NCBI GenBank assembly: GCA_903933715.1
Contig: CAIZLD010000008.1
Location: 1-59,634, forward strand
DNA: 59,634 bases
DNA from: an uncultured Spartobacteria bacterium
GTDB lineage: Bacteria > Verrucomicrobiota > Verrucomicrobiia > Chthoniobacterales > Chthoniobacteraceae
Reading direction: 5' to 3'
The position numbers were made by a program, and so were the translations under genes. The notes under the pieces were generated by a model. It did no database searches. It had not been told where the DNA came from and worked only from the letters and a program-made list of their open reading frames with translations. Numbering within the stretch: the stretch's first letter is position 1; each line of letters begins with the position of its first letter. Positions 1 through 59,634 of this stretch are shown one piece after another.

Positions 1-1353
1 GTGGAGGCGGCGTTTCGCGAATGCCGTCGCCGCGCCCCCACGCTTGATCCAAGGCTCCTTGGGTTCATGCGACAAATAATGATTTTGGAATTCCCGTCCG
101 ACTTTGACGATCGCTCAAAAACGGAAGCCCGGCATTTCATCATGAAACTCCAGCAACTCACCGCTCCGCTCGCGGCCAAGGGATTGGAGGACACGGCTTG
201 TTATCGGTACAACCGGCTGATTTCGCTTAACGAGGTGGGGGGCAATCCGGGGAAATTCGGGCTGCCGGTGCGGGCGTTTCACCGGGCCAATCAAAAGCGG
301 GCCCGGCATTGGCCGCATACCTTGATTGCAACGGCAACGCACGACACCAAGCACGGGGAGGATGCCCGCGCCCGCATCAACGTTCTTTCCGAAATGCCGG
401 AAGTGTGGGCCGCCCAGGTCCGGCGCTGGAGAGAAACCAACCAGAGCGCCAAGACAGCGATCAATGACAAACTCGCCCCGTGCCATAACGATGAATACCT
501 CATCTACCAAATCCTGACCGCCGCCTGGTCCCCCGAGAGCCAGGAAAACCCGCAGGTATTCCATGACCGCATCATTGATTACATGCTCAAAGCGGTGCGC
601 GAGGCCAAGAAACACACGAGTTGGACCGATCCTGACGAGCCTTATGAGAGCGCCCTCAAAAGCTTTATTTCCCGGCTGCTCTCCCCCGGCCCGGAGAATT
701 TGTTTCTGCCCGATTTCACGGAATTCGCACGGCGGATCGCGTTCTTTGGCTACCTCAATTCGCTCTCGCAGCTTTTGCTCAAGGCGACAAGTCCCGGCGT
801 GCCGGATTTCTATCAGGGGACCGAGCTTTGGGATTTGACGTTGGTTGATCCGGACAATCGCCGTCCGGTCGATTACGTCTTGAGAACGGCCCTCCTCAAA
901 GAACTTCAGGAGCGGTGGGCTCGCACGCCACGATCCCAATTTCTCGGGGAACTCGTTGAAACGATGCCGACGGGCGCGATCAAACTGTATGTGACGTGGC
1001 AACTCCTTTGGCTCCGACGGGAATGGCCCCGAATTTTTTCCGAAGGGCGCTATGTTCCGGCGAAGCTCTCCGGTCCAGCCGAGCAGCATCTCTGCGCATT
1101 CGTTCGGGAAACACAAACCGACCAGGTGATCGTCGCCGCACCGCGCCTGGTTTGCGGGCGTACGCGTGGAGAAGTGCGACTCCCGGTCGGCGAAGAGTTC
1201 TGGGGGGAGACGTTATTGACTTGGCCCGGCGCTCAAAAAGGCAAAACGTTCCAGGAACTCTTCAGCGCGCGGACCGTAAGGTTGGAAGGGGCTTTGCGCG
1301 TCTCGGAAATTCTCGCGGAGTTCCCGATCGCCGTCCTCATTTCAAGACCTTGA
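1..1353 (+). CDS. treY: Malto-oligosyltrehalose synthase (TreY), 5'-truncated by the window edge
   Basis: This is the C-terminal 450 residues of TreY, which isomerises the reducing-end alpha-1,4 bond of a malto-oligosaccharide to the alpha-1,1 bond of trehalose. TreY is a GH13 enzyme normally of about 700-1000 residues, so roughly half is missing to the left; the GTG at position 1 is not a real start. Diagnostic blocks are KGLEDTACYRYNRLISLNE, TATHDTKHGEDARAR and GVPDFYQGTELWDL followed by LVDPDNRRPVDY, all characteristic of TreY. The gene converges on the debranching enzyme gene on the other strand and their 3' ends overlap by 17 bp. TreZ, the partner that releases trehalose, lies two genes further on the opposite strand, so the TreYZ pair is split between strands. 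Confidence 0.95.
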   Translation: MEAAFRECRRRAPTLDPRLLGFMRQIMILEFPSDFDDRSKTEARHFIMKLQQLTAPLAAKGLEDTACYRYNRLISLNEVGGNPGKFGLPVRAFHRANQKRARHWPHTLIATATHDTKHGEDARARINVLSEMPEVWAAQVRRWRETNQSAKTAINDKLAPCHNDEYLIYQILTAAWSPESQENPQVFHDRIIDYMLKAVREAKKHTSWTDPDEPYESALKSFISRLLSPGPENLFLPDFTEFARRIAFFGYLNSLSQLLLKATSPGVPDFYQGTELWDLTLVDPDNRRPVDYVLRTALLKELQERWARTPRSQFLGELVETMPTGAIKLYVTWQLLWLRREWPRIFSEGRYVPAKLSGPAEQHLCAFVRETQTDQVIVAAPRLVCGRTRGEVRLPVGEEFWGETLLTWPGAQKGKTFQELFSARTVRLEGALRVSEILAEFPIAVLISRP

Positions 1354-3373
1354 CCCAGCATCGGAGCAACTCGGCCACGCTCCAGGCCTGGGCGATACAG
1401 CCTCGCGGCACGAACGGTTCCTCCGCATCGAAGATCTCGCTCACCGACCCGAGACACGCCTCGTTGTGGTGATCGGAGATTCGCTCGAGCAGATGGAGCG
1501 CTTCCTCTTTTCTTTCCGGATGAGTCGCCAGGAGCGCGTCGATGTAAGGGCCGATCAGCCAAGCCCAGACGGTTCCCTGATGGTAGGCGGCATCCCGGGA
1601 TCGCAGGTCGCCGAAGTAGCGGTTTTTGTAATCGGGGTGATCCTGGCTCAAACTGCGCAGGCCCACCGGCGTAAGCAACCGCTCGGAGACTTTGTCGAGA
1701 ACGAGCGACCAATAGCGAGGTTCAAGCACCGGATGTTCGAGCGAAATCGCGAGCAATTGATTGGGCCGAAACGCGTGGTCGTTCCCGCGCTCCCCTTCTG
1801 CCACGTCGTAGAGATAGCCCCCTTCGGCATACCAGAATTTGCGATTAAACGATTCAAAGACCCGGGCCGCTGCATCTCCATAGGGGCGGGCCGCCTCCTT
1901 GCCGTGTTCGAGCGTCATCCATTTTTCCAAAAGCCGGAGGGCATTGTACCAGAGCGCGTTGATTTCCACCGCTTTGCCGCGCCGGGGCGTGACGACCCAG
2001 TCGCCCGCCTTTGCGTCCATCCAGGTGAGCTGATATCCTTCCTCTCCTTGAACCAACAGCCCGTCGGCGGGGTCCACCTGAATGCCAAAACGGGTTCCCT
2101 CTTGATGCAGGGCGACGATTTCGGTCAACTGCGGCAACACCAGCTTGAGCGTGAGTTGGTCTTTCGTGAACTCCAGATAACGGTTCAAGGCATGGAAGAA
2201 CCACAAGGTCGCGTCGGCGGTATGGTAAAGGCCGCCTTCGGCCTCTTCGGGAAAAAGATTGGGGATCAATCCGTCGCGGATGTACCCGGCGAAGGTCCGC
2301 AGAATCCACCCCGCCTCCTGATACCGGCCGGTCATCAGCGTCAATCCCTCAAGGCTGATCATCGTGTCGCGGCCCCAATCAGTGAACCAGTGGTAGCCGG
2401 CAATCACCGTCCGAATTTCGTCTCCGGCGGCATGCGCCCGAACCCGATCCACGGTTCGTCCGACCGGGGTGATGACAAACTGATCCGCCGCAAGCACCAG
2501 CTCGGCGGGAACGCCCTGGCGGGCTTCCGGAACCGCTTGCGAGATCAACCGCTCCCGGCGTCTTTGCTCGCATCCGAGCGCAATATCGGGCGCAAGCGCC
2601 ACGATTTTTTCCCAAGATTCGGTCGAGGCGAGGAACCGCCCGGGCTGGCGGTGGGAAAGCTCCAACTGGAAAATGCCGGGGCTCCAGAGCTGTCCCACCG
2701 ACTCGTAGCCGCGCTCGGATTCGCGCAGGTAAAAGCTTTCGCGGAAAGCCCCGCAATCGTGCGTCATCGTGCATTCGCAGCCGGGGAAAACCAGGCGCAA
2801 CCGGGGAAGCCAGCCTTCTGATGATATTTCATAACGTTGCCCGATGATGCTGAGCTGGAACTCCTTTTGGAGCGGTTCGCTGACCGCGTGATCGTGCCGC
2901 CGGAAATGCAGCGACGGCCTTAACTGCAACGAGACATTCTCCGGGCCCGATTTGAGCTCGTAACTCACGCACGTCGTGTTCTGCCCATACACCATGAACA
3001 ACCGTTTTTCGATCGATATCCCACCGCACTCGAAACGCCAGACGGGCAGTTGGTTTTCGAGCCGGAATTCCGTCATGCAATGGACCGTTTCCATATCCCC
3101 CATCGGGACCGGTTCCTCTCCTCCGATTTGCATCCATCTTTCATCCGGAAGCTGGATGTATTCGGTCAAATGATTGAGCATCACCACCCGCCCAAACGGG
3201 GCTGGCACCGCGGCAATCAACAACCCGTGATAGCGCCTCGTCACGCTGCCGCAGATCGTGCCCGACGCATAACCGCCCAGCCCGTTGGTGACGAGCCACT
3301 CATCCCGCAGCATCTCCCGAACCCGGCTGCCGCTGAGCCCCGCGAGCTGGATGGAACGAACCAGGTTCAGCAT
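1337..3373 (-). CDS. Glycogen debranching enzyme (amylo-alpha-1,6-glucosidase type)
   Basis: The protein (678 aa) has the two-domain layout of the archaeal/bacterial GDE family. An N-terminal domain (about residues 20-230) carries EWLVTNGLGGYASGT and TRRYHGLLIA. A C-terminal (alpha/alpha)6 GH133-type domain (about 280-675) carries YHWFTDWGRDTMISLEGL, LIPNLFPE and YHTADATLWFFHAL. It is expected to hydrolyse alpha-1,6 branch points of glycogen, giving linear chains for TreY. I place the start at the ATG at 3373 because GGAGG lies 7 bases upstream; a TTG two codons earlier overlaps the treZ stop. The treZ stop ends two bases before this ATG, so translation is probably coupled. This is not the GlgX/TreX isoamylase type usually found with treYZ. 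Confidence 0.9.
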   Translation of the reverse strand: MLNLVRSIQLAGLSGSRVREMLRDEWLVTNGLGGYASGTICGSVTRRYHGLLIAAVPAPFGRVVMLNHLTEYIQLPDERWMQIGGEEPVPMGDMETVHCMTEFRLENQLPVWRFECGGISIEKRLFMVYGQNTTCVSYELKSGPENVSLQLRPSLHFRRHDHAVSEPLQKEFQLSIIGQRYEISSEGWLPRLRLVFPGCECTMTHDCGAFRESFYLRESERGYESVGQLWSPGIFQLELSHRQPGRFLASTESWEKIVALAPDIALGCEQRRRERLISQAVPEARQGVPAELVLAADQFVITPVGRTVDRVRAHAAGDEIRTVIAGYHWFTDWGRDTMISLEGLTLMTGRYQEAGWILRTFAGYIRDGLIPNLFPEEAEGGLYHTADATLWFFHALNRYLEFTKDQLTLKLVLPQLTEIVALHQEGTRFGIQVDPADGLLVQGEEGYQLTWMDAKAGDWVVTPRRGKAVEINALWYNALRLLEKWMTLEHGKEAARPYGDAAARVFESFNRKFWYAEGGYLYDVAEGERGNDHAFRPNQLLAISLEHPVLEPRYWSLVLDKVSERLLTPVGLRSLSQDHPDYKNRYFGDLRSRDAAYHQGTVWAWLIGPYIDALLATHPERKEEALHLLERISDHHNEACLGSVSEIFDAEEPFVPRGCIAQAWSVAELLRCWVKVLK

Positions 3374-3375
3374 CG

Positions 3376-5253
3376 TCAAGCCTCCACGGAGTTTTCAGTG
3401 ACTGGTTCGAATACGATCGCCGCCGTCCCGGGAACCCGCCACGGTCCATTCCAGCGGGGCGAGGGAATGCCGGGACCGCCATAAACCGGAGCCTCGCTGG
3501 ACCATTTCATCCGCCAGACGAGCCCCTCGGGCGGAGCGATCAACGGTTCCGGAGCCACCTCGAGCGAGAATTCTGCGCCGAGGTTCAACACCAAGAGCCG
3601 GTCGCCCGGCTCGCCTCCGAAAAAGCGAAGCAGAAAACAGTCCGGGCCAAGCACCGCGCCGTCAATGAATCCATCCTTTTGAGCGCGAAAAACGGGATCG
3701 GTCTTGCGCAGTTCCAAAAGATCCCGGTGAAGCCGGTGGATGCCCGCGTGGCGCTCCCGCTCGGAGAAATCGAGCTTGCAAGCGAGGAAGGTCTCTTCGG
3801 AATCGGGCCGGGCGGGAATGGCCCGGGCTTCCGGGCTTGCGATGCTTGGGAATTGGCAAAGAAACTCCCGCCTGCCTTCGGCCACCAGCGGAGCCAGTTC
3901 CGGGTTGTGATCGGCAAAATACAAAAACGGCGCGGAGGCCGCAAATTCCTGCCCCTGGAAAAGCAGCGGAGTTCCCGGTCCCAGTAAAAAAAGCGCGGTA
4001 ATCGCCCGGTAAATGCCTGGGTTGGCCATCTGGTGAATCCGTTCTCCGCGAAGCGAATTGGCCACCTGATCATGGTTTTGCAAATAAGTGACAAACCGTG
4101 ACGGATTGAGGTCCAGCGAAGGAGTCCCCCTTCTTTTTCCCTGCCAGGCAAACCATTGCCCTTGGTATAAATATCCCCACTTCAGACTCGAAATAAATTC
4201 CTGCGGGGTTCCTTTGAAATCGGTGTAATATGCCTCGCGATGCCGGGCTAAAGCCACCCGGGCGGTATGGTGAAAATCGTCATTCCAAGCCACGTCCAGG
4301 CCGTAGCCGCCTTCGTCGGGTGAGCGCAGCAGAACGCCTTGTTGCCGCTCATTTTCAGCGCAAAGAAAAATGGAACGCCCGTGGGCCGCTTTCCTTGCTG
4401 CCCGCGTGATGGTTGCCAAAATGTGATCTTCGGAGGAATCGAATAATTGCTGAACCGCGTCAAAGCGGAAGCCGTCGAAATGAAATTCCAGAATCCAGTA
4501 AGCGCAGTTGGAAATAAAATACTCCCGCACCGGAGCGCTCCCTGGCCCGTCAAAGTTGATCGCCTTGCCCCATTCGTTGGGATAGCGATCGGTGGTGTAA
4601 TCGTTGGAAAACCGGGCAAGATACCAGCCATCGGGCCCGAAATGGTTAAACACCACGTCGAGGATCACGCCGAGGCCCAGTTCGTGGGCCCGGTTTACAA
4701 AAGCGCGGAGATCATCCGGCCTGCCGTAGAGGTGGCTTGGCGCATAGAGATCGACGCCGTCGTAACCCCAGCCAAACCGCCCCGGAAACTCGGCGAGCGG
4801 CATCAGTTCGATCACCGTGACACCCAGCGCGGCCAGCTCAGGCAGCTCCTTCCGGGCAGCTTCAAGCGTCCCCTCGCGGGTGAACGTCCCGACGTGCATC
4901 TCGTAAATAACCTGCCCTTCCCGGGCGACTCCCGGCCAAAGGGCATCGGTCCAGCGGAAGGCGTTGGGATCAATGATTTGCGACGGGCCGTGCGGGCCGC
5001 GCGGCTGGAAGCGCGAGGCCGGGTCGGGAAACGTCCCGCTCTCGATGCGGAACTTGTATTCGTCTCCCTCCCGGATTTTCGCCACCCATCCCGAGTAATA
5101 GCCATTGCCCTCCGAATCCAGCGGATAACCCTCCGGGGCTCCTTCCATTACCACCTCGACCGTCGGGCAGCGCGGAGCCCATACCCGGAAATGCGTTCCG
5201 CCCGGTTGAGGTTCTGCTCCGAGAGGCAGCCGACGCGCCACGTTATTGCCCAT
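3376..5253 (-). CDS. treZ: Malto-oligosyltrehalose trehalohydrolase (TreZ)
   Basis: TreZ (625 aa) hydrolyses the alpha-1,4 bond next to the trehalose unit made by TreY and releases trehalose. An N-terminal carbohydrate-binding immunoglobulin-like domain (about 1-100, with GGTHFRVWAPRC) precedes a GH13 barrel. Visible catalytic residues are D264 in DGFRFDAVQQ, E300 in FLCAEN and the NHDQ around D395. The block FGWGYDGVDLYAPSHLYG is typical of TreZ. Length is normal for the family (about 580-630). It starts at an ATG without an obvious Shine-Dalgarno sequence and its TGA lies at the start of the debranching gene, so the two form an operon. The treS-maltokinase gene is upstream across a 219 bp gap. 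Confidence 0.95.
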   Translation of the reverse strand: MGNNVARRLPLGAEPQPGGTHFRVWAPRCPTVEVVMEGAPEGYPLDSEGNGYYSGWVAKIREGDEYKFRIESGTFPDPASRFQPRGPHGPSQIIDPNAFRWTDALWPGVAREGQVIYEMHVGTFTREGTLEAARKELPELAALGVTVIELMPLAEFPGRFGWGYDGVDLYAPSHLYGRPDDLRAFVNRAHELGLGVILDVVFNHFGPDGWYLARFSNDYTTDRYPNEWGKAINFDGPGSAPVREYFISNCAYWILEFHFDGFRFDAVQQLFDSSEDHILATITRAARKAAHGRSIFLCAENERQQGVLLRSPDEGGYGLDVAWNDDFHHTARVALARHREAYYTDFKGTPQEFISSLKWGYLYQGQWFAWQGKRRGTPSLDLNPSRFVTYLQNHDQVANSLRGERIHQMANPGIYRAITALFLLGPGTPLLFQGQEFAASAPFLYFADHNPELAPLVAEGRREFLCQFPSIASPEARAIPARPDSEETFLACKLDFSERERHAGIHRLHRDLLELRKTDPVFRAQKDGFIDGAVLGPDCFLLRFFGGEPGDRLLVLNLGAEFSLEVAPEPLIAPPEGLVWRMKWSSEAPVYGGPGIPSPRWNGPWRVPGTAAIVFEPVTENSVEA

Positions 5254-5376
5254 ATCTACTTTGTCGCATTTGAGAACGTTGGCGGTTGTCCAAAAGCGGG
5301 GCTTTAGAGCGGTTCAACAAAATCTGTAGCCGCGTTTTGGGGCGGCGAGAACCGCTGCACGGGGTTTTCAAGCTTG

Positions 5377-5398
5377 GGCTGTATTGACCAATACAGCC
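5377..5398. repeat. Perfect 10-bp inverted repeat between treS and treZ
   Basis: The arms GGCTGTATTG (5377-5386) and CAATACAGCC (5389-5398) are separated by two bases, giving a compact palindrome in the 219 bp gap (5254-5472) between the treS-maltokinase stop and the treZ start. No T-run follows on either strand, so it does not look like an intrinsic terminator. An operator for a dimeric repressor controlling treZ is the simplest reading, but no regulator gene is adjacent. I saw nothing else recognisable in this gap. Confidence 0.55.
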
Positions 5399-5472
5399 GC
5401 TGCGCTTAAAAATCCCGCGCATCAATTCTCGGGCGCTCCCAAACCATCGGCTACATCTTTAATTGAAACGCT

Positions 5473-8400
5473 CTACCCGTTCCAGCGATCCAGAATCTGG
5501 AGCCACGCCAAAAGGCAAGACCGGGTGTTTGGAGCGGCCTCTTTCAAAAAAGTTAAAAGCTCACGGGCGGCCCGATCCACGAGATGGCATTTTAGCAGCA
5601 ACTTGAAATCCACGCGGGATTGCGCGAGCAGGGGATGCGAATCGATCACGCCCAAATAACCGTTGAGAAAGGTCTTGCTGACCCAACGCGCCCAGGCATT
5701 GGCCCACGCCTCCAGCGCGCCATGATCTTTTTGGCTGGCGACCGACTGAAGCCGGTTTTGCAAATGAGAGTGAACCGCCAGGTGGAACGACCAGATCATC
5801 GTCGCCAGATCGTAGACGGCAGGCCGTTTGATCCGGCGTTCGCTGATCGGGCGCGTGGGGTCCCCCTCGAAGTCGATCACATAAAAGTCTTTGCCGGTGG
5901 AGAGCACCTCCGTGAGCTGGTAAGTGCCGTGGCAGCGAATCCGAACCCCCTGCGGACTGGAACGATAAACGCTCTGGAGATTGCCGAGCATCTCCGTCTT
6001 GCGTGCCAGGAGCTTGGAAGCGAGCGACTGCGTTTCCGGTTCGAGCCCGCCTGCCGACAAGGCATTGAGCGCTTCGGTAACGTGATTGCGGATCGATTGG
6101 TAGAGCGAGCGCAAATAAAACGGAGTGAACGACTCCGGGGCAAAATCTTTGATCTCCGGGTCCACCAACGCCTGGTGCAATTCGCCGGTGCGCTGGCCCA
6201 GCAGCCGGGCGAATTCCGAATAAGCGCCGACCGCCTCGGCCACCTGCTCGGAGGACGGTTCGGTTACGCCAGCGGTTTCCGAAGCCAGGATTTCCGTGCG
6301 CTCGAAATAAAGCTCCAGCGCTGATTGCGTTGAAAGCCAGGCGTTTTCCCCCTCCGGCACCACCCGGCTGATCGCTCCGAGAAATACATCGCCGCGCAAC
6401 CGGGAACGGTATTCCACGACCCCCAGCAACGGCGGGACATTCTGAAACGCCTTGCCAGCCAGGTACCGTGTGATTTCGATCTCCGGATTCACCCCCGGTT
6501 CCAGCTTTCGAAACAGCTTGAAAAAGATCGAATCGTCCCAAACGAGGCTCGTGTTGGAGCGGTTGATGAGGATCATTTTTCCATCCCCGGCCGCGCTCGG
6601 GAGCGCCGCAAGATTTCTCGATTTCACAATCCGGCACTCGCCTTGGCTCCCCTTCCACGAGCGTCGTTTGCCCAGCCCGGAAAGGAGTTCCCGCATCAAC
6701 GCTCCGCAGGCGATCCCGTCGTAGAGGACGCCCGGCCCGGTCCGGCTTTGCACTTCGGCAATTAATGATTCGGGCCGCTTGCCCCGGATTTCGTCCGCCG
6801 CCGCGCCCGAGGCAAAAGCCAGCAAAACGAGATACTCTTCCCGCTCGTGATGCCGATACTCGACATCCGCGATGGCGAGGCAACCGCTCCCCTCATTGGG
6901 CGGAATCACCACATCGGAAATCATGATATTTTCGATCACCCGGCCCCTTCCGGTGAACCACGATTGCTGTTGCAAAAAGTTCTGAATCGCCCGCGCGAAC
7001 GTTCCCTCCAGAGGCTCCGATAACACCTCCATCCAGTTCTCGTTTACGACGATCTCCGCCGGTTTGCCTGTGGCTTTTACGCCCTCCCGCTTTTGCGGAG
7101 GCCGCAGCCAGAACCAAAAAGCCGAGTGGGGGGAAAGCGTCATGGCGTAAGGTTCCGCCGTGATTTCCGGGAAATCGGTTCCCCCAAAAAGCTCCACCGG
7201 ACTGGCCCCCTCCACGTTGGGCAGCATCAGCCGGGCCGGTTGCGCCAGGTGAGAGAGATTCGCCACCACCAGCACGCATTCATCATCGTAGGATCGCAGA
7301 AAGGCCAGCACCTTGCGATTGCCCGCCGGGATAAACTCCAGGGTTCCCCGCCCGAACGCCTTCCACCGTTTTCTCAAGCTGATCAGCCGCTTGGTCCACC
7401 AAAGGAGCGAATTCCGGTTGCCCTGCTGCGCCTCCACATTGACCGATTCGTAATGGTATTCCGACTCCACGACCACCGGCAGCGGCAGCGATTGGGGGCG
7501 AGCCCGCGAGAATCCGGCATTCTTGTCCGAGTTCCAATGCATTGGCGTGCGGACCCCGTGGCGGTCGCCCAGGTAAATATTGTCGCCCATTCCGATCTCG
7601 TCGCCGTAATAAAGGACCGGCGTGCCGGGCATTGAAAAGAGGAGCAGGTTCAAGAGCTCGATCGTCTTTCGGTCGTTGCCCAGCAGCGGGGCCAGCCTGC
7701 GCCGGATGCCGAGATTGATCCGTGCTTTCACATCCCCGGCATAAACCCGGTACATGTAATCCCGCTCCTCATCGGTGACCATTTCGAGCGTCAGTTCGTC
7801 GTGGTTGCGTAAAAAAAGAGCCCATTGACCGGCCTCCGGCAACGGCGGCGTCTGGTTCATGATATCGATAATGGGAACCCGGTCTTCCATCCGGATTCCC
7901 ATGAACAGCCGCGGCATGAGCGGAAAATGAAACGCCATCTGGCACTCGTCCCCGTCCCCCTCGCCAAAATAATTCACCGCCTCCTCCGGCCATTGGTTGG
8001 CCTCGGCCAGCAGCACCCGGTTTTTGTATTTCTGATCCACGTGCCGCCGCAGAGTTTTAAGAAACTGATGGGTTTCGGGGAGATTTTCGCAGGAGGTGTT
8101 TTCCCGCTCATAGAGGTAGGGCACCGCGTCGAGCCGGAAGCCGTCCACCCCTTGATCAAACCAGAAATCGAGCACCTTGAAGATCGCCCGCCGCACGGCC
8201 GCCGATTCAAAATTGAGGTCCGGCTGATGCGAGTAAAACCGGTGCCAGTAATACGCCTTGGCGAGCGGGTCCCACGTCCAGTTTGACGGCTCGAAATCTT
8301 TGAAAATGACCCGGGCCTGTTTGTATTTTTCCGGGTTGTCGGTCCAGACATAATAATTCCGCCAATGGCTGCCCGGTGGAGCGCGGCGGGATTTCTGAAA

Positions 8401-8760
8401 CCATTCGTGCTGATCGGAAGTGTGGTTGAGTACCAGCTCGGTGATCACGCGCAGCCCCCGGCGGTGCGCCTCCCTCAGGAATGTGCGCCAGTCCCGCATC
8501 GTCCCGTAATTGGGGTCGATCGAAACGTAATCGGAAATATCATACCCGCCGTCCCGCTGCGGCGACGGATAAAACGGGAGGAGCCAAAGCGCCGTCACCC
8601 CGAGATCGGCCAGGTAATCGAGCTTTTGCGTCAGCCCCGGGAAATCGCCGATCCCATCGGAGTTGGTGTCAAAAAACGAGCGCACATGCAGCTCGTAAAT
8701 AATGGCGTTTTTGTACCAAAACGGATCCCTGGGGCCATGGTTTGAGGGTGCATTTTTCAT
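5473..8760 (-). CDS. treS: Trehalose synthase / maltokinase fusion (TreS-Pep2 type)
   Basis: This is a bifunctional 1095-residue protein. Residues about 10-560 are a GH13 trehalose synthase (maltose-trehalose interconversion) with YELHVRSFFDTNSDGIGD, nucleophile D211 in DGFRLDAVPYLYERE, acid/base E253 in LLAEANQ and D321 in LRNHDE. Residues about 580-1095 match maltokinase (Pep2/Mak), with YVIDFEGDPTRPISERR near the C terminus, the region that coordinates metal and ATP in aminoglycoside-phosphotransferase-like kinases. The fused activities convert trehalose to maltose-1-phosphate, the substrate of GlgE. GlgE itself is not in the window. TreS-Mak fusions are known in several phyla. It is transcribed with the treZ/debranching group; whether they share a transcript across the 219 bp gap is unknown. 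Confidence 0.93.
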   Translation of the reverse strand: MKNAPSNHGPRDPFWYKNAIIYELHVRSFFDTNSDGIGDFPGLTQKLDYLADLGVTALWLLPFYPSPQRDGGYDISDYVSIDPNYGTMRDWRTFLREAHRRGLRVITELVLNHTSDQHEWFQKSRRAPPGSHWRNYYVWTDNPEKYKQARVIFKDFEPSNWTWDPLAKAYYWHRFYSHQPDLNFESAAVRRAIFKVLDFWFDQGVDGFRLDAVPYLYERENTSCENLPETHQFLKTLRRHVDQKYKNRVLLAEANQWPEEAVNYFGEGDGDECQMAFHFPLMPRLFMGIRMEDRVPIIDIMNQTPPLPEAGQWALFLRNHDELTLEMVTDEERDYMYRVYAGDVKARINLGIRRRLAPLLGNDRKTIELLNLLLFSMPGTPVLYYGDEIGMGDNIYLGDRHGVRTPMHWNSDKNAGFSRARPQSLPLPVVVESEYHYESVNVEAQQGNRNSLLWWTKRLISLRKRWKAFGRGTLEFIPAGNRKVLAFLRSYDDECVLVVANLSHLAQPARLMLPNVEGASPVELFGGTDFPEITAEPYAMTLSPHSAFWFWLRPPQKREGVKATGKPAEIVVNENWMEVLSEPLEGTFARAIQNFLQQQSWFTGRGRVIENIMISDVVIPPNEGSGCLAIADVEYRHHEREEYLVLLAFASGAAADEIRGKRPESLIAEVQSRTGPGVLYDGIACGALMRELLSGLGKRRSWKGSQGECRIVKSRNLAALPSAAGDGKMILINRSNTSLVWDDSIFFKLFRKLEPGVNPEIEITRYLAGKAFQNVPPLLGVVEYRSRLRGDVFLGAISRVVPEGENAWLSTQSALELYFERTEILASETAGVTEPSSEQVAEAVGAYSEFARLLGQRTGELHQALVDPEIKDFAPESFTPFYLRSLYQSIRNHVTEALNALSAGGLEPETQSLASKLLARKTEMLGNLQSVYRSSPQGVRIRCHGTYQLTEVLSTGKDFYVIDFEGDPTRPISERRIKRPAVYDLATMIWSFHLAVHSHLQNRLQSVASQKDHGALEAWANAWARWVSKTFLNGYLGVIDSHPLLAQSRVDFKLLLKCHLVDRAARELLTFLKEAAPNTRSCLLAWLQILDRWNG

Positions 8761-8895
8761 GAGCCGGGCATCCAGATTAGAATCGCTCGCAACGAGCCGT
8801 TTACGGCTGTTCGAAGCAGGAGAATCCCGCTGCTCGCCCGGAAGAAAAATCGGTTCTCGAAGCCGGGAGGATGGTCGGCGTCGACCCCGCCTGCT

Positions 8896-10404
8896 CTATT
8901 TCCGGGATTCCTCGTCCTGCGGTTCCTCTTCCTCCTCCGGCACGCGGCTGGAAGCGAGGCTTCGGATCACGTTGAACGGATTGATCACCCAGACAAACAT
9001 TTTCACCATGGGAACCCGGTCGACCGGCGTTTTGATGCTCAAAATAAGCGGCAGCACGACCCCCCAAGTCATCACTGTAAAAACACCGATGATGATGTGG
9101 AAAAACGAAAAACTCGTGCCGGTAGGGAAAAGGTAGCGCACCGGGTGGGCATTGAAGCTGTCCATGATGAAGCCGCCCACCATCGCCCCGAGCGAGGCGA
9201 TCAGGCCAATGACCGCCCAATGCACTGCCATTGCCATCGTGCGCCCCGAGCGGTTGGAGAGCAGGGCGGCAAGCCGGACTTGGCACGGAAAAAGGGCCGC
9301 AAAAAACGCGCCGTTGAAAAACGCCGCGGGGGCTTGCTTGAGTACCACCTGCGGAACGCTCCATGCCCCGATCCAGGGCAGGGTGAGGGTGACGTAGCTT
9401 GTATCGATAAAAAACCAGCTCACGGCAGTCCAGGGGACAATCATCAAGAGCAGCGCAGACATTACGCGGGGCCCCAGGCGGTCAATCAGTTTGCCGAGCG
9501 AAACGCAGGTGAAAACCGCCCCCAGTGAACCGATAATGCTTAATGCCGCGACGTGACTGTAAGTGACCGGGAAATCGTGTTTGAGGTAAACCAAACTAAA
9601 TGGCGCGTACATCGAGATCGCGGCGGCCCAAACCCCCATGGCGAGCGTGAACTGGCGGAAATCGCGCTGACGCAGCGGTTGGGTAAGCCGTTCCAGCACC
9701 CCGGCCCCCGGCTCAATCGGAATGCGGCGCGGCTCCTTCACCCGGCAATGGAACAGGATATCTGAGACTCCAAAAAACGCTCCGACCACGAAAACCAGGC
9801 CAAAGCCGAACATGCTGGTTTTGCCGGTCTCCGGCACGCGGAAACGGTCGAGCAAAAAACCGGCCCCGGCCATCCCGATCAGCGCCCCCACCGTTACAAT
9901 CGACTGGCGTCGTCCCCAAAACTGACCGGCTGCCTTGTGCGGAATAAGATCGGCCATCCAGCTAAACCAAAGCGGCGAGCCGACTTGCGCCAGCAATTCG
10001 CTTAACCCGACCAGCCCGATCACCGCATACGGCAGCCACGAGACTCCCGGTTTCGCGCCAAAAGCCAAGGCTCCCACGACAAACCAGATCGCCCGGTGAG
10101 CCGTCGAGACCACGGCCCAGTAGCGGCGGCGCGCACCCAGGTGCTCAGGGAGATTTTCAAACAACAACGCGCCCGGGATCTGAAACGAAATAAAAACAAG
10201 CCGCGCCGCCATCATCAACCCGATCGCCAGCCCGCTTGCGCCGATCGCTTCCATAAAAAGGGTCAACGAATAATTGATCGTCATCCCCGCCCAGATCATC
10301 CCCATCACTCCGGCCGCGATATTGGTCCGCATCGAGAGCTCAATATCCCGTTCCGTGATCGGGCGGCCTTGAAAATCGAGCAGGGGAGCGGTTTCTAGGG
10401 GCAT
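8896..10404 (-). CDS. Major facilitator superfamily transporter, substrate unknown
   Basis: This polytopic membrane protein of 502 residues has about twelve hydrophobic segments and a charged C-terminal tail rich in glutamate (RVPEEEEEPQDEESRK). The reading frame stays open upstream to 10725, but that part overlaps the FMN reductase gene on the other strand and reads as low-quality sequence. I therefore start at the ATG at 10404, just before the first hydrophobic region (sequence MPLETAPLLDFQGRPITERD). It ends 135 bp before the treS-maltokinase start on the same strand. Co-transcription and a sugar or osmolyte role are possible but are inferred from position only. The divergent gap 10405-10525 must hold promoters for both directions; I could not pick them out confidently. 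Confidence 0.8.
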   Translation of the reverse strand: MPLETAPLLDFQGRPITERDIELSMRTNIAAGVMGMIWAGMTINYSLTLFMEAIGASGLAIGLMMAARLVFISFQIPGALLFENLPEHLGARRRYWAVVSTAHRAIWFVVGALAFGAKPGVSWLPYAVIGLVGLSELLAQVGSPLWFSWMADLIPHKAAGQFWGRRQSIVTVGALIGMAGAGFLLDRFRVPETGKTSMFGFGLVFVVGAFFGVSDILFHCRVKEPRRIPIEPGAGVLERLTQPLRQRDFRQFTLAMGVWAAAISMYAPFSLVYLKHDFPVTYSHVAALSIIGSLGAVFTCVSLGKLIDRLGPRVMSALLLMIVPWTAVSWFFIDTSYVTLTLPWIGAWSVPQVVLKQAPAAFFNGAFFAALFPCQVRLAALLSNRSGRTMAMAVHWAVIGLIASLGAMVGGFIMDSFNAHPVRYLFPTGTSFSFFHIIIGVFTVMTWGVVLPLILSIKTPVDRVPMVKMFVWVINPFNVIRSLASSRVPEEEEEPQDEESRK

Positions 10405-10525
10405 AAAACTAAGAAGAGCATCGGGAATGCCGCTCCGAATGGAAGTAAGATTTTTGAAAATTTTTGGAATGAAACAGGATTGGGCGGGACAAGTCCGCCT
10501 CCAGCCCCCTTGACGTATCATTCTT

Positions 10526-11131
10526 ATGCTCGAAACACCGAAAATCCTCGCGTTTGCGGGGAGCCTGCGAACTGGTTCGTTTAACAAACAGCTCATTCGC
10601 ATCGCGGTCGATGCGGCGCGCGGGGCGGGAGCGGAGGTGACGCTCATCGATTTGCTCGACTTCCCATTGCCCGTCTTGAACCAGGACGACGAAGCCGCCC
10701 ACGGGCTCCCCGCAAACGCCCGCAAACTAAAGGAACTATTTAAAAGCCATCATGGGTTCATGATTGCCTCGCCCGAATACAACAGCTCCATCCCCGGCGT
10801 GCTCAAAAACGTGATCGACTGGGTCTCCCGGGCTGAACCGGCCGACGAGCCGCCGCTGATCGCCTACAAAGGCAAAACGTGCGCCTTGATGAGCGCCTCG
10901 CCGGGGGCGCTGGGGGGATTGCGGGCACTGGTTCATGTCAGGGCCATCCTCGGCAACATCGGGGTGTTCGTGCTTCCCGGCCAAGTCTGCATCCCGACGG
11001 CCGACCAGCTTTTCAATAGCGATGGCTCCCTCAACGATCTTCAAAAAACAGCCGCCGTCCGAGCCCTGGCCCGCAGCCTCGTGGAGGTGACGCGGAAAAT
11101 GGAGCCGCCTACCGTGCAAACGGGTTCATAA
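10526..11131 (+). CDS. NADPH-dependent FMN reductase family flavoprotein
   Basis: The 201-residue protein has the flavodoxin-like fold of the FMN_red family. The phosphate-binding loop is FAGSLRTGSFNKQL near the N terminus, and the flavin-binding block SPEYNSSIPGVLKNVIDWVS lies around residues 86-105, as in ChrR, azoreductase-like and NADPH:quinone reductases. It probably reduces quinones, FMN or azo/metal compounds in the cytoplasm. It is transcribed divergently from the MFS transporter and its 3' end overlaps the convergent zinc-ribbon gene by 23 bp. The physiological substrate cannot be told from sequence. Confidence 0.9.
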   Translation: MLETPKILAFAGSLRTGSFNKQLIRIAVDAARGAGAEVTLIDLLDFPLPVLNQDDEAAHGLPANARKLKELFKSHHGFMIASPEYNSSIPGVLKNVIDWVSRAEPADEPPLIAYKGKTCALMSASPGALGGLRALVHVRAILGNIGVFVLPGQVCIPTADQLFNSDGSLNDLQKTAAVRALARSLVEVTRKMEPPTVQTGS

Positions 11132-11477
11132 GCAGCGGTTCGCCGCAGTACATGCAGCGCACGCTTTGTTTGGCGACGATGCGCTGGCATTTCGGGCACG
11201 GCTCGGGAGGCGTCGCGGCGACTTTGCCATCCAGATGCCCATCGCGGACATCGATTTGGACGATCTGGCGGAGGAGTTCTTGCTCTTCCAGGCCATGCTT
11301 TTCCTTTAAAATCGTCCAGAGCGCCTCGGTAATGATCAGCAGGCGTTCGACTTGCGTCTTGAGTTGGGCAATTTCCGAAACTCCCGTCGCAGAATTCAAG
11401 CGCACCGGAATCGGCTCGGAATCGGGGGAATTGGGCCAGGTCGTCATGGCTCGCAGAATAACGCCAACGCGGGCCAT
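11109..11477 (-). CDS. Small zinc-ribbon protein of unknown function
   Basis: A protein of 122 residues (112 if started at the ATG at 11447) whose C terminus holds a treble-clef or zinc-ribbon-like motif, CPKCQRIVAKQSVRCMYCGEP. The middle is predicted helical or coiled (EIAQLKTQVERLLIITEALWTILKEKHGLEEQELL). I favour the ATG at 11477 because AGGGTG lies a few bases upstream; any earlier start would run into the repeat element at 11496. No enzymatic function is apparent. It may be a small regulatory or structural protein. The 3' end overlaps the FMN reductase gene. Confidence 0.65.
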   Translation of the reverse strand: MARVGVILRAMTTWPNSPDSEPIPVRLNSATGVSEIAQLKTQVERLLIITEALWTILKEKHGLEEQELLRQIVQIDVRDGHLDGKVAATPPEPCPKCQRIVAKQSVRCMYCGEPLLMNPFAR

Positions 11478-11495
11478 CGTCACCCTATTCCGCAA

Positions 11496-11762
11496 CAGGG
11501 CAAACGCATCAAAACCCGGAGGGTTTACAGCAAATAGCCGGTGGTTGAGCAGAGCGATACCCCCGGAACAGGGCGTCATCTGCGCCTCACCCCGCAAGGG
11601 GTGGCAGACGCCATCGTTTGCTGCCACCCCGTTGCGGTGAATTTCGGGATCGACTTCAAACCGGTGGTGTCGCTGACGCTCAACCACCGGCTAGTTGCTT
11701 TGAACCCGTTGGGTTCACGAGTGACTCTATCATTCGTACCTGTTTTTGATGCGTTTGCCCTG
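11496..11762. repeat. Nested palindromic repeat element, copy A (variant terminal repeat)
   Basis: The 267 bp element is bounded by a perfect 19 bp inverted repeat, CAGGGCAAACGCATCAAAA (11496-11514) and its complement (11744-11762). Inside are arms starting AGCCGGTGGTTGAGC (from 11536) and their near-complement (11661-11692), then an imperfect inner pair around CACCCCGCAAGGGGTGG. The core matches copies B-D, but the outermost sequence is unrelated to their GGCTGAATCGACATTC ends. Short frames through it encode repeat-derived peptides and are not genes. It separates the zinc-ribbon gene from the fur-suf operon. Confidence 0.9.
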
Positions 11763-11786
11763 TATTCCGCATTCCAAAATTCCTTA

Positions 11787-11822
11787 TTGAGACCAGTCTC
11801 GATTTTGTTTTAGAATAATTCT
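11787..11822 (+). promoter_or_regulatory. Candidate sigma-70 promoter with Fur/PerR-like palindrome for fur-sufCBD
   Basis: TTGAGA (11787-11792) and TAGAAT (11811-11816) are separated by 18 bp, a good sigma-70 type promoter. The -10 is embedded in the palindrome AGAAT-A-ATTCT (11812-11822), a 5-1-5 inverted repeat resembling the 7-1-7 boxes of Fur/PerR regulators. The pair is also enclosed by longer arms CTTATTGAGA (11783-11792) and TCTCAATAAG further downstream. The first gene downstream is a Fur-family regulator, so autoregulation is plausible; this is inference. Confidence 0.5.
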
Positions 11823-11873
11823 TGATCTCAATAAGCCTTTCCCGGATATTTGGTGCGCCTCTTTTTACACGCC

Positions 11874-12317
11874 ATGCCGACGCCGATTTCCCATGAGACA
11901 TCCCATGAAGCGATGACCCGCAGCGGGATTCGCCTCACCCCACAGCGGCGTCATGTTTACGAGTCGCTGATGGCCACGCCCGATCACCCCACCGCTTTGG
12001 AGGTGTTCATGCGGGCCAAAAAAGGGATGCCGTCCATCTCGCTGGCCACCGTTTACAACTGCCTCGATGCGTTGACCGAAGGCGGGGTGATCCGGCAGGT
12101 CAACTGCGAGCGGGCCTCCTCCCGTTACTGCCCCAACCTCGTCCCGCACGGCCATTTCTTTTGTAAAGAGTGCGGCGCGGTTTTTGATATTCCCCTCAAG
12201 CCGTCGCTTGAGGCATCATGGGAAGTTCCGTCCGGCACGCTCGTCTCGCATGCGGAACTCAATTTGCGCGGGACGTGCGGCTCCTGCACCCAAAGATTTA
12301 AAACCTCGAAATTATGA
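11874..12317 (+). CDS. Fur-family transcriptional regulator at head of suf operon
   Basis: The 147-residue protein has a winged helix ([14 protein letters not shown] ... [18 protein letters not shown], about residues 18-75) and a metal-binding dimerisation domain with [15 protein letters not shown] and a second CGSC pair near the C terminus, the two CxxC motifs of the structural zinc site. TTG and GTG starts at 11850/11853 are also in frame; I prefer the ATG at 11874. Its TGA overlaps the sufC ATG (ATGA), so it is translationally coupled to the Fe-S assembly genes and probably controls them in response to iron, peroxide or cluster status. Which of Fur, PerR or another subgroup it belongs to is not resolved. 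Confidence 0.92.
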
Positions 12318-13075
12318 AGTCACTCGTCATCAAGGATCTGCACGCCAACATCGGCGAGCGCGAAATCATCAAAGGGCTGAGCCTGGAAATCGAATGCGGC
12401 AAAATCCACGCCATCATGGGGCCCAACGGCTCCGGCAAAAGCACGCTTTCCAAGGTGATTGCGGGGCATCCCGACTACACCGTGACGAGCGGCGAGGTGC
12501 TTATGGACGGCGAGAACATCCTCGGCATGGCACCGGACGAGCGGGCGCGCAAAGGGATTTTCCTCGCGTTCCAATATCCGATGGAAGTCCCCGGCGTGAC
12601 CATTGCCAACTTCCTGCGCGCGGCGGTCTCGGCCCGGCTGCCGGAAGGGGAGGAACTCGAAGCGACTGAATATTACCAAAGATTGTATGAAAAAATGGAC
12701 CTGCTGGAGATGGACCGCTCCTTCACCGCCCGTTCGGTGAACGAAGGGTTCTCCGGCGGCGAAAAGAAGCGGTGCGAAATTCTCCAAATGGCGATGCTCG
12801 AACCGAAATACGCCATCCTGGATGAAACCGATTCCGGGCTCGACATCGACGCGCTGCGGATCGTCTCCCACGGCGTCAACGTCCTGCGCAGCCCCGACCG
12901 CGGCATGCTGCTCATCACCCATTACCAGCGGCTTTTGGATTACATCGTGCCCGACGTGATCCACGTCATGGTGGCCGGGAAAATCGTCATGAGCGGGCCC
13001 AAGGAACTCGCGCTGGAACTCGAATCGAAGGGGTACGACTGGCTCACTGAAGAGGAGCCCGCTCCCGCCGTTTAA
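12314..13075 (+). CDS. sufC: Fe-S cluster assembly ATPase SufC
   Basis: SufC (253 aa) is the ABC-type ATPase of the SufBCD scaffold complex, in the cytoplasm. Walker A is GPNGSGKST (about residues 36-44); the block [11 protein letters not shown] is typical of SufC. The ABC signature is [15 protein letters not shown] and Walker [17 protein letters not shown] has the aspartate-glutamate-threonine-aspartate form peculiar to SufC. The start codon overlaps the fur stop, and sufB follows 15 bp downstream behind a GGAAGG ribosome-binding site. Confidence 0.98.
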
Positions 13076-13090
13076 AGGAAGGACGCTGCC

Positions 13091-14500
13091 ATGTCTGACA
13101 CAAAAGCAGAACTCAACCTCGACCGGAGCGTCGGCGATTTCTCGTATCCCGAGCACCACGCCTTCGACGCCGGATACGGGCTGACGCCCGATACCATCAA
13201 TTACATTGCCGACGTCAAGGGGGAGCCGGACTGGATCCGGGAATTCCGCCTCAAGGCGCTCGACGTTTTTTTGAGCAAGCCGCTTCCGACCCATTGGGCC
13301 ACCAAAGATTTGGAGACGCTTGAATTTGAAAAAATCCGCTACTACCTCGCCCATGGCCAGCGGCCCACGCGCTCGTGGGAGGAAGTCCCGGAGGATATGA
13401 AACAGACCTTCGAGCGGCTCGGCATCCCGGAGCAGGAGCGCAAATTCCTCGCCGGGGTGGAGGCGCAATTTGACAGCGAGGCGGTCTATTCCAACATTCA
13501 GAAGGCCATTGGCGAGCAAGGCGTCATCTTCACCGGTTCCACCGAGGCGCTCATTAAATATCCGGAGATTTTCCGCAAATGGTTCGGGAAAGTGATCCCG
13601 ACCGGCGACAATAAATTCAGCGCCCTCAACAGCGCGGTGTTTAGCGGCGGGTCGTTCATCTACGTGCCGCCGGGGGTTAAAGTGAAGCACCCGCTGCAAG
13701 CTTATTTCCGCATTAACGCCGAGAACTTTGGCCAGTTTGAGCGGACCCTCATCATTGCCGACGAAGGTTCGGAGTTGATGTATATGGAAGGGTGTACCGC
13801 GCCGAAGTTTGAGACGGCGACCCTCCACTCGGCAGTCGTCGAGCTGGTCGCGCTCAAGGGGGCCAAGATTCAATACGTCACCGTTCAGAACTGGAGCAGC
13901 AACGTATTTAACCTCGTCACCAAACGGGGCGTTGCGCATGAGGACGCCGAGATCAAATGGATCGATTGCAACATCGGCTCGCGCCTGACGATGAAATATC
14001 CGGGCGTCGTCCTCAAAGGGCGCAAGGCGCGGGGCGAAGTGATCTCCATCGCGCTTGCCAGCAACGGGCAGCATCAGGACACCGGCGCGAAAATGATCCA
14101 TGCCGCCGACGAGACCACCAGCAATATCGTTTCCAAATCGATCTCTGCCGGAACCGGTCGCGCCACCTATCGCGGCCAGGTCCATATCCCCAAGCATCTC
14201 AAAGGATGCAAAAACAACACAGAGTGCGACGCCCTGCTCATCAATCCGGACAGCCGCACCGACACCTATCCGGCAGTCACCGTGCGCGGCACCGGCAATG
14301 CCACGCAGCACGAGGCGAGCGTCAGCCAAATCAGCGCCGAGCAGATTTTCTATATGCAGCAACGCGGGCTGACCGAAGGGCAGGCGATGAGCCTTTCGGT
14401 CAACGGCTTTGTCAACGACCTCGTCCGCCAATTCCCGATGGAATACTCGGTCGAACTCAAACGCTTGATCGACCTCGAAATGGAGGGGTCGGTGGGTTAA
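13091..14500 (+). CDS. sufB: Fe-S cluster assembly protein SufB
   Basis: SufB (469 aa, usual length) is the scaffold subunit on which clusters are built in SufBC2D. Typical blocks are [46 protein letters not shown] and NCNIGS-like [16 protein letters not shown], then [21 protein letters not shown]. The last contains a conserved cysteine. The strong GGAAGG ribosome-binding site sits 10 bases before the ATG. Third gene of the fur-sufCBD operon. Confidence 0.98.
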
Positions 14501-14542
14501 TGCCTCTCGAAAATGTCTCACGCAAAGGCGCAAAGAAATACC

Positions 14543-15799
14543 ATGAGCATCCCTTTATTTACCGACGAACCTGTTCGCGCGGCCGCCCGGCAACTTTTCA
14601 AGTCGCTGCCGATGCCCGGCCGCCTGGATGAAGCCTGGCGTTTTGCCGATACCAAGGCGCTCGACATGAGCCCGTTTGAGGCAATGCCCGCGCCGATCGA
14701 CGGCGATCCCGCCCGTTTTGTCAAAAGATCTCGGGGGCTTACCGAAACGGCCGGGAAGATGATTTTTGCCAACGACCAACTTCTTTCCCGCGAGGTGCTC
14801 GATGCTTCGCTGGCTCAAAAAGGGGTTATCTGGAAACCGCTGGAAATCGCGGCGGCGGAACACCCGGAGCTGTTCGCCAAACATTTCATGGCTCACGGAG
14901 CGCCGCTCGGAAGTGAGAAATTCGCGGCATTGCACGCGGCCTCTGTGAAAACCGGAACGTTCCTTTATGTGCCGCGCGGCGTGGAGATCGATTTGCCCAT
15001 CGAGGTCTTTCACTGGCTCTCGGGCGAGAAAAACTCGAGCTTCCCGCACACGTTGCTCATTGCCGAGGCGAACAGCAAAGTGACGTTGGTTGATTATTTC
15101 ACCGGTGCCCAACCGGACGCATCCGGGTTGGCCGTCGGCTTCAACGATTTGTATGTTGGCGAGGGGGCACAGCTTAATTACGTGTGCGTTCAAAACTGGA
15201 GCCTCCAGACGCTCGCCATCCAGGTCAACAACACCGTTGTGGGGGCCAATGCTTCGGCCAAGAGCCTCAACGTCAATCTCGGCGCACGCTACGCCCGCAA
15301 CGAAAGCGCATCCCAGCTCATCGGGGAGGGGGGGCGCAGCGACATGCTTTCGGTTACCGTGGCCGATGGCGACCAGGTGTTTGATCAACGGACATTCCAG
15401 GATCACCTCGCGCCGGGAGCTTTTAGCGATCTTCTTTACAAAAATGCTTTGGACGGCGGGGCCCGGACGATCTTCGCCGGGATGATCAAGGTCGAGCCCG
15501 ACGCCCATCGCACCGACGCCTACCAGAAAGTTCGAAACCTCCTTTTAAGCGACAACGCCGAAGCCAACTCGATGCCGGGGCTCGAAATTCTCGCCGATGA
15601 AGTGCGCTGTTCGCACGGGGCGACCAGTGGGCAAATCGAGCCGGAAGAATTGTTTTACCTGCTGGCGCGCGGCATCTCCAAAAACAATGCGCAGCGGTTG
15701 CTCGTGCAGGGATTCTTGCAGGAAGCAATCGACCGGATCGGCAATCCGGCTCTCGCCGAAAAACTGGGCGAAATCATGCGGGCGAAGTTTGGGAACTAG
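14543..15799 (+). CDS. sufD: Fe-S cluster assembly protein SufD
   Basis: SufD (418 aa) is the SufB paralogue of the SufBCD complex; the conserved region includes GTFLYVPRGVEIDLPIEV, ARYARNESASQLIGEGG and EVRCSHGATSGQIEPEELFYL, with the family's C-terminal histidine (CSHGAT). An in-frame ATG at 14513 would add ten residues encoded by a CGCAAAGGCGCAAAG intergenic repeat, so I choose the ATG at 14543. The TAG stop is the first codon of repeat element B. No sufS, sufE or sufU follows in the window, so the cysteine desulfurase must be elsewhere. Confidence 0.96.
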   Translation: MSIPLFTDEPVRAAARQLFKSLPMPGRLDEAWRFADTKALDMSPFEAMPAPIDGDPARFVKRSRGLTETAGKMIFANDQLLSREVLDASLAQKGVIWKPLEIAAAEHPELFAKHFMAHGAPLGSEKFAALHAASVKTGTFLYVPRGVEIDLPIEVFHWLSGEKNSSFPHTLLIAEANSKVTLVDYFTGAQPDASGLAVGFNDLYVGEGAQLNYVCVQNWSLQTLAIQVNNTVVGANASAKSLNVNLGARYARNESASQLIGEGGRSDMLSVTVADGDQVFDQRTFQDHLAPGAFSDLLYKNALDGGARTIFAGMIKVEPDAHRTDAYQKVRNLLLSDNAEANSMPGLEILADEVRCSHGATSGQIEPEELFYLLARGISKNNAQRLLVQGFLQEAIDRIGNPALAEKLGEIMRAKFGN

Positions 15800-16096
15800 G
15801 CTGAATCAATATTCAAAACCCGCCGCACCCCGGAGCCGCCGCACCCCGGAGGGGTTGCCAGCGAATAGCCGGTGGTTGAGCGTTAGCGACACCACCGGTT
15901 CAATGCAAAACCGCGTCTCACCCCAAAGGGGTGGCAGAAAACGAGGCAATGCTCTCTGCCACCCCTTTGGGGTGAATTCTTCCATTGCCTATCCGGTGGT
16001 GTCGCTAACGCTCAACCACCGGCTATGGGCTTCAAACCCTTTGGGTTTGGCTCGATCCCTTTGGGTTTGGCTCGATCCGAATGTCGATTCAACCTA
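15797..16096. repeat. Nested palindromic repeat element, copy B
   Basis: The 300 bp element starts at the TAG stop of sufD (TAGGCTGAATC) and ends with GAATGTCGATTCAACCTA. Terminal arms match 14/16 and 15/16 to the perfect ends of copy D. Perfect 32 bp inverted arms lie at 15867-15898 and 15993-16024; a 19 bp inner pair reads CACCCCAAAGGGGTGGCAG and its complement. The extra length comes from two short tandem duplications, one near 15820-15850 and one of 21 bp near 16040-16078. It fills almost all of the 427 bp between sufD and the U32 gene; peptide-coding frames across it are not genes. Confidence 0.92.
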
Positions 16097-16226
16097 AACA
16101 TCCGCTTTCTCACGCAGCGCCGATACTCTTAGTGACGCGGCCTTAATGGAACCCATTGGGGAACCAAAAAGACCGCGTCACTTTTTTGCCCGACAGCCGC
16201 CGCCGCCGTGTTATGTTAGACGGCTC

Positions 16227-18668
16227 ATGACGTCTACACCGGAACTTCTCGCCCCGGCGGGCAACTGGGATTGTGTGCGCGCGGCCATCGCCAACGGCGC
16301 GGACGCGGTCTACTTCGGCCTGCCCCGGTTCAATGCCCGGATGCGGGCCGACAATTTCACCGAGGCTGAACTCCCGCAACTGGTCGCCTTCTGTCACCAG
16401 CACGGCGTGAAGGCTTACGCGGCGTTCAATATTCTGGTCTTTGGCGATGAACTCGAAGAAGCCGCCGATTTTCTGCGTTTGCTCAACCGTTCCGGCGTCG
16501 ATGCCGTGATCGTTCAGGACGTCGGGCTGGCCCGGCTCGCCCGCCGGATCGTGCCGGAGCTGCCGCTCCACGCTTCCACGCAAATGACGATCACCTCGCC
16601 CGAGGGAGCCGCCATCGTTCAGCGCGAACTGGGGATCGACCGGGCGGTGCTGGCTCGTGAGTTGTCGTTGCGCGAGCTGGAGAAATTCGCGGGCAGCCCG
16701 CTGGCGCTTGAAGTCTTTGTGCACGGCGCGCTTTGTGTCGCCTACTCGGGCCAATGCTTGACCAGCGAATCGTTGGGCCAACGCAGCGCCAATCGCGGCG
16801 AGTGCGCCCAGGCGTGCCGGTTGCCTTACGATCTGTTGGTTGACGGAGTGCGGCGCGATCTCGGCGACAAAAAATACCTCCTCTCGCCCCAAGACCTGGC
16901 GGCGGTGGAGGATATTCCCGCGCTGATCGAACGCGGCGTCGTTTCGTTTAAAATCGAGGGCCGCCTCAAATCGCCCGAATACGTTGCCGCCGTTTGCCAA
17001 GTCTACCGCAAGGCGATTGACGCCGCCCTGGAAAAGCGAACCTGGAAACCGGCTCCATTGGACGGCTACCAATTGGAAATGGCGTTTTCGCGCGGTTTCT
17101 TTACCGGCTGGCTGCACGGCGTAGATCACCAGAAACTCGTTGCCGCCCGGTTTGGAAAAAAGCGCGGGGCGCTGGTCGGACGCATCGGTCGGGTGGGACG
17201 CGATTTCGTGGAGATTGCCGCGCTGGAAACTCCCGTCAAACCAGGCGATGGAGTGGTCTTCGATACCGGCGGCGACCCGGACCGGGAGCAGGGCGGACGC
17301 GTTTACGAGATCCGCGGTTCGCGTCTTTTTTTCAAACACGACCATCTCGATTTTGCCCAGCTTTCGCCCGGCCACCGTGTCTGGAAAACCGATGATCCGG
17401 CCCTCAACGCCGCATTGAAAAAGAGCTACGGCGGCAACCTCACCCCGCGCCACCGCGCCGCCGTTGCGCTCCGCGTTTCGGGCCGGGCGGAGGCGCCGCT
17501 CACGCTCGAAGCGCAACTATGCGGCCAGACGTTTTCCGTCACCTCGTCGATCCCGCTTCAGCTCGCCCGCACCGCGCCGCTCACGCCGGAAAAATTGCGC
17601 GAACACCTGGGCCGCTTTGGAGCCGCCCCGTTCGTGATGGAAACGCTGGCGAACGACTTGGAAGGGGCGGTCATTCTGCCGATTGGCGAGTTAAACCGGA
17701 TGCGCCGGGAACTCACCGTGCTATTGGAATCGAGCATCGATGCCGCCCCGCGGGTGGAAACGGGAACGGCCGTTGCGCAGCTTCTTTCGGAGCTTCCCCA
17801 TTCCAAAACAACGTTGGAAGCGGCACCCGAACTGAGCGTTCTCTGCCGCACTTTGGAACAACTCGAAACCGCCATGCAATGCGGCATCAGAACGCTCCTG
17901 CTCGATTTCGAAGACGTTCGCCGCTACAAAGAGGCCGTTTCGCAACTGCGGGCCAGCGCGCCCGATGCGAATGTCTTTCTCGCCACCCCGCGCATTCAAA
18001 AAGCCGGGGAAGAAGGTTTTTTCAAATTGATCGAGGCGGCGCAACCGGACGGCGTACTCGTCCGCAATCTGGGCGCAGCCGATCACTTCCGCGGAGGTCC
18101 GTTGCGCAAGATTGGCGATTTCTCCCTCAATATCGCCAACCCGTTAAGCGCCGATTTCTTCATGGCCCGAGGGCTGGAACGCCTCACCGTCTCTTACGAT
18201 TTGAACCTGGAACAAGTGCTGGCGCTGCTTCGGGACGCGCCAGCGAACTGGTTTGAAATCACCCTCCACCAACACATGCCGATGTTTCACATGGAGCATT
18301 GCGTTTTTGCGGCGTTCCTTTCCGAAGGGCATTCCCATCTCGATTGCGGTCGCCCATGCGAAGGCCAGCGCGTGCATCTGCGCGACCGGGTCGGCATCGA
18401 GCATCCGTTGCGCGCCGATGCCGGATGCCGCAACACGCTCTACAACGCCATCCCGCAAACCGGGGCGCAGTTTTACCCCGAACTGCTCGCCGCGGGGGTG
18501 CGGCATTTCCGGGTCGAGTTGCTCGAAGAAAACGCCGGGCAAACCGGGCGCATCGTCCGGGCCTACCAGACTCTTTTGGCAGGGGGGCAAAGCGGCGAGG
18601 AGCTTTGGCGCGAACTGCGGGCGCAATCGCGGCTCGGCGTGACCCAGGGAACCTACCGGCTATCCTGA
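16227..18668 (+). CDS. U32 peptidase-family protein (RlhA/TrhP-like)
   Basis: The 813-residue protein begins MTSTPELLAPAGNWDCVRAA, the N-terminal signature of the U32 family, and continues with FGLPRFNARMRADNF and the family core FVHGALCVAYSGQCLTSE followed by NRGECAQACRLPYD. These four cysteines match the cluster-binding cysteines of RlhA/TrhP, which use prephenate in hydroxylation of 23S rRNA or tRNA uridine. The C-terminal part has a second cysteine-rich segment (HMEHCVFAAFLS, DCGRPCEG), making it longer than the minimal family. I start at the ATG at 16227, since the frame upstream is proline/arginine-rich and lies by the repeat. RNA hydroxylation is more likely than proteolysis, but the exact substrate is unknown. 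Confidence 0.88.
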   Translation: MTSTPELLAPAGNWDCVRAAIANGADAVYFGLPRFNARMRADNFTEAELPQLVAFCHQHGVKAYAAFNILVFGDELEEAADFLRLLNRSGVDAVIVQDVGLARLARRIVPELPLHASTQMTITSPEGAAIVQRELGIDRAVLARELSLRELEKFAGSPLALEVFVHGALCVAYSGQCLTSESLGQRSANRGECAQACRLPYDLLVDGVRRDLGDKKYLLSPQDLAAVEDIPALIERGVVSFKIEGRLKSPEYVAAVCQVYRKAIDAALEKRTWKPAPLDGYQLEMAFSRGFFTGWLHGVDHQKLVAARFGKKRGALVGRIGRVGRDFVEIAALETPVKPGDGVVFDTGGDPDREQGGRVYEIRGSRLFFKHDHLDFAQLSPGHRVWKTDDPALNAALKKSYGGNLTPRHRAAVALRVSGRAEAPLTLEAQLCGQTFSVTSSIPLQLARTAPLTPEKLREHLGRFGAAPFVMETLANDLEGAVILPIGELNRMRRELTVLLESSIDAAPRVETGTAVAQLLSELPHSKTTLEAAPELSVLCRTLEQLETAMQCGIRTLLLDFEDVRRYKEAVSQLRASAPDANVFLATPRIQKAGEEGFFKLIEAAQPDGVLVRNLGAADHFRGGPLRKIGDFSLNIANPLSADFFMARGLERLTVSYDLNLEQVLALLRDAPANWFEITLHQHMPMFHMEHCVFAAFLSEGHSHLDCGRPCEGQRVHLRDRVGIEHPLRADAGCRNTLYNAIPQTGAQFYPELLAAGVRHFRVELLEENAGQTGRIVRAYQTLLAGGQSGEELWRELRAQSRLGVTQGTYRLS

Positions 18669-18741
18669 GCGCGGAAAAAATTTCTCGATGGGGGGTTTGA
18701 TCTTTTCACCGGGGGGCGTATTCTCGGGACTTACTCGACCT

Positions 18742-19905
18742 ATGTTGCGGAAAATTTTTCTCCTGGCCGCCAGCTTTTGCGCGGCTCTCACGCTGACTTC
18801 CCCGGCGGCTCCGGCCCCGACGATCGTAATCAGCAAATCCGACTCGATCTCTCTGGCCCTGGCTCCCATGGGCGGCCCAAACGGCCCGGCGATTGCCAAG
18901 ATCGTTCAGGGGGATCTCGTACTCTCCGGGTTTTTCAGCTTCACCGATGCCGGCAAGGCGGCGATGACGGTGGGCGGAGTGGCAACCGGCGGCTCGCTCC
19001 AGGGCAAGGTGACCGATCGCGCGGGCGGCAATATTTTGATCCGCTCCTATGAAGGGGATGCCCGCCAGCAGGCCCACGCGTTCGCCAACGACATCATCGA
19101 GACGCTCACCGGGAACAAAGGGATGGCCGGGAGCAAAATCGCGTTTATCGCCGCGCGTGGAGGGAAGAAGGAGGTTTATACCGCCGATTGCGACGGCTCC
19201 AACCGGCGGCAGTTGACCTCGGATAATTCGCTCAGCGTCGCCCCTTCGCTAAGCCCCGACGGACGCCTCATCGCCTACACAAGCTATCTTAAAGGGTATG
19301 CCGATATCTACGTGATCGACCTCGGCAGCGGGGCTCGCAACCGCATCGTCAAATTCCCCGGCACCAACAGCGGCGCGGCGTTCTCGCCCGATGGCAGCGA
19401 AATCGCCTGCTCGGCAAGCCGCGATGGCAACCCGGAGCTGTACGTGGTCGCGCCGGACGGTTCCGGGGCGCGGCGGCTCACGCATACGCCGGGAGTGGAG
19501 TCGTCCCCCTCGTGGTCCCCCGATGGTCGCGAGATCGTCTATTCTTCAGATAACACCGGCTCGCCGCAGCTTTACCGGATCTCGGCGGGCGGCGGCACCG
19601 GGCGCATCCTTTCGACCGGGCATGGCTATTGCACCAAGCCGAACTGGTCGCCGGACGGCAAAAAAATCGCCTTTAACATCCGCGAGGGGGGCAATTTCCA
19701 GGTTGCGGTGCTGGATCTCGCGGGAGGCGGCACACGCGTTGTCACCGGCGGGGACGAGGCCCGCGACCCCGTTTGGGGGCCGGATTCGCGCCATCTGCTC
19801 TTTACCCAGGGCGGCAACCTGATGATGCTTGACGTCCAAACCGCCCGGAAGATTAATCTCGTCAACGGCATCGGCTCGATCTCCGAGCCGACCTGGTCCC
19901 GCTAA
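18742..19905 (+). CDS. tolB: TolB-like periplasmic beta-propeller protein
   Basis: The 387-residue product starts MLRKIFLLAASFCAAL, a signal peptide ending near SPAAPA. The mature protein has a short N-terminal TolB domain (IVQGDLVLSGFFSFTD) and a six-bladed WD40-like propeller with repeated SPDG motifs (LSPDGRLIAY, FSPDGSEIAC, WSPDGREIVY, WSPDGKKIAF). TolB works with Pal in the Tol-Pal system that keeps the outer membrane attached during division. pal follows 59 bp downstream. TolA, TolQ and TolR are not in the window. Confidence 0.93.
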   Translation: MLRKIFLLAASFCAALTLTSPAAPAPTIVISKSDSISLALAPMGGPNGPAIAKIVQGDLVLSGFFSFTDAGKAAMTVGGVATGGSLQGKVTDRAGGNILIRSYEGDARQQAHAFANDIIETLTGNKGMAGSKIAFIAARGGKKEVYTADCDGSNRRQLTSDNSLSVAPSLSPDGRLIAYTSYLKGYADIYVIDLGSGARNRIVKFPGTNSGAAFSPDGSEIACSASRDGNPELYVVAPDGSGARRLTHTPGVESSPSWSPDGREIVYSSDNTGSPQLYRISAGGGTGRILSTGHGYCTKPNWSPDGKKIAFNIREGGNFQVAVLDLAGGGTRVVTGGDEARDPVWGPDSRHLLFTQGGNLMMLDVQTARKINLVNGIGSISEPTWSR

Positions 19906-19910
19906 CCTTA

Positions 19911-19940
19911 AATCTGCGTCCATCTGCGAAATCTGCGGAT
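19911..19940. repeat. Short ATCTGCGAAATCTGCGGAT-type intergenic repeat
   Basis: A run of near-identical AATCTGCG units fills the gap between tolB and pal. Related copies flank the other side of pal in both orientations (20497-20527 inverted, 20558-20586 direct). Such short repeats are common between genes in Verrucomicrobia-like genomes. No function is evident. Confidence 0.7.
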
Positions 19941-19964
19941 AAAAACACACATCCCACACACACC

Positions 19965-20477
19965 ATGAAACTCCGACTCCTCTCCCACCTCGCGCTTTGC
20001 GGCGCTTTGATGCTTTCCCTCAACGCCTGTGCGCTTTTCAAGAAAAAGCCCAAATACGCCGGCATGTCCGATAGCGACATGGTCAGCGGCGCCCCCCTTC
20101 CCGAGCGCACTGAAGGGGTCTCCTTCACCGGGGATAACGTCGATCGGAGCAAGTTTTCACCCGTTCACTTCGGCTACGACAGCGTCTCTGTGGAAGCTTC
20201 CGACCTGGGCAAGCTCAATGAAGTGGCCAAATTCATGAAAAACTCCGATAAGCAGATCATCATCGCCGGGTTCACCGACGAGCGCGGCACGGCCGAATAC
20301 AACCGCGGCCTGGGCGAACGCCGGGCGCAGGCGGTCCGCACGGTTCTGCTGCAAAAAGGGGTCAGCGAAACTTCGATCCAGACCACCAGCTTCGGTTCCG
20401 AAATGCCCGCCGATGAAGGCCATAACGAAGCGGCCTGGGCCAAGAACCGCCGCGCCGAATTTGGCGTGACGAAGTAA
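19965..20477 (+). CDS. pal: Peptidoglycan-associated lipoprotein Pal
   Basis: The 170-residue protein has a lipoprotein signal peptide with lipobox LNAC (cysteine near residue 22). An OmpA-like peptidoglycan-binding domain covers about residues 65-170, with FGYDSVSV, IIIAGFTDERGTAEYN and LGERRAQAVRTVLL followed by NRRAEF, the residues that hold diaminopimelate. It is anchored in the outer membrane and partners TolB immediately upstream. Length and motif order are normal for Pal. Confidence 0.95.
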   Translation: MKLRLLSHLALCGALMLSLNACALFKKKPKYAGMSDSDMVSGAPLPERTEGVSFTGDNVDRSKFSPVHFGYDSVSVEASDLGKLNEVAKFMKNSDKQIIIAGFTDERGTAEYNRGLGERRAQAVRTVLLQKGVSETSIQTTSFGSEMPADEGHNEAAWAKNRRAEFGVTK

Positions 20478-20496
20478 ATCCCGCAAAGCAGAAGAC

Positions 20497-20586
20497 ATCC
20501 GCAGATTGCGCAGATGACCGCAGATTTCCAGAATAAGAAAATGAGCCGCCTCCTTTCATTTGCGAAAATCTGCGAAATCTGCGGAT
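20497..20586. repeat. Inverted pair of ATCTGCG-type repeats between pal and recA
   Basis: Segment 20497-20527 (ATCCGCAGATTGCGCAGAT) is the reverse complement type of the repeat at 20558-20586 (TGCGAAATCTGCGGAT), so the two could form a stem over a 30 bp loop in the 170 bp pal-recA gap. No T-run follows. No LexA-type SOS box was recognised in front of recA. Confidence 0.6.
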
Positions 20587-20647
20587 AACCTCTTCTCTTT
20601 CCCCCATTCCCTGTTAATTTTTCCCCTACCCAAACGACCCGGATATT

Positions 20648-21676
20648 ATGGCCAAGACCGACGCTCCCGCCGAAGACAAGCAGACCGCTGCACGCAACAA
20701 AAACCTCGACCTCGCCATTCAGCAGATCGAGAAAGATTACGGAACCGGGGCGATCATGCGCCTGGGATCGAAGACCTCCATGGAAGTGGAAGTCATCCCG
20801 TCGGGCAACATTCTCATCGACCGCGCACTGGGCGTCGGCGGGTTTCCCCGGGGCCGCGTGATTGAAATTTTCGGTCCCGAATCGAGCGGCAAAACGACCC
20901 TCACGCTCACCGTCGTCGCGCAAGCGCAGAAGCGCGGCGGGCTGGCGGCTTTCATCGACGTCGAACATGCGCTCGACCCCCAATACGCCCGCAAGCTCGG
21001 GGTCAACATCGACGATCTGCTCGTTTCCCAGCCCAGCTCGGGCGAGGAAGCGCTGCGCATCTGCGAAACGCTCGTCCGCTCCAACGCGCTGGATGTCATC
21101 GTGCTCGACTCCGTGGCCGCGCTCGTGACCAAGCAGGAACTCGAAGGGGAGATTGGCGATTCCACCGTCGGCGCCCAGGCCCGCTTGATGAGCGCCGCTT
21201 TGCGCAAGCTGACCTCGCTTATTTCCAAGGCCCAGACCGCCTGCATTTTCACCAACCAGATCCGCGAAAAAATCGGCGTCATGTTTGGCAACCCGGAGAC
21301 AACTCCCGGCGGCAAGGCGCTCAAGTTTTACTCCAGCGTGCGGTGCGACATCCGGCGCATCGGAGCGATCAAGACCGGCGACGGCACCGTCACCGGCAAC
21401 CGTACCAAGCTCAAGATCGTCAAAAACAAAGTCGCGCCGCCGTTCACCGAGTGCGAGTTCGACATCATGTATAACGAGGGGATTTCCCACACCGGGTCGC
21501 TGCTCGATCTCGCATTGGAGAAGGGGATCATCGAGAAGCGCGGTTCGTGGTTGAGCTACAAGGGCAACCAGCTTGCCCAGGGCCGCGATGCGGGTAAGGA
21601 AGCGCTCAAGGCCGATGCCGCACTCTTCGAGGAAATCGAAGCCGCCGTGAAGGCCAAGATGGACGAGCCAGCGTGA
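20648..21676 (+). CDS. recA: Recombinase RecA
   Basis: RecA (342 aa) drives homologous recombination and SOS co-proteolysis. Walker A is GPESSGKTT (residues 76-84); other blocks are [36 protein letters not shown], the L2 loop region [22 protein letters not shown], and [10 protein letters not shown]. Length is normal. The stop codon is the centre of a small palindrome, CCAGCG-TGA-CGCTGG. Confidence 0.99.
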
Positions 21677-21956
21677 CGCTGGACCCGGTCCGCGCTGCCG
21701 CGCGATACGGCGGCTGCGCGCGCCGTGCTGATGGCAGGTGCCGGTGTGATGCGAACCCAAAAAGGTGGATCGCGACATCGGGGCGCGATAAGAGCGGCTC
21801 GCCACGTCTCCCACCCACGCGTCATCCTGAATCGCCCACGGAGTGGTTGATCCACCTTCGTTTTACCCGCTGGCGGCCGGAGGCTTGCCTTGCAATCGGG
21901 GCCGCGACCTTTTAGGTTTTCCATTCCGCCGTGAACTTTTGGCGGGACTTTTTGTT
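21677..21956. other. Intergenic region recA-alaS with inverted repeats
   Basis: No gene is visible in these 280 bp. The left end overlaps the palindrome around the recA stop. AAGGTGGATC (21762-21771) and GATCCACCTT (21849-21858) form a 10 bp inverted pair; GGTGGATCG copies recur at 43613 and 46614-46735. Near alaS, CCGCC and GGCGG flank a ten-base loop and are followed by GACTTTTTG, a weak terminator- or attenuator-like hairpin right before the start codon. Confidence 0.55.
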
Positions 21957-24671
<2,715 letters not shown>

Positions 24672-24672
24672 C

Positions 24673-25896
24673 GTGCAGGCTCAAAAGCCGCCGCGGCATC
24701 TCCCGCTTTTGCTCGGGACGCTGACCGCTTTTGGTCCGCTCTCGATCGACATGTACCTGCCCGCGTTCCCTCAAATTACGAGGGAAATGGCGGCGCGGCC
24801 CGGCGCGGTCTCGTTGACATTGGCCGTGTTCCTGCTGGCGGTGAGTTTGAGCCAGGTTTTTTACGGTCCGCTGGCCGACCGTTACGGACGCCGCAAGCCG
24901 TTGCTGGTCGGCTGCGTTCTCTACGCGCTCGGCTCGCTCGGGTGCGCTTTGGCCCCTTCCATGGGAATCCTCATTGCGGCCCGTGCGGTGCAGGCATTGG
25001 GCGGGGCGGCGGGGATGGTGGTGGCCCGGGCGGTCGTGCGGGATGTTTACCATGAACGGGAGGCGGCCCGCGTGTTTTCGGAACTGATGCTGGTGATGGG
25101 GGCCGCGCCGATCCTGGCCCCGTGGCTCGGCGGGAAAATCCTGCTCTTGGGAAGCTGGCGGCTGATTTTCTTCCTGCTGGCGGGGTTTGGTGCATTCTGC
25201 TGGTGGATGACGAACCGGGGATTGCCGGAAACGCTGCCGCATCCGAATCGCTCGCGGGAAAATCTCCGGGGTGTGTTCGATACTTTTGGCGCGTTGCTGG
25301 CGAACCGGCGTTTTCTCGGATACGCGCTGGTGGCCGGGTTCACGGCGGGAACGAATTTCGCTTACATCTCCGGCTCGTCGTTCGTCTATATCGAGTTGCA
25401 CGGGATTTCCGCCCAACATTTTGGCTATTTTTTTGGAGCCAACGCGCTCGGGTTGATCGGGGCCGCGCAGATCAACCGGTTGCTTTTGCGAAGATTCGCG
25501 CCGGAGTCGATTCTCGATGGCTCGCTTACGATCAATATGATGGCCGGGTGCGCGCTGGTGGCTTGCGGGGCGACGAACTGGGGCGGGCTCCCGGCGTTGG
25601 CTGCGCTGCTTTTTGTCTCGTTGGCGAGCGTGGGATTGACGTTCCCGAATTTAATGGCGGCGGCGATGGCTCCGTTTGGACGGATGGCGGGAAGCGCCTC
25701 GGCAGTTCTCGGGACGGTCCAATTTGCCGTTGGGGCTTTGGCTGGGGCGTTGGTCGGTTTATTGCACAACGGGACGGCATTGCCGATGACGGCGGTGGTC
25801 GCATCGTGCGCCACGGGCGGATTGATTGCCTTGCGCACGCTGGCCCCGAGCAAACGGTTGCCGCGCCCGTTTGTGCTGTCGGTGCCGGAGGATTAG
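24673..25896 (+). CDS. MFS multidrug efflux transporter, Bcr/CflA type
   Basis: A 407-residue, twelve-helix transporter. The start LLLGTLTAFGPLSIDMYLPAFPQI and the motif A loop YGPLADRYGRRKPLLVG are characteristic of Bcr/CflA drug:H+ antiporters; motif C-like glycine-rich VQALGGAAGMVVARAVVRDV follows. I start at the GTG at 24673, one base after the alaS stop, with GGGGAG upstream. Its TAG stop is the first codon of repeat element C. Bicyclomycin, sulfonamide or other substrates are known in the family; the substrate here is unknown. Confidence 0.9.
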   Translation: MQAQKPPRHLPLLLGTLTAFGPLSIDMYLPAFPQITREMAARPGAVSLTLAVFLLAVSLSQVFYGPLADRYGRRKPLLVGCVLYALGSLGCALAPSMGILIAARAVQALGGAAGMVVARAVVRDVYHEREAARVFSELMLVMGAAPILAPWLGGKILLLGSWRLIFFLLAGFGAFCWWMTNRGLPETLPHPNRSRENLRGVFDTFGALLANRRFLGYALVAGFTAGTNFAYISGSSFVYIELHGISAQHFGYFFGANALGLIGAAQINRLLLRRFAPESILDGSLTINMMAGCALVACGATNWGGLPALAALLFVSLASVGLTFPNLMAAAMAPFGRMAGSASAVLGTVQFAVGALAGALVGLLHNGTALPMTAVVASCATGGLIALRTLAPSKRLPRPFVLSVPED

Positions 25897-26157
25897 GCTG
25901 AATCGACCATTCAGGTCGAGCCAAACCCAAAGGGTTTGAAGCCGATAGCCGGTGGTTGAGCGAAGCGATACCACCGGGATAGGCAATGGAAGAATTCACC
26001 CCAAAGGGGTGGCAGAGAGCATTGCCTCGTTTTCTGCCACCCCTTTGGGGTGAGGCGCGGTTTTGCATTGAACCGGTGGTGTCGCTAACGCTCAACCACC
26101 GGCTATTCGCTGGCAACCCTCCGGGTTGCGGCGGCTTTTGGATGTCGATTCAGATTA
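25894..26157. repeat. Nested palindromic repeat element, copy C (inverted relative to B)
   Basis: The 264 bp element starts at the TAG of the transporter gene. Left end GGCTGAATCGACCATTC has one extra base; the right end GATGTCGATTCAGATTA is worn. Arms lie at 25947-25977 and 26073-26104. As a whole its reverse complement matches copy B closely. It fills the 267 bp between two convergent genes, where it may act as a bidirectional terminator. The helicase stop lies 7 bp beyond its right end. Confidence 0.92.
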
Positions 26158-26163
26158 AACCGC

Positions 26164-27573
26164 CTATCTGCGGCCGGGGCTCCAGGTCATGCCGCCGGGA
26201 ACGCCCCGCACGCTCGGGGTGTTTTTCCCTTTGCCGCCCGGACCTCCGCCGCTGCGTTGACCGCTCTCTTTGCGCTGGCCGCCTCCGGAACGGCGCTGCC
26301 CCCCGCCTGAGCGGGGGTTGGGTGCTTCATCCCTCGGGCCTTGGCCTCCACGGCCACCGCGTGAACCTCCACGGCCACTCCCTCCGCCGCCGCGACTGCG
26401 CTCGCCCTCGTCTCCGGGAGCGCGTTGGGGAGCGGGTGCGGCGTAGTTGAACGCTTCGGCCCGTTTGCGTACGATGCCGCGTCCGATGAACCGTTCCAGC
26501 GTGCGCAGGGCGGCCCGGTCTTCATCGGTCACAAAGCTGATCGCTTCCCCGACCCGCTGGGCCCGACCGGTGCGCCCGATGCGGTGGACGTAATCTTCGG
26601 CGTGCATCGGGAAATCAAAATTGACGACGTGCGAAATCCCTTCCACGTCGATCCCCCGCGCGGCGATATCGGTGGCGACCAGCACGCGCACAGTGCCCGC
26701 CTTGAACTCTTTCAAAGCCCGGATGCGCTGGTTTTGCGAGCGGTTGGAATGGAGCGTGGCGGTCTTGATCCCGTCGCGTTCGAGCACGCGTGCGATCCGG
26801 TCCGCGCCATGTTTGGTGCGGGAGAAAACGAGCACGGAATCGAGCCCGTTATCGCGCAAAAGATGGGCCAGCAACGCCGGTTTGAGATGCTTGGAAATTT
26901 CGTAGACGAACTGGGTGACGGTCTCCGCCGGGTTGGAGCGCCGCCCGATCTCCACGCTCTTGGGCGATTGGAGAAACTCGTGGGTGAGGGTCTCGATTTC
27001 CTTGGAAAGAGTGGCGGAAAAAAGAAGGGTTTGCCGTTTTTTGGGCATCGCCCGGACGATGCGCCGGATGTCTGGAAGGAAGCCCATATCGAGCATCCGG
27101 TCGGCCTCGTCGAGGACCAGATGAGTCAAGCCGGAGAAATCGCCGTGGCGCTGCTTCATCAAATCCAAAAGGCGGCCCGGCGTGGCGATGATCAATTCCA
27201 CCCCGGCCCGAAGCGCCTCGATTTGCGGACGCTCCCCGACTCCGCCAAAGACGGTGGCCATGCGGAACGGGAGGTATTTGGCATAGGCGCGGACGTTTTC
27301 CTCAATCTGGGCTGCCAGTTCCCGCGTGGGGGCGAGCACCAGGACGCGGATGCCCGGTTTGTTCGCGCCGCCGCTGATTTCGTTGAGCTTGGCGAGGATC
27401 GGCAAAACGAACGCCGCGGTTTTGCCGGTGCCGGTTTGGGCGATCCCGATGAGATCGTGCCCCTCCCGGATGAGAGGGATGGCCGCGGCCTGGATCGGCG
27501 TCGGTTCGGTGTAACCGGCTTCCTGGAGAGCTTTTAAAATATTGGGACCGAGACCGAGCGTGCGAAAAGGCAT
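26164..27573 (-). CDS. DEAD-box RNA helicase (RhlE-like) with RG-rich tail
   Basis: The 469-residue protein has the full ATP-dependent RNA helicase core: Q motif (GYTEPTPIQAAAIP), AQTGTGKT, PTRELAAQ, TPGRLLDL, DEADRMLDMGF, SAT, then the second RecA-like domain with VLVATDIAARGIDVEG and HRIGRTGRA. From about residue 385 the tail is arginine/glycine-rich (GGSGRGGSRGGRGG), as in RhlE-type helicases that bind RNA non-specifically. Likely roles are ribosome assembly or RNA decay at low temperature. It is divergent from the ferredoxin gene. Confidence 0.95.
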   Translation of the reverse strand: MPFRTLGLGPNILKALQEAGYTEPTPIQAAAIPLIREGHDLIGIAQTGTGKTAAFVLPILAKLNEISGGANKPGIRVLVLAPTRELAAQIEENVRAYAKYLPFRMATVFGGVGERPQIEALRAGVELIIATPGRLLDLMKQRHGDFSGLTHLVLDEADRMLDMGFLPDIRRIVRAMPKKRQTLLFSATLSKEIETLTHEFLQSPKSVEIGRRSNPAETVTQFVYEISKHLKPALLAHLLRDNGLDSVLVFSRTKHGADRIARVLERDGIKTATLHSNRSQNQRIRALKEFKAGTVRVLVATDIAARGIDVEGISHVVNFDFPMHAEDYVHRIGRTGRAQRVGEAISFVTDEDRAALRTLERFIGRGIVRKRAEAFNYAAPAPQRAPGDEGERSRGGGGSGRGGSRGGRGGQGPRDEAPNPRSGGGQRRSGGGQRKESGQRSGGGPGGKGKNTPSVRGVPGGMTWSPGRR

Positions 27574-27667
27574 AAGGGATCAAGATGGGGCAGGATGCGC
27601 CGATGCGCACGCTTATTCGGGGAAATCCCTATCCCAATCTGGAAAGGAATGCTATAAAAGGGGCGCT

Positions 27668-27838
27668 ATGGCTTACAAAATTACCGATGAGTGTGCCGCC
27701 TGCGGCACTTGCAAAGACGAATGTCCCCAGGGCGCAATCTCCGAAGGCTCCCCGATCTATAAAATCAATGCAGAACTGTGCATCGATTGCGGCGCTTGCG
27801 AAGGGGCTTGCCCGATGGGAGCAATTGTTGCCGAATAG
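27668..27838 (+). CDS. 2[4Fe-4S] ferredoxin
   Basis: This small 56-residue electron carrier starts MAYKITDECAACGTC. Two cluster motifs are visible: CAACGTCKDECP (C9, C12, C15, C19) and CIDCGACEGACP, the symmetric clostridial-type arrangement. I start at the ATG at 27668 with AAAGGGG upstream; longer versions extend into non-coding sequence. A strong terminator follows at 27876. The redox partner is not in the window. Confidence 0.95.
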   Translation: MAYKITDECAACGTCKDECPQGAISEGSPIYKINAELCIDCGACEGACPMGAIVAE

Positions 27839-27875
27839 GCGTCTTCTTGTTCGGGGGGCATCCCCCGTGCTGGTC

Positions 27876-27910
27876 AAAAGTCCCCGGTTTCAAACCTGGG
27901 ACTTTTTTTT
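27876..27910 (+). terminator. Intrinsic terminator after the ferredoxin gene
   Basis: AAAAGTCCC and GGGACTTTT flank an inner stem GGTTT-C-AAACC, giving a long nearly perfect hairpin, followed by eight Ts ending at 27910. It lies 38 bp after the ferredoxin stop. The T-arm-like inner stem led me to consider a tRNA, which I rejected. Confidence 0.85.
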
Positions 27911-27946
27911 ATTCCGCGCTCCGTGCCTTCTGAATGAAGTCTGAAA

Positions 27947-28125
27947 GCCGGGCTTTAGCCCGGCAACTCCGCTTTGCCACCGGCTTCAGCCGGTGGTGCC
28001 CGCCTAGTATAATATCTTGAGCCGGCTTCAGCCGGGCTTCTCTTGTTAAGAGGAAAAGCCCGGCTGAAGCCGGCTGGGGCTTGGGGTGCTTCGAAAACCA
28101 CCGGCTGAAGCCGGTGGCAAAGAGC
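27947..28125. repeat. CCACCGGCTTCAGCCGG hairpin repeat cluster
   Basis: Three nested or adjacent inverted repeats occupy the gap between the ferredoxin terminator and cutA: GCCGGGCT-TT-AGCCCGGC at 27947-27964; an outer pair built on GCCACCGGCTTCAGCCGGTGG (27971 onward) with its complement at 28098-28125; and an inner pair from GCCGGCTTCAGCCGGGCTT (28021) to its complement ending about 28075 with a short loop. The region could fold into one long stem. No coding potential is seen. Confidence 0.8.
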
Positions 28126-28130
28126 AATGT

Positions 28131-28448
28131 CTAACGGCCGGTATTGGCGGTAATCCACTGGAGGTAATCGCCGTGCCCTTGCGAAGGGGTAAACGCGATG
28201 ATCTCGGGCACTTCGTAGGGGTGCAATTCTTTGAGCCGGGTCGCCAATTGCGGGTACTGCTCGTCGGTGGTTTTGAAAAAAGCGACGACTTCCACGCTCG
28301 TTTCAATGACCCCTTTCCACCAATAGATCGATTCCGCGCCGGGAATCAGGTTCGCGCAGGCGGCGCATTGTTCCTCAACCAGAGTGCGGGCGATCCGGTG
28401 GGCGGTTTCGGCGTCAGGAAATGAGCTCAGGACAAGGAGTGCATTCAT
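28131..28448 (-). CDS. cutA: Divalent-cation tolerance protein CutA
   Basis: CutA (105 aa, usual length) is a small trimeric ferredoxin-like-fold protein linked to copper and other divalent cation tolerance. Conserved blocks are VEEQCAACANLIPGAESIYWWKG and ELHPYEVPEIIAF, then YLQWI near the C terminus. The frame is open upstream to 28538, but family members start at the MNALLVLSSFPD methionine (28448), with GATAAGA as a weak ribosome-binding site. Confidence 0.95.
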   Translation of the reverse strand: MNALLVLSSFPDAETAHRIARTLVEEQCAACANLIPGAESIYWWKGVIETSVEVVAFFKTTDEQYPQLATRLKELHPYEVPEIIAFTPSQGHGDYLQWITANTGR

Positions 28449-28613
28449 CGTTTTCTTATCGTTTGCAGAGAGGATGATGGAGGTTAATCCCGGCCCCGAG
28501 GTTTTGGAAAATGCAAAAAACCGATCCCGCGCCCCCATTTTTTTCTGGTTTCATTCCGTAAGACCGAGCTACTTTCCGCCTTCCGCGCATTGGGCTCGGA
28601 AGCACTGAACTGA

Positions 28614-29843
28614 ATGGAACATTCAAATTACAATCCAGAATCCGTTGGAATCGAGGCGGTCCGCCCGCCCCAGGAAAAAAAGAACCCGGCGCACCTTCCG
28701 GCTATTGATGGTCTGCGTGGGCTGGCCGCCATGATGGTGGTTTTTTTCCACGCTTGGGGCATGAACGGTTTTTTGCTATTCCCGCAGTTCAGCCTATTTG
28801 GAGTCGCCATCCCGGTTTACAAGCTGTTCACCCCTGGGTATAGCGGGGTTTATCTCTTTTTTGTTTTGAGCGGATTTTGTCTGAGCTACCCGTTCCTGGC
28901 CAACCCGGGGCGCAAGGATGACTGGCCGGGATATGCGCTGAACCGGGTTCGCCGCATTTTGCCGCCGTATCTGATCTCATTTGTCATCCTTTTCCTTATC
29001 GGTCAATGGCTTCACCAATGGCAGGTTTTGCCTGGGGAAAAATTCCTGTTCGAGCCGTTTAAGACCAACCGATTCATCAAAGAACTGTTCCTGATTCAAA
29101 AAAGCCGTGTCTGCGCTTCCTACTGGACGCTGGTGCTGGAATGGCGCTGGTATCTCTTGTTCCCCGCGCTGCTTATTCTGGCCCGGCGCGTTTCCCCGGC
29201 GATCGTGGTGGCCGTCCTCTATGTGATTGCCTATTTCGCACAAAAGCCCTTTTTCTCCGGTCCACTGCACAATGCCACCTTCCTGCCGTTGGTCACTCTT
29301 TTGCCGGTATTCGCCTTTGGCATCTGGGCCGCGCATCTGACGGCCCGGCCTCGTGAACGGCTGCAGCGCTGGGAACGCGGCCTCCTCAAAGGGCCGCTTT
29401 GGGGGCTTGTTGCCGGCTTATTCTGGGCGGTGTTGCTGTCTCCTTCCGTCCGCCCGGGCGAAACGATAAAACTGGCAACTCTCTGGCAGCTATTGCAGCC
29501 GATGGGAGTTCAACCTCCGAGCTGGGTTGGCTCGTCGTTTGAATTTGCGATCGTATGGGGGCCGCTCTACTTCTTCCTGATGCTGGCCGCGCTCAATCAT
29601 CCGGGATTGCGGCGGATTTTTGGCTCAAAGCCTTTTGTGAAGCTGGGCATGGTTTCCTACTCGATTTACCTGTTGCAGGAGCCGGTGATCCGCGCGGGAC
29701 ACTACTTCATTGATCGGCCGGAACACGGCCCGCTCAGGCTTCTCGCCCACCATTACCTATTAACCCCGGCTCTCTGCGTCCTCGCCGGTTGGGCGTTTTA
29801 TTACATTGGCGAACGCCCGTTCCTCAAGCGGTCCAAACGCTAG
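28614..29843 (+). CDS. Acyltransferase 3 family integral membrane protein
   Basis: The 409-residue protein has about ten hydrophobic segments. It begins, after a short soluble N terminus, with LPAIDGLRGLAAMMVVFFHAW, the signature of the acyltransferase-3 (OafA/YrhL) family with its essential histidine. The RxxR-type loop is at NRVRRILPPYL. These enzymes acetylate or otherwise acylate surface polysaccharides, peptidoglycan or lipids; the acceptor cannot be told. The TAG stop coincides with the edge of repeat element D. Confidence 0.92.
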   Translation: MEHSNYNPESVGIEAVRPPQEKKNPAHLPAIDGLRGLAAMMVVFFHAWGMNGFLLFPQFSLFGVAIPVYKLFTPGYSGVYLFFVLSGFCLSYPFLANPGRKDDWPGYALNRVRRILPPYLISFVILFLIGQWLHQWQVLPGEKFLFEPFKTNRFIKELFLIQKSRVCASYWTLVLEWRWYLLFPALLILARRVSPAIVVAVLYVIAYFAQKPFFSGPLHNATFLPLVTLLPVFAFGIWAAHLTARPRERLQRWERGLLKGPLWGLVAGLFWAVLLSPSVRPGETIKLATLWQLLQPMGVQPPSWVGSSFEFAIVWGPLYFFLMLAALNHPGLRRIFGSKPFVKLGMVSYSIYLLQEPVIRAGHYFIDRPEHGPLRLLAHHYLLTPALCVLAGWAFYYIGERPFLKRSKR

Positions 29844-30102
29844 GCTGAATCGACATTCGAAAGCCGCCGCAACCCGGAGGGTTGCCAGCGAATAGCCGGT
29901 GGTTGAGCGTTAGCGACACCACCGGATGAGGTGTTGGAAAGAATTCACCCCAAAGGGGTGGCAGCGCCATCGCCTCGTTTTCTGCCACCCCTTTGGGGTG
30001 AGGCGCGGTTTTGCATGACCGGTGGTGTCGCTAACGCTCAACCACCGGCTATGGGCTTCAAACCCTTTGGGTTTGGCTCGATCTGAATGTCGATTCAGCC
30101 TA
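29841..30102. repeat. Nested palindromic repeat element, copy D (best preserved)
   Basis: The 262 bp element has perfect 16 bp terminal repeats GGCTGAATCGACATTC (29843-29858) and its complement (30085-30100), flanked by TA on both sides. Perfect 32 bp arms lie at 29894-29925 and 30019-30050, and perfect 19 bp arms at 29946-29964 and 29982-30000. Both convergent neighbours stop at its edges: acyltransferase TAG at 29841-29843, and the DUF1622 gene TAG (minus strand) at 30100-30102. The core between the 32 bp arms is in the opposite orientation to that of copy B relative to the outer part. Confidence 0.95.
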
Positions 30103-30504
30103 GCCGTTGGCGGAAGGGGGCAGCTTTGATTGTTTTTGCCATGGCCAACTGCCCTCAATCTCCAACTGGAGCGAGGTGCTCAAAAAGGTCCGGATCAGGA
30201 CGATCGCGCCCAGCACGACCACATTGGGAAGGGTGGGGGAGACGGCAACCGTTCGGATAATGTCGCCCGCCACCAGGAATTCGAGCCCGAGCAAAATCGC
30301 TCTCCCCAAGGTTTGCCGGTAGAGAGTGTAAGCGTTCGGTTGCGCCCTACGGATCAAAAAAACGGCGCTGGCGTAAACGGCTCCGGCGACGATCACCGCC
30401 ACTCCCGCGGCATCAATTCCCGTTCCCACCGCTTCCATCGCCGCTTTGAAAGGCTCCACATCCCCGTTTCGGTTTTGATCGGGCGGGTGCCCGTAAATGC
30501 CCAT
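30100..30504 (-). CDS. DUF1622 family membrane protein
   Basis: The 134-residue protein has three hydrophobic segments and ends with the family's typical block: LGRAILLGLEFLVAGDIIRT, LGAIVLIRTFLSTSLQLEIEG and WPW. Function of DUF1622 is unknown. An internal ATG at 30438 would give 112 residues starting MEAVGTGIDAAG, closer to the usual family length. It would also widen the gap to the divergent dprA from 29 to 95 bp, so the true start may be there. The stop TAG is part of repeat element D. Confidence 0.85.
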   Translation of the reverse strand: MGIYGHPPDQNRNGDVEPFKAAMEAVGTGIDAAGVAVIVAGAVYASAVFLIRRAQPNAYTLYRQTLGRAILLGLEFLVAGDIIRTVAVSPTLPNVVVLGAIVLIRTFLSTSLQLEIEGSWPWQKQSKLPPSANG

Positions 30505-30533
30505 TTACTTGACGCCTGTGATAGCGTTCCCCC

Positions 30534-31628
30534 GTGACCGAAACCGAGGCATGTATCGCGCTCAACATGGTCCCCAAGCTGGGGCCGGTGCGGTTGCGCC
30601 GTTTGCTGGAGGTTTTTGAGACACCCCAGCGCATTCTGTTGGCCAAATCGCACGAATTGCGGGGCGTGGAAGGGATCGGGCCGGAGATTGCCGATGCCAT
30701 TGCACATTGGGAAAGGCATGTCGATCTCGCCGCCGAACTCGCCCGCATTGCCGATTTTGGCGCGCACGTCATTACCCAGGCTGACGCGGTTTATCCTCCG
30801 CTCCTACGGGAGATTCATAATCCTCCCATTGTGCTCTACGTCTGGGGCGAGCTATTGGAGCAGGACCGCCATGCCATCAGCATCGTCGGGAGCCGCAAGA
30901 CCAGCCATTACGGTTTGGAGTGCGCCAAAAAACTTTCCTACCAGCTTGCGTATGCGGGGTTGACGGTGGTCAGTGGAATGGCGCGGGGGATCGACACCGC
31001 CGCCCATCAGGGGGCGCTCGCCGCCAAGGGCCGGACGGTCGCGGTCCTCGGGTCGGGCCTGGGCTGCTTGTATCCACCGGAGAATCAGGCGCTGGCGGAA
31101 AAAATTGCCACTTCGGGAGCGGTTGTGACCGAGTTCCCGATGAGCGTCGCCCCCGACACCCAGACTTTCCCCCAGCGCAACCGCATCGTGAGCGGTTGGA
31201 GCGACGGGCTCTTGGTGATCGAGGCCGGGTTGAAGAGCGGCGCGTTGATCACCGCCGGGCAAGCCGCAGAGCAAGGCCGGTCCCTTTACGTCGTCCCCGG
31301 CCCGATTGACCGCTCCACCTCGATGGGCTCCAATCGACTCATTCAAGAGGGAGCCAAACTGGTCATGGGGGCAGGGGATATTCTCGACGATCTGCAAATT
31401 TTGCTGCCGCAAAAAACGCAATTGGAGCCGACCCCGGCACGGGCAATCCAGCTCAACGACACCGAACGGGCCGTTTATGAATCGATCCGTGAGACCGAAA
31501 CCGCCATTGATGCGATCATTATGAAATCCGGTTTGCCACCGGGGGCGGTCTCCTCTACGTTGTTTGCCCTCGAAATGAAGCGGTTGGTCAAACAGCTTCC
31601 GGGTCAGCACTTTGTGAAATTACTTTAA
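30534..31628 (+). CDS. dprA: DNA processing protein DprA
   Basis: DprA (364 aa) loads RecA onto incoming single-stranded DNA during natural transformation. An N-terminal helix-hairpin-helix/SAM-like region (about 1-75) is followed by the Rossmann-like DprA domain with SIVGSRKTSHYGLE, VVSGMARGIDTAAHQGAL, AVLGSGLGCLYPPEN and FPQRNRIVSGWSDGLLVIEAG. The C-terminal winged helix is about residues 300-360. The GTG start at 30534 is used; an ATG at 30567 would delete part of the first helices. The TAA overlaps the topoisomerase ATG (TAATG). Confidence 0.96.
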   Translation: MTETEACIALNMVPKLGPVRLRRLLEVFETPQRILLAKSHELRGVEGIGPEIADAIAHWERHVDLAAELARIADFGAHVITQADAVYPPLLREIHNPPIVLYVWGELLEQDRHAISIVGSRKTSHYGLECAKKLSYQLAYAGLTVVSGMARGIDTAAHQGALAAKGRTVAVLGSGLGCLYPPENQALAEKIATSGAVVTEFPMSVAPDTQTFPQRNRIVSGWSDGLLVIEAGLKSGALITAGQAAEQGRSLYVVPGPIDRSTSMGSNRLIQEGAKLVMGAGDILDDLQILLPQKTQLEPTPARAIQLNDTERAVYESIRETETAIDAIIMKSGLPPGAVSSTLFALEMKRLVKQLPGQHFVKLL

Positions 31629-34135
31629 TGGGTAAAAAACTGGTTATCGCGGAAAAACCGAGCGTCGCAGGCGACCTGGCTCGCGCGTTGGGAAAATTCA
31701 AGAAAGAAGGCGACTTTTACGAAAACGATGAGTTTGTCATCGCTTCCGCAATCGGTCACCTGCTGGAACTCTGCGTGCCGGAAGGGTTGGAGCCCAAGCG
31801 CGGTAAATGGGACATCAAAAACCTGCCCATTTTGCCCCAGGAATTCGCGCTGGCCCCCACCGACAGCAAAACCGAGACCCGCTTCAAGCTCCTCAAGCGG
31901 CTGATGAAACGGGCCGATGTTGACAGCCTTATCAATGCGTGCGATGCCGGGCGCGAAGGGGAGCTGATTTTCCGCAATCTGGTCCAGATGGCCAAAGTCA
32001 AGAAGCCGATCGAGCGCCTCTGGCTTCAGTCGATGACCCAGGATGCCATCCGGAACGCCTTCCGCAATCTTCGCAGCGATGAGGAAATGCAACCGCTGGC
32101 CGCCGCCGCCGTCTGCCGGTCGGAAAGCGACTGGCTGGTCGGCATCAACGCCACCCGGGGCATGACGTGGTTCAACTCCAAGCAGGGCGGATTCCGCCTC
32201 ACCACCGCCGGGCGCGTGCAAACCCCCACGCTGGCCATTTTGGTCGAGCGAGAGGAGAAGATTCGCGCCTTCAAACCGCGCACCTACTTTGAACTGTTTG
32301 GCACGTTTGAAGTCAAAGCCGGGGAATACCTGGGCCGCTGGTTTGACGAAAAATTCAAGAAATCCGACGACGATACCCTCAAGGCTGAACGGATCTGGAC
32401 CCGTGAAGAGGCCGAAGCCCTCCAGGCCAAGTGCCAGGGCAAACCGGGCGTTGTCACTGAGGAAAAGAAGGCGACCAGCCAGATCGCCCCGCAACTGTAC
32501 GACCTGACCACCCTCCAGCGCGAAGCCAACGGACGCTTTGGGTTCAGCGCCAAGACCACGTTGCAGATCGCCCAGGCGCTCTACGAAAAACACAAGGCGC
32601 TCACCTATCCCCGAACCGATTCACGCTACCTGCCCGAGGATTATATTGGAACTGTGAAGCGGGTCATGTCGGAGTTCCCGGAGGCGAGCCTCGCCGTCCA
32701 TGCCCAAAAAGCGCTGGATAACGCCTGGATTCACCCCAATAAGCGCATCTTCAACAGCGCCAAAGTCACCGACCACAACGCCATCATCCCGACCGGCGTC
32801 GAGCCCAAAAACTTGAGCGAGGCGGAAACCAAAATCTTCCGCCTGGTTTCCCAGCGCTTTATCGCGGTCTTTTTCCCGGCCGCCCAGTTTGAAGTCACCA
32901 CCCGCATCACCCGGGTGGAAAACGAGCCGTTCAAAACCGAGGGCAAAATCATCAAAGACCCAGGTTGGATGGCCGTCTACGGCAAAGAAGCTGCCACCGA
33001 CGAAGGCGGGCAAGCGATTGTCCCCGTGATCCCCGGCGAACCGGCCGCAACCCGCGAACTGGTGGTCAAGGAAAGCGAGACCAAGCCGCCAGCGCGATTT
33101 AACGAAGCCACGTTGCTCTCCGCAATGGAAGGGGCGGGCAAACTCGTCGATGACGAGGAATTGCGCGAGGCGATGAGCGCCCGCGGCCTGGGCACCCCGG
33201 CCACCCGTGCCGCCGTCATTGAAGGGTTGGTCTATCAAGATTACATCCTGCGCCAGGGCCGCGAATTGATGGCCACCCAGAAAGGGATTTCGCTCATCAC
33301 CGGCTTGCGCGGGATCGGCGTTGAAACGTTGACTCGGCCCGAAATGACCGGTGAATGGGAGTTCAAGCTCAAGCAGATGGAGCAAAATACCCTCCCGCGT
33401 GAGGAGTTCATGCGCCAAATCCGGGAACTGACTCAGCATCTCGTCGAAAAAATCCGCAACGGCGGCGAACCGCCCGAAGGCGCATTCGAAAACCTGGATG
33501 CCACTTGTCCCAAATGCGGTGCGCACCCGCTCAAGCAGGATTACCGCACCTATCGTTGCACGCAATGCGACTACGTTTTTTGGAAAACCTTGGCCGGACG
33601 CGAATTTTCGCCCGAGGAAGTGCAACTGTTGTTGACGGAACGCAAGCTCGGGCCGCTCGAAGGGTTCCGTTCCAAAATGGGCCGCGCCTTCAAAGCCAGC
33701 CTCGCGCTCGACGAAGAACACAAAGCCAAGTTTGAGTTCGAGAAAAAAGAAGAGGATGCCGTTCCCGCCGACTTGAGCGGGCTGCCGATCGTGGGCGAGT
33801 GCCCGGTCTGCAAAAAAGCGCCCGTGCGCGAAACCGAAACCGCTTACGTTTGCGAACGCACGCTGGCCAAGGAATGCACTTTCCGCATGGGTCGGCAAAT
33901 CCTAAAGCGGGAGATTTCAGTGGATGCGGCCCGCAAATTGATCGAGACCGGCAAGACCGATCTCATCACGAAATTCATCTCGTCCAAAACCAACCGTCCC
34001 TTCGATGCTTTCCTGAAGCTGGAGAAGGGGAAAGTCGGCTTTGAGTTTCCGCCGCGTGAGGCAAAAGCCGGAGCGAAGGGTGGGCGCGGACGTTTTGCCA
34101 AGCGCACCCCGGCCAAGACGGACGGAGCGGCTTAA
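31628..34135 (+). CDS. topB: Type IA DNA topoisomerase, topoisomerase III (TopB)-like
   Basis: The 835-residue enzyme starts KKLVIAEKPSVAGDLARALG, the TOPRIM signature of topoisomerase III rather than the VIVESPAKA of TopA. Further blocks are NACDAGREGELIFR, CRSESDWLVGINATRGMT, GRVQTPTLAIL, the active-site region LTYPRTDSRYLP (Tyr nucleophile), and GLGTPATRAAVIEGL. From about residue 600 come a four-cysteine zinc motif (CPKCGAH..CTQCDY) and a second C-terminal repeat module (CPVCKK...CTFRMG), ending in a basic glycine-rich tail. It is coupled to dprA by a one-base overlap. TopA is the usual dprA neighbour in many bacteria, so this position is of interest. The symbol is less certain than the family. 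Confidence 0.88.
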   Translation: MGKKLVIAEKPSVAGDLARALGKFKKEGDFYENDEFVIASAIGHLLELCVPEGLEPKRGKWDIKNLPILPQEFALAPTDSKTETRFKLLKRLMKRADVDSLINACDAGREGELIFRNLVQMAKVKKPIERLWLQSMTQDAIRNAFRNLRSDEEMQPLAAAAVCRSESDWLVGINATRGMTWFNSKQGGFRLTTAGRVQTPTLAILVEREEKIRAFKPRTYFELFGTFEVKAGEYLGRWFDEKFKKSDDDTLKAERIWTREEAEALQAKCQGKPGVVTEEKKATSQIAPQLYDLTTLQREANGRFGFSAKTTLQIAQALYEKHKALTYPRTDSRYLPEDYIGTVKRVMSEFPEASLAVHAQKALDNAWIHPNKRIFNSAKVTDHNAIIPTGVEPKNLSEAETKIFRLVSQRFIAVFFPAAQFEVTTRITRVENEPFKTEGKIIKDPGWMAVYGKEAATDEGGQAIVPVIPGEPAATRELVVKESETKPPARFNEATLLSAMEGAGKLVDDEELREAMSARGLGTPATRAAVIEGLVYQDYILRQGRELMATQKGISLITGLRGIGVETLTRPEMTGEWEFKLKQMEQNTLPREEFMRQIRELTQHLVEKIRNGGEPPEGAFENLDATCPKCGAHPLKQDYRTYRCTQCDYVFWKTLAGREFSPEEVQLLLTERKLGPLEGFRSKMGRAFKASLALDEEHKAKFEFEKKEEDAVPADLSGLPIVGECPVCKKAPVRETETAYVCERTLAKECTFRMGRQILKREISVDAARKLIETGKTDLITKFISSKTNRPFDAFLKLEKGKVGFEFPPREAKAGAKGGRGRFAKRTPAKTDGAA

Positions 34136-34245
34136 GCTGCCCGCTTGTTTTCAATTCTCTCGCAAAGACGCAAAGGCGCAAAGGAAAGGCAAAAGAATTC
34201 CTATTCTTGACGCTCGTTTGGCAACTCGTTCCCAAACTCTGTGAC
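34136..34245. repeat. CGCAAAGACGCAAAGG repeat and truncated lead-in copy
   Basis: Just after the topoisomerase stop lies a CTCGCAAAGACGCAAAGG repeat (from about 34157), then a truncated CTCGTTCCCAAACTCTGTG fragment related to the tandem unit that follows. No coding sequence is seen. Confidence 0.65.
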
Positions 34246-34725
34246 CTCGTTCCCAATCTCCAGATTGGGAACGCACTTGTCTTGGAAACTCTGTTTCCCT
34301 CGCGCTTGCAATGGCTCCGGGCGCATCGGTTGATCCGAGCCTTACGAAACGGAGTTTCGCAGACAATGGCATTCCCAAACAGAGTTTGGGAACGAGGTAA
34401 AAAAGGCGCAAAGGCTTAAAGGAGAGGAGCTCTTTTGCCTTTCCTTTGCGCCTTTGCGTCTTTGCGAGAAATAAAGTCCATTCCTTTGTTCTCGTTCCCA
34501 ATCTCCTGATTGGGAACGCACTTGTCTTGGAAACTCTGTTTCCCCTCGCGCTTGCAATGGCTCCGGGCGCATCGGTTGATCCGAGCCTTACGAAACGGAG
34601 TTTCGCAGACAATGGCATTCCCAAACAGAGTTTGGGAACGAGGTAAAAAAGGCGCAATGCCTTAAAGGAGAGGAGCTCTTTTGCCTTTCCTTTGCGCCTT
34701 TGCGAGAAATAAAGTCCATTCCTTG
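34246..34725. repeat. Two tandem copies of a 245-bp repeat
   Basis: Unit 1 (34246-34490) and unit 2 (34491-34725) are almost identical, with a period of 245 bp. Each opens with the hairpin TTCCCAATCT-CC-AGATTGGGAA (last base pairs vary), contains CGAAAC-GGA-GTTTCG, and has outer arms CTCGTTCCCAA and TTGGGAACGAG. A GCCTTTCCTTTGCGCC stretch, complementary to the CGCAAAGG family, closes each unit. Differences are single bases plus one lost GTCTTTGCG at the end of unit 2. The region fills the 603 bp gap between the convergent topB and prc genes; frames across it are not genes. Confidence 0.92.
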
Positions 34726-34738
34726 CTTGGATCGGATT

Positions 34739-37036
34739 TTACTGCACCGTGCGGGCTGTGTTTTGCGTATTTTGCATTTTGCGCAAATCAATCAAATCGC
34801 CCGCGATATTCAGCGTTTCGGCCCGGATCGGATCGACCACCGGTGCGTTCTCGTTGTCCATCGCTTCAGAGTCTTCTTCGTCCGGATCGGTGTCATCGGC
34901 TGGCTTGACCAGATCAGCATTTTTCTTGGCGACTTTGCCGGCTTTTTTCCCCTCTTCAGCAGAAGTTGAATCGTTCGGTTTTTTACTGGCGGGGTCTTGG
35001 GCAACCCATTGATCGAGATTCTTCTTCGTGCCATCGTTTTTGGCCAGCTCCAGTTCCGGTTTTTCGGCGTTGTCGAGCGTGACGGCGTAGACCTTCATCT
35101 CGGCAGGCTTGGAGCGTTTGCTGCGTTCAGCGATCCGTTTTTCGCGCGCCGCCTTTTGCTTGGCGATCTCGTTGCGCCGGGTTTGCTCGTTCAGCGAGAC
35201 TTTGTTGCCGTCGAGGGTCTCTTTAAGCCGCGCGATATCGTCGTTGATGTAACTGAACTCCGGGTTAGTGGAGATGCGGTTGCTGGAGCGGCTGCGCAGT
35301 TCGTCCAAAAAGAGCGGTTGATGGAGCGACTTGGAGAACTCCGCCGGAGGAACCTCGTCATACGGGAGTGGGCCTTTGAGCGCGGATTCGCCGATGTCGT
35401 CGCGGTCCCACAACGAGGGAAGCACGATGTCGGAATTAACCCCGCGGAATTGGGTGGACCCCCCGGCCACGCGATAGAATTTCTGGATCGTCAATTTAAG
35501 CGCCCCAGCCTCTCCGCCGGACCCGCTCAAAAATTGGACGAACCGATCCACCGGCAGCAGTTGCTGGACGGTTCCTTTCCCAAAGGTGTGCTGGTCGCCC
35601 ACGATGATGGCGCGGCCATAGTCTTGTAATGCCCCGGCAAAAATCTCGCTGGCGGAGGCGCTCAATCGGCTGGTGAGGACGACGAGCGGGCCATCATAGG
35701 TGACCGGGGCATTGTCTTCAGCATTAAGAACGTCGATTTTGCCGTTGGCATCTTTGACCTGCACCACCGGCCCTTTTTTGATGAAAAGGCCGGTCAGTCT
35801 CGTGGCTTCGGCGAGGTAGCCGCCGCCGTTGCGCCGGATGTCGATCACGAGTGCCTGAATGTTTTCCTTCTTAAGCCGGACGAGGAGTTTGCTGACATCA
35901 TCGGTCGTGCTTTTGGGATGGGGTCCGTCCATGTCACCGTAAAAGCCGGGCAGGGTGATCCAGCCGATCCGCTGAGCAGCGCCGCCGTTGAGATCCGGTT
36001 TTTCAATAATGAACGCTTTGGCTTCCTGGTCTTTGATTTTGACCTCCTCGCGGAGAATGGTGATCTCCTTGCGAACGCTCGGGTCGGATGCATGCGACGG
36101 GATCACCATCAGGCGAACTTTGGTCCCTTTTTTACCCCGGATCATGGAGACGACTTTATCGAGCTTCATGTCGATCACTTCGACATACGGTTTGTCTCCC
36201 TGCGCGACGGCGGTGACCCGGTCGCCCACTTTGAGGTGCCCCTCTTTTTCAGCCGGTCCGCCGACCACCAGTTCCATGATCTTCGTGTACCCGTCGTCGC
36301 TTTTCTTGAGCACGGCTCCGATACCGACGAGCGAGAGCTTCATCTGGACCAGGAAATTCTGGTACTCATCCTTGCTCATGTATTCGGAATGCGGATCGTA
36401 AGTCTGGGCCAGGGCGGTGAGGAACTGATCCACGGCATCGCGGCTGGTCTGTTCCTGAACGCTGTGGAGAAACTGGTCATACCGGCGCGTCACCACTTTG
36501 ATGGGCGGCTCAATGTTTTTTTTGGCCAGCTTCAAGGCAAGTAGTTCGCTTTCGAGCCGGTCGTGCCAGAGTTGGTCGGCCTCGGCTTCATTCTTGGGCC
36601 AGGGAGACTTTTGCCGGTTGACCATGACGGTGCGGTCGCTCTTGAACTTGAATTTTTCATTCGCCAGCCATTGTTTGACTTTGGCGACGCGTTCTTCGGC
36701 CCGTTTTTTGTAGAGGTCGAAAATCTCGTAGGCTGGGGTCGGGTTGCCGAGCAGAATATCGTCGTCGAGAGCGTCGCCATATTTGGCGGCAAACGCGTCG
36801 AGGTCTTCTTGGGTAAAGACGAGGTGCCCGTAATCGAGGTTCTCCAGGTATAGATGGAGGAGTTTGAGGGAAATCTCGTTATCGAGCTTGTGACGGCTGT
36901 AATGGCCCTGCTCCATTAACCGCCCCACGGAAATCGTGATCTGGGAAGGGTTGATCTCCGCAGCCGCGTTGAGATAAGACGCGGAGACGATGAAAAGGAT
37001 CGCAACAAGGGCGCGGAGGTATCGGAGCAATTTCAT
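34739..37036 (-). CDS. prc: Tail-specific C-terminal processing protease (Prc, S41 family)
   Basis: The 765-residue periplasmic protease begins with a signal peptide (MKLLRYLRALVAILFIVSA, cleavage near NAAAE). Then come an N-terminal helical domain (about 30-230), a PDZ domain (about 240-330, with GIGAVLKKSDDGYTKI and GGPAEKEGHLKVGDRV) and the S41 core. The core has RRNGGGYLAEATRLTGLF, catalytic serine in LSASASEIFAGALQ and lysine in TFGKGTVQQLLPVD. A C-terminal DUF3340-like region ends in an acidic tail (DDTDPDEEDSEAMDNEN). The frame is open for 25 codons further upstream, but only the 37036 start gives a proper signal peptide. Prc degrades misfolded and lipoprotein substrates and trims peptidoglycan enzymes. 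Confidence 0.94.
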   Translation of the reverse strand: MKLLRYLRALVAILFIVSASYLNAAAEINPSQITISVGRLMEQGHYSRHKLDNEISLKLLHLYLENLDYGHLVFTQEDLDAFAAKYGDALDDDILLGNPTPAYEIFDLYKKRAEERVAKVKQWLANEKFKFKSDRTVMVNRQKSPWPKNEAEADQLWHDRLESELLALKLAKKNIEPPIKVVTRRYDQFLHSVQEQTSRDAVDQFLTALAQTYDPHSEYMSKDEYQNFLVQMKLSLVGIGAVLKKSDDGYTKIMELVVGGPAEKEGHLKVGDRVTAVAQGDKPYVEVIDMKLDKVVSMIRGKKGTKVRLMVIPSHASDPSVRKEITILREEVKIKDQEAKAFIIEKPDLNGGAAQRIGWITLPGFYGDMDGPHPKSTTDDVSKLLVRLKKENIQALVIDIRRNGGGYLAEATRLTGLFIKKGPVVQVKDANGKIDVLNAEDNAPVTYDGPLVVLTSRLSASASEIFAGALQDYGRAIIVGDQHTFGKGTVQQLLPVDRFVQFLSGSGGEAGALKLTIQKFYRVAGGSTQFRGVNSDIVLPSLWDRDDIGESALKGPLPYDEVPPAEFSKSLHQPLFLDELRSRSSNRISTNPEFSYINDDIARLKETLDGNKVSLNEQTRRNEIAKQKAAREKRIAERSKRSKPAEMKVYAVTLDNAEKPELELAKNDGTKKNLDQWVAQDPASKKPNDSTSAEEGKKAGKVAKKNADLVKPADDTDPDEEDSEAMDNENAPVVDPIRAETLNIAGDLIDLRKMQNTQNTARTVQ

Positions 37037-37167
37037 GTATTTCGGGTGCGTTGTGTCAATCAATGCGGTTGTGGAGAAGTTCGCAATCCTTTTTGCCAAA
37101 AAAGGGAGCATACATTGAAATCAGGCTTGCGTCGCTTGGAAAATTGCCGTCACCTCCACTTCCAGCC

Positions 37168-37788
37168 ATGCAAATAGACAGCTATCGAGGAGGAGTGTTC
37201 GAAACCAATTGCTTTTTAATTTCCGGTCCCCAGGGAAATATTCTCGTGGACGCCCCGGAAGGAGCCCGGGACTGGTTGCAAGCCAAGGGGCTCAAAATCA
37301 GCACGCTTTTGCTCACCCATGGTCACATTGACCACGTCTTTGATGCGGCGAAGATCAAGGCCGCCCACGGTTGCCGGGTTGGTTATCACCGGGAGGGGAC
37401 GCGCATGTTGACGGAACCCGGTTTCTTCCGCAGCTTGGGCTTCCCCTGGGATGTTGAGCCGGTTCAGGCCGATTTCTTCATTGAGGAAACCGCCTCTTTG
37501 CTCGTGGACGGCGTCGATTTCAAGGCGCTTTATGTTCCAGGCCATTGCCCCGGTTCCATCTGTTTTTTTGACAAGGGGGCACGCAACCTTTTCCCCGGCG
37601 ACGTACTGTTTGCCGGAGCCGTCGGGCGCTGGGATCTCCCGGGCGGCGACCGTCAATTGCTCATTTCGGGCATTGTGGATAAACTGCTTCCCTTGGGGGA
37701 CGATGTCCGCGTATTCCCCGGGCACGGGGCGTCCACCACGCTCGGCAGAGAACGGGCCGGTAATCCGTTCCTGGCGGGAATCCCGTAG
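37168..37788 (+). CDS. Metallo-beta-lactamase fold hydrolase (glyoxalase II-like)
   Basis: The 206-residue protein has THGHIDHVFDA (the HxHxDH zinc motif), GHCPGSICFF, LFPGDVLF with the bridging aspartate, and the C-terminal VFPGHGASTTL, the full set of dinuclear zinc ligands. Length and motif spacing fit the small YcbL/glyoxalase II-like hydrolases. Substrate is unknown; thioesters such as lactoylglutathione are typical. Starting at 37168 places MQIDSYRGGVFETNCFLI at the N terminus as in the family. It is divergent from prc. Confidence 0.92.
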   Translation: MQIDSYRGGVFETNCFLISGPQGNILVDAPEGARDWLQAKGLKISTLLLTHGHIDHVFDAAKIKAAHGCRVGYHREGTRMLTEPGFFRSLGFPWDVEPVQADFFIEETASLLVDGVDFKALYVPGHCPGSICFFDKGARNLFPGDVLFAGAVGRWDLPGGDRQLLISGIVDKLLPLGDDVRVFPGHGASTTLGRERAGNPFLAGIP

Positions 37789-37900
37789 CCGTTTTTGCCT
37801 GGAAAAAGGCAAATGTTGGTCGTGAATTGAGCGGGGGAGGTGAAAAAAGTTCCTCCGATAAACACTCAAAGAGACGGGGCATCGTCGAAACCAAGGTACG

Positions 37901-38569
37901 ATGAAAAGTTTCAGAATAGCAGGGTTGATAGTTGCCCTCTGGAGCGTCTCGATCCTCCCCGCGACAGCCTGGGTGAGTGGAAATGGCCGTGCGAACAACA
38001 GGCCGGGGTTCAACAGGGCCAATTTTGGGAACCGTCACTTCCGGAGCGATTTCCGGCGGGACTTCCGGAGGGATTTCCGGAGGGATTTCCGGCGGAATGA
38101 CAACAACGACAACGGGACCAATGTCTTCTTGGATAGCGGATCTTATTTCTACCCTTACGGTCCGTATGGTCCCGACTACCGAGTCGATTACTCGGTGAAC
38201 ACCCCTTCGCGGCAATCCAATTCTCCCTACCAGATTCCGCTTAACGACGGGATCCATTTGTCGCCGCTCGATTCCGGCTATCCCGGCCCACTTCCGGCTC
38301 TGGACAATTTTGTGAATCGCTATCCGGTGGCGGCGCCTCCCCTGGATCCTGCGGCTCCTGCCGTAGCACCGGAATCATCCGGACCCGACATTGACCTCGT
38401 TGTTGGCGTGCAAAGGGAACTGAGGCGGCTCGGATACTACCGAGGAATCGTAAACGGAATCAGTGACGGGAGGACTCGCGCCGCAATTCGTGCCTATGAG
38501 GCGAGTGTGGGGCTCCCGGTCACCGGCGTCATGGGCGGGGTGCTGATTCGGTCTCTGAATCTTTTTTAA
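37901..38569 (+). CDS. Secreted protein with FRRD tandem repeat and peptidoglycan-binding domain
   Basis: A 222-residue exported protein: signal peptide MKSFRIAGLIVALWSVSIL to about ATAW. Next is an arginine/asparagine-rich stretch with a 12 bp tandem repeat (38039-38098) encoding FRSD-FRRD-FRRD-FRRD-FRRN, then a proline/tyrosine-rich linker. The C-terminal PG_binding_1 domain (about 165-220) includes VQRELRRLGYYRG and TRAAIRAYEASVGLPVTG. It probably sits in the periplasm or envelope bound to peptidoglycan. The next gene is a paralogue. Confidence 0.85.
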   Translation: MKSFRIAGLIVALWSVSILPATAWVSGNGRANNRPGFNRANFGNRHFRSDFRRDFRRDFRRDFRRNDNNDNGTNVFLDSGSYFYPYGPYGPDYRVDYSVNTPSRQSNSPYQIPLNDGIHLSPLDSGYPGPLPALDNFVNRYPVAAPPLDPAAPAVAPESSGPDIDLVVGVQRELRRLGYYRGIVNGISDGRTRAAIRAYEASVGLPVTGVMGGVLIRSLNLF

Positions 38570-38639
38570 TTGCGGCGTGAACGGAATAATCTGCCGGGAG
38601 AAACGCTCAAAAGAGGGTCGAATTTCCGATACCCTTTTT

Positions 38640-39389
38640 ATGAAACTGCAAAATATTCCCATTTTGACGGCAGCCCTGATCCTGAGTCTCTCGGCTCCGG
38701 CTTTCGCGCATGACGGCAGAGGCGGAGGCGGGCGTGTCGGAGGCGGAGGAGGGTTCCGGGCGGCTGGCGGGGCGCGTGGGTTCGTTGGAGCCCGTGGATT
38801 TGTTGGAAATCGGGGGTTCGTCGGGAATCGGGGGTTCGTCGGAAATCGGGCCGCAATCGGGTCTCGCGGCTTTGCCATCGCCAGATCCGGCGGGCTGGTG
38901 GCCGGGTTCGGGCATTTCGATGGACGTTTCAACCGCTTTGACCGCTTCAACCGCTTTGACCGCTTTGACCGCTTTGACCGCTTCAACCGCTTCAACCGCT
39001 TTGACCGGCGCTTCGATGGCAGAAATCGTTTTAACCAGGGTGGCGGGAATGTGGTGGTTATTGGTGGCGGCGGCTATCCCTATTACTACCCCAATTACGG
39101 GGGCTATCCTGTTTATCCCGACAGCACGGCCTATCAGTACCCGCAATCCTATTATTACAGCAATTACGATCTCCCTGCGGTTGGGGAATACGCCCCGGTC
39201 CAGGTGACGGGGGATGTGGTCGCAAATGTGCAGCGGGTATTGAAAAGCCAGCGGCTTTATTTTGGGCCGATTGACGGGGTCAGTGGCGGAGCGACCCGCG
39301 CCGCGATCCGGGCTTACGATGCTGCCGTGGGATTGCCGGTGACGGGGATCATCGACAGGAGCCTGCTTGCATCAATGGGCTTGATGTAA
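38640..39389 (+). CDS. Secreted repeat-rich protein with peptidoglycan-binding domain (paralogue of upstream gene)
   Basis: The 249-residue protein has a signal peptide (MKLQNIPILTAALILSLSA, ending APAFA). A glycine-rich N-terminal half contains four RGFVG(A/N) units (about 38785-38850) and then alternating RFDRFNRFD units (about 38925-39010). A tyrosine/proline-rich segment (YPYYYPNYGGYPVYP) precedes the C-terminal PG_binding_1 domain with TRAAIRAYDAAVGLPVTG, nearly identical to the preceding protein's. The low-complexity half looks structural, possibly nucleic-acid or polysaccharide binding. No known family was recognised outside the C-terminal domain. Confidence 0.85.
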   Translation: MKLQNIPILTAALILSLSAPAFAHDGRGGGGRVGGGGGFRAAGGARGFVGARGFVGNRGFVGNRGFVGNRAAIGSRGFAIARSGGLVAGFGHFDGRFNRFDRFNRFDRFDRFDRFNRFNRFDRRFDGRNRFNQGGGNVVVIGGGGYPYYYPNYGGYPVYPDSTAYQYPQSYYYSNYDLPAVGEYAPVQVTGDVVANVQRVLKSQRLYFGPIDGVSGGATRAAIRAYDAAVGLPVTGIIDRSLLASMGLM

Positions 39390-39455
39390 CTCCGCTTTGG
39401 TTCTTGGCGTCCGGGGACCGGCGCTTTATCATGCCGGTGTCGGTTCCTGTGATTC

Positions 39456-40874
39456 ATGAAAGAGTTTGATCTTATTATTTTGGGAGGGGGAAGCGCCGGG
39501 TATGCGGCGGCTTCCACGGCCAGCCGATTGGGGCTAAAGGTGGCGGTGGTGGAAGGCGGAACCGAAGTCGGCGGGCTCTGCATTTTGCGCGGCTGCATGC
39601 CTTCCAAGACGCTCATCGAATCCGCTAACCGTTACCTGACGCTACGCCGGGCAGGCGAGTTTGGGTTGAGCACAGGGGAGATCCGGTTTTCGGTCGAGGA
39701 AATCCAGGCCCGCAAGGGGCAATGGGTGGCGGAGTTCGCCAAATACCGCGCCAAGCAACTGGAGACCGGGCGCTTCCAATTTATCCGGGGCTGGGCCGGT
39801 TTTATCGATCCGCACACGGTAGAAATTCGCGAACCTAACGGGAATCTGTTGCAGTTGACCGCCGAGACGTTTCTCCTCGCCACCGGTTCACGCCGCAAAA
39901 CCGTCGAAGTGCCGGGGCTGGTTGAAACGGGGTTTTGGGACAGCGATGCCGTTCTGGCCGCTCCCCGGGTTCCTGCTTCCGTGGTGATCCTGGGCGGCGG
40001 GGCGACAGCGGTGGAGTTTGCCCATTTTTACTCTGCCCTGGGCACCAAGGTAACGATCATTCAACGCGGCATTCAGCTTCTCAAGGAAATGGATGGAGAC
40101 GTCGCTCAGGCATTGGAAGACGCCTTTCGGCACCGTTCGGTTTCGGTTCATTGCCACACGCAGCTTTTGCGGGCCGAGCGGACCGACGAGGGGCTCAAAC
40201 GCGTCGTTTTCACGCAGGAAGGGGAGACGCACGCGGTGGAGGCGGAGGAGATCATCTATGCGCTGGGCCGCGAGCCGCAGTTGACCGGATTGAACCTGGA
40301 AAAGATCGGGCTGGCAACGACCCGGGGTCGCCTGGCGGTCGGGCCGACCCAGCAGACGCTGCTCCCCCACATTTTCGCGGCGGGCGACGTCTCCGGACCG
40401 CACGAGATCGTTCACATCGCCATTCAACAAGGGGAGCTTGCCGCCCGCAACATCGCCCGGCTTCTCAAGAGTAATGGAGAGGGGGCCGCCTCCCGGCTCG
40501 AAGAAATCGACTATCGTCTGCGCCTGTTTGTGGTTTTCAGCGAGCCGGAAATCGGCGTCGTCGGTATGACCGAACGGGAATTGCAGGGGGAGGGGGCGCG
40601 CTACAGGGTGGCCTCTTATCCGTTCAACGATCACGGCAAATCGTTGATCATGGGGGAAACCGAAGGGTTTGTGAAACTGCTGGCGAGCGAGGAATCCGGC
40701 GAGATCATCGGGGCGGCAGTAATCGGCCCCCGGGCTTCCGAGTTGATCCACGAAGCGGCGGTTGCCCTGCGTTTCCGGGCCACGGCGCGGGATTTGGCCG
40801 AGATGCCCCATTACCACCCGACCCTCAGCGAAATCTGGACCTACCCAGCGGAGGAATTGGCCCAAGGAATGTAG
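39456..40874 (+). CDS. FAD-dependent pyridine nucleotide-disulfide oxidoreductase (Lpd/MerA-like)
   Basis: The 472-residue protein has the FAD-binding motif ILGGGSAGYAAA, the redox-active cysteines C42 and C47 in GGLCILRGCMPSKTL, a second Rossmann motif VVILGGGATAVEFAHFY for NAD(P)H, and HIFAAGDVSG. The dimerisation domain ends with HYHPTLSEIW, holding the catalytic histidine-glutamate pair. The CILRGC form, rather than CLNVGC of E3 enzymes, places it with mercuric-reductase-like or orphan dehydrogenases. There is no N-terminal heavy-metal domain. Substrate unknown. Confidence 0.88.
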   Translation: MKEFDLIILGGGSAGYAAASTASRLGLKVAVVEGGTEVGGLCILRGCMPSKTLIESANRYLTLRRAGEFGLSTGEIRFSVEEIQARKGQWVAEFAKYRAKQLETGRFQFIRGWAGFIDPHTVEIREPNGNLLQLTAETFLLATGSRRKTVEVPGLVETGFWDSDAVLAAPRVPASVVILGGGATAVEFAHFYSALGTKVTIIQRGIQLLKEMDGDVAQALEDAFRHRSVSVHCHTQLLRAERTDEGLKRVVFTQEGETHAVEAEEIIYALGREPQLTGLNLEKIGLATTRGRLAVGPTQQTLLPHIFAAGDVSGPHEIVHIAIQQGELAARNIARLLKSNGEGAASRLEEIDYRLRLFVVFSEPEIGVVGMTERELQGEGARYRVASYPFNDHGKSLIMGETEGFVKLLASEESGEIIGAAVIGPRASELIHEAAVALRFRATARDLAEMPHYHPTLSEIWTYPAEELAQGM

Positions 40875-40886
40875 ACCTTGACTGAG

Positions 40887-41729
40887 ATGACGCCGTTTTC
40901 TTTTACCCTCCTGGTCATTGGAATTTCGATATTTGCCGGGCTGCTTGGGTCTTTGGTGGGTGTCGGGGGAGGGGTGATCGTGGTCCCGGCGCTTTCGCTC
41001 TTTCTCGGGGTCGATATTCGCGCATCGATTGCCGCTTCGATCATTGCCGTCGTGGCGACTTCCAACGGAGCGGCTTCCGGCTATGTGCGCCAACGGTTGA
41101 CGAATTTGCGGCTGGCGATGCTGCTCGAAACCGCCACCGCCGCCGGAGCCCTCTGCGGAGCCACACTCGCGGTCTACATCCCGGGACGCGGCCTTTACCT
41201 TCTCTTTTCGATGGTGCTGGCTTACACCGCGTGGTCGATGTCGCGGCCCAAACCGCAAGATTCCGCGGTTCCGAGCGGGCTCCCCACGGATTCCTGGGCA
41301 CAGCGGCTCAAGCTCGATGGTTCTTATTTCGATAAAGCGCTTCAGAAGGAAGTCACTTATCGGGTGAGCCGCACAAAACTGGGGTTGGTGGTGAGCTACG
41401 CAGCCGGGGCATTGAGCGGATTATTGGGAATTGGGGGCGGGGTGTTGAAAGTCCCGGTGATGAACCTCGCCATGGGAATCCCTATAAAGGCTTGCACCGC
41501 GACCAGCAACTTTATGATCGGCGTGACGGCAGCAACCGGAGCCGCCGTCTATTTCACCCGGGGGGATGTGCTCCCCTTCGTCGCCGCGCCGGTGGCGGTG
41601 GGGGTTCTTTTGGGAGCCAAAATCGGCTCCCGGTTGCTCGGATACATTGAAAGCCACTGGATTCGCGTGGCATTCGTGGCGGTCATGGTGGTGAGCGCCA
41701 TCCAAATGTTCTGGAGGGCCATCGCATGA
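40887..41729 (+). CDS. TauE/SafE family membrane transporter
   Basis: A 280-residue membrane protein of about eight hydrophobic segments with the two internally repeated motifs of the family: LLGSLVGVGGGVIVVPAL near the N terminus and LSGLLGIGGGVLKVPVMN in the middle. These proteins export sulfite, sulfoacetate or related anions. A TTG start at 40878 is possible; I use the ATG at 40887. Its TGA overlaps the DUF1634 ATG, a pairing seen in many genomes. The long hydrophilic loop in the middle (about residues 110-160) is typical. Confidence 0.9.
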   Translation: MTPFSFTLLVIGISIFAGLLGSLVGVGGGVIVVPALSLFLGVDIRASIAASIIAVVATSNGAASGYVRQRLTNLRLAMLLETATAAGALCGATLAVYIPGRGLYLLFSMVLAYTAWSMSRPKPQDSAVPSGLPTDSWAQRLKLDGSYFDKALQKEVTYRVSRTKLGLVVSYAAGALSGLLGIGGGVLKVPVMNLAMGIPIKACTATSNFMIGVTAATGAAVYFTRGDVLPFVAAPVAVGVLLGAKIGSRLLGYIESHWIRVAFVAVMVVSAIQMFWRAIA

Positions 41730-42124
41730 AACGGGAACCGATCGACTTGGAAAAGATTATCAGCGGAGAGTTGCGATGGGGGGTTGCGCTCAGTCTCATT
41801 CTGCTGGGGGTGGGGAGCGCGCTTTTCCTGCTGCACCCCGGCGGCGCATCCCGGGGGGGCGGGAGCGTGTGCGACCTGAGCCAGGTTCTTCAGCGTTGCC
41901 CGATGGACCATTACACCTGGAGCTGGTTTGCCAACGGCCTGGCCCAATGGCATGGCGATGTTTTTGTGATCCCCGGCCTCGCGCTGCTGATCGCCACCCC
42001 CGTCTTGAGGGTCGCGGTATCCATCTTCGCGTTTGCCCTTGAAAAAGACCGGATTTACGTGGGCATCACCACCCTGGTTCTTGCGCTATTGATCCTTTCC
42101 TTCTTACTTGGCAAGGCAGCGTAA
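41726..42124 (+). CDS. DUF1634 family membrane protein
   Basis: The 132-residue protein has three hydrophobic segments (about 20-35, 75-100, 110-130). The block QWHGDVFVIPGLALLIATPVLRVA is typical of DUF1634. It is coupled to the TauE/SafE transporter by an ATGA overlap, which suggests it is an accessory subunit. Function is unknown. Confidence 0.85.
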   Translation: MKREPIDLEKIISGELRWGVALSLILLGVGSALFLLHPGGASRGGGSVCDLSQVLQRCPMDHYTWSWFANGLAQWHGDVFVIPGLALLIATPVLRVAVSIFAFALEKDRIYVGITTLVLALLILSFLLGKAA

Positions 42125-42215
42125 TCGGCGCACCAGGTTTTTGATGAATCGAAACAGATGAACCCTGAAAAGCAAACCCGGTTGACATCCCTCGGCGTTA
42201 CCATGATAATTTCTG

Positions 42216-42701
42216 GTGTTTAACCGAATTTTGCCCCAAAAGACCACATCCCCTGAGGAGCACAAAACCACCATCTCCACACCTGAACTCACACCCAATA
42301 TGGCAGATCTAACGACCACTAAAAATCACCTTTCAGCCGACGTCGAAATCAAAGGCTCGATCAAATTCCAAAACGAACTGACCATCGACGGCAAAGTCGA
42401 AGGTGAAATTACCTCTCCGGGCGTGCTCGTTATCGGTGAAAACTCCGAGGTGCGCGGCGAAATCAAGACCAAATCCGTCACCGTGCATGGCAAAGTGCAG
42501 GGCAACATCACCGTTGAAGAACGTTGCGAGCTCAAAGGCCGCGCCCAGTTGATCGGCGATCTGAAAGCCGCCCGCCTGGTGATCGAAGAAGGGGCCACCT
42601 TTGTCGGCAAATCCGAAGTTTCACCGAAGGGAGGCGTCAAGCCGATGGAAGCAGCCCGCACTCCCGAACCCACCAAGGTGTCATCTATATTGGGGCGCTA
42701 A
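42216..42701 (+). CDS. Bactofilin
   Basis: The 161-residue protein contains the bactofilin (DUF583) right-handed beta-helix, about residues 40-135: SADVEIKGSIKFQNELTIDG, VEGEITSPGVLVIGE and KSVTVHGKVQGNITVEER. Bactofilins polymerise into membrane-associated cytoskeletal filaments that position cell-wall enzymes or pili. A GTG at 42216 gives an N terminus MFNRILPQK, similar to the membrane-binding N termini of other bactofilins; the alternative is an ATG at 42300. Neither has a clear ribosome-binding site. A second bactofilin follows. Confidence 0.9.
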   Translation: MFNRILPQKTTSPEEHKTTISTPELTPNMADLTTTKNHLSADVEIKGSIKFQNELTIDGKVEGEITSPGVLVIGENSEVRGEIKTKSVTVHGKVQGNITVEERCELKGRAQLIGDLKAARLVIEEGATFVGKSEVSPKGGVKPMEAARTPEPTKVSSILGR

Positions 42702-42734
42702 TTGGAGGGTTCACACCACCAAAGCCTCTAAAAA

Positions 42735-43583
42735 GTGTCCAGCCAGACGCCACAGTCCGGTGGCAAGGTTGCCGTAACCTGTCCGCTTTGCGGTTTCAAA
42801 CAGCTCGAGTCGCCGTACGCCAAGAGCACGTTTTGCCGTAAATGCGGCGGACATTACGAACCGGGGAAATCCAGGCCGATCTTGAGCAAGGAAGAACCTT
42901 CCTTCCTTGCCAGGCTCGGCGAGATTTTCTCACGCCAAAAGACGCGGGACATCACTTGCTTTGATTGTGCCGCGGTCCAAACGGTCAGCAACTCGTCGAG
43001 CTCGAGCATCTGCCCGCACTGTAGCGCGTACATTGACCTGAGCGATTTCAAGATCAAGACGGCATTTAGCCGGATGATCCAGACGCAGGGAACCGTCACG
43101 ATCGGGGCCAAGGCCGACGTCACCAGTTCGAAAATCGCATGCCGGGAGGCGTTCATCGAGGGGAAACTGCGCGGTAACCTCCTTTGCACCGGCACAGCCC
43201 ATGTGAAATGGAAGGGCAAAATCCCCGGCGCGATCGAGGCCCGGCAACTGCTCGTCGTCAAGCGTTCCGAAGTGGAGTTTGTCCGGCCGGTCAAAGTAAA
43301 ATCCGCCGAGATCTCCGGCAAAGTCTCGGCCAATCTCCATGTGGATGGGACCGTCAAAATCACCAAACGCGGGTGGCTGGAGGGAACCGTCTATGCCCGG
43401 GGAATTGTCGTCGAAAAAGGCGGGGTTTTCCTGGGTGAACTGATCATTGGCGAGCCGTCGTTTGTGCAGCCGGAGCTGGCGACCGCAGCGGAGCCGTATT
43501 CCCCCAAAACGCCCGTCAAAACCTCCAAACAGCCCAAAGTGGAGCCAAAAACCGGGCAGGCTGATTTGGGTCTGGATCTCTAA
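42735..43583 (+). CDS. Bactofilin with N-terminal double zinc ribbon
   Basis: In this 282-residue protein two cysteine pairs, CPLCGFKQL...FCRKCGGHYE (about 16-40) and CFDCAAVQT...CPHCSAYI (about 74-100), form zinc ribbons ahead of a bactofilin beta-helix (about 115-245, with GKLRGNLLCTGTAHVKWKG and GKVSANLHVDGTVKI). The C-terminal tail is proline/lysine-rich. The start is a GTG at 42735. It lies 33 bp after the first bactofilin, so the pair is probably co-expressed and may co-polymerise, with the ribbons recruiting another partner. The fusion is unusual. Confidence 0.85.
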   Translation: MSSQTPQSGGKVAVTCPLCGFKQLESPYAKSTFCRKCGGHYEPGKSRPILSKEEPSFLARLGEIFSRQKTRDITCFDCAAVQTVSNSSSSSICPHCSAYIDLSDFKIKTAFSRMIQTQGTVTIGAKADVTSSKIACREAFIEGKLRGNLLCTGTAHVKWKGKIPGAIEARQLLVVKRSEVEFVRPVKVKSAEISGKVSANLHVDGTVKITKRGWLEGTVYARGIVVEKGGVFLGELIIGEPSFVQPELATAAEPYSPKTPVKTSKQPKVEPKTGQADLGLDL

Positions 43584-43810
43584 AAAGGGGGCATCTTTGG
43601 GTGGAGGGCATCTTTGGTGGATCGCGATCTCCGAGCGCGATTGAGCTGAGCTGCAATCTGAGGAATCCTGCTGCGCCATTCCACTCGTTCCTTCCACTCG
43701 TCCCCAAGTTGCACTTGGGAATGCCTCTCTGGCGAAGTTGCACTTCACAAACGAGCCATCAAAACCAAACGCATTCTTCAGCTCCGGAATGGGGCCAAAT
43801 TCCTTAATTC
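43584..43810. other. Intergenic region before the pilin operon: repeat remnants
   Basis: Together with the promoter stretch this gap is 320 bp and has no gene. It holds GGGCATCTTTGG direct repeats (43587 and 43606), a GGTGGATCGCGATCTCCGAG repeat remnant (from 43616), and a CCCAAGTTGCACTTGGGAA hairpin (about 43711-43729) of the same class as those in the tandem repeat at 34246. Confidence 0.6.
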
Positions 43811-43826
43811 TGGCATGCTTGCTGCT
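43811..43826 (+). promoter_or_regulatory. Candidate sigma-54 promoter for the pilin operon
   Basis: TGGCATG-CTTG-CTGCT matches the sigma-54 consensus TGGCACG-N4-TTGCW at the essential GG and GC with exact N10 spacing, with one mismatch in each box. It lies 78 bp before the first pilin start, which has AAGGAG as its ribosome-binding site. Pilin genes are sigma-54 dependent in several bacteria, and an NtrC-type activator lies 12.6 kb away. It is a match by eye only. Confidence 0.4.
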
Positions 43827-43903
43827 TCATCTGAAGGGAAGGAGTGACTATTCGCCCCGGGCTAACTAAAATGGCCAAGTAAAACCTCCACCATAAGGAG
43901 TCC

Positions 43904-44452
43904 ATGAATCTCTCCCATAAACCCAGCTCCGGTTTCTCTCTCCCTGATATTGTTGTTTCTGTCGCCATTCTGGCCATCGGCATCGCGGGAATCTACGGCA
44001 TGTTTTTTTACGGCATTGCCGCCTTGCGAGCTGCGGATAACGGCGCAATCGCCAATAAAAATTTGCTTCAACGTCTCGGGCAACTCCAAAACCTGTCAAG
44101 CTGGTTCGATCTGACGGCTCCAAGTTACATCAGCACGCTCCTTTCCACCCCCATCACCACAACAGCACAAAGCCTCCCCGGGCTCACCCAAGAGAGCATT
44201 ACGATCTCAGTCGTGTCGGTTCCGTATGTCAGTCCGGTGCCGAGTCCTACCCCGAGTCCAACAGCCACACCCACCCCGTTTACCGTCACCAGGTCCGGAG
44301 CCAGCGTCAATACCACCTCAAGCGCTTCCCTCTCCGGTGCGGCGGCCGTGAACGTCAAACTGAATGTTCAGTGGCAGGATAAGTCCGGGCGATCGCATAC
44401 CCGGGAGATTTCCACCGTTCTCAGCAGCACGGGCCTCCGACCTACCTTCTAA
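43904..44452 (+). CDS. PilV-like minor pseudopilin
   Basis: The 182-residue protein has a type III prepilin signal: SSG followed by FSLPDIVVSVAILAIGIAGI, cleavage after G10. The residue at +5 of the mature protein is Asp (D15), not the usual Glu. A proline/threonine-rich linker (SPVPSPTPSPTATPTPF) lies about residues 108-125. It is the first gene of three overlapping pilin-like genes. Likely a minor pilin of a type IV pilus or a type II secretion-like apparatus; the main pilin and ATPases are not in the window. Confidence 0.82.
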   Translation: MNLSHKPSSGFSLPDIVVSVAILAIGIAGIYGMFFYGIAALRAADNGAIANKNLLQRLGQLQNLSSWFDLTAPSYISTLLSTPITTTAQSLPGLTQESITISVVSVPYVSPVPSPTPSPTATPTPFTVTRSGASVNTTSSASLSGAAAVNVKLNVQWQDKSGRSHTREISTVLSSTGLRPTF

Positions 44453-45120
44453 TGAGATCCAAACCACGAGTCGATGGCTTTACCCTGACGGAAACGATGG
44501 TTTCCACCGCGCTCTTTATTTTTGTGACGGCGGCGATTTACACGTTCTATATAGGGCTCCAGCGGGGGAGCGTTTTTTCAGTGAACTGGAGTGAAAGCCG
44601 CGTCTCGCAGCAGCGAGTGCTCGATTCCATCGGCGTCGATCTCAGGAACGCAATTGGGGTAGAGGTGGGGAGTGGCACCATGTTGTTACGACTAACCATA
44701 CCGGCCCGTTATGCCGCCTACGAAACCAGCGGGTTCGCCGCAGGAGACCCGGCGCTTTCCTCGACCAATGGGCTTTTGGTTGGCCTCAATTCCAATGCCT
44801 CCGGGACCAACACGGTGGTCTATTCGCAGGTCAACAACATTGTCTCCCGGATTATGACGACCTCTGGCGGGGTTAATGCCAGCCGGGTCGTGGGCGACTT
44901 CAGTCTGTGGAACGGCGTGACGGGCGCCATGAGTCAGGCCGGGGCGATCACGGTCAAAATTCAAGACGCCTCCGGAAATCTCCTCTCCGGAACGGTGACC
45001 GCAGATACCGTCGTTCCCCTTGTTATCGCCACTGTCGCCTCCGAGTCGCCCAAGCTCCCCGCCGTCTCAAGCACCTTGAGCGACATTATTCTTTTGAGAG
45101 CCAAATGTTTCAAACCATGA
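44452..45120 (+). CDS. PilW-like minor pseudopilin
   Basis: The 222-residue protein has a prepilin cleavage site after G9: GFTLTETMVSTALFIFVTAA, with the expected Glu at +5 (E14). The rest is a soluble beta-rich domain without a recognised family. Its ATG overlaps the previous stop (TAATG), and its TGA overlaps the next start (ATGA). It resembles PilW/GspJ in position and N terminus. Confidence 0.82.
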   Translation: MRSKPRVDGFTLTETMVSTALFIFVTAAIYTFYIGLQRGSVFSVNWSESRVSQQRVLDSIGVDLRNAIGVEVGSGTMLLRLTIPARYAAYETSGFAAGDPALSSTNGLLVGLNSNASGTNTVVYSQVNNIVSRIMTTSGGVNASRVVGDFSLWNGVTGAMSQAGAITVKIQDASGNLLSGTVTADTVVPLVIATVASESPKLPAVSSTLSDIILLRAKCFKP

Positions 45121-46607
45121 ATCTCCCCTCCCGCCCTTCCCAGTCCGGCTCCGCCTTATTGATCAGCCTTTTTGTGATCACCATCCTGTCGTTGCTGTTG
45201 GGAGGGGTGCTGATTCAGATTCGCGTTAACGCAAACACGCTCAACCAAGCGATTTCCTGGCAGCAGGCCTTGGTGGCGGCGGAAGCCGGCGTACAGCAGG
45301 CTGCGGCGCAGGTCCAGGCGCAGTTTGTACCGCTTTTGAATCTAAACACCCCCCCTGACCTTACCGGAACCCAAAGCAACATCCCGGCCGTTAGCGGGAC
45401 GCTCACCAATTCGGGAGAGGGGAATGTGAGTGCGACCTTCGGATACGTCTTAAGCGGGACCAAAGGCTCCAAGGGCACTTCTTTCCGGGTTCTCTCTACC
45501 GGCACAGCCCAGGTGGCGGGCACGAAGTTTGTCGGTCATGACGGGCGCGATGCGGTGCTTCGGAAGTTGACTTTTACCTCCAATGCCTGCTTTGCCACCC
45601 GGCAAATCGAAGCCTGGTTTGCCCCGGATCGATCCGCAGAATGCGGGCTGGTCACCAACGGCACGATCAGCATGAACAACCACAACATCACCGTGGATAG
45701 CTTCGACTCCAGCAGTTATAATAACGCGGACCCCACACTGAGGCGTAGCGAACCGAACAAAGGGCCAAACGCGATTATTGGATATTATAATTCGAAGGCC
45801 ATCAACAACTCCAATGGCGGTGTCATGGGCCAGGATTATTTTTACGCCGATATCGGTACCAATGGCCAGTTGATCACAGCGGGTGGCGCTTACATTTATG
45901 GCGATGCAATGACCAACGGTGGCGTGGCTACCGGAACCGTGCATGTTTCCGGATCCATTTATAACGATTTTTATCAGCTTTTGGCGCCCGTTAAGCCCCC
46001 CACCGAGACGTTCCAAGCCATTACGATGCCGAACAAAGGCACCACACTCTTGGGCGGGACCAAAGACAGCCCAACCCGCTACAAAGTCGATAGCGTTTCG
46101 GTGACCGGCAACAATGCCAAACTCACCTTTGACTTTGGTACCGTGACATCTGGAACAGCCACCGACCCCAACAAGAATTACATCGAGCTTTATATTACGG
46201 GCAATTTCAACACCAAGGGAGGAGGGAATGGCGATGGCTCCATCGTCATTAACAGCGGGGTGAATGTAAAAATTTACGTCGGCGGAAATATCGGTTTGGG
46301 TGGCAACGGCATTGCCAATAACAACGGTTCGGCCAGTTCTCTCTCCATCCTGGGGATCACCCCTCCTGCCGGTGTCATTCGGACGGCGGATTTTGGCGGA
46401 ACGAGCACCTTCTATGGAACGGTCTACGCCCCCGGCTATGACATCACTTTGGGCGGCACCCCCACTTACATCGGCAGCATGATCGGAAAATCAGCGACCT
46501 TGGTGGGCAACGTCGCCATCCGTTATGACGAGGCTTTAAACGGGAAGCTCCCCATCTCCCGCTACAAGATAGTGAGCTGGTTTGAGAACACCAAGAAAGT
46601 GCCGTAA
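45117..46607 (+). CDS. PilX-like pilus assembly protein with long C-terminal domain
   Basis: The 496-residue protein starts with a PilX/GspK-type N terminus: SGSALLISLFVITILSLLLGG, where +5 is not Glu, as usual in this subgroup. A helix rich in alanine and glutamine (QALVAAEAGVQQAAAQVQAQF) follows. The C-terminal 300 residues are glycine/asparagine-rich and beta-structured, with GTVYAPGYDITLGGTPTYIG and SMIGKSATLVGNVAIRYDE, a type of C-terminal segment frequent in PilX-like proteins of this phylum. An ATG at 45105 is also in frame; 45117 gives the ATGA overlap with the PilW-like gene. Confidence 0.8.
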   Translation: MNLPSRPSQSGSALLISLFVITILSLLLGGVLIQIRVNANTLNQAISWQQALVAAEAGVQQAAAQVQAQFVPLLNLNTPPDLTGTQSNIPAVSGTLTNSGEGNVSATFGYVLSGTKGSKGTSFRVLSTGTAQVAGTKFVGHDGRDAVLRKLTFTSNACFATRQIEAWFAPDRSAECGLVTNGTISMNNHNITVDSFDSSSYNNADPTLRRSEPNKGPNAIIGYYNSKAINNSNGGVMGQDYFYADIGTNGQLITAGGAYIYGDAMTNGGVATGTVHVSGSIYNDFYQLLAPVKPPTETFQAITMPNKGTTLLGGTKDSPTRYKVDSVSVTGNNAKLTFDFGTVTSGTATDPNKNYIELYITGNFNTKGGGNGDGSIVINSGVNVKIYVGGNIGLGGNGIANNNGSASSLSILGITPPAGVIRTADFGGTSTFYGTVYAPGYDITLGGTPTYIGSMIGKSATLVGNVAIRYDEALNGKLPISRYKIVSWFENTKKVP

Positions 46608-46838
46608 GCGGCGGGTGGATCGGCCGCTCCGAGAACGAGAAAGGTGGATCGACCGCTCCGCGGGCGATTTGGGACGGTGCGTTCGATCAAAAATGGCACG
46701 CGCACTCCCATCGCGCCCGGAGATCGCGATCCACCCTGATCCAACCTGAACGACACCCCCGTCGCGCTTCTCTCGTCCCAAGGGCTTGCTTCGGGAGAAT
46801 CTCTCCCGTAGGGTATCCCGCAACAACCTTTTTACCCC
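46608..46838. other. Intergenic region pilX-thyA with GGTGGATCG repeats
   Basis: Two direct copies of GGTGGATCG(G/A)CCGCTCCG (46614 and 46643) and an inverted copy GATCGCGATCCACC (about 46722-46735) recur from the gaps at 21762 and 43616. Close to thyA, CGGGAGA-ATC-TCTCCCG (46792-46808) is a perfect 7 bp hairpin without a T-run. No gene is seen. Confidence 0.6.
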
Positions 46839-47633
46839 GTGCGCGCATACTTAGATCTCCTCCGGCTGGTTCTCGATGAAGGCAAATTCAAGTCCGATCG
46901 CACCGGCACCGGGACCACCTCGGTTTTTGGGGCGCAGGCGCGGTTCGATTTGCGCAAAGGTTTCCCACTTCTAACCACCAAGAAGCTCCATCTCAAATCG
47001 ATTCTCCACGAACTGCTCTGGTTTTTACGGGGCGAGACCAATGTCCGCTCGCTTCAGGAAGTCGGCGTGAGCATTTGGGACGAGTGGGCCGACGCCGAAG
47101 GAAACCTGGGCCGCGTTTACGGCGCGCAATGGTGTGACTGGCGGACCCCGGACGGCCGCTCGGTGAATCAAATTGATGAGGTGATCGAACAAATAAAGAG
47201 CAACCCCGACAGCCGCCGCTTGATCGTCACCGCCTGGAACCCGGGCGAAATTAGCGAGATGAAGCTGCCGCCTTGCCATCTGCTCTTCCAGTTTTACGTG
47301 CACGAGGGAATCCTCTCGTGCCAGCTTTACCAGCGCAGCGCCGACCTGTTCCTCGGAGTTCCGTTCAACATCGCTTCCTATGCGATGCTGACGCTGATGG
47401 TCGCGCAGGTTTGTGGGCTGAAGGCGGGTGATTTCGTCCACACTTTCGGCGATCTGCACCTCTACTCCAATCACATGGAGCAGGTCAAAGAGCAGCTTTC
47501 CCGGGAGCCCCGCCCATTGCCGACGATGACGCTCAATCCTGCGGTCAAGAACATCCATGATTTTCGTTTTGAGGATTTCGTTCTTGAGGGATACGACCCG
47601 CATCCGGCCATCAAAGCCCCCGTTGCCGTCTAG
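46839..47633 (+). CDS. thyA: Thymidylate synthase
   Basis: ThyA (264 aa, same length as in Escherichia coli) methylates dUMP to dTMP with methylenetetrahydrofolate. The catalytic cysteine is C146 in [32 protein letters not shown] binds dUMP, and [13 protein letters not shown] is at residues 19-31. The start is a GTG. The stop codon overlaps the GGAG ribosome-binding site of folA, which supplies the next step of folate recycling. Confidence 0.98.
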
Positions 47634-47642
47634 GAGTTTTCG

Positions 47643-48128
47643 ATGGAAAAGCAGCCCCAACTTATTGCAATCGCGGCGATGGCCCGCAACCGGGTGATCG
47701 GGCGCAACGGGACGATCCCGTGGCATATCTCTGACGAACTGCGTTTTTTCAAAGCCACCACCACCGGGCACACCATTTTAATGGGGCGCAAGACATTCCA
47801 ATCGCTGGGGAGGCCGTTGCCCAATCGCCGCAATCTGGTGGCGACTCACGGGCCTGATATTGAAGGAGTTACCGTAATCCGGGATCTCGCCTCCTTTGAT
47901 CCGGCGGAATACGCAGCTCCGGGCACGAAGGTCTTTGTCATTGGTGGCGCGGCCATTTACGAGCAACTCATCCCGCGTTGTCAGGAGTTGCTGCTCACTT
48001 TCGTCCCGATCGAGGTGGAAGGGGACGCCTATTTCCCGGAATTCGAGCCGCTTTTTGAGTTCCGCGAGACCGTGCTCGTCCACCCGGAGTTTGAAGTCCG
48101 GCGATACGTGCGGACCGGAGCGGCGTAG
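47643..48128 (+). CDS. folA: Dihydrofolate reductase
   Basis: DHFR (161 aa) regenerates tetrahydrofolate consumed by ThyA. Visible motifs are IAAMARNRVIGRNGTIPWHISDELRFFK (given in part: NGTIPWHISDELRFF), MGRKTFQSLGRPLPNRRN and FVIGGAAIYEQLIP. It lies 9 bp after thyA and is co-transcribed. Length is normal. Confidence 0.97.
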   Translation: MEKQPQLIAIAAMARNRVIGRNGTIPWHISDELRFFKATTTGHTILMGRKTFQSLGRPLPNRRNLVATHGPDIEGVTVIRDLASFDPAEYAAPGTKVFVIGGAAIYEQLIPRCQELLLTFVPIEVEGDAYFPEFEPLFEFRETVLVHPEFEVRRYVRTGAA

Positions 48129-48153
48129 CGGCGCGATTCCCGTTCGTCTCTTT

Positions 48154-48945
48154 ATGAATATCCTCGATCACTGCACGGTCTTGATCACCGGCGCTTCCGC
48201 CGGTCTCGGCATGGAATTTGCCCGGCAGCTCGCTCCCAAGGCGGCAACGATGGTCCTGGTGGCGAGGCGAATCGAACGCCTCGAAATCCTGAAGCACGAA
48301 CTCGAACGCCCCGGCCTCGAAATCCACTGTCGCCAGTGCGATCTCTCGGAGCGCACGGAATTGGAAGAACTCATTCAATGGCTGGCCGGGGCTGGGCTCA
48401 AACTGAATTTCCTGATCAACAATGCCGGGTTGGGAGATCGCGGGCGGTTTGAAGCCAGCGAATGGGAGCGGGTGCAATCGATGCTGGACGTCAATATCGC
48501 CGCGCTCACCCGGCTCACGCACGCTTTGTTGCCGACGCTCAAGGGCCAGGCTGGGGCTGCGATTTTGAATGTCTCTTCGGTTGCGAGCCTGTTTCCGATC
48601 CCAAAGCTGGCGGTTTACGCCGCCACCAAAGCGTACGTGACCAGCTTCTCGGAGGCGATCCGGGCCGAACTTCGGGGGACCGGAGTGCGGGTCACCACCC
48701 TCTGCCCCGGCCCGGTTTCCACGGAATTCGGGCAAGTCGCCGAACGGGCGGATGAACCGGACTCAGTAAAACCGCCCGATTCATTGCGGGTTTCGGCCCA
48801 ACAAGTCGTGGCTGAGGCGCTGCAAGCTGTCGCCAAAGATCGGGCTCGGGTGATCCCTGGTTGGCGCGTCGCGCTGCTGGCGGGATTGGTCGCGGCGGTG
48901 CCGATCGCGTTTTTGCGCTGCGGCTTAAATCGACGGGGGCGGTAG
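48154..48945 (+). CDS. Short-chain dehydrogenase/reductase
   Basis: The 263-residue protein has the NAD(P)-binding TGASAGLGMEFA, the NNAG motif (FLINNAGLGDRG), catalytic serine in LNVSSVASLFP and YAATKAYV with the Tyr-Lys pair. The C terminus has a hydrophobic segment (WRVALLAGLVAAVPIAFL), so it may be membrane-associated. I start at the ATG at 48154; the frame upstream overlaps folA. Substrate unknown. Confidence 0.9.
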   Translation: MNILDHCTVLITGASAGLGMEFARQLAPKAATMVLVARRIERLEILKHELERPGLEIHCRQCDLSERTELEELIQWLAGAGLKLNFLINNAGLGDRGRFEASEWERVQSMLDVNIAALTRLTHALLPTLKGQAGAAILNVSSVASLFPIPKLAVYAATKAYVTSFSEAIRAELRGTGVRVTTLCPGPVSTEFGQVAERADEPDSVKPPDSLRVSAQQVVAEALQAVAKDRARVIPGWRVALLAGLVAAVPIAFLRCGLNRRGR

Positions 48946-48994
48946 CTGTTGCTTTCGCCAACGGACAGATGGGACCCACGCATCTAAATTATTT

Positions 48995-49145
48995 TCACGC
49001 AAAGACGCAAAGGCGCAAAGATTTGGAGTAGAAAATACTGGCTGGTTGCGGCGGAATTAAATCCAACTCGGAATGGAAGCGTGGAAAAAAAGAAGGGATG
49101 TCGGTTTCTTCATTTCTTTGGGCTTTGCGTCTTTGCGTGAGATTT
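48995..49145. repeat. Inverted pair of CGCAAAGACGCAAAGG repeats before uvrA
   Basis: TTCACGCAAAGACGCAAAGG (from 48994) and GCTTTGCGTCTTTGCGTGA (about 49122-49141) are complementary and enclose about 100 bp, so the 303 bp gap between the SDR gene and uvrA can form a long stem. The same motif is found at 14519, 34157 and inside each 245 bp tandem unit. No gene is seen. Confidence 0.7.
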
Positions 49146-49248
49146 CTGCAAGCAGGCCTCGTTTTAATTTAAAGGCGTGGGGGATGGCTTTGCTTGCCAT
49201 CGGCGCCGGTCTGGACGAGGGTTGTGAGTTGCCCTTGAACCAGCCGTT

Positions 49249-52200
49249 GTGAAGAAAACCGAACATTCCATCCAGATCCGCGGAGCGCGTCAGAATAACC
49301 TCAAGGGGTTCAACCTCGATATCCCTCTCGGGAAATTGACGGTCATTTCCGGCCCCAGCGGCAGCGGAAAATCGAGCCTCGCCTTTGACACCCTCTATGC
49401 CGAAGGGCAGCGGCGTTATGTCGAGACGTTCAGCCCTTACACCCGGCAGTTCCTGGAGCGGATGGACAAACCGCAAGTTGATGAAATCCGGGGAATCCCG
49501 CCCGCCATCGCCATCGAGCAGTCCAACCCGGTCAAGACGACCCGCTCCACGGTCGGAACGATGACGGAGATCAATGATTATTTAAAACTCCTTTTCCCGC
49601 GCATTGCCGGTGCGGTTTGCCCCTCGTGCAACCGGCCGATCCGCCCCGAAACCGCCGCTTCCATCGTGGATCAAGCGTTCGTGGAAGCCCCCGGCGAGAC
49701 GGTGCTGGTGACGTTCGGGGTTCCGGTGCCGACCGGGACCAAGGCGGCCGATTTCTTCGCCTTTCTCCAAAGCCAGGGGTATCTGCGCATTTGGATCAAC
49801 GGCTCGATTTTACGAACCGACGAGCCCGATCTCGCGCCAGTGCGTCTGCCCGCCGTGGTTCGGGTGATTCAGGATCGCATCACTCTCGCGGAAGAAAACC
49901 GCCCGCGTTTATTTGAGGGGTTGGAGATCGCGTTGCGCTTTGGGAAAGGGCAAATCGCGTTGATCGTCGGAAAGGACCGCGTTTTTCCGCATTCCTCGGG
50001 CTGGCATTGCGCCCATTGCGATCAGGAAATCACGCCGCCTACGCCCGGCCTGTTCAGTTTCAACAGCCCGCTGGGGGCGTGCCCCAAATGCAAAGGGTTT
50101 GGTAGGGTTATCGGGATTGATCTGGAACGCGCGATCCCGGACCGCAGCCTCAGCATCAAAGGCGGCGCGGTGAAGCCGTTCCAGAGCGAGAGCGGCAGGG
50201 AATGTCAGCGCGATCTCTTGAAGGGATGCGCCCGGCACGAGGTGGACATCCACGTTCCCTATGAGCAGTTGCCGCAGGCCGACCGGGATTTCATTTTGCA
50301 GGGCGAAGATGCGTCGGAAAGCGCGGAAGATCTTTGGAAAAATGGCCGCTGGTATGGGGTGCGCGGGTTTTTCGACTGGCTGGAATCGAAGGCTTACAAA
50401 ATGCACATTCGCGTGTTGTTAAGCCGCTACCGCAGCTACAACGTTTGTCCCGATTGCCGGGGCGGCCGTTTCCAGCCCGCAGTGTTGGATCACCGGGTGG
50501 CGGGACGGACTTTGCCGGAGTTGCTGGCGTTGCCGGTGCGCGAGGCGTTGGCGGTTTTCGAAGCCGCTTCTGAAACCGACGATTCAACCACGGTAATGCT
50601 CCGGGGCGAGGTCACTTCGCGGCTCCGCTATTTGCTGGAAGTGGGGCTCGGCTATTTGAGCCTGGACCGCCCCACGCGATCACTGAGCGGAGGTGAGGTG
50701 GAACGGGTGAACCTGACGACTTGTCTCGGGGCGTCGCTGGTCAACACGCTCTTTGTGATGGATGAACCGACCGTGGGACTCCATCCGCGCGATGTCGGGC
50801 GGCTGTTGGGCGTGATGCATGGCTTGCGCGACCGGGGGAATACGCTCGTGGTGGTCGAGCACGAGGAAGCCGTTTTGCGCGCCGCCGATCACGTCGTCGA
50901 GATTGGCCCGGGGCGTGGCGAAGGGGGCGGCGAGCTGGTTTACAGCGGATCGCTGGACAAGATGCGACGGACGCTCACCGCCGATTACTTGAGCGGCAAA
51001 AAGTCGATCCCGATCCCGGCACAACGCCGCGCGCCCAAAGGCTGGTTGCGCGTGGACGGGGCTTCGCAAAACAATCTTCGCAAGATCGACGTCGATTTTC
51101 CGCTCGGCGTGTTTGCCTGTATCACCGGGGTGTCCGGTTCGGGCAAGAGCACGCTCGTTCACGAGGTGCTTTATCGCAATTTGATGAAGCTGCGGGGCGG
51201 GCTGGCGAGCGAGGAAGAGGGGGCGGGGGCTTGCCGGGGAATCACCGGCGCGGAAGCCGTCGGCAATGTCGTGATGGTCGATCAATCGTCGCTTTCGCGT
51301 TCGCCGCGTTCGAGCCCGATCGTTTACCTGGACCAGTTCGACGCCATCCGCGAGCGTTTTGCCATGCTGCCGGAAGCGATGGCGGCCGGGTTTACCGCGA
51401 GTTCCTTTTCGTTCAACTCCGGGACGGGGCGTTGCGACCGCTGCTCGGGGATGGGATTTGAGAAAATCGAGATGCAGTTTTTGAGCGATCTCTACGTGCG
51501 TTGCCCGGAGTGCGACGGCAAGCGTTATCAGGCGCACGTTTTGCGCGTGCATCTGCGCGGCAAATCGATCGCCGATGTGCTGGAGATGACCGTGACCGAA
51601 GCGATCGCGTTTTTCGAAACGGATCTTGCCGATCCAAGCCCCGGGTCGCATTCGGTGGGATCGTTGCTGGCTTCGTTGCGATTGCTGGAGGAGGTGGGCC
51701 TTGGGTATTTGCGGCTCGGGCAGCCGCTGAACGTCTTGAGCGGCGGCGAATCGCAACGGCTCAAACTGGTCAGCCATTTGGCAGGGAAAACCGGGGAAGG
51801 CACGCAAGGCGCGCTGCTCATCCTCGACGAGCCGACCACCGGGCTGCACTTCGACGATGTTGCGGTGTTGCTGCGCGTGTTCGACCGGTTGGTGGAGCAG
51901 GGGAACACGCTGCTGGTGATCGAGCATAATCTGGAAGTGATCAAGAGCGCCGATTACGTGATCGACCTCGGCCCGGAGGCCGGGGCCGACGGCGGGCTCG
52001 TGGTCGCCACTGGGACTCCCGAAGCCTTGATTCAAGTGGACGGCTCCCACACCGGCCAGGCATTGCAGGGCATCCTTAAAAAAACGCCGCAAAGCCTGCG
52101 GACGAACGTCAAGCCGATCTCTCAACTCTCAACTTCCTCCTCTCTCAACGCCATCTCCATCCACGGCGCGCGCGAGCACAATCTCAAAAATATCTCGCTT

Positions 52201-54795
52201 GAGATTCCGCGCGATCAGCTCGTCGTCATCACCGGGTTGAGCGGCTCAGGCAAGAGTACGCTGGCATTTGATATTCTCTTTGCCGAGGGCCAGAGGCGGT
52301 TCCTCGACAGCATGTCGGTCTATGCGCGGCAATTTGTAGAGCAGTTGGAGCGCCCCGATGTCGATCTCGTCACCGGGCTTCCCCCGTCGGTCGCCATCGA
52401 ACAGCGGGTCACGCGGGGCGGCGGCAAATCGACCGTCGCCACCGTCACCGAGGTTTACCATTTCCTGCGGCTCCTTTTTGCCAAACTCGGCACCCAATAT
52501 TGCCCCGAGTGCAATCTGCCCGTCGAAAAACAGAGCTTTGCCACGATCTTGAAAAAAGCGGAGGCGGTGGTGCGCAAACAAGGGGGTGTCCGGGTGTTGG
52601 CTCCGTTGGTCAAAGCACGGAAGGGGTTCCATAGCGAGATCGCCCGCTGGGCTTCACGCGAAGGGTTTGAAGAACTGCTCGTGGACGGGCGGCTCGTGGC
52701 GGTTTCCGATTTCAAGCGGCTGGAACGGTTCCGCGAACACACGATCGATGTGGTGGTGGGGGAGCGGCGTTCCCCCAAACGGATCGAGCAAATTCTCCGG
52801 CGCGCTTTGCAAATCGGCAAGGGGACGGCCCGGCTGCGCGATCCGTATGGCAAAACCACGGTTTTGAGTACCGAGATGAGCTGCCCCGGTTGCGGCGAAT
52901 CGTTTGAGGAACTCGACCCCCGTTTGTTTTCCTTCAACTCCCCCCACGGCTGGTGCGAACTGTGCCACGGCTTTGGCGAAATCTGGGAAGGCCCGGCGGT
53001 CGAGGCGGATACCCCGCTGGAAGCCGAAATGGACGAGGAGCGCCGCCACGAATGGCTCGAAGAAGGGGAAGCGCAGCCTTGCCCCGAGTGCCACGGCACC
53101 CGGCTCAACGAAATTGCGCGCAATGTCCGGCTTCAAAATCGGACTTTGGGCGAACTGGTCGCGCTGTCGGTAAGCGAAGCGTTTGCGGAAATCGGGAAGC
53201 TCAAGTTTAACGCAAAGCAGAAAGTGATTAGCGCCGACATTCTGCCGGAAATTCGTCAGCGGCTCGAGTTTATGACTCGCGTCGGCCTCGATTATTTGGG
53301 GCTGGGGCGTTCGGCCAAGACGTTGAGCGGCGGCGAATCGCAACGCATCCGGCTGGCGGCGCAGCTGGGCTCCAATCTGCGTGGCGTACTCTACGTTCTC
53401 GACGAGCCGACCATCGGGCTTCATCCTCGCGATAACGAGCAACTCCTCGTCACGCTCGAAGCGCTTCGGGCGAAGGGCAATTCGCTCCTGGTCGTTGAGC
53501 ATGATGAAGAGACGATGCGCCGGGCGGACACCATTGTCGATCTCGGCCCCGGCGCCGGAATGCACGGCGGGGAAATCGTCGCCATTGGCAGCATGAAAGA
53601 GCTGATGAGCCATCCGACCTCCGAAACCGGCCGATGCCTGCGCGAGCCGATGCGCCACCCGATCCAGGGATCGCGGCGGGGTTTGGACAGCGTATCCGGC
53701 TGGATAGAACTCCAGGGGGCGCGAGCCAATAACCTGCAAAATATCAACGTGCGCTTCCCGCTCGGGCGGCTGACGGTCTTAACGGGCATCTCCGGGTCCG
53801 GCAAAAGCTCGCTCATGCGCGGCGTGCTGCGGCCCGCTTTGGAGCAGGGGATCGCGTTCGAAAAACAGAAAGCCAAACGATCCGCAAAACCCTCCGGTTC
53901 ACAGGCCAGTGCTATCGGAAACCGCAACGCCTATGCTTCAATTCTAGGCGCGGAACAAGTGGAGACGGTTTACGAGGTCGATCAATCGCCCATCGGCAAA
54001 ACCTCCCGTTCCACCCCGGCCACTTATATTAAAGTTTTCGACGAAATCCGGAAACAATTTGCCATCTTGCCGCTCTCCCGGATGCGCGGCTACACGGCGT
54101 CGCGATTTTCCTTCAACACGGCAGGGGGCCGCTGCGAAACCTGCGCGGGGCAGGGGACGATCAAGATCGAGATGAACTTCCTGCCCGCGAGCTATGTCCC
54201 GTGCGGCGATTGCCATGGCAAACGTTACAACGCATCGACTCTGGAAGTGCTCTATAACGAGCGCAGCATCGGCGATGTGATGGAAATGACCCTCGAAACG
54301 GCTGCGGAGTTTTTTAGTGCGAATCCCAAAATTGCCCGGCCGCTGCAACTCCTGTGCGATACCGGCTTGGGCTACCTGAAACTCGGCCAGGCCAGCCCCA
54401 CCTTGAGCGGCGGCGAAGCGCAGCGGCTCAAACTGGTGAGCGAATTGATCCGCGGCGTCACCCGGGCTGTCAACGATCGCATCCGGCGCCAGCGTACCCC
54501 CAAATCGACCGTCTATCTGCTCGAAGAGCCGACCATTGGCCTCCATATGGCGGACGTGGAGCGGCTCCTGGATGTTCTGCACCGGCTGGTTGACGACGGC
54601 CAGACCGTCATCGTGATTGAGCATAACGTCTCGCTGATTGCCGAGGCCGACTACGTCGTGGACATCGGACCTGAAGCGGGGCCGGACGGCGGAAAGGTGG
54701 TCGCCTGTGGCACGCCCGAGGGGGTCGCCGCCAGCAACGTGAGCCGCACCGCCCCATTTTTGAGGGAAGCCCTCGGGATGAAAACACCGAAATGA
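49249..54795 (+). CDS. uvrA: Tandem-duplicated excinuclease ABC subunit A (double UvrA)
   Basis: This 1848-residue protein is two complete UvrA units in one chain, so it has four ATPase domains; ordinary UvrA is about 940 residues. Walker A loops lie near residues 35 (GPSGSGKSS), 627 (GVSGSGKST), 996 (GLSGSGKST) and 1513 (GISGSGKSS). ABC signatures lie near 479 (LSGGEVERV), 830 (LSGGESQRL), 1360 (LSGGESQRI) and 1719 (LSGGEAQRL). Each half has UvrA zinc modules, e.g. CDRCSGMGFEKIEMQFLSDL..CPEC and CETCAGQGTIKIEMNF..CGDC. It recognises bulky DNA lesions and loads UvrB. In the first signature the usual Gln is Glu. Start is a GTG. Double UvrA is known in Chlamydiae and other PVC bacteria. Confidence 0.97.
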   Translation: MKKTEHSIQIRGARQNNLKGFNLDIPLGKLTVISGPSGSGKSSLAFDTLYAEGQRRYVETFSPYTRQFLERMDKPQVDEIRGIPPAIAIEQSNPVKTTRSTVGTMTEINDYLKLLFPRIAGAVCPSCNRPIRPETAASIVDQAFVEAPGETVLVTFGVPVPTGTKAADFFAFLQSQGYLRIWINGSILRTDEPDLAPVRLPAVVRVIQDRITLAEENRPRLFEGLEIALRFGKGQIALIVGKDRVFPHSSGWHCAHCDQEITPPTPGLFSFNSPLGACPKCKGFGRVIGIDLERAIPDRSLSIKGGAVKPFQSESGRECQRDLLKGCARHEVDIHVPYEQLPQADRDFILQGEDASESAEDLWKNGRWYGVRGFFDWLESKAYKMHIRVLLSRYRSYNVCPDCRGGRFQPAVLDHRVAGRTLPELLALPVREALAVFEAASETDDSTTVMLRGEVTSRLRYLLEVGLGYLSLDRPTRSLSGGEVERVNLTTCLGASLVNTLFVMDEPTVGLHPRDVGRLLGVMHGLRDRGNTLVVVEHEEAVLRAADHVVEIGPGRGEGGGELVYSGSLDKMRRTLTADYLSGKKSIPIPAQRRAPKGWLRVDGASQNNLRKIDVDFPLGVFACITGVSGSGKSTLVHEVLYRNLMKLRGGLASEEEGAGACRGITGAEAVGNVVMVDQSSLSRSPRSSPIVYLDQFDAIRERFAMLPEAMAAGFTASSFSFNSGTGRCDRCSGMGFEKIEMQFLSDLYVRCPECDGKRYQAHVLRVHLRGKSIADVLEMTVTEAIAFFETDLADPSPGSHSVGSLLASLRLLEEVGLGYLRLGQPLNVLSGGESQRLKLVSHLAGKTGEGTQGALLILDEPTTGLHFDDVAVLLRVFDRLVEQGNTLLVIEHNLEVIKSADYVIDLGPEAGADGGLVVATGTPEALIQVDGSHTGQALQGILKKTPQSLRTNVKPISQLSTSSSLNAISIHGAREHNLKNISLEIPRDQLVVITGLSGSGKSTLAFDILFAEGQRRFLDSMSVYARQFVEQLERPDVDLVTGLPPSVAIEQRVTRGGGKSTVATVTEVYHFLRLLFAKLGTQYCPECNLPVEKQSFATILKKAEAVVRKQGGVRVLAPLVKARKGFHSEIARWASREGFEELLVDGRLVAVSDFKRLERFREHTIDVVVGERRSPKRIEQILRRALQIGKGTARLRDPYGKTTVLSTEMSCPGCGESFEELDPRLFSFNSPHGWCELCHGFGEIWEGPAVEADTPLEAEMDEERRHEWLEEGEAQPCPECHGTRLNEIARNVRLQNRTLGELVALSVSEAFAEIGKLKFNAKQKVISADILPEIRQRLEFMTRVGLDYLGLGRSAKTLSGGESQRIRLAAQLGSNLRGVLYVLDEPTIGLHPRDNEQLLVTLEALRAKGNSLLVVEHDEETMRRADTIVDLGPGAGMHGGEIVAIGSMKELMSHPTSETGRCLREPMRHPIQGSRRGLDSVSGWIELQGARANNLQNINVRFPLGRLTVLTGISGSGKSSLMRGVLRPALEQGIAFEKQKAKRSAKPSGSQASAIGNRNAYASILGAEQVETVYEVDQSPIGKTSRSTPATYIKVFDEIRKQFAILPLSRMRGYTASRFSFNTAGGRCETCAGQGTIKIEMNFLPASYVPCGDCHGKRYNASTLEVLYNERSIGDVMEMTLETAAEFFSANPKIARPLQLLCDTGLGYLKLGQASPTLSGGEAQRLKLVSELIRGVTRAVNDRIRRQRTPKSTVYLLEEPTIGLHMADVERLLDVLHRLVDDGQTVIVIEHNVSLIAEADYVVDIGPEAGPDGGKVVACGTPEGVAASNVSRTAPFLREALGMKTPK

Positions 54796-54918
54796 GCGGT
54801 TTTCGAGGAGGCGTTCTCTGTATTTCTACTAAAACCCATTATTTTCAGTTCAGCGAAAGCACGATGTAAATTATGTGGGACATTTGTCGTTGAGTATGAG
54901 AGGGTTGGGATCGATCAC

Positions 54919-56337
54919 ATGTTTTATCCGAAAATTATTCAAGGGGGTATGGGCGTTGGGGTATCCAATTGGGTGCTCGCTCGCGCTGTTTCCATCGCGG
55001 GGCAACTCGGCGTCGTTTCCGGCACCGCGCTCGACGTGGTCTTGACGAGACGGCTTCAACTGGGCGATCCCGAGGGGCATATCCGCAGGGCTTTGGATCA
55101 TTTTCCTTTCCCGGAAATCGCCCGGCGCGTTTGGGATCAATATTTTGTGGAGGGCGGCATCGCCCCTGGCCAGGCGTTCAAGCAGGTTCCGCTGATCACG
55201 ATCAACCCACCCGCGCATCTGCTCGAGCTCCACACGCTCGCCAACTACGTCGAGGTATTTCTGGCCAAAGCCGGCCATGCCGGGGAAGTCGGTATCAATT
55301 TCCTGGAGAAAATCCAGATGCCCACCCTCTCATCGATCTTCGGGGCGATGCTTGCAGGGGTGGATTACATTCTAATGGGCGCGGGGATTCCGCGGGCCAT
55401 TCCCGGGATTCTGGACCAGTTTTCGCGTGGGGAAGCCGCCAGCCTGAGGCTCGATGTGGAAGGGGCCGCTGCGGATCAGGAATTCCACACCACTTTTGAT
55501 CCCAAAATATTCTGCGGCGGGCAAGCCCCCCAGCTCAAACGCCCCAAGTTTTTAGCCATTATCTCCTCGGCCACTCTGGCAATGACGCTCGCGCGCAAAT
55601 CCACTGGCAAGGTCGATGGGTTTATTGTCGAAGGCGCAACCGCGGGCGGCCACAATGCTCCGCCGCGAGGCGTGATGCATTTGAGCGAAGCCGGGGAGCC
55701 GGTTTATGGCGAACGCGATGTGCCGGATTTGAAAAAAATCGCGGATCAAGGGCTGCCATTCTGGCTGGCCGGTTCTTTTGGAGCCTTGGGAAAACTCGCG
55801 GAAGCCGTGGCGCTGGGTGCGGTGGGGATCCAGGTCGGGACAGCCTTTGCTTTTTGCGAGGAATCCGGCATTGACCCGATAACCAAAGCCAACGTCATCG
55901 AACGCGCCTTGGCGGGCAACCTGCGTGTCCATACCGATCCGCTGGCTTCTCCCACCGGTTTTCCCTTTAAAGTGCTTCAAGTGGACGAAAGCGTCTCCAA
56001 CCCCGTGGTTTACAATTCCCGCGTCCGGATCTGCGATCTCGGCTATCTGCGGCACGCTTATCTGAAACAAGACGGCAGTATTGGCTATCGTTGTCCTGCG
56101 GAGCCGGTGGCCAACTACGTTCGCAAGGGCGGCGCCGAGGCCGATGCGGCAGGGCGCAAGTGCGTTTGCAACGGACTGGTGGCGACCATCGGTTTGGGGC
56201 AAATCTTGAGCGGAGGCGCGGTCGAACCGCCCCTTCTGACTGCTGGGGACGACATCGTCTGCAACATCCGGCAGTTCATCAAGCCAGGGACGACGACCTA
56301 TACCGCCAAGGATGTGGTTGACGCTTTGCTGGCGTAA
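54919..56337 (+). CDS. Nitronate monooxygenase-like FMN protein
   Basis: The 472-residue protein has a TIM-barrel of the 2-nitropropane dioxygenase/NMO family: IIQGGMGVGVSNWVLARAVS at the N terminus, GINFLEKIQMPTLSSIFGAM, VDYILMGAGIPRAIPGILD, VEGATAGGHNAPPRG (the GGH motif) and LGAVGIQVGTAF for the FMN phosphate. It belongs to the longer subgroup (about 470 residues) with an extra C-terminal cysteine-containing region. It oxidises nitronates or acts as an enoyl-reductase-like flavoprotein; the substrate is unknown. The related PfaD works with polyketide-type synthases, but none is nearby. Confidence 0.85.
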   Translation: MFYPKIIQGGMGVGVSNWVLARAVSIAGQLGVVSGTALDVVLTRRLQLGDPEGHIRRALDHFPFPEIARRVWDQYFVEGGIAPGQAFKQVPLITINPPAHLLELHTLANYVEVFLAKAGHAGEVGINFLEKIQMPTLSSIFGAMLAGVDYILMGAGIPRAIPGILDQFSRGEAASLRLDVEGAAADQEFHTTFDPKIFCGGQAPQLKRPKFLAIISSATLAMTLARKSTGKVDGFIVEGATAGGHNAPPRGVMHLSEAGEPVYGERDVPDLKKIADQGLPFWLAGSFGALGKLAEAVALGAVGIQVGTAFAFCEESGIDPITKANVIERALAGNLRVHTDPLASPTGFPFKVLQVDESVSNPVVYNSRVRICDLGYLRHAYLKQDGSIGYRCPAEPVANYVRKGGAEADAAGRKCVCNGLVATIGLGQILSGGAVEPPLLTAGDDIVCNIRQFIKPGTTTYTAKDVVDALLA

Positions 56338-56441
56338 ATCTTCCGGCCCAGCCGCAAACGAGGCGCGTCATTGTGGCGCACTTTTTTGGTATTGGAGATT
56401 GCAGCAGGGCGGCGGGCCGATAAAATATCGCCCTTTCGCAC

Positions 56442-57812
56442 ATGAACCCCACGATCCTCATTGTTGACGACGAGAAGCACACCCGGGACGGGTTGCGCAG
56501 TTCGCTCGAAGACGATTTTGATGTTTACGTGGCCGCCGACATTGGCGAAGCGTTGCGGGTTTTGGAAGGCGATTCGATCGACGTCATGGTAACCGATCTG
56601 CGCTTGGGCGGAGAAGACGGGATGCAGCTCATTGACCGGGCGCTCGCCCTTCCCAAACCTCCGGTTTGCATCATGATGACCGCTTACGGATCGGTCGATA
56701 CTGCCGTGGAGGCGATGAAGCACGGAGCGTATGACTTCATCACCAAGCCGCTCAACATCGACCGGCTCGAAATTTTGATCAACCGCGCCTTGCGCAGCCG
56801 CGACTCCGAGCGGGAGAATGTCCTCCTTCGCCAGCAGGTGGATGCCCGTTACGGCCTGGAGAACCTCATTGGAAACTCCCCGGCAATGAATGAAGTGTTC
56901 GACATCATCCGCCAGGTGGCTCCCTCGCGCGCCACTGTTCTCATCCAGGGCGAGAGCGGCACGGGCAAGGAACTGGTGGCCCGTGCCATTCACAACCTGA
57001 GCGGGCGTCCCAAGCAGAAATTTGTGGCCGTCCATTGCGCGGCTCTCTCGCCGCAGTTGCTTGAAAGCGAGCTTTTCGGGCACGAGCGGGGCGCTTTCAC
57101 CGGAGCTATCGAGCGGCGGATCGGCCGGTTCGAGCAGGCTAACGGGGGTACGCTTTTTTTGGACGAGATCGGCGAAATCGATGGCAATCTTCAAGTCAAA
57201 CTGCTCCGGGTGCTGGGCGAAGATCGTTCGTTCGAACGGGTGGGCGGAAACGTGCCGATCAAGACCGATGTGCGCTTGGTGGCAGCCACCAACAAAAACC
57301 TGGAAAAGATGGTTGCCGAAGGGAAATTCCGGGACGATCTGTTTTACCGTCTCAACGTGGTCCAGATCACCCTCCCGCCTTTGCGTGAACGCAAAGAAGA
57401 TATTCCCTTGCTCGTGAGCAGCTTCCTCAAACAGTTTGCCAAGGAAAACGCCAAACCGGTGCGCGAATTGACCGGTGAGGCCTCGGAGGCGATTCTCGCC
57501 TACGACTGGCCCGGGAATGTGCGTGAACTCCGAACCATGCTGGAGCACGGAGTTGTGATGGCGACGGGAGCCAAGATCGGTCTGCGTGATTTCCCCCATA
57601 CTTTGCGCCAGGTGGGGGGCAAAGCGGCCGCAAAATGGAGCGCACGGCCTCCCGAAGGCTATTTAAATTTGCACGAGAGCGAACATCGGCTCATTATGCG
57701 CGCCCTTGACGAGAGCAAAGGGAATCGAACCGAAGCGGCAAAGCGGCTCGGGATCAGCCGCCGCACGCTTCATCGCCGACTCAAAGAACTCAATATTACC
57801 CCCACATCTTAA
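56442..57812 (+). CDS. NtrC-family sigma-54-dependent response regulator
   Basis: The 456-residue protein has three domains. The receiver domain (1-120) has phospho-acceptor D52 and K102 (FITKPLN). The AAA+ domain (about 140-370) has GESGTGKELVARAIH, the sigma-54-contacting GAFTGA loop (residues about 215-220), and DEIGEI. The C-terminal Fis-type helix-turn-helix is EAAKRLGISRRTLHRRLKEL. It activates sigma-54 promoters after phosphorylation. No histidine kinase is next to it. The stop directly abuts the next ATG, so the membrane protein gene may be co-expressed. Confidence 0.96.
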   Translation: MNPTILIVDDEKHTRDGLRSSLEDDFDVYVAADIGEALRVLEGDSIDVMVTDLRLGGEDGMQLIDRALALPKPPVCIMMTAYGSVDTAVEAMKHGAYDFITKPLNIDRLEILINRALRSRDSERENVLLRQQVDARYGLENLIGNSPAMNEVFDIIRQVAPSRATVLIQGESGTGKELVARAIHNLSGRPKQKFVAVHCAALSPQLLESELFGHERGAFTGAIERRIGRFEQANGGTLFLDEIGEIDGNLQVKLLRVLGEDRSFERVGGNVPIKTDVRLVAATNKNLEKMVAEGKFRDDLFYRLNVVQITLPPLRERKEDIPLLVSSFLKQFAKENAKPVRELTGEASEAILAYDWPGNVRELRTMLEHGVVMATGAKIGLRDFPHTLRQVGGKAAAKWSARPPEGYLNLHESEHRLIMRALDESKGNRTEAAKRLGISRRTLHRRLKELNITPTS

Positions 57813-59555
57813 ATGGCTACAGATCAGCAAGTACAAGAGTTTGTTCACCGCATCGAAGAAGGCCGTTGGGTGAAATGGATCCAGTTGGGAACGCTTATCG
57901 CGGTCATGAGCGGCCTGTTCGTCGCGTTCGTTCTCGACCCGTGGTATTGGGGGCTTTACAAAGGACTTTCCCATCCCAAAGCCATTGAGCAGGCGCAAAT
58001 TGCGCGGGAAATTGCGCGGGGAAACGGCTTTACCACCAAGGTCATTCGCCCACTGGCCTATAGCCAATTTAAAACCAATAAGGGGGGGGCATTGATGAAC
58101 CGGTTGCCGGACACCTATTTTGCCCCGCTCTGGCCGGTGACTCTGGCTCCGGCTCTGCGCATGGTGAAAGACAAGTGGCAGATGTCGACCCGGGATTACG
58201 TTTATGTGGGAGACCGGGTCGTTTCCGCCATGGCGATGATCTTTTTCTTCCTCTCGATTGGGGTAAACTTTTTTACCGTGCGTCGGCTTTTCGATAAACT
58301 GATGGCGGTTTGGATGATCATTGCCACGCTTGCTTGTTCTCTGTTCTGGAAATATTCCATGAGCGGATTGCCGCAGATGCTGATGGCCTTCCTCTTTAGC
58401 TGCGCACTATATACCCTTATTCGAGCAGTTGAGGCCGAACAGGAAGGGCGATCGCCCATGGGCTGGCTTGCGCTCATGGCGGCGACCTTCGGCCTGCTGA
58501 CGCTTGCGCATGGCATCTCTGCCTGGATTTTTGCGGGCGCGCTGGTTTTCTGTGTCCTGTATTTCTCGACCCGATGGAAAGCCGTCATTTTGATGTCGGG
58601 GATTTTCGTGTTGATCTACAGCCCATGGCTCTACCGGGAATATCGGGTGAGCGGGAGCCCCGTCGGGATCAGCGCCTATTCCATTCTTTATCAGATCCGC
58701 GGAAGCGAAAGCACGATCATGCGCTCGCTCGACCTCGATTATTCAGGGGTTTCACCCACGGTATTCCGGCGCAAGATTCAAAACGAGGTTGCAGACCAGC
58801 TGGGGGATCTGATTGCGAATTTTGGAGGCAATATTGCGGCTCCTGTTTTCTTTCTCGCGCTCTTGCATCTTTTTAAAAGCCAGCTCTCCCGCACCTTCCG
58901 ATGGGCGCTCCTGTCCATGTGGGTCTTTGCGCTTTTGGGGATGGGAGCTGTTGGATCTGATGACGAGAATCGACTTTCCGCCAACGATCTCAACGTCTTG
59001 TTCATCCCGATGTTTTCTGCCTATGGAACCGCTTTTTTGCTGGTGATGTGGAACCGATTGGAAATTAACCTGTCCCTGCTGCGTTATGCTTTTTTCGGCT
59101 TGATCCTGGCGATTTCCTCCATTCCGATGGCCAACCTGCTTCTTTGCGGGACGAAGAGCCCGGTTCAATGGCCGCCTTATGTTCCGCCTTACATTGCCAT
59201 TATGCGGGACTGGACGACGCCCGAGGAGGTGATCGCTTCCGACATGCCGTGGGCTGTATCGTGGTATGCCGATCGCAAAAGCCTCTGGTTGCCGATGACG
59301 ATCCAGACCTTCATCGATCTCAACGATTACGAACGGATGGGCGGGAAGATCGCGGGAATTTACCTCACCCCCCTGAGCGGCAACAAGGGGTTGATCAGCG
59401 ATATTGTGAAAGGCGAATACAAGGAATGGGCTCCGTTTATTTTGCGGAACGTCAACATCAAAGACTTCCCATTCAAGTCGGTCACCGCCATGCCGCTTGA
59501 CAACCAGTGCATCTTTTATAGTGACCGCGACCGGTGGACGGAGCGGGTCGATTAA
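57813..59555 (+). CDS. Polytopic membrane protein, possible glycosyltransferase-like, function unknown
   Basis: The 580-residue protein has a first helix at about 20-40, then about ten further hydrophobic segments between 130 and 450, and a soluble C-terminal domain. The arrangement (GNGFTTKVIRPLAYS after helix 1, then PDTYFAPLWPVTLA, and a late periplasmic domain) recalls GT-C/dolichyl-phosphate mannose-type membrane glycosyltransferases, but I cannot recognise the family with certainty. The start codon directly follows the NtrC-type gene. xseB begins 10 bp downstream. Confidence 0.75.
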   Translation: MATDQQVQEFVHRIEEGRWVKWIQLGTLIAVMSGLFVAFVLDPWYWGLYKGLSHPKAIEQAQIAREIARGNGFTTKVIRPLAYSQFKTNKGGALMNRLPDTYFAPLWPVTLAPALRMVKDKWQMSTRDYVYVGDRVVSAMAMIFFFLSIGVNFFTVRRLFDKLMAVWMIIATLACSLFWKYSMSGLPQMLMAFLFSCALYTLIRAVEAEQEGRSPMGWLALMAATFGLLTLAHGISAWIFAGALVFCVLYFSTRWKAVILMSGIFVLIYSPWLYREYRVSGSPVGISAYSILYQIRGSESTIMRSLDLDYSGVSPTVFRRKIQNEVADQLGDLIANFGGNIAAPVFFLALLHLFKSQLSRTFRWALLSMWVFALLGMGAVGSDDENRLSANDLNVLFIPMFSAYGTAFLLVMWNRLEINLSLLRYAFFGLILAISSIPMANLLLCGTKSPVQWPPYVPPYIAIMRDWTTPEEVIASDMPWAVSWYADRKSLWLPMTIQTFIDLNDYERMGGKIAGIYLTPLSGNKGLISDIVKGEYKEWAPFILRNVNIKDFPFKSVTAMPLDNQCIFYSDRDRWTERVD

Positions 59556-59565
59556 ACCTTTTGCC

Positions 59566-59634
59566 ATGGCCCAACAGGAAACTACTTTTGAAAACGCGGT
59601 CGAACGCCTGGAGCATATCGTCGAAGAGATGGAA
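59566..59634 (+). CDS. xseB: Exodeoxyribonuclease VII small subunit, first 23 codons
   Basis: The window ends inside this gene. The visible N terminus MAQQETTFENAVERLEHIV continues EEME; TFENAVERLEHIVEEME closely matches the start of XseB (typical pattern FExALxxLExIVxxLE), the helical small subunit of exonuclease VII. It lies 10 bp after the membrane protein stop. Only 69 bp are available, so the call depends on this short segment. Confidence 0.75.
   Translation, partial: MAQQETTFENAVERLEHIVEEME

Follow-up and report, generated by a model that had tools for sequence, protein, structure and literature searches.

How one repeat core comes to lie between two unrelated sets of ends is the question raised by copy A, a 267-bp element at positions 11496-11762 of the stretch of DNA analysed here (59,634 nucleotides of contig CAIZLD010000008.1, from an uncultured Spartobacteria bacterium of the Chthoniobacteraceae; hereafter, the window). 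The original prediction, made from the window alone, offered two readings: that ends have been exchanged as modules around a conserved core, or that two subfamilies exist. It described copy A as ending in a 19-bp terminal inverted repeat that is perfect and has no relation to the ends of three further copies (B–D), which was confirmed in the sequence; the ends of B–D are 16 bp long. The companion statement, that copy A follows the same plan from AACCCGGAGGGTT inward, held for the order of the hairpins, which is that of B–D, and not for the sequence itself, which is not close (centres 62–71% identical).

Copy A is a discrete unit with duplicated flanks

The features of copy A and the positions of the other three copies are collected in Table 1. 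Copy A is short and non-coding, and none of the open reading frames crossing it was tied to a protein family. Its flanks carry a duplication, TATTCCGCAA and TATTCCGCAT, that the original prediction did not mention; by chance, at least 9/10 bases would match at a fixed position with a probability of ~3e-5. Folded as single-stranded DNA, copy A reaches -96 kcal/mol versus -42.9 for shuffles (z -13.6), and Rfam gave no match above the gathering score within the window.

The boundaries of the core are discrete. At the left, the core abuts the terminal inverted repeat (TIR) exactly at the outer hairpin AACCCGGAGGGTT, which shares two bases with the TIR. The left end is without the CAGG extension, which the right end retains, as do the other A-ended MITEs of the genome; the extension CATCAAAA(A)CAGG is found at the right end of copy A and in the A-ended MITEs L033, L036, and L039, which hold other cargo.

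Table 1. Coordinates in the window of the parts of copy A and of copies B–D
Feature	Position	Strand	Remark
Target-site duplication, left, TATTCCGCAA	11486..11495		9/10 identical to 11763-11772
Terminal inverted repeat, left, 19-bp, ISAs1-family type, CAGGGCAAACGCATCAAAA	11496..11514	+	common to ISAs1 transposase-bearing elements
Left RAYT arm, outer hairpin AACCCGGAGGGTT	11513..11525	+	compensatory changes across genomes
REP-like hairpin, TAG + CCGGTGGT...ACCCCCGG	11535..11566	+	
Central hairpins, paired, TCACCCC..GGGGTGGCAG / CTGCCACCCC..GCGGTGAA	11587..11641		
REP-like hairpin, inverted, CCGGTGGTGTCGCTGACGCTCAACCACCGGCTA	11661..11693	-	
Right arm, outer hairpin AACCCGTTGGGTT	11703..11715	-	
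Right spacer, arm to TIR	11716..11743		also in sister copy L002/L006
Terminal inverted repeat, right, 19-bp	11744..11762	-	exact reverse complement of CAGGGCAAACGCATCAAAA
Target-site duplication, right, TATTCCGCAT	11763..11772		
Copy B	15799..16094		core plan as in A, IS5-family-type ends
Copy C	about 25896..26155		core plan as in A, IS5-family-type ends
Copy D	29843..30100		core plan as in A, IS5-family-type ends, exact 16-mers both sides

The ends of copy A are those of ISAs1-family elements

An 18-base version of the A end was found in at least 118 stretches of GTDB genomes, among the matches listed in cyanobacteria, Chloroflexi, Bacteroidetes, Synergistetes, Legionella, and others. Such ends enclose ISAs1 transposases in four elements. 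One is L155 (Chitinophagaceae), a 1189-bp element whose ISAs1 transposase has 366 aa (NF033564, E 9e-118) and whose 10-bp duplication is perfect; L137 has a 370-aa ISAs1 transposase between such ends, L252 is a broken ISAs1 element in G003, of the window's own genus, and L253 holds an ISAs1 gene in G028, of the same family. The end matches 19/19 at both sides of copy A and within 2 mismatches in L155, L137, and L252.

The target duplications of ISAs1 elements are 8–10 bp long. That of copy A fits this length, which was also seen when all fetched loci were pooled and ends paired at a spacing within 1.4 kb. Flank duplications of at least 8/10 were present in 38 of these 55 ISAs1-ended pairs versus 3 of 2970 cross-pairings, and at 9/10 or better the counts were 32 of 55 and 0 of 2970. 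No ISAs1 gene was matched in the window's genome, the assembly of which is 97% complete, so any mobilisation in trans would here be past or have come from outside.

The ends of B–D are those of an IS5-family element

Among 213 genomes of the order, 4 contain the end shared by B–D, GGCTGAATCGACATTC. In G047 it bounds L391, an 826-bp element with 16/16 ends and a TA border, whose transposase, of the IS5 family, occupies two reading frames (NF033580, E 5e-37 and 2e-32). TA stands on both borders in 28 of the 43 copies of the window's genome with two such ends.

A 4-bp duplication (YTAR) was also considered for these ends and rejected: among the 28 copies with TA at both borders, to which the comparison was confined (15 two-ended copies being left out), equal 4-mers were seen in 8 (permutation p 0.26), and the TA is what remains. 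As a separate observation, the border TAA or TAG coincides with the stop codon of an adjacent long open reading frame in 22 of 34 ends facing an open frame of at least 100 codons, among 84 ends examined, where about one-third would be expected; examples in the window are the B-type ends at 15797-15799 and 29841-29843. Insertion of the IS5 type may favour stop codons.

The core is a palindrome of the kind that flanks RAYT genes

The window's genome has three Y1_Tnp genes. One of them (L264, C67:71206-71544; E 2.6e-23) lies exactly between two arms of the core type, in the order AACCC-GGGTT hairpin, TAGCC..CCGG hairpin, TCACCCC hairpin, and gene, followed by the inverted order. The gene occupies the point that corresponds to the central hairpins of copy A, and the core is thus a RAYT-flanking palindrome minus its gene. 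The arms of the other two RAYTs of the genome are alike in layout and different in sequence. Because the L264 arms are just 71–80% identical to A-type arms (at best 82.5% to B-type arms), the source of copy A may be a RAYT that is older or has been lost.

RAYT genes were present in 47 of 57 relatives. For the order, 30 of 32 RAYT loci were usable (L270 and L274 were dropped for short flanks), and inverted arms exceeded the 95% level of mismatched left/right pairs at 22 of them, 9 exceeding the 99% level; this control is severe, because many loci share arms. In a protein tree of the RAYTs (29 of 32 loci), those with CCGGTGG-type arms form a cluster, except for L280, which falls outside. L294, within the cluster, was missed by the hairpin pattern and yet has arms of this type. 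Across 56 arms from many genomes, compensatory changes preserve both main hairpins (for example AACCC/GGGTT, GATGCC/GGCATC, and GTTCCC/GGGAAC), and at least two Watson-Crick types occur at 7 of the 15 consensus pairs.

RAYT genes flanked by GTAG repeats are one kind described in the relevant passages of PMC3733652 and PMC6006769, which also describe TIRtrons, RAYT-like genes flanked by long inverted repeats, and report many GTAG repeats in the verrucomicrobium O. terrae. The core shares with REPINs the inverted pair and the many intergenic copies; it does not have the GTAG or GGAG tag 5' of the REP hairpin. The tag before its REP-like hairpin is ATAG and CTAG in copy A and ATAG in B-type copies, GTAG appearing in G014, G020, G049, and others. 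For this reason, the core is called RAYT-derived here and is not filed as a canonical GTAG REPIN.

Within the genome, end type predicts core sequence

The half-hairpin TAGCCGGTGGTTGAGC gave 185 matches at up to 2 mismatches, compared with 7 in reversed-pattern controls, which corresponds to about 90 copies in the genome. From the fetched loci, 61 distinct full copies were analysed, with B–D of the window excluded and 29 single halves set aside. B-type ends bound 43 of these on both sides and 12 on one, so that 55 of 61 carry at least one B-type end; 3 have neither end type and 3 are of type A, namely copy A, L002, and L003, the last with degenerate ends. The assembly consists of 77 contigs, many of which end in these repeats. 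L002 lies at the end of C41, and because L006, at the end of C55, has an identical 77-nt overlap with it, the two are probably a single split copy, which has a left end with 3 mismatches and no right TIR.

Copy A is the only core copy of this genome with both 19-bp ends intact. The absence of any other 19-bp-ended copy, named in the original prediction as the sign of a local rearrangement, was not what the genome showed: exact 19-mers also lie at C57:10998 and C59:20664, and allowing up to 3 mismatches gives 15 places. The centre of copy A is 95.8% identical to that of L002 and 76% to that of L003, versus a mean of 65.8% to the B-type copies (range as above), which among themselves average 85.7%. 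In the comparison of end versus core proposed with the original prediction, end type therefore predicts core sequence in this genome, so that ends have not recently been swapped onto a B-type core. In a tree built from the copy centres only, A, L002, and L003 grouped in 18% of bootstraps, and the A-ended copies do not clearly form a single clade.

The B-type copies show variation of their own. The central segment can face either way with respect to the outer arms (34 versus 18 of 55), as if flipped by recombination between inverted hairpins, and 3 of the 55 carry two Y arms. Three B-ended loci of the genome (L111, L125, and L132) have the core partly or fully deleted, down to two bare ends.

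Ends and cargo are combined crosswise in relatives

In G020, which belongs to another genus of the family, an exact pattern search found 22 ISAs1-type ends. Ten ISAs1-ended elements of 194–506 bp carry the CCGGTGG core, L333 just half of it. Duplications of at least 8/10 accompany 8 of the 10 elements and are 10/10 in five. In the pooled set of ISAs1-ended pairs, L153 and L253 matched a loose core pattern and were excluded from the core-bearing count. The spacers from TIR to core differ from those of copy A and L003, so the core in G020 was probably captured independently of that in copy A. In G019, the B–D end bounds three elements of 262–283 bp (L392, L395, and L403) whose cargo shares its layout and part of its sequence with the RAYT arms of G019 itself, L412/L273 (ATCGCGGAGCGAT, GTAGCCG..., CGTCGCGGAGCGACG).

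The cargos compared match best with the RAYT of the genome that carries them. In local alignments, the cargos of copies A and D gave their highest scores with their own RAYT, L264 (87 and 105, respectively); the ISAs1-MITE cargo of G020 scored 135 with the G020 RAYT L289 (next, 51), and the IS5-MITE cargo of G019 scored 55 with L412/L273 (next, 26). Both alternatives of the original prediction thus hold, each at its own depth: subfamilies within the genome and exchange of ends across genomes.

The same ends also enclose cargos of other kinds. In the window's genome, A ends surround CTGCGGAT- and CGCAAAG-type repeats (L033 and L039), and B-type ends surround a different cargo, a CACGAAGGCGCAAAGG-type inverted repeat, at L129 (C9:3800-5000); GTCATCCTGAGCG repeats are a further example of the many unrelated cargos enclosed in this genome and in relatives.

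Several further arrangements were seen. At C31:58657-58978 (L039/L042), an A-ended CGCAAAG element with an 8/10 duplication lies inside an older A-ended CTGCGGAT element. At loci L055 and L073 of G032, the core is bounded by a third end type, GGCAGTGAGGTCTAA. The window itself holds a tandem block pair at 34239-34704, containing CTCGTTCCCAATCTCC(A/T)GATTGGGAACG and CGCAAAG repeats and 98% identical over 165 nt.

The idea that RAYT palindromes are also the cargo of ISAs1 MITEs in other phyla failed when tested: among 19 such MITEs, one had cargo matching RAYT flanks of the same genome (over 23 nt, in G059), with at most two RAYT loci compared per genome. Many of these MITEs visibly carry palindromic cargo.

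Copy A lies upstream of a conserved fur promoter block

Copy A is placed between a 113-aa open reading frame on the minus strand (11112-11450), for which Pfam gave no match, and fur (PF01475, E 5e-22), downstream of which lie genes for a SufC-like ABC protein and then SufB. Orthologues of fur were found at E <=1e-66 in three of four genus relatives (G002, G003, and G004). In all three, the block CTTATTG(A/C)GAC..TCTCGATTTTGTTTTAGAATAATTCTTGATCTCA upstream of fur is largely kept and copy A is absent, which places copy A just upstream of the block without breaking it. A base-exact site without copy A was found in none of the genus relatives, in which only the promoter block aligns and the flank to its left is not alignable.

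That copy A is the only copy in a divergent gap, as had been claimed, is right for the window if the 113-aa frame is a gene; across the genome, its relative L003 is also in a divergent gap. With rough ORF calls, A-type copies were divergent in 2 of 2 cases versus 4 of 34 others, which does not establish gene position as a property of the end type. The non-A-type copies, placed by ORF length only, lie mostly in convergent (16/34) or tandem (14/34) gaps.

Origin of copy A

Judged from sequence, it is highly probable that copy A is a chimeric MITE, in which ISAs1-family ends enclose a RAYT-derived palindrome and the whole was moved in trans by an ISAs1 transposase. The 19-bp ends would be recognised in trans by such a (DDE) transposase, and the 267-bp unit would have inserted as a whole in the gap upstream of fur-suf, leaving the 10-bp duplication. 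The interior would be a passenger, a palindrome whose paired arms, inverted and of three hairpins each, are normally found on either side of a Y1/RAYT transposase gene (HUH, single-strand), here absent. The related copies B–D hold similar cargo, bounded by IS5-family ends and a TA border. On this reading, RAYT palindromes have been taken up as cargo by two unrelated families of DDE transposons, in at least two genera for ISAs1 ends (this genome and G020) and in two for IS5 ends (this genome and G019). Uptake could have proceeded by entry of a RAYT palindrome into an existing MITE or by closing of IS ends around a palindrome.

The first route, in which a RAYT or its ancestor put a gene-less palindrome into a ready ISAs1 MITE, is one way of reaching the chimera, and we give it a little less than an even chance. 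The discrete core borders and the left TIR met exactly at the outer hairpin speak for it, as does the CATCAAAA(A)CAGG extension, shared at the right end with L033, L036, and L039 and lost at the left; this loss together with the abutting core fits insertion into a ready MITE, and nesting is known from L039 inside its older A-ended host. Against it, no empty MITE with the right spacer of copy A was present among the fetched loci, and no footprint of RAYT insertion was found. The second route, by which two solo ends or internally deleted ISs closed around a palindrome already in the chromosome, is somewhat less likely than the first: the unrelated cargos held by the same ends (CGCAAAG- and CTGCGGAT-type and GTCATCCTGAGCG repeats) agree with it, and solo ends do occur (for example on C59 and C66), whereas the near-centred and symmetric cargo is not what two random solo ends would be expected to enclose.

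Readings without a chimera fare worse. A structured regulatory or terminator element under selection at its site, with incidental transposon-like ends, is improbable; the very strong fold and the mostly convergent or tandem placement of the non-A-type copies would suit it, but not the duplication, the existence of repeat families with IS ends, or the lack of copy A at the fur promoter of three genus relatives with a fur orthologue. Still less probable are two long-separated subfamilies of one element whose ends diverged by mutation. End and core do co-segregate here, by the identities given above, yet the two end types match, almost exactly, the termini of two different IS families, the borders differ (10-bp duplication versus TA), and crosswise combinations exist in G019 and G020. 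Local rearrangement of a single degenerate B copy, for which the unique pair of intact 19-bp ends of copy A in this genome might be cited, is scarcely credible given the sister copies L002/L006 and L003 elsewhere, the flanking duplication, and the exact end at other loci.

Relation to known systems

With the ISAs1-family (type I) MITEs, copy A shares the 19-bp ends, the 10-bp duplication, the size (125–380 bp), and the absence of a gene; unlike them, it has a RAYT-flanking palindrome as its interior and not a deleted ISAs1. B–D likewise agree with IS5-family MITEs in their 16-bp ends, identical to those of L391, and in the TA border, and differ in carrying a RAYT-type palindrome. TIMEs have Tn3-family ends, and we know of none with RAYT palindromes. 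Borrowed ends and foreign cargo are also features of TIMEs and mosaic non-autonomous transposons as presented in the relevant part of PMC4133298. The inverted hairpin arms, high copy number, and intergenic location are those of REPINs, REPtrons, and TIRtrons, as far as the pertinent passages of PMC3733652 and PMC6006769 describe them (see also PMC3116915), and here too the same arms flank a Y1 transposase gene within the genome. The present core differs in its three hairpins per arm, in its ATAG/CTAG tag (GTAG in several relatives), and in being bounded by DDE-transposon TIRs, an arrangement that the passages of PMC3733652 and PMC6006769 do not describe. In the portions of the literature on ISAs1, RAYT, REPIN, and MITE that a search brought up, RAYT palindromes within ISAs1 or IS5 ends were not found described, nor were ISAs1 and RAYT found together in one paper.

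REP and REPIN palindromes are generally held to spread via single-strand RAYT transposases, and RAYT mobility has been hard to demonstrate. Tentatively, capture of RAYT/REP palindromes may be recurrent, and many unexplained large palindromic repeats of bacterial genomes may be spread, beyond the action of RAYT, by ISAs1, IS5, or other IS ends, with free exchange between ends and cores. RAYT palindromes with DDE IS ends and target duplications would represent a second, testable dispersal route. Borrowed ends would explain how one core comes to have unrelated ends, and natural swaps of cores and ends would provide material for studying how MITEs are assembled.
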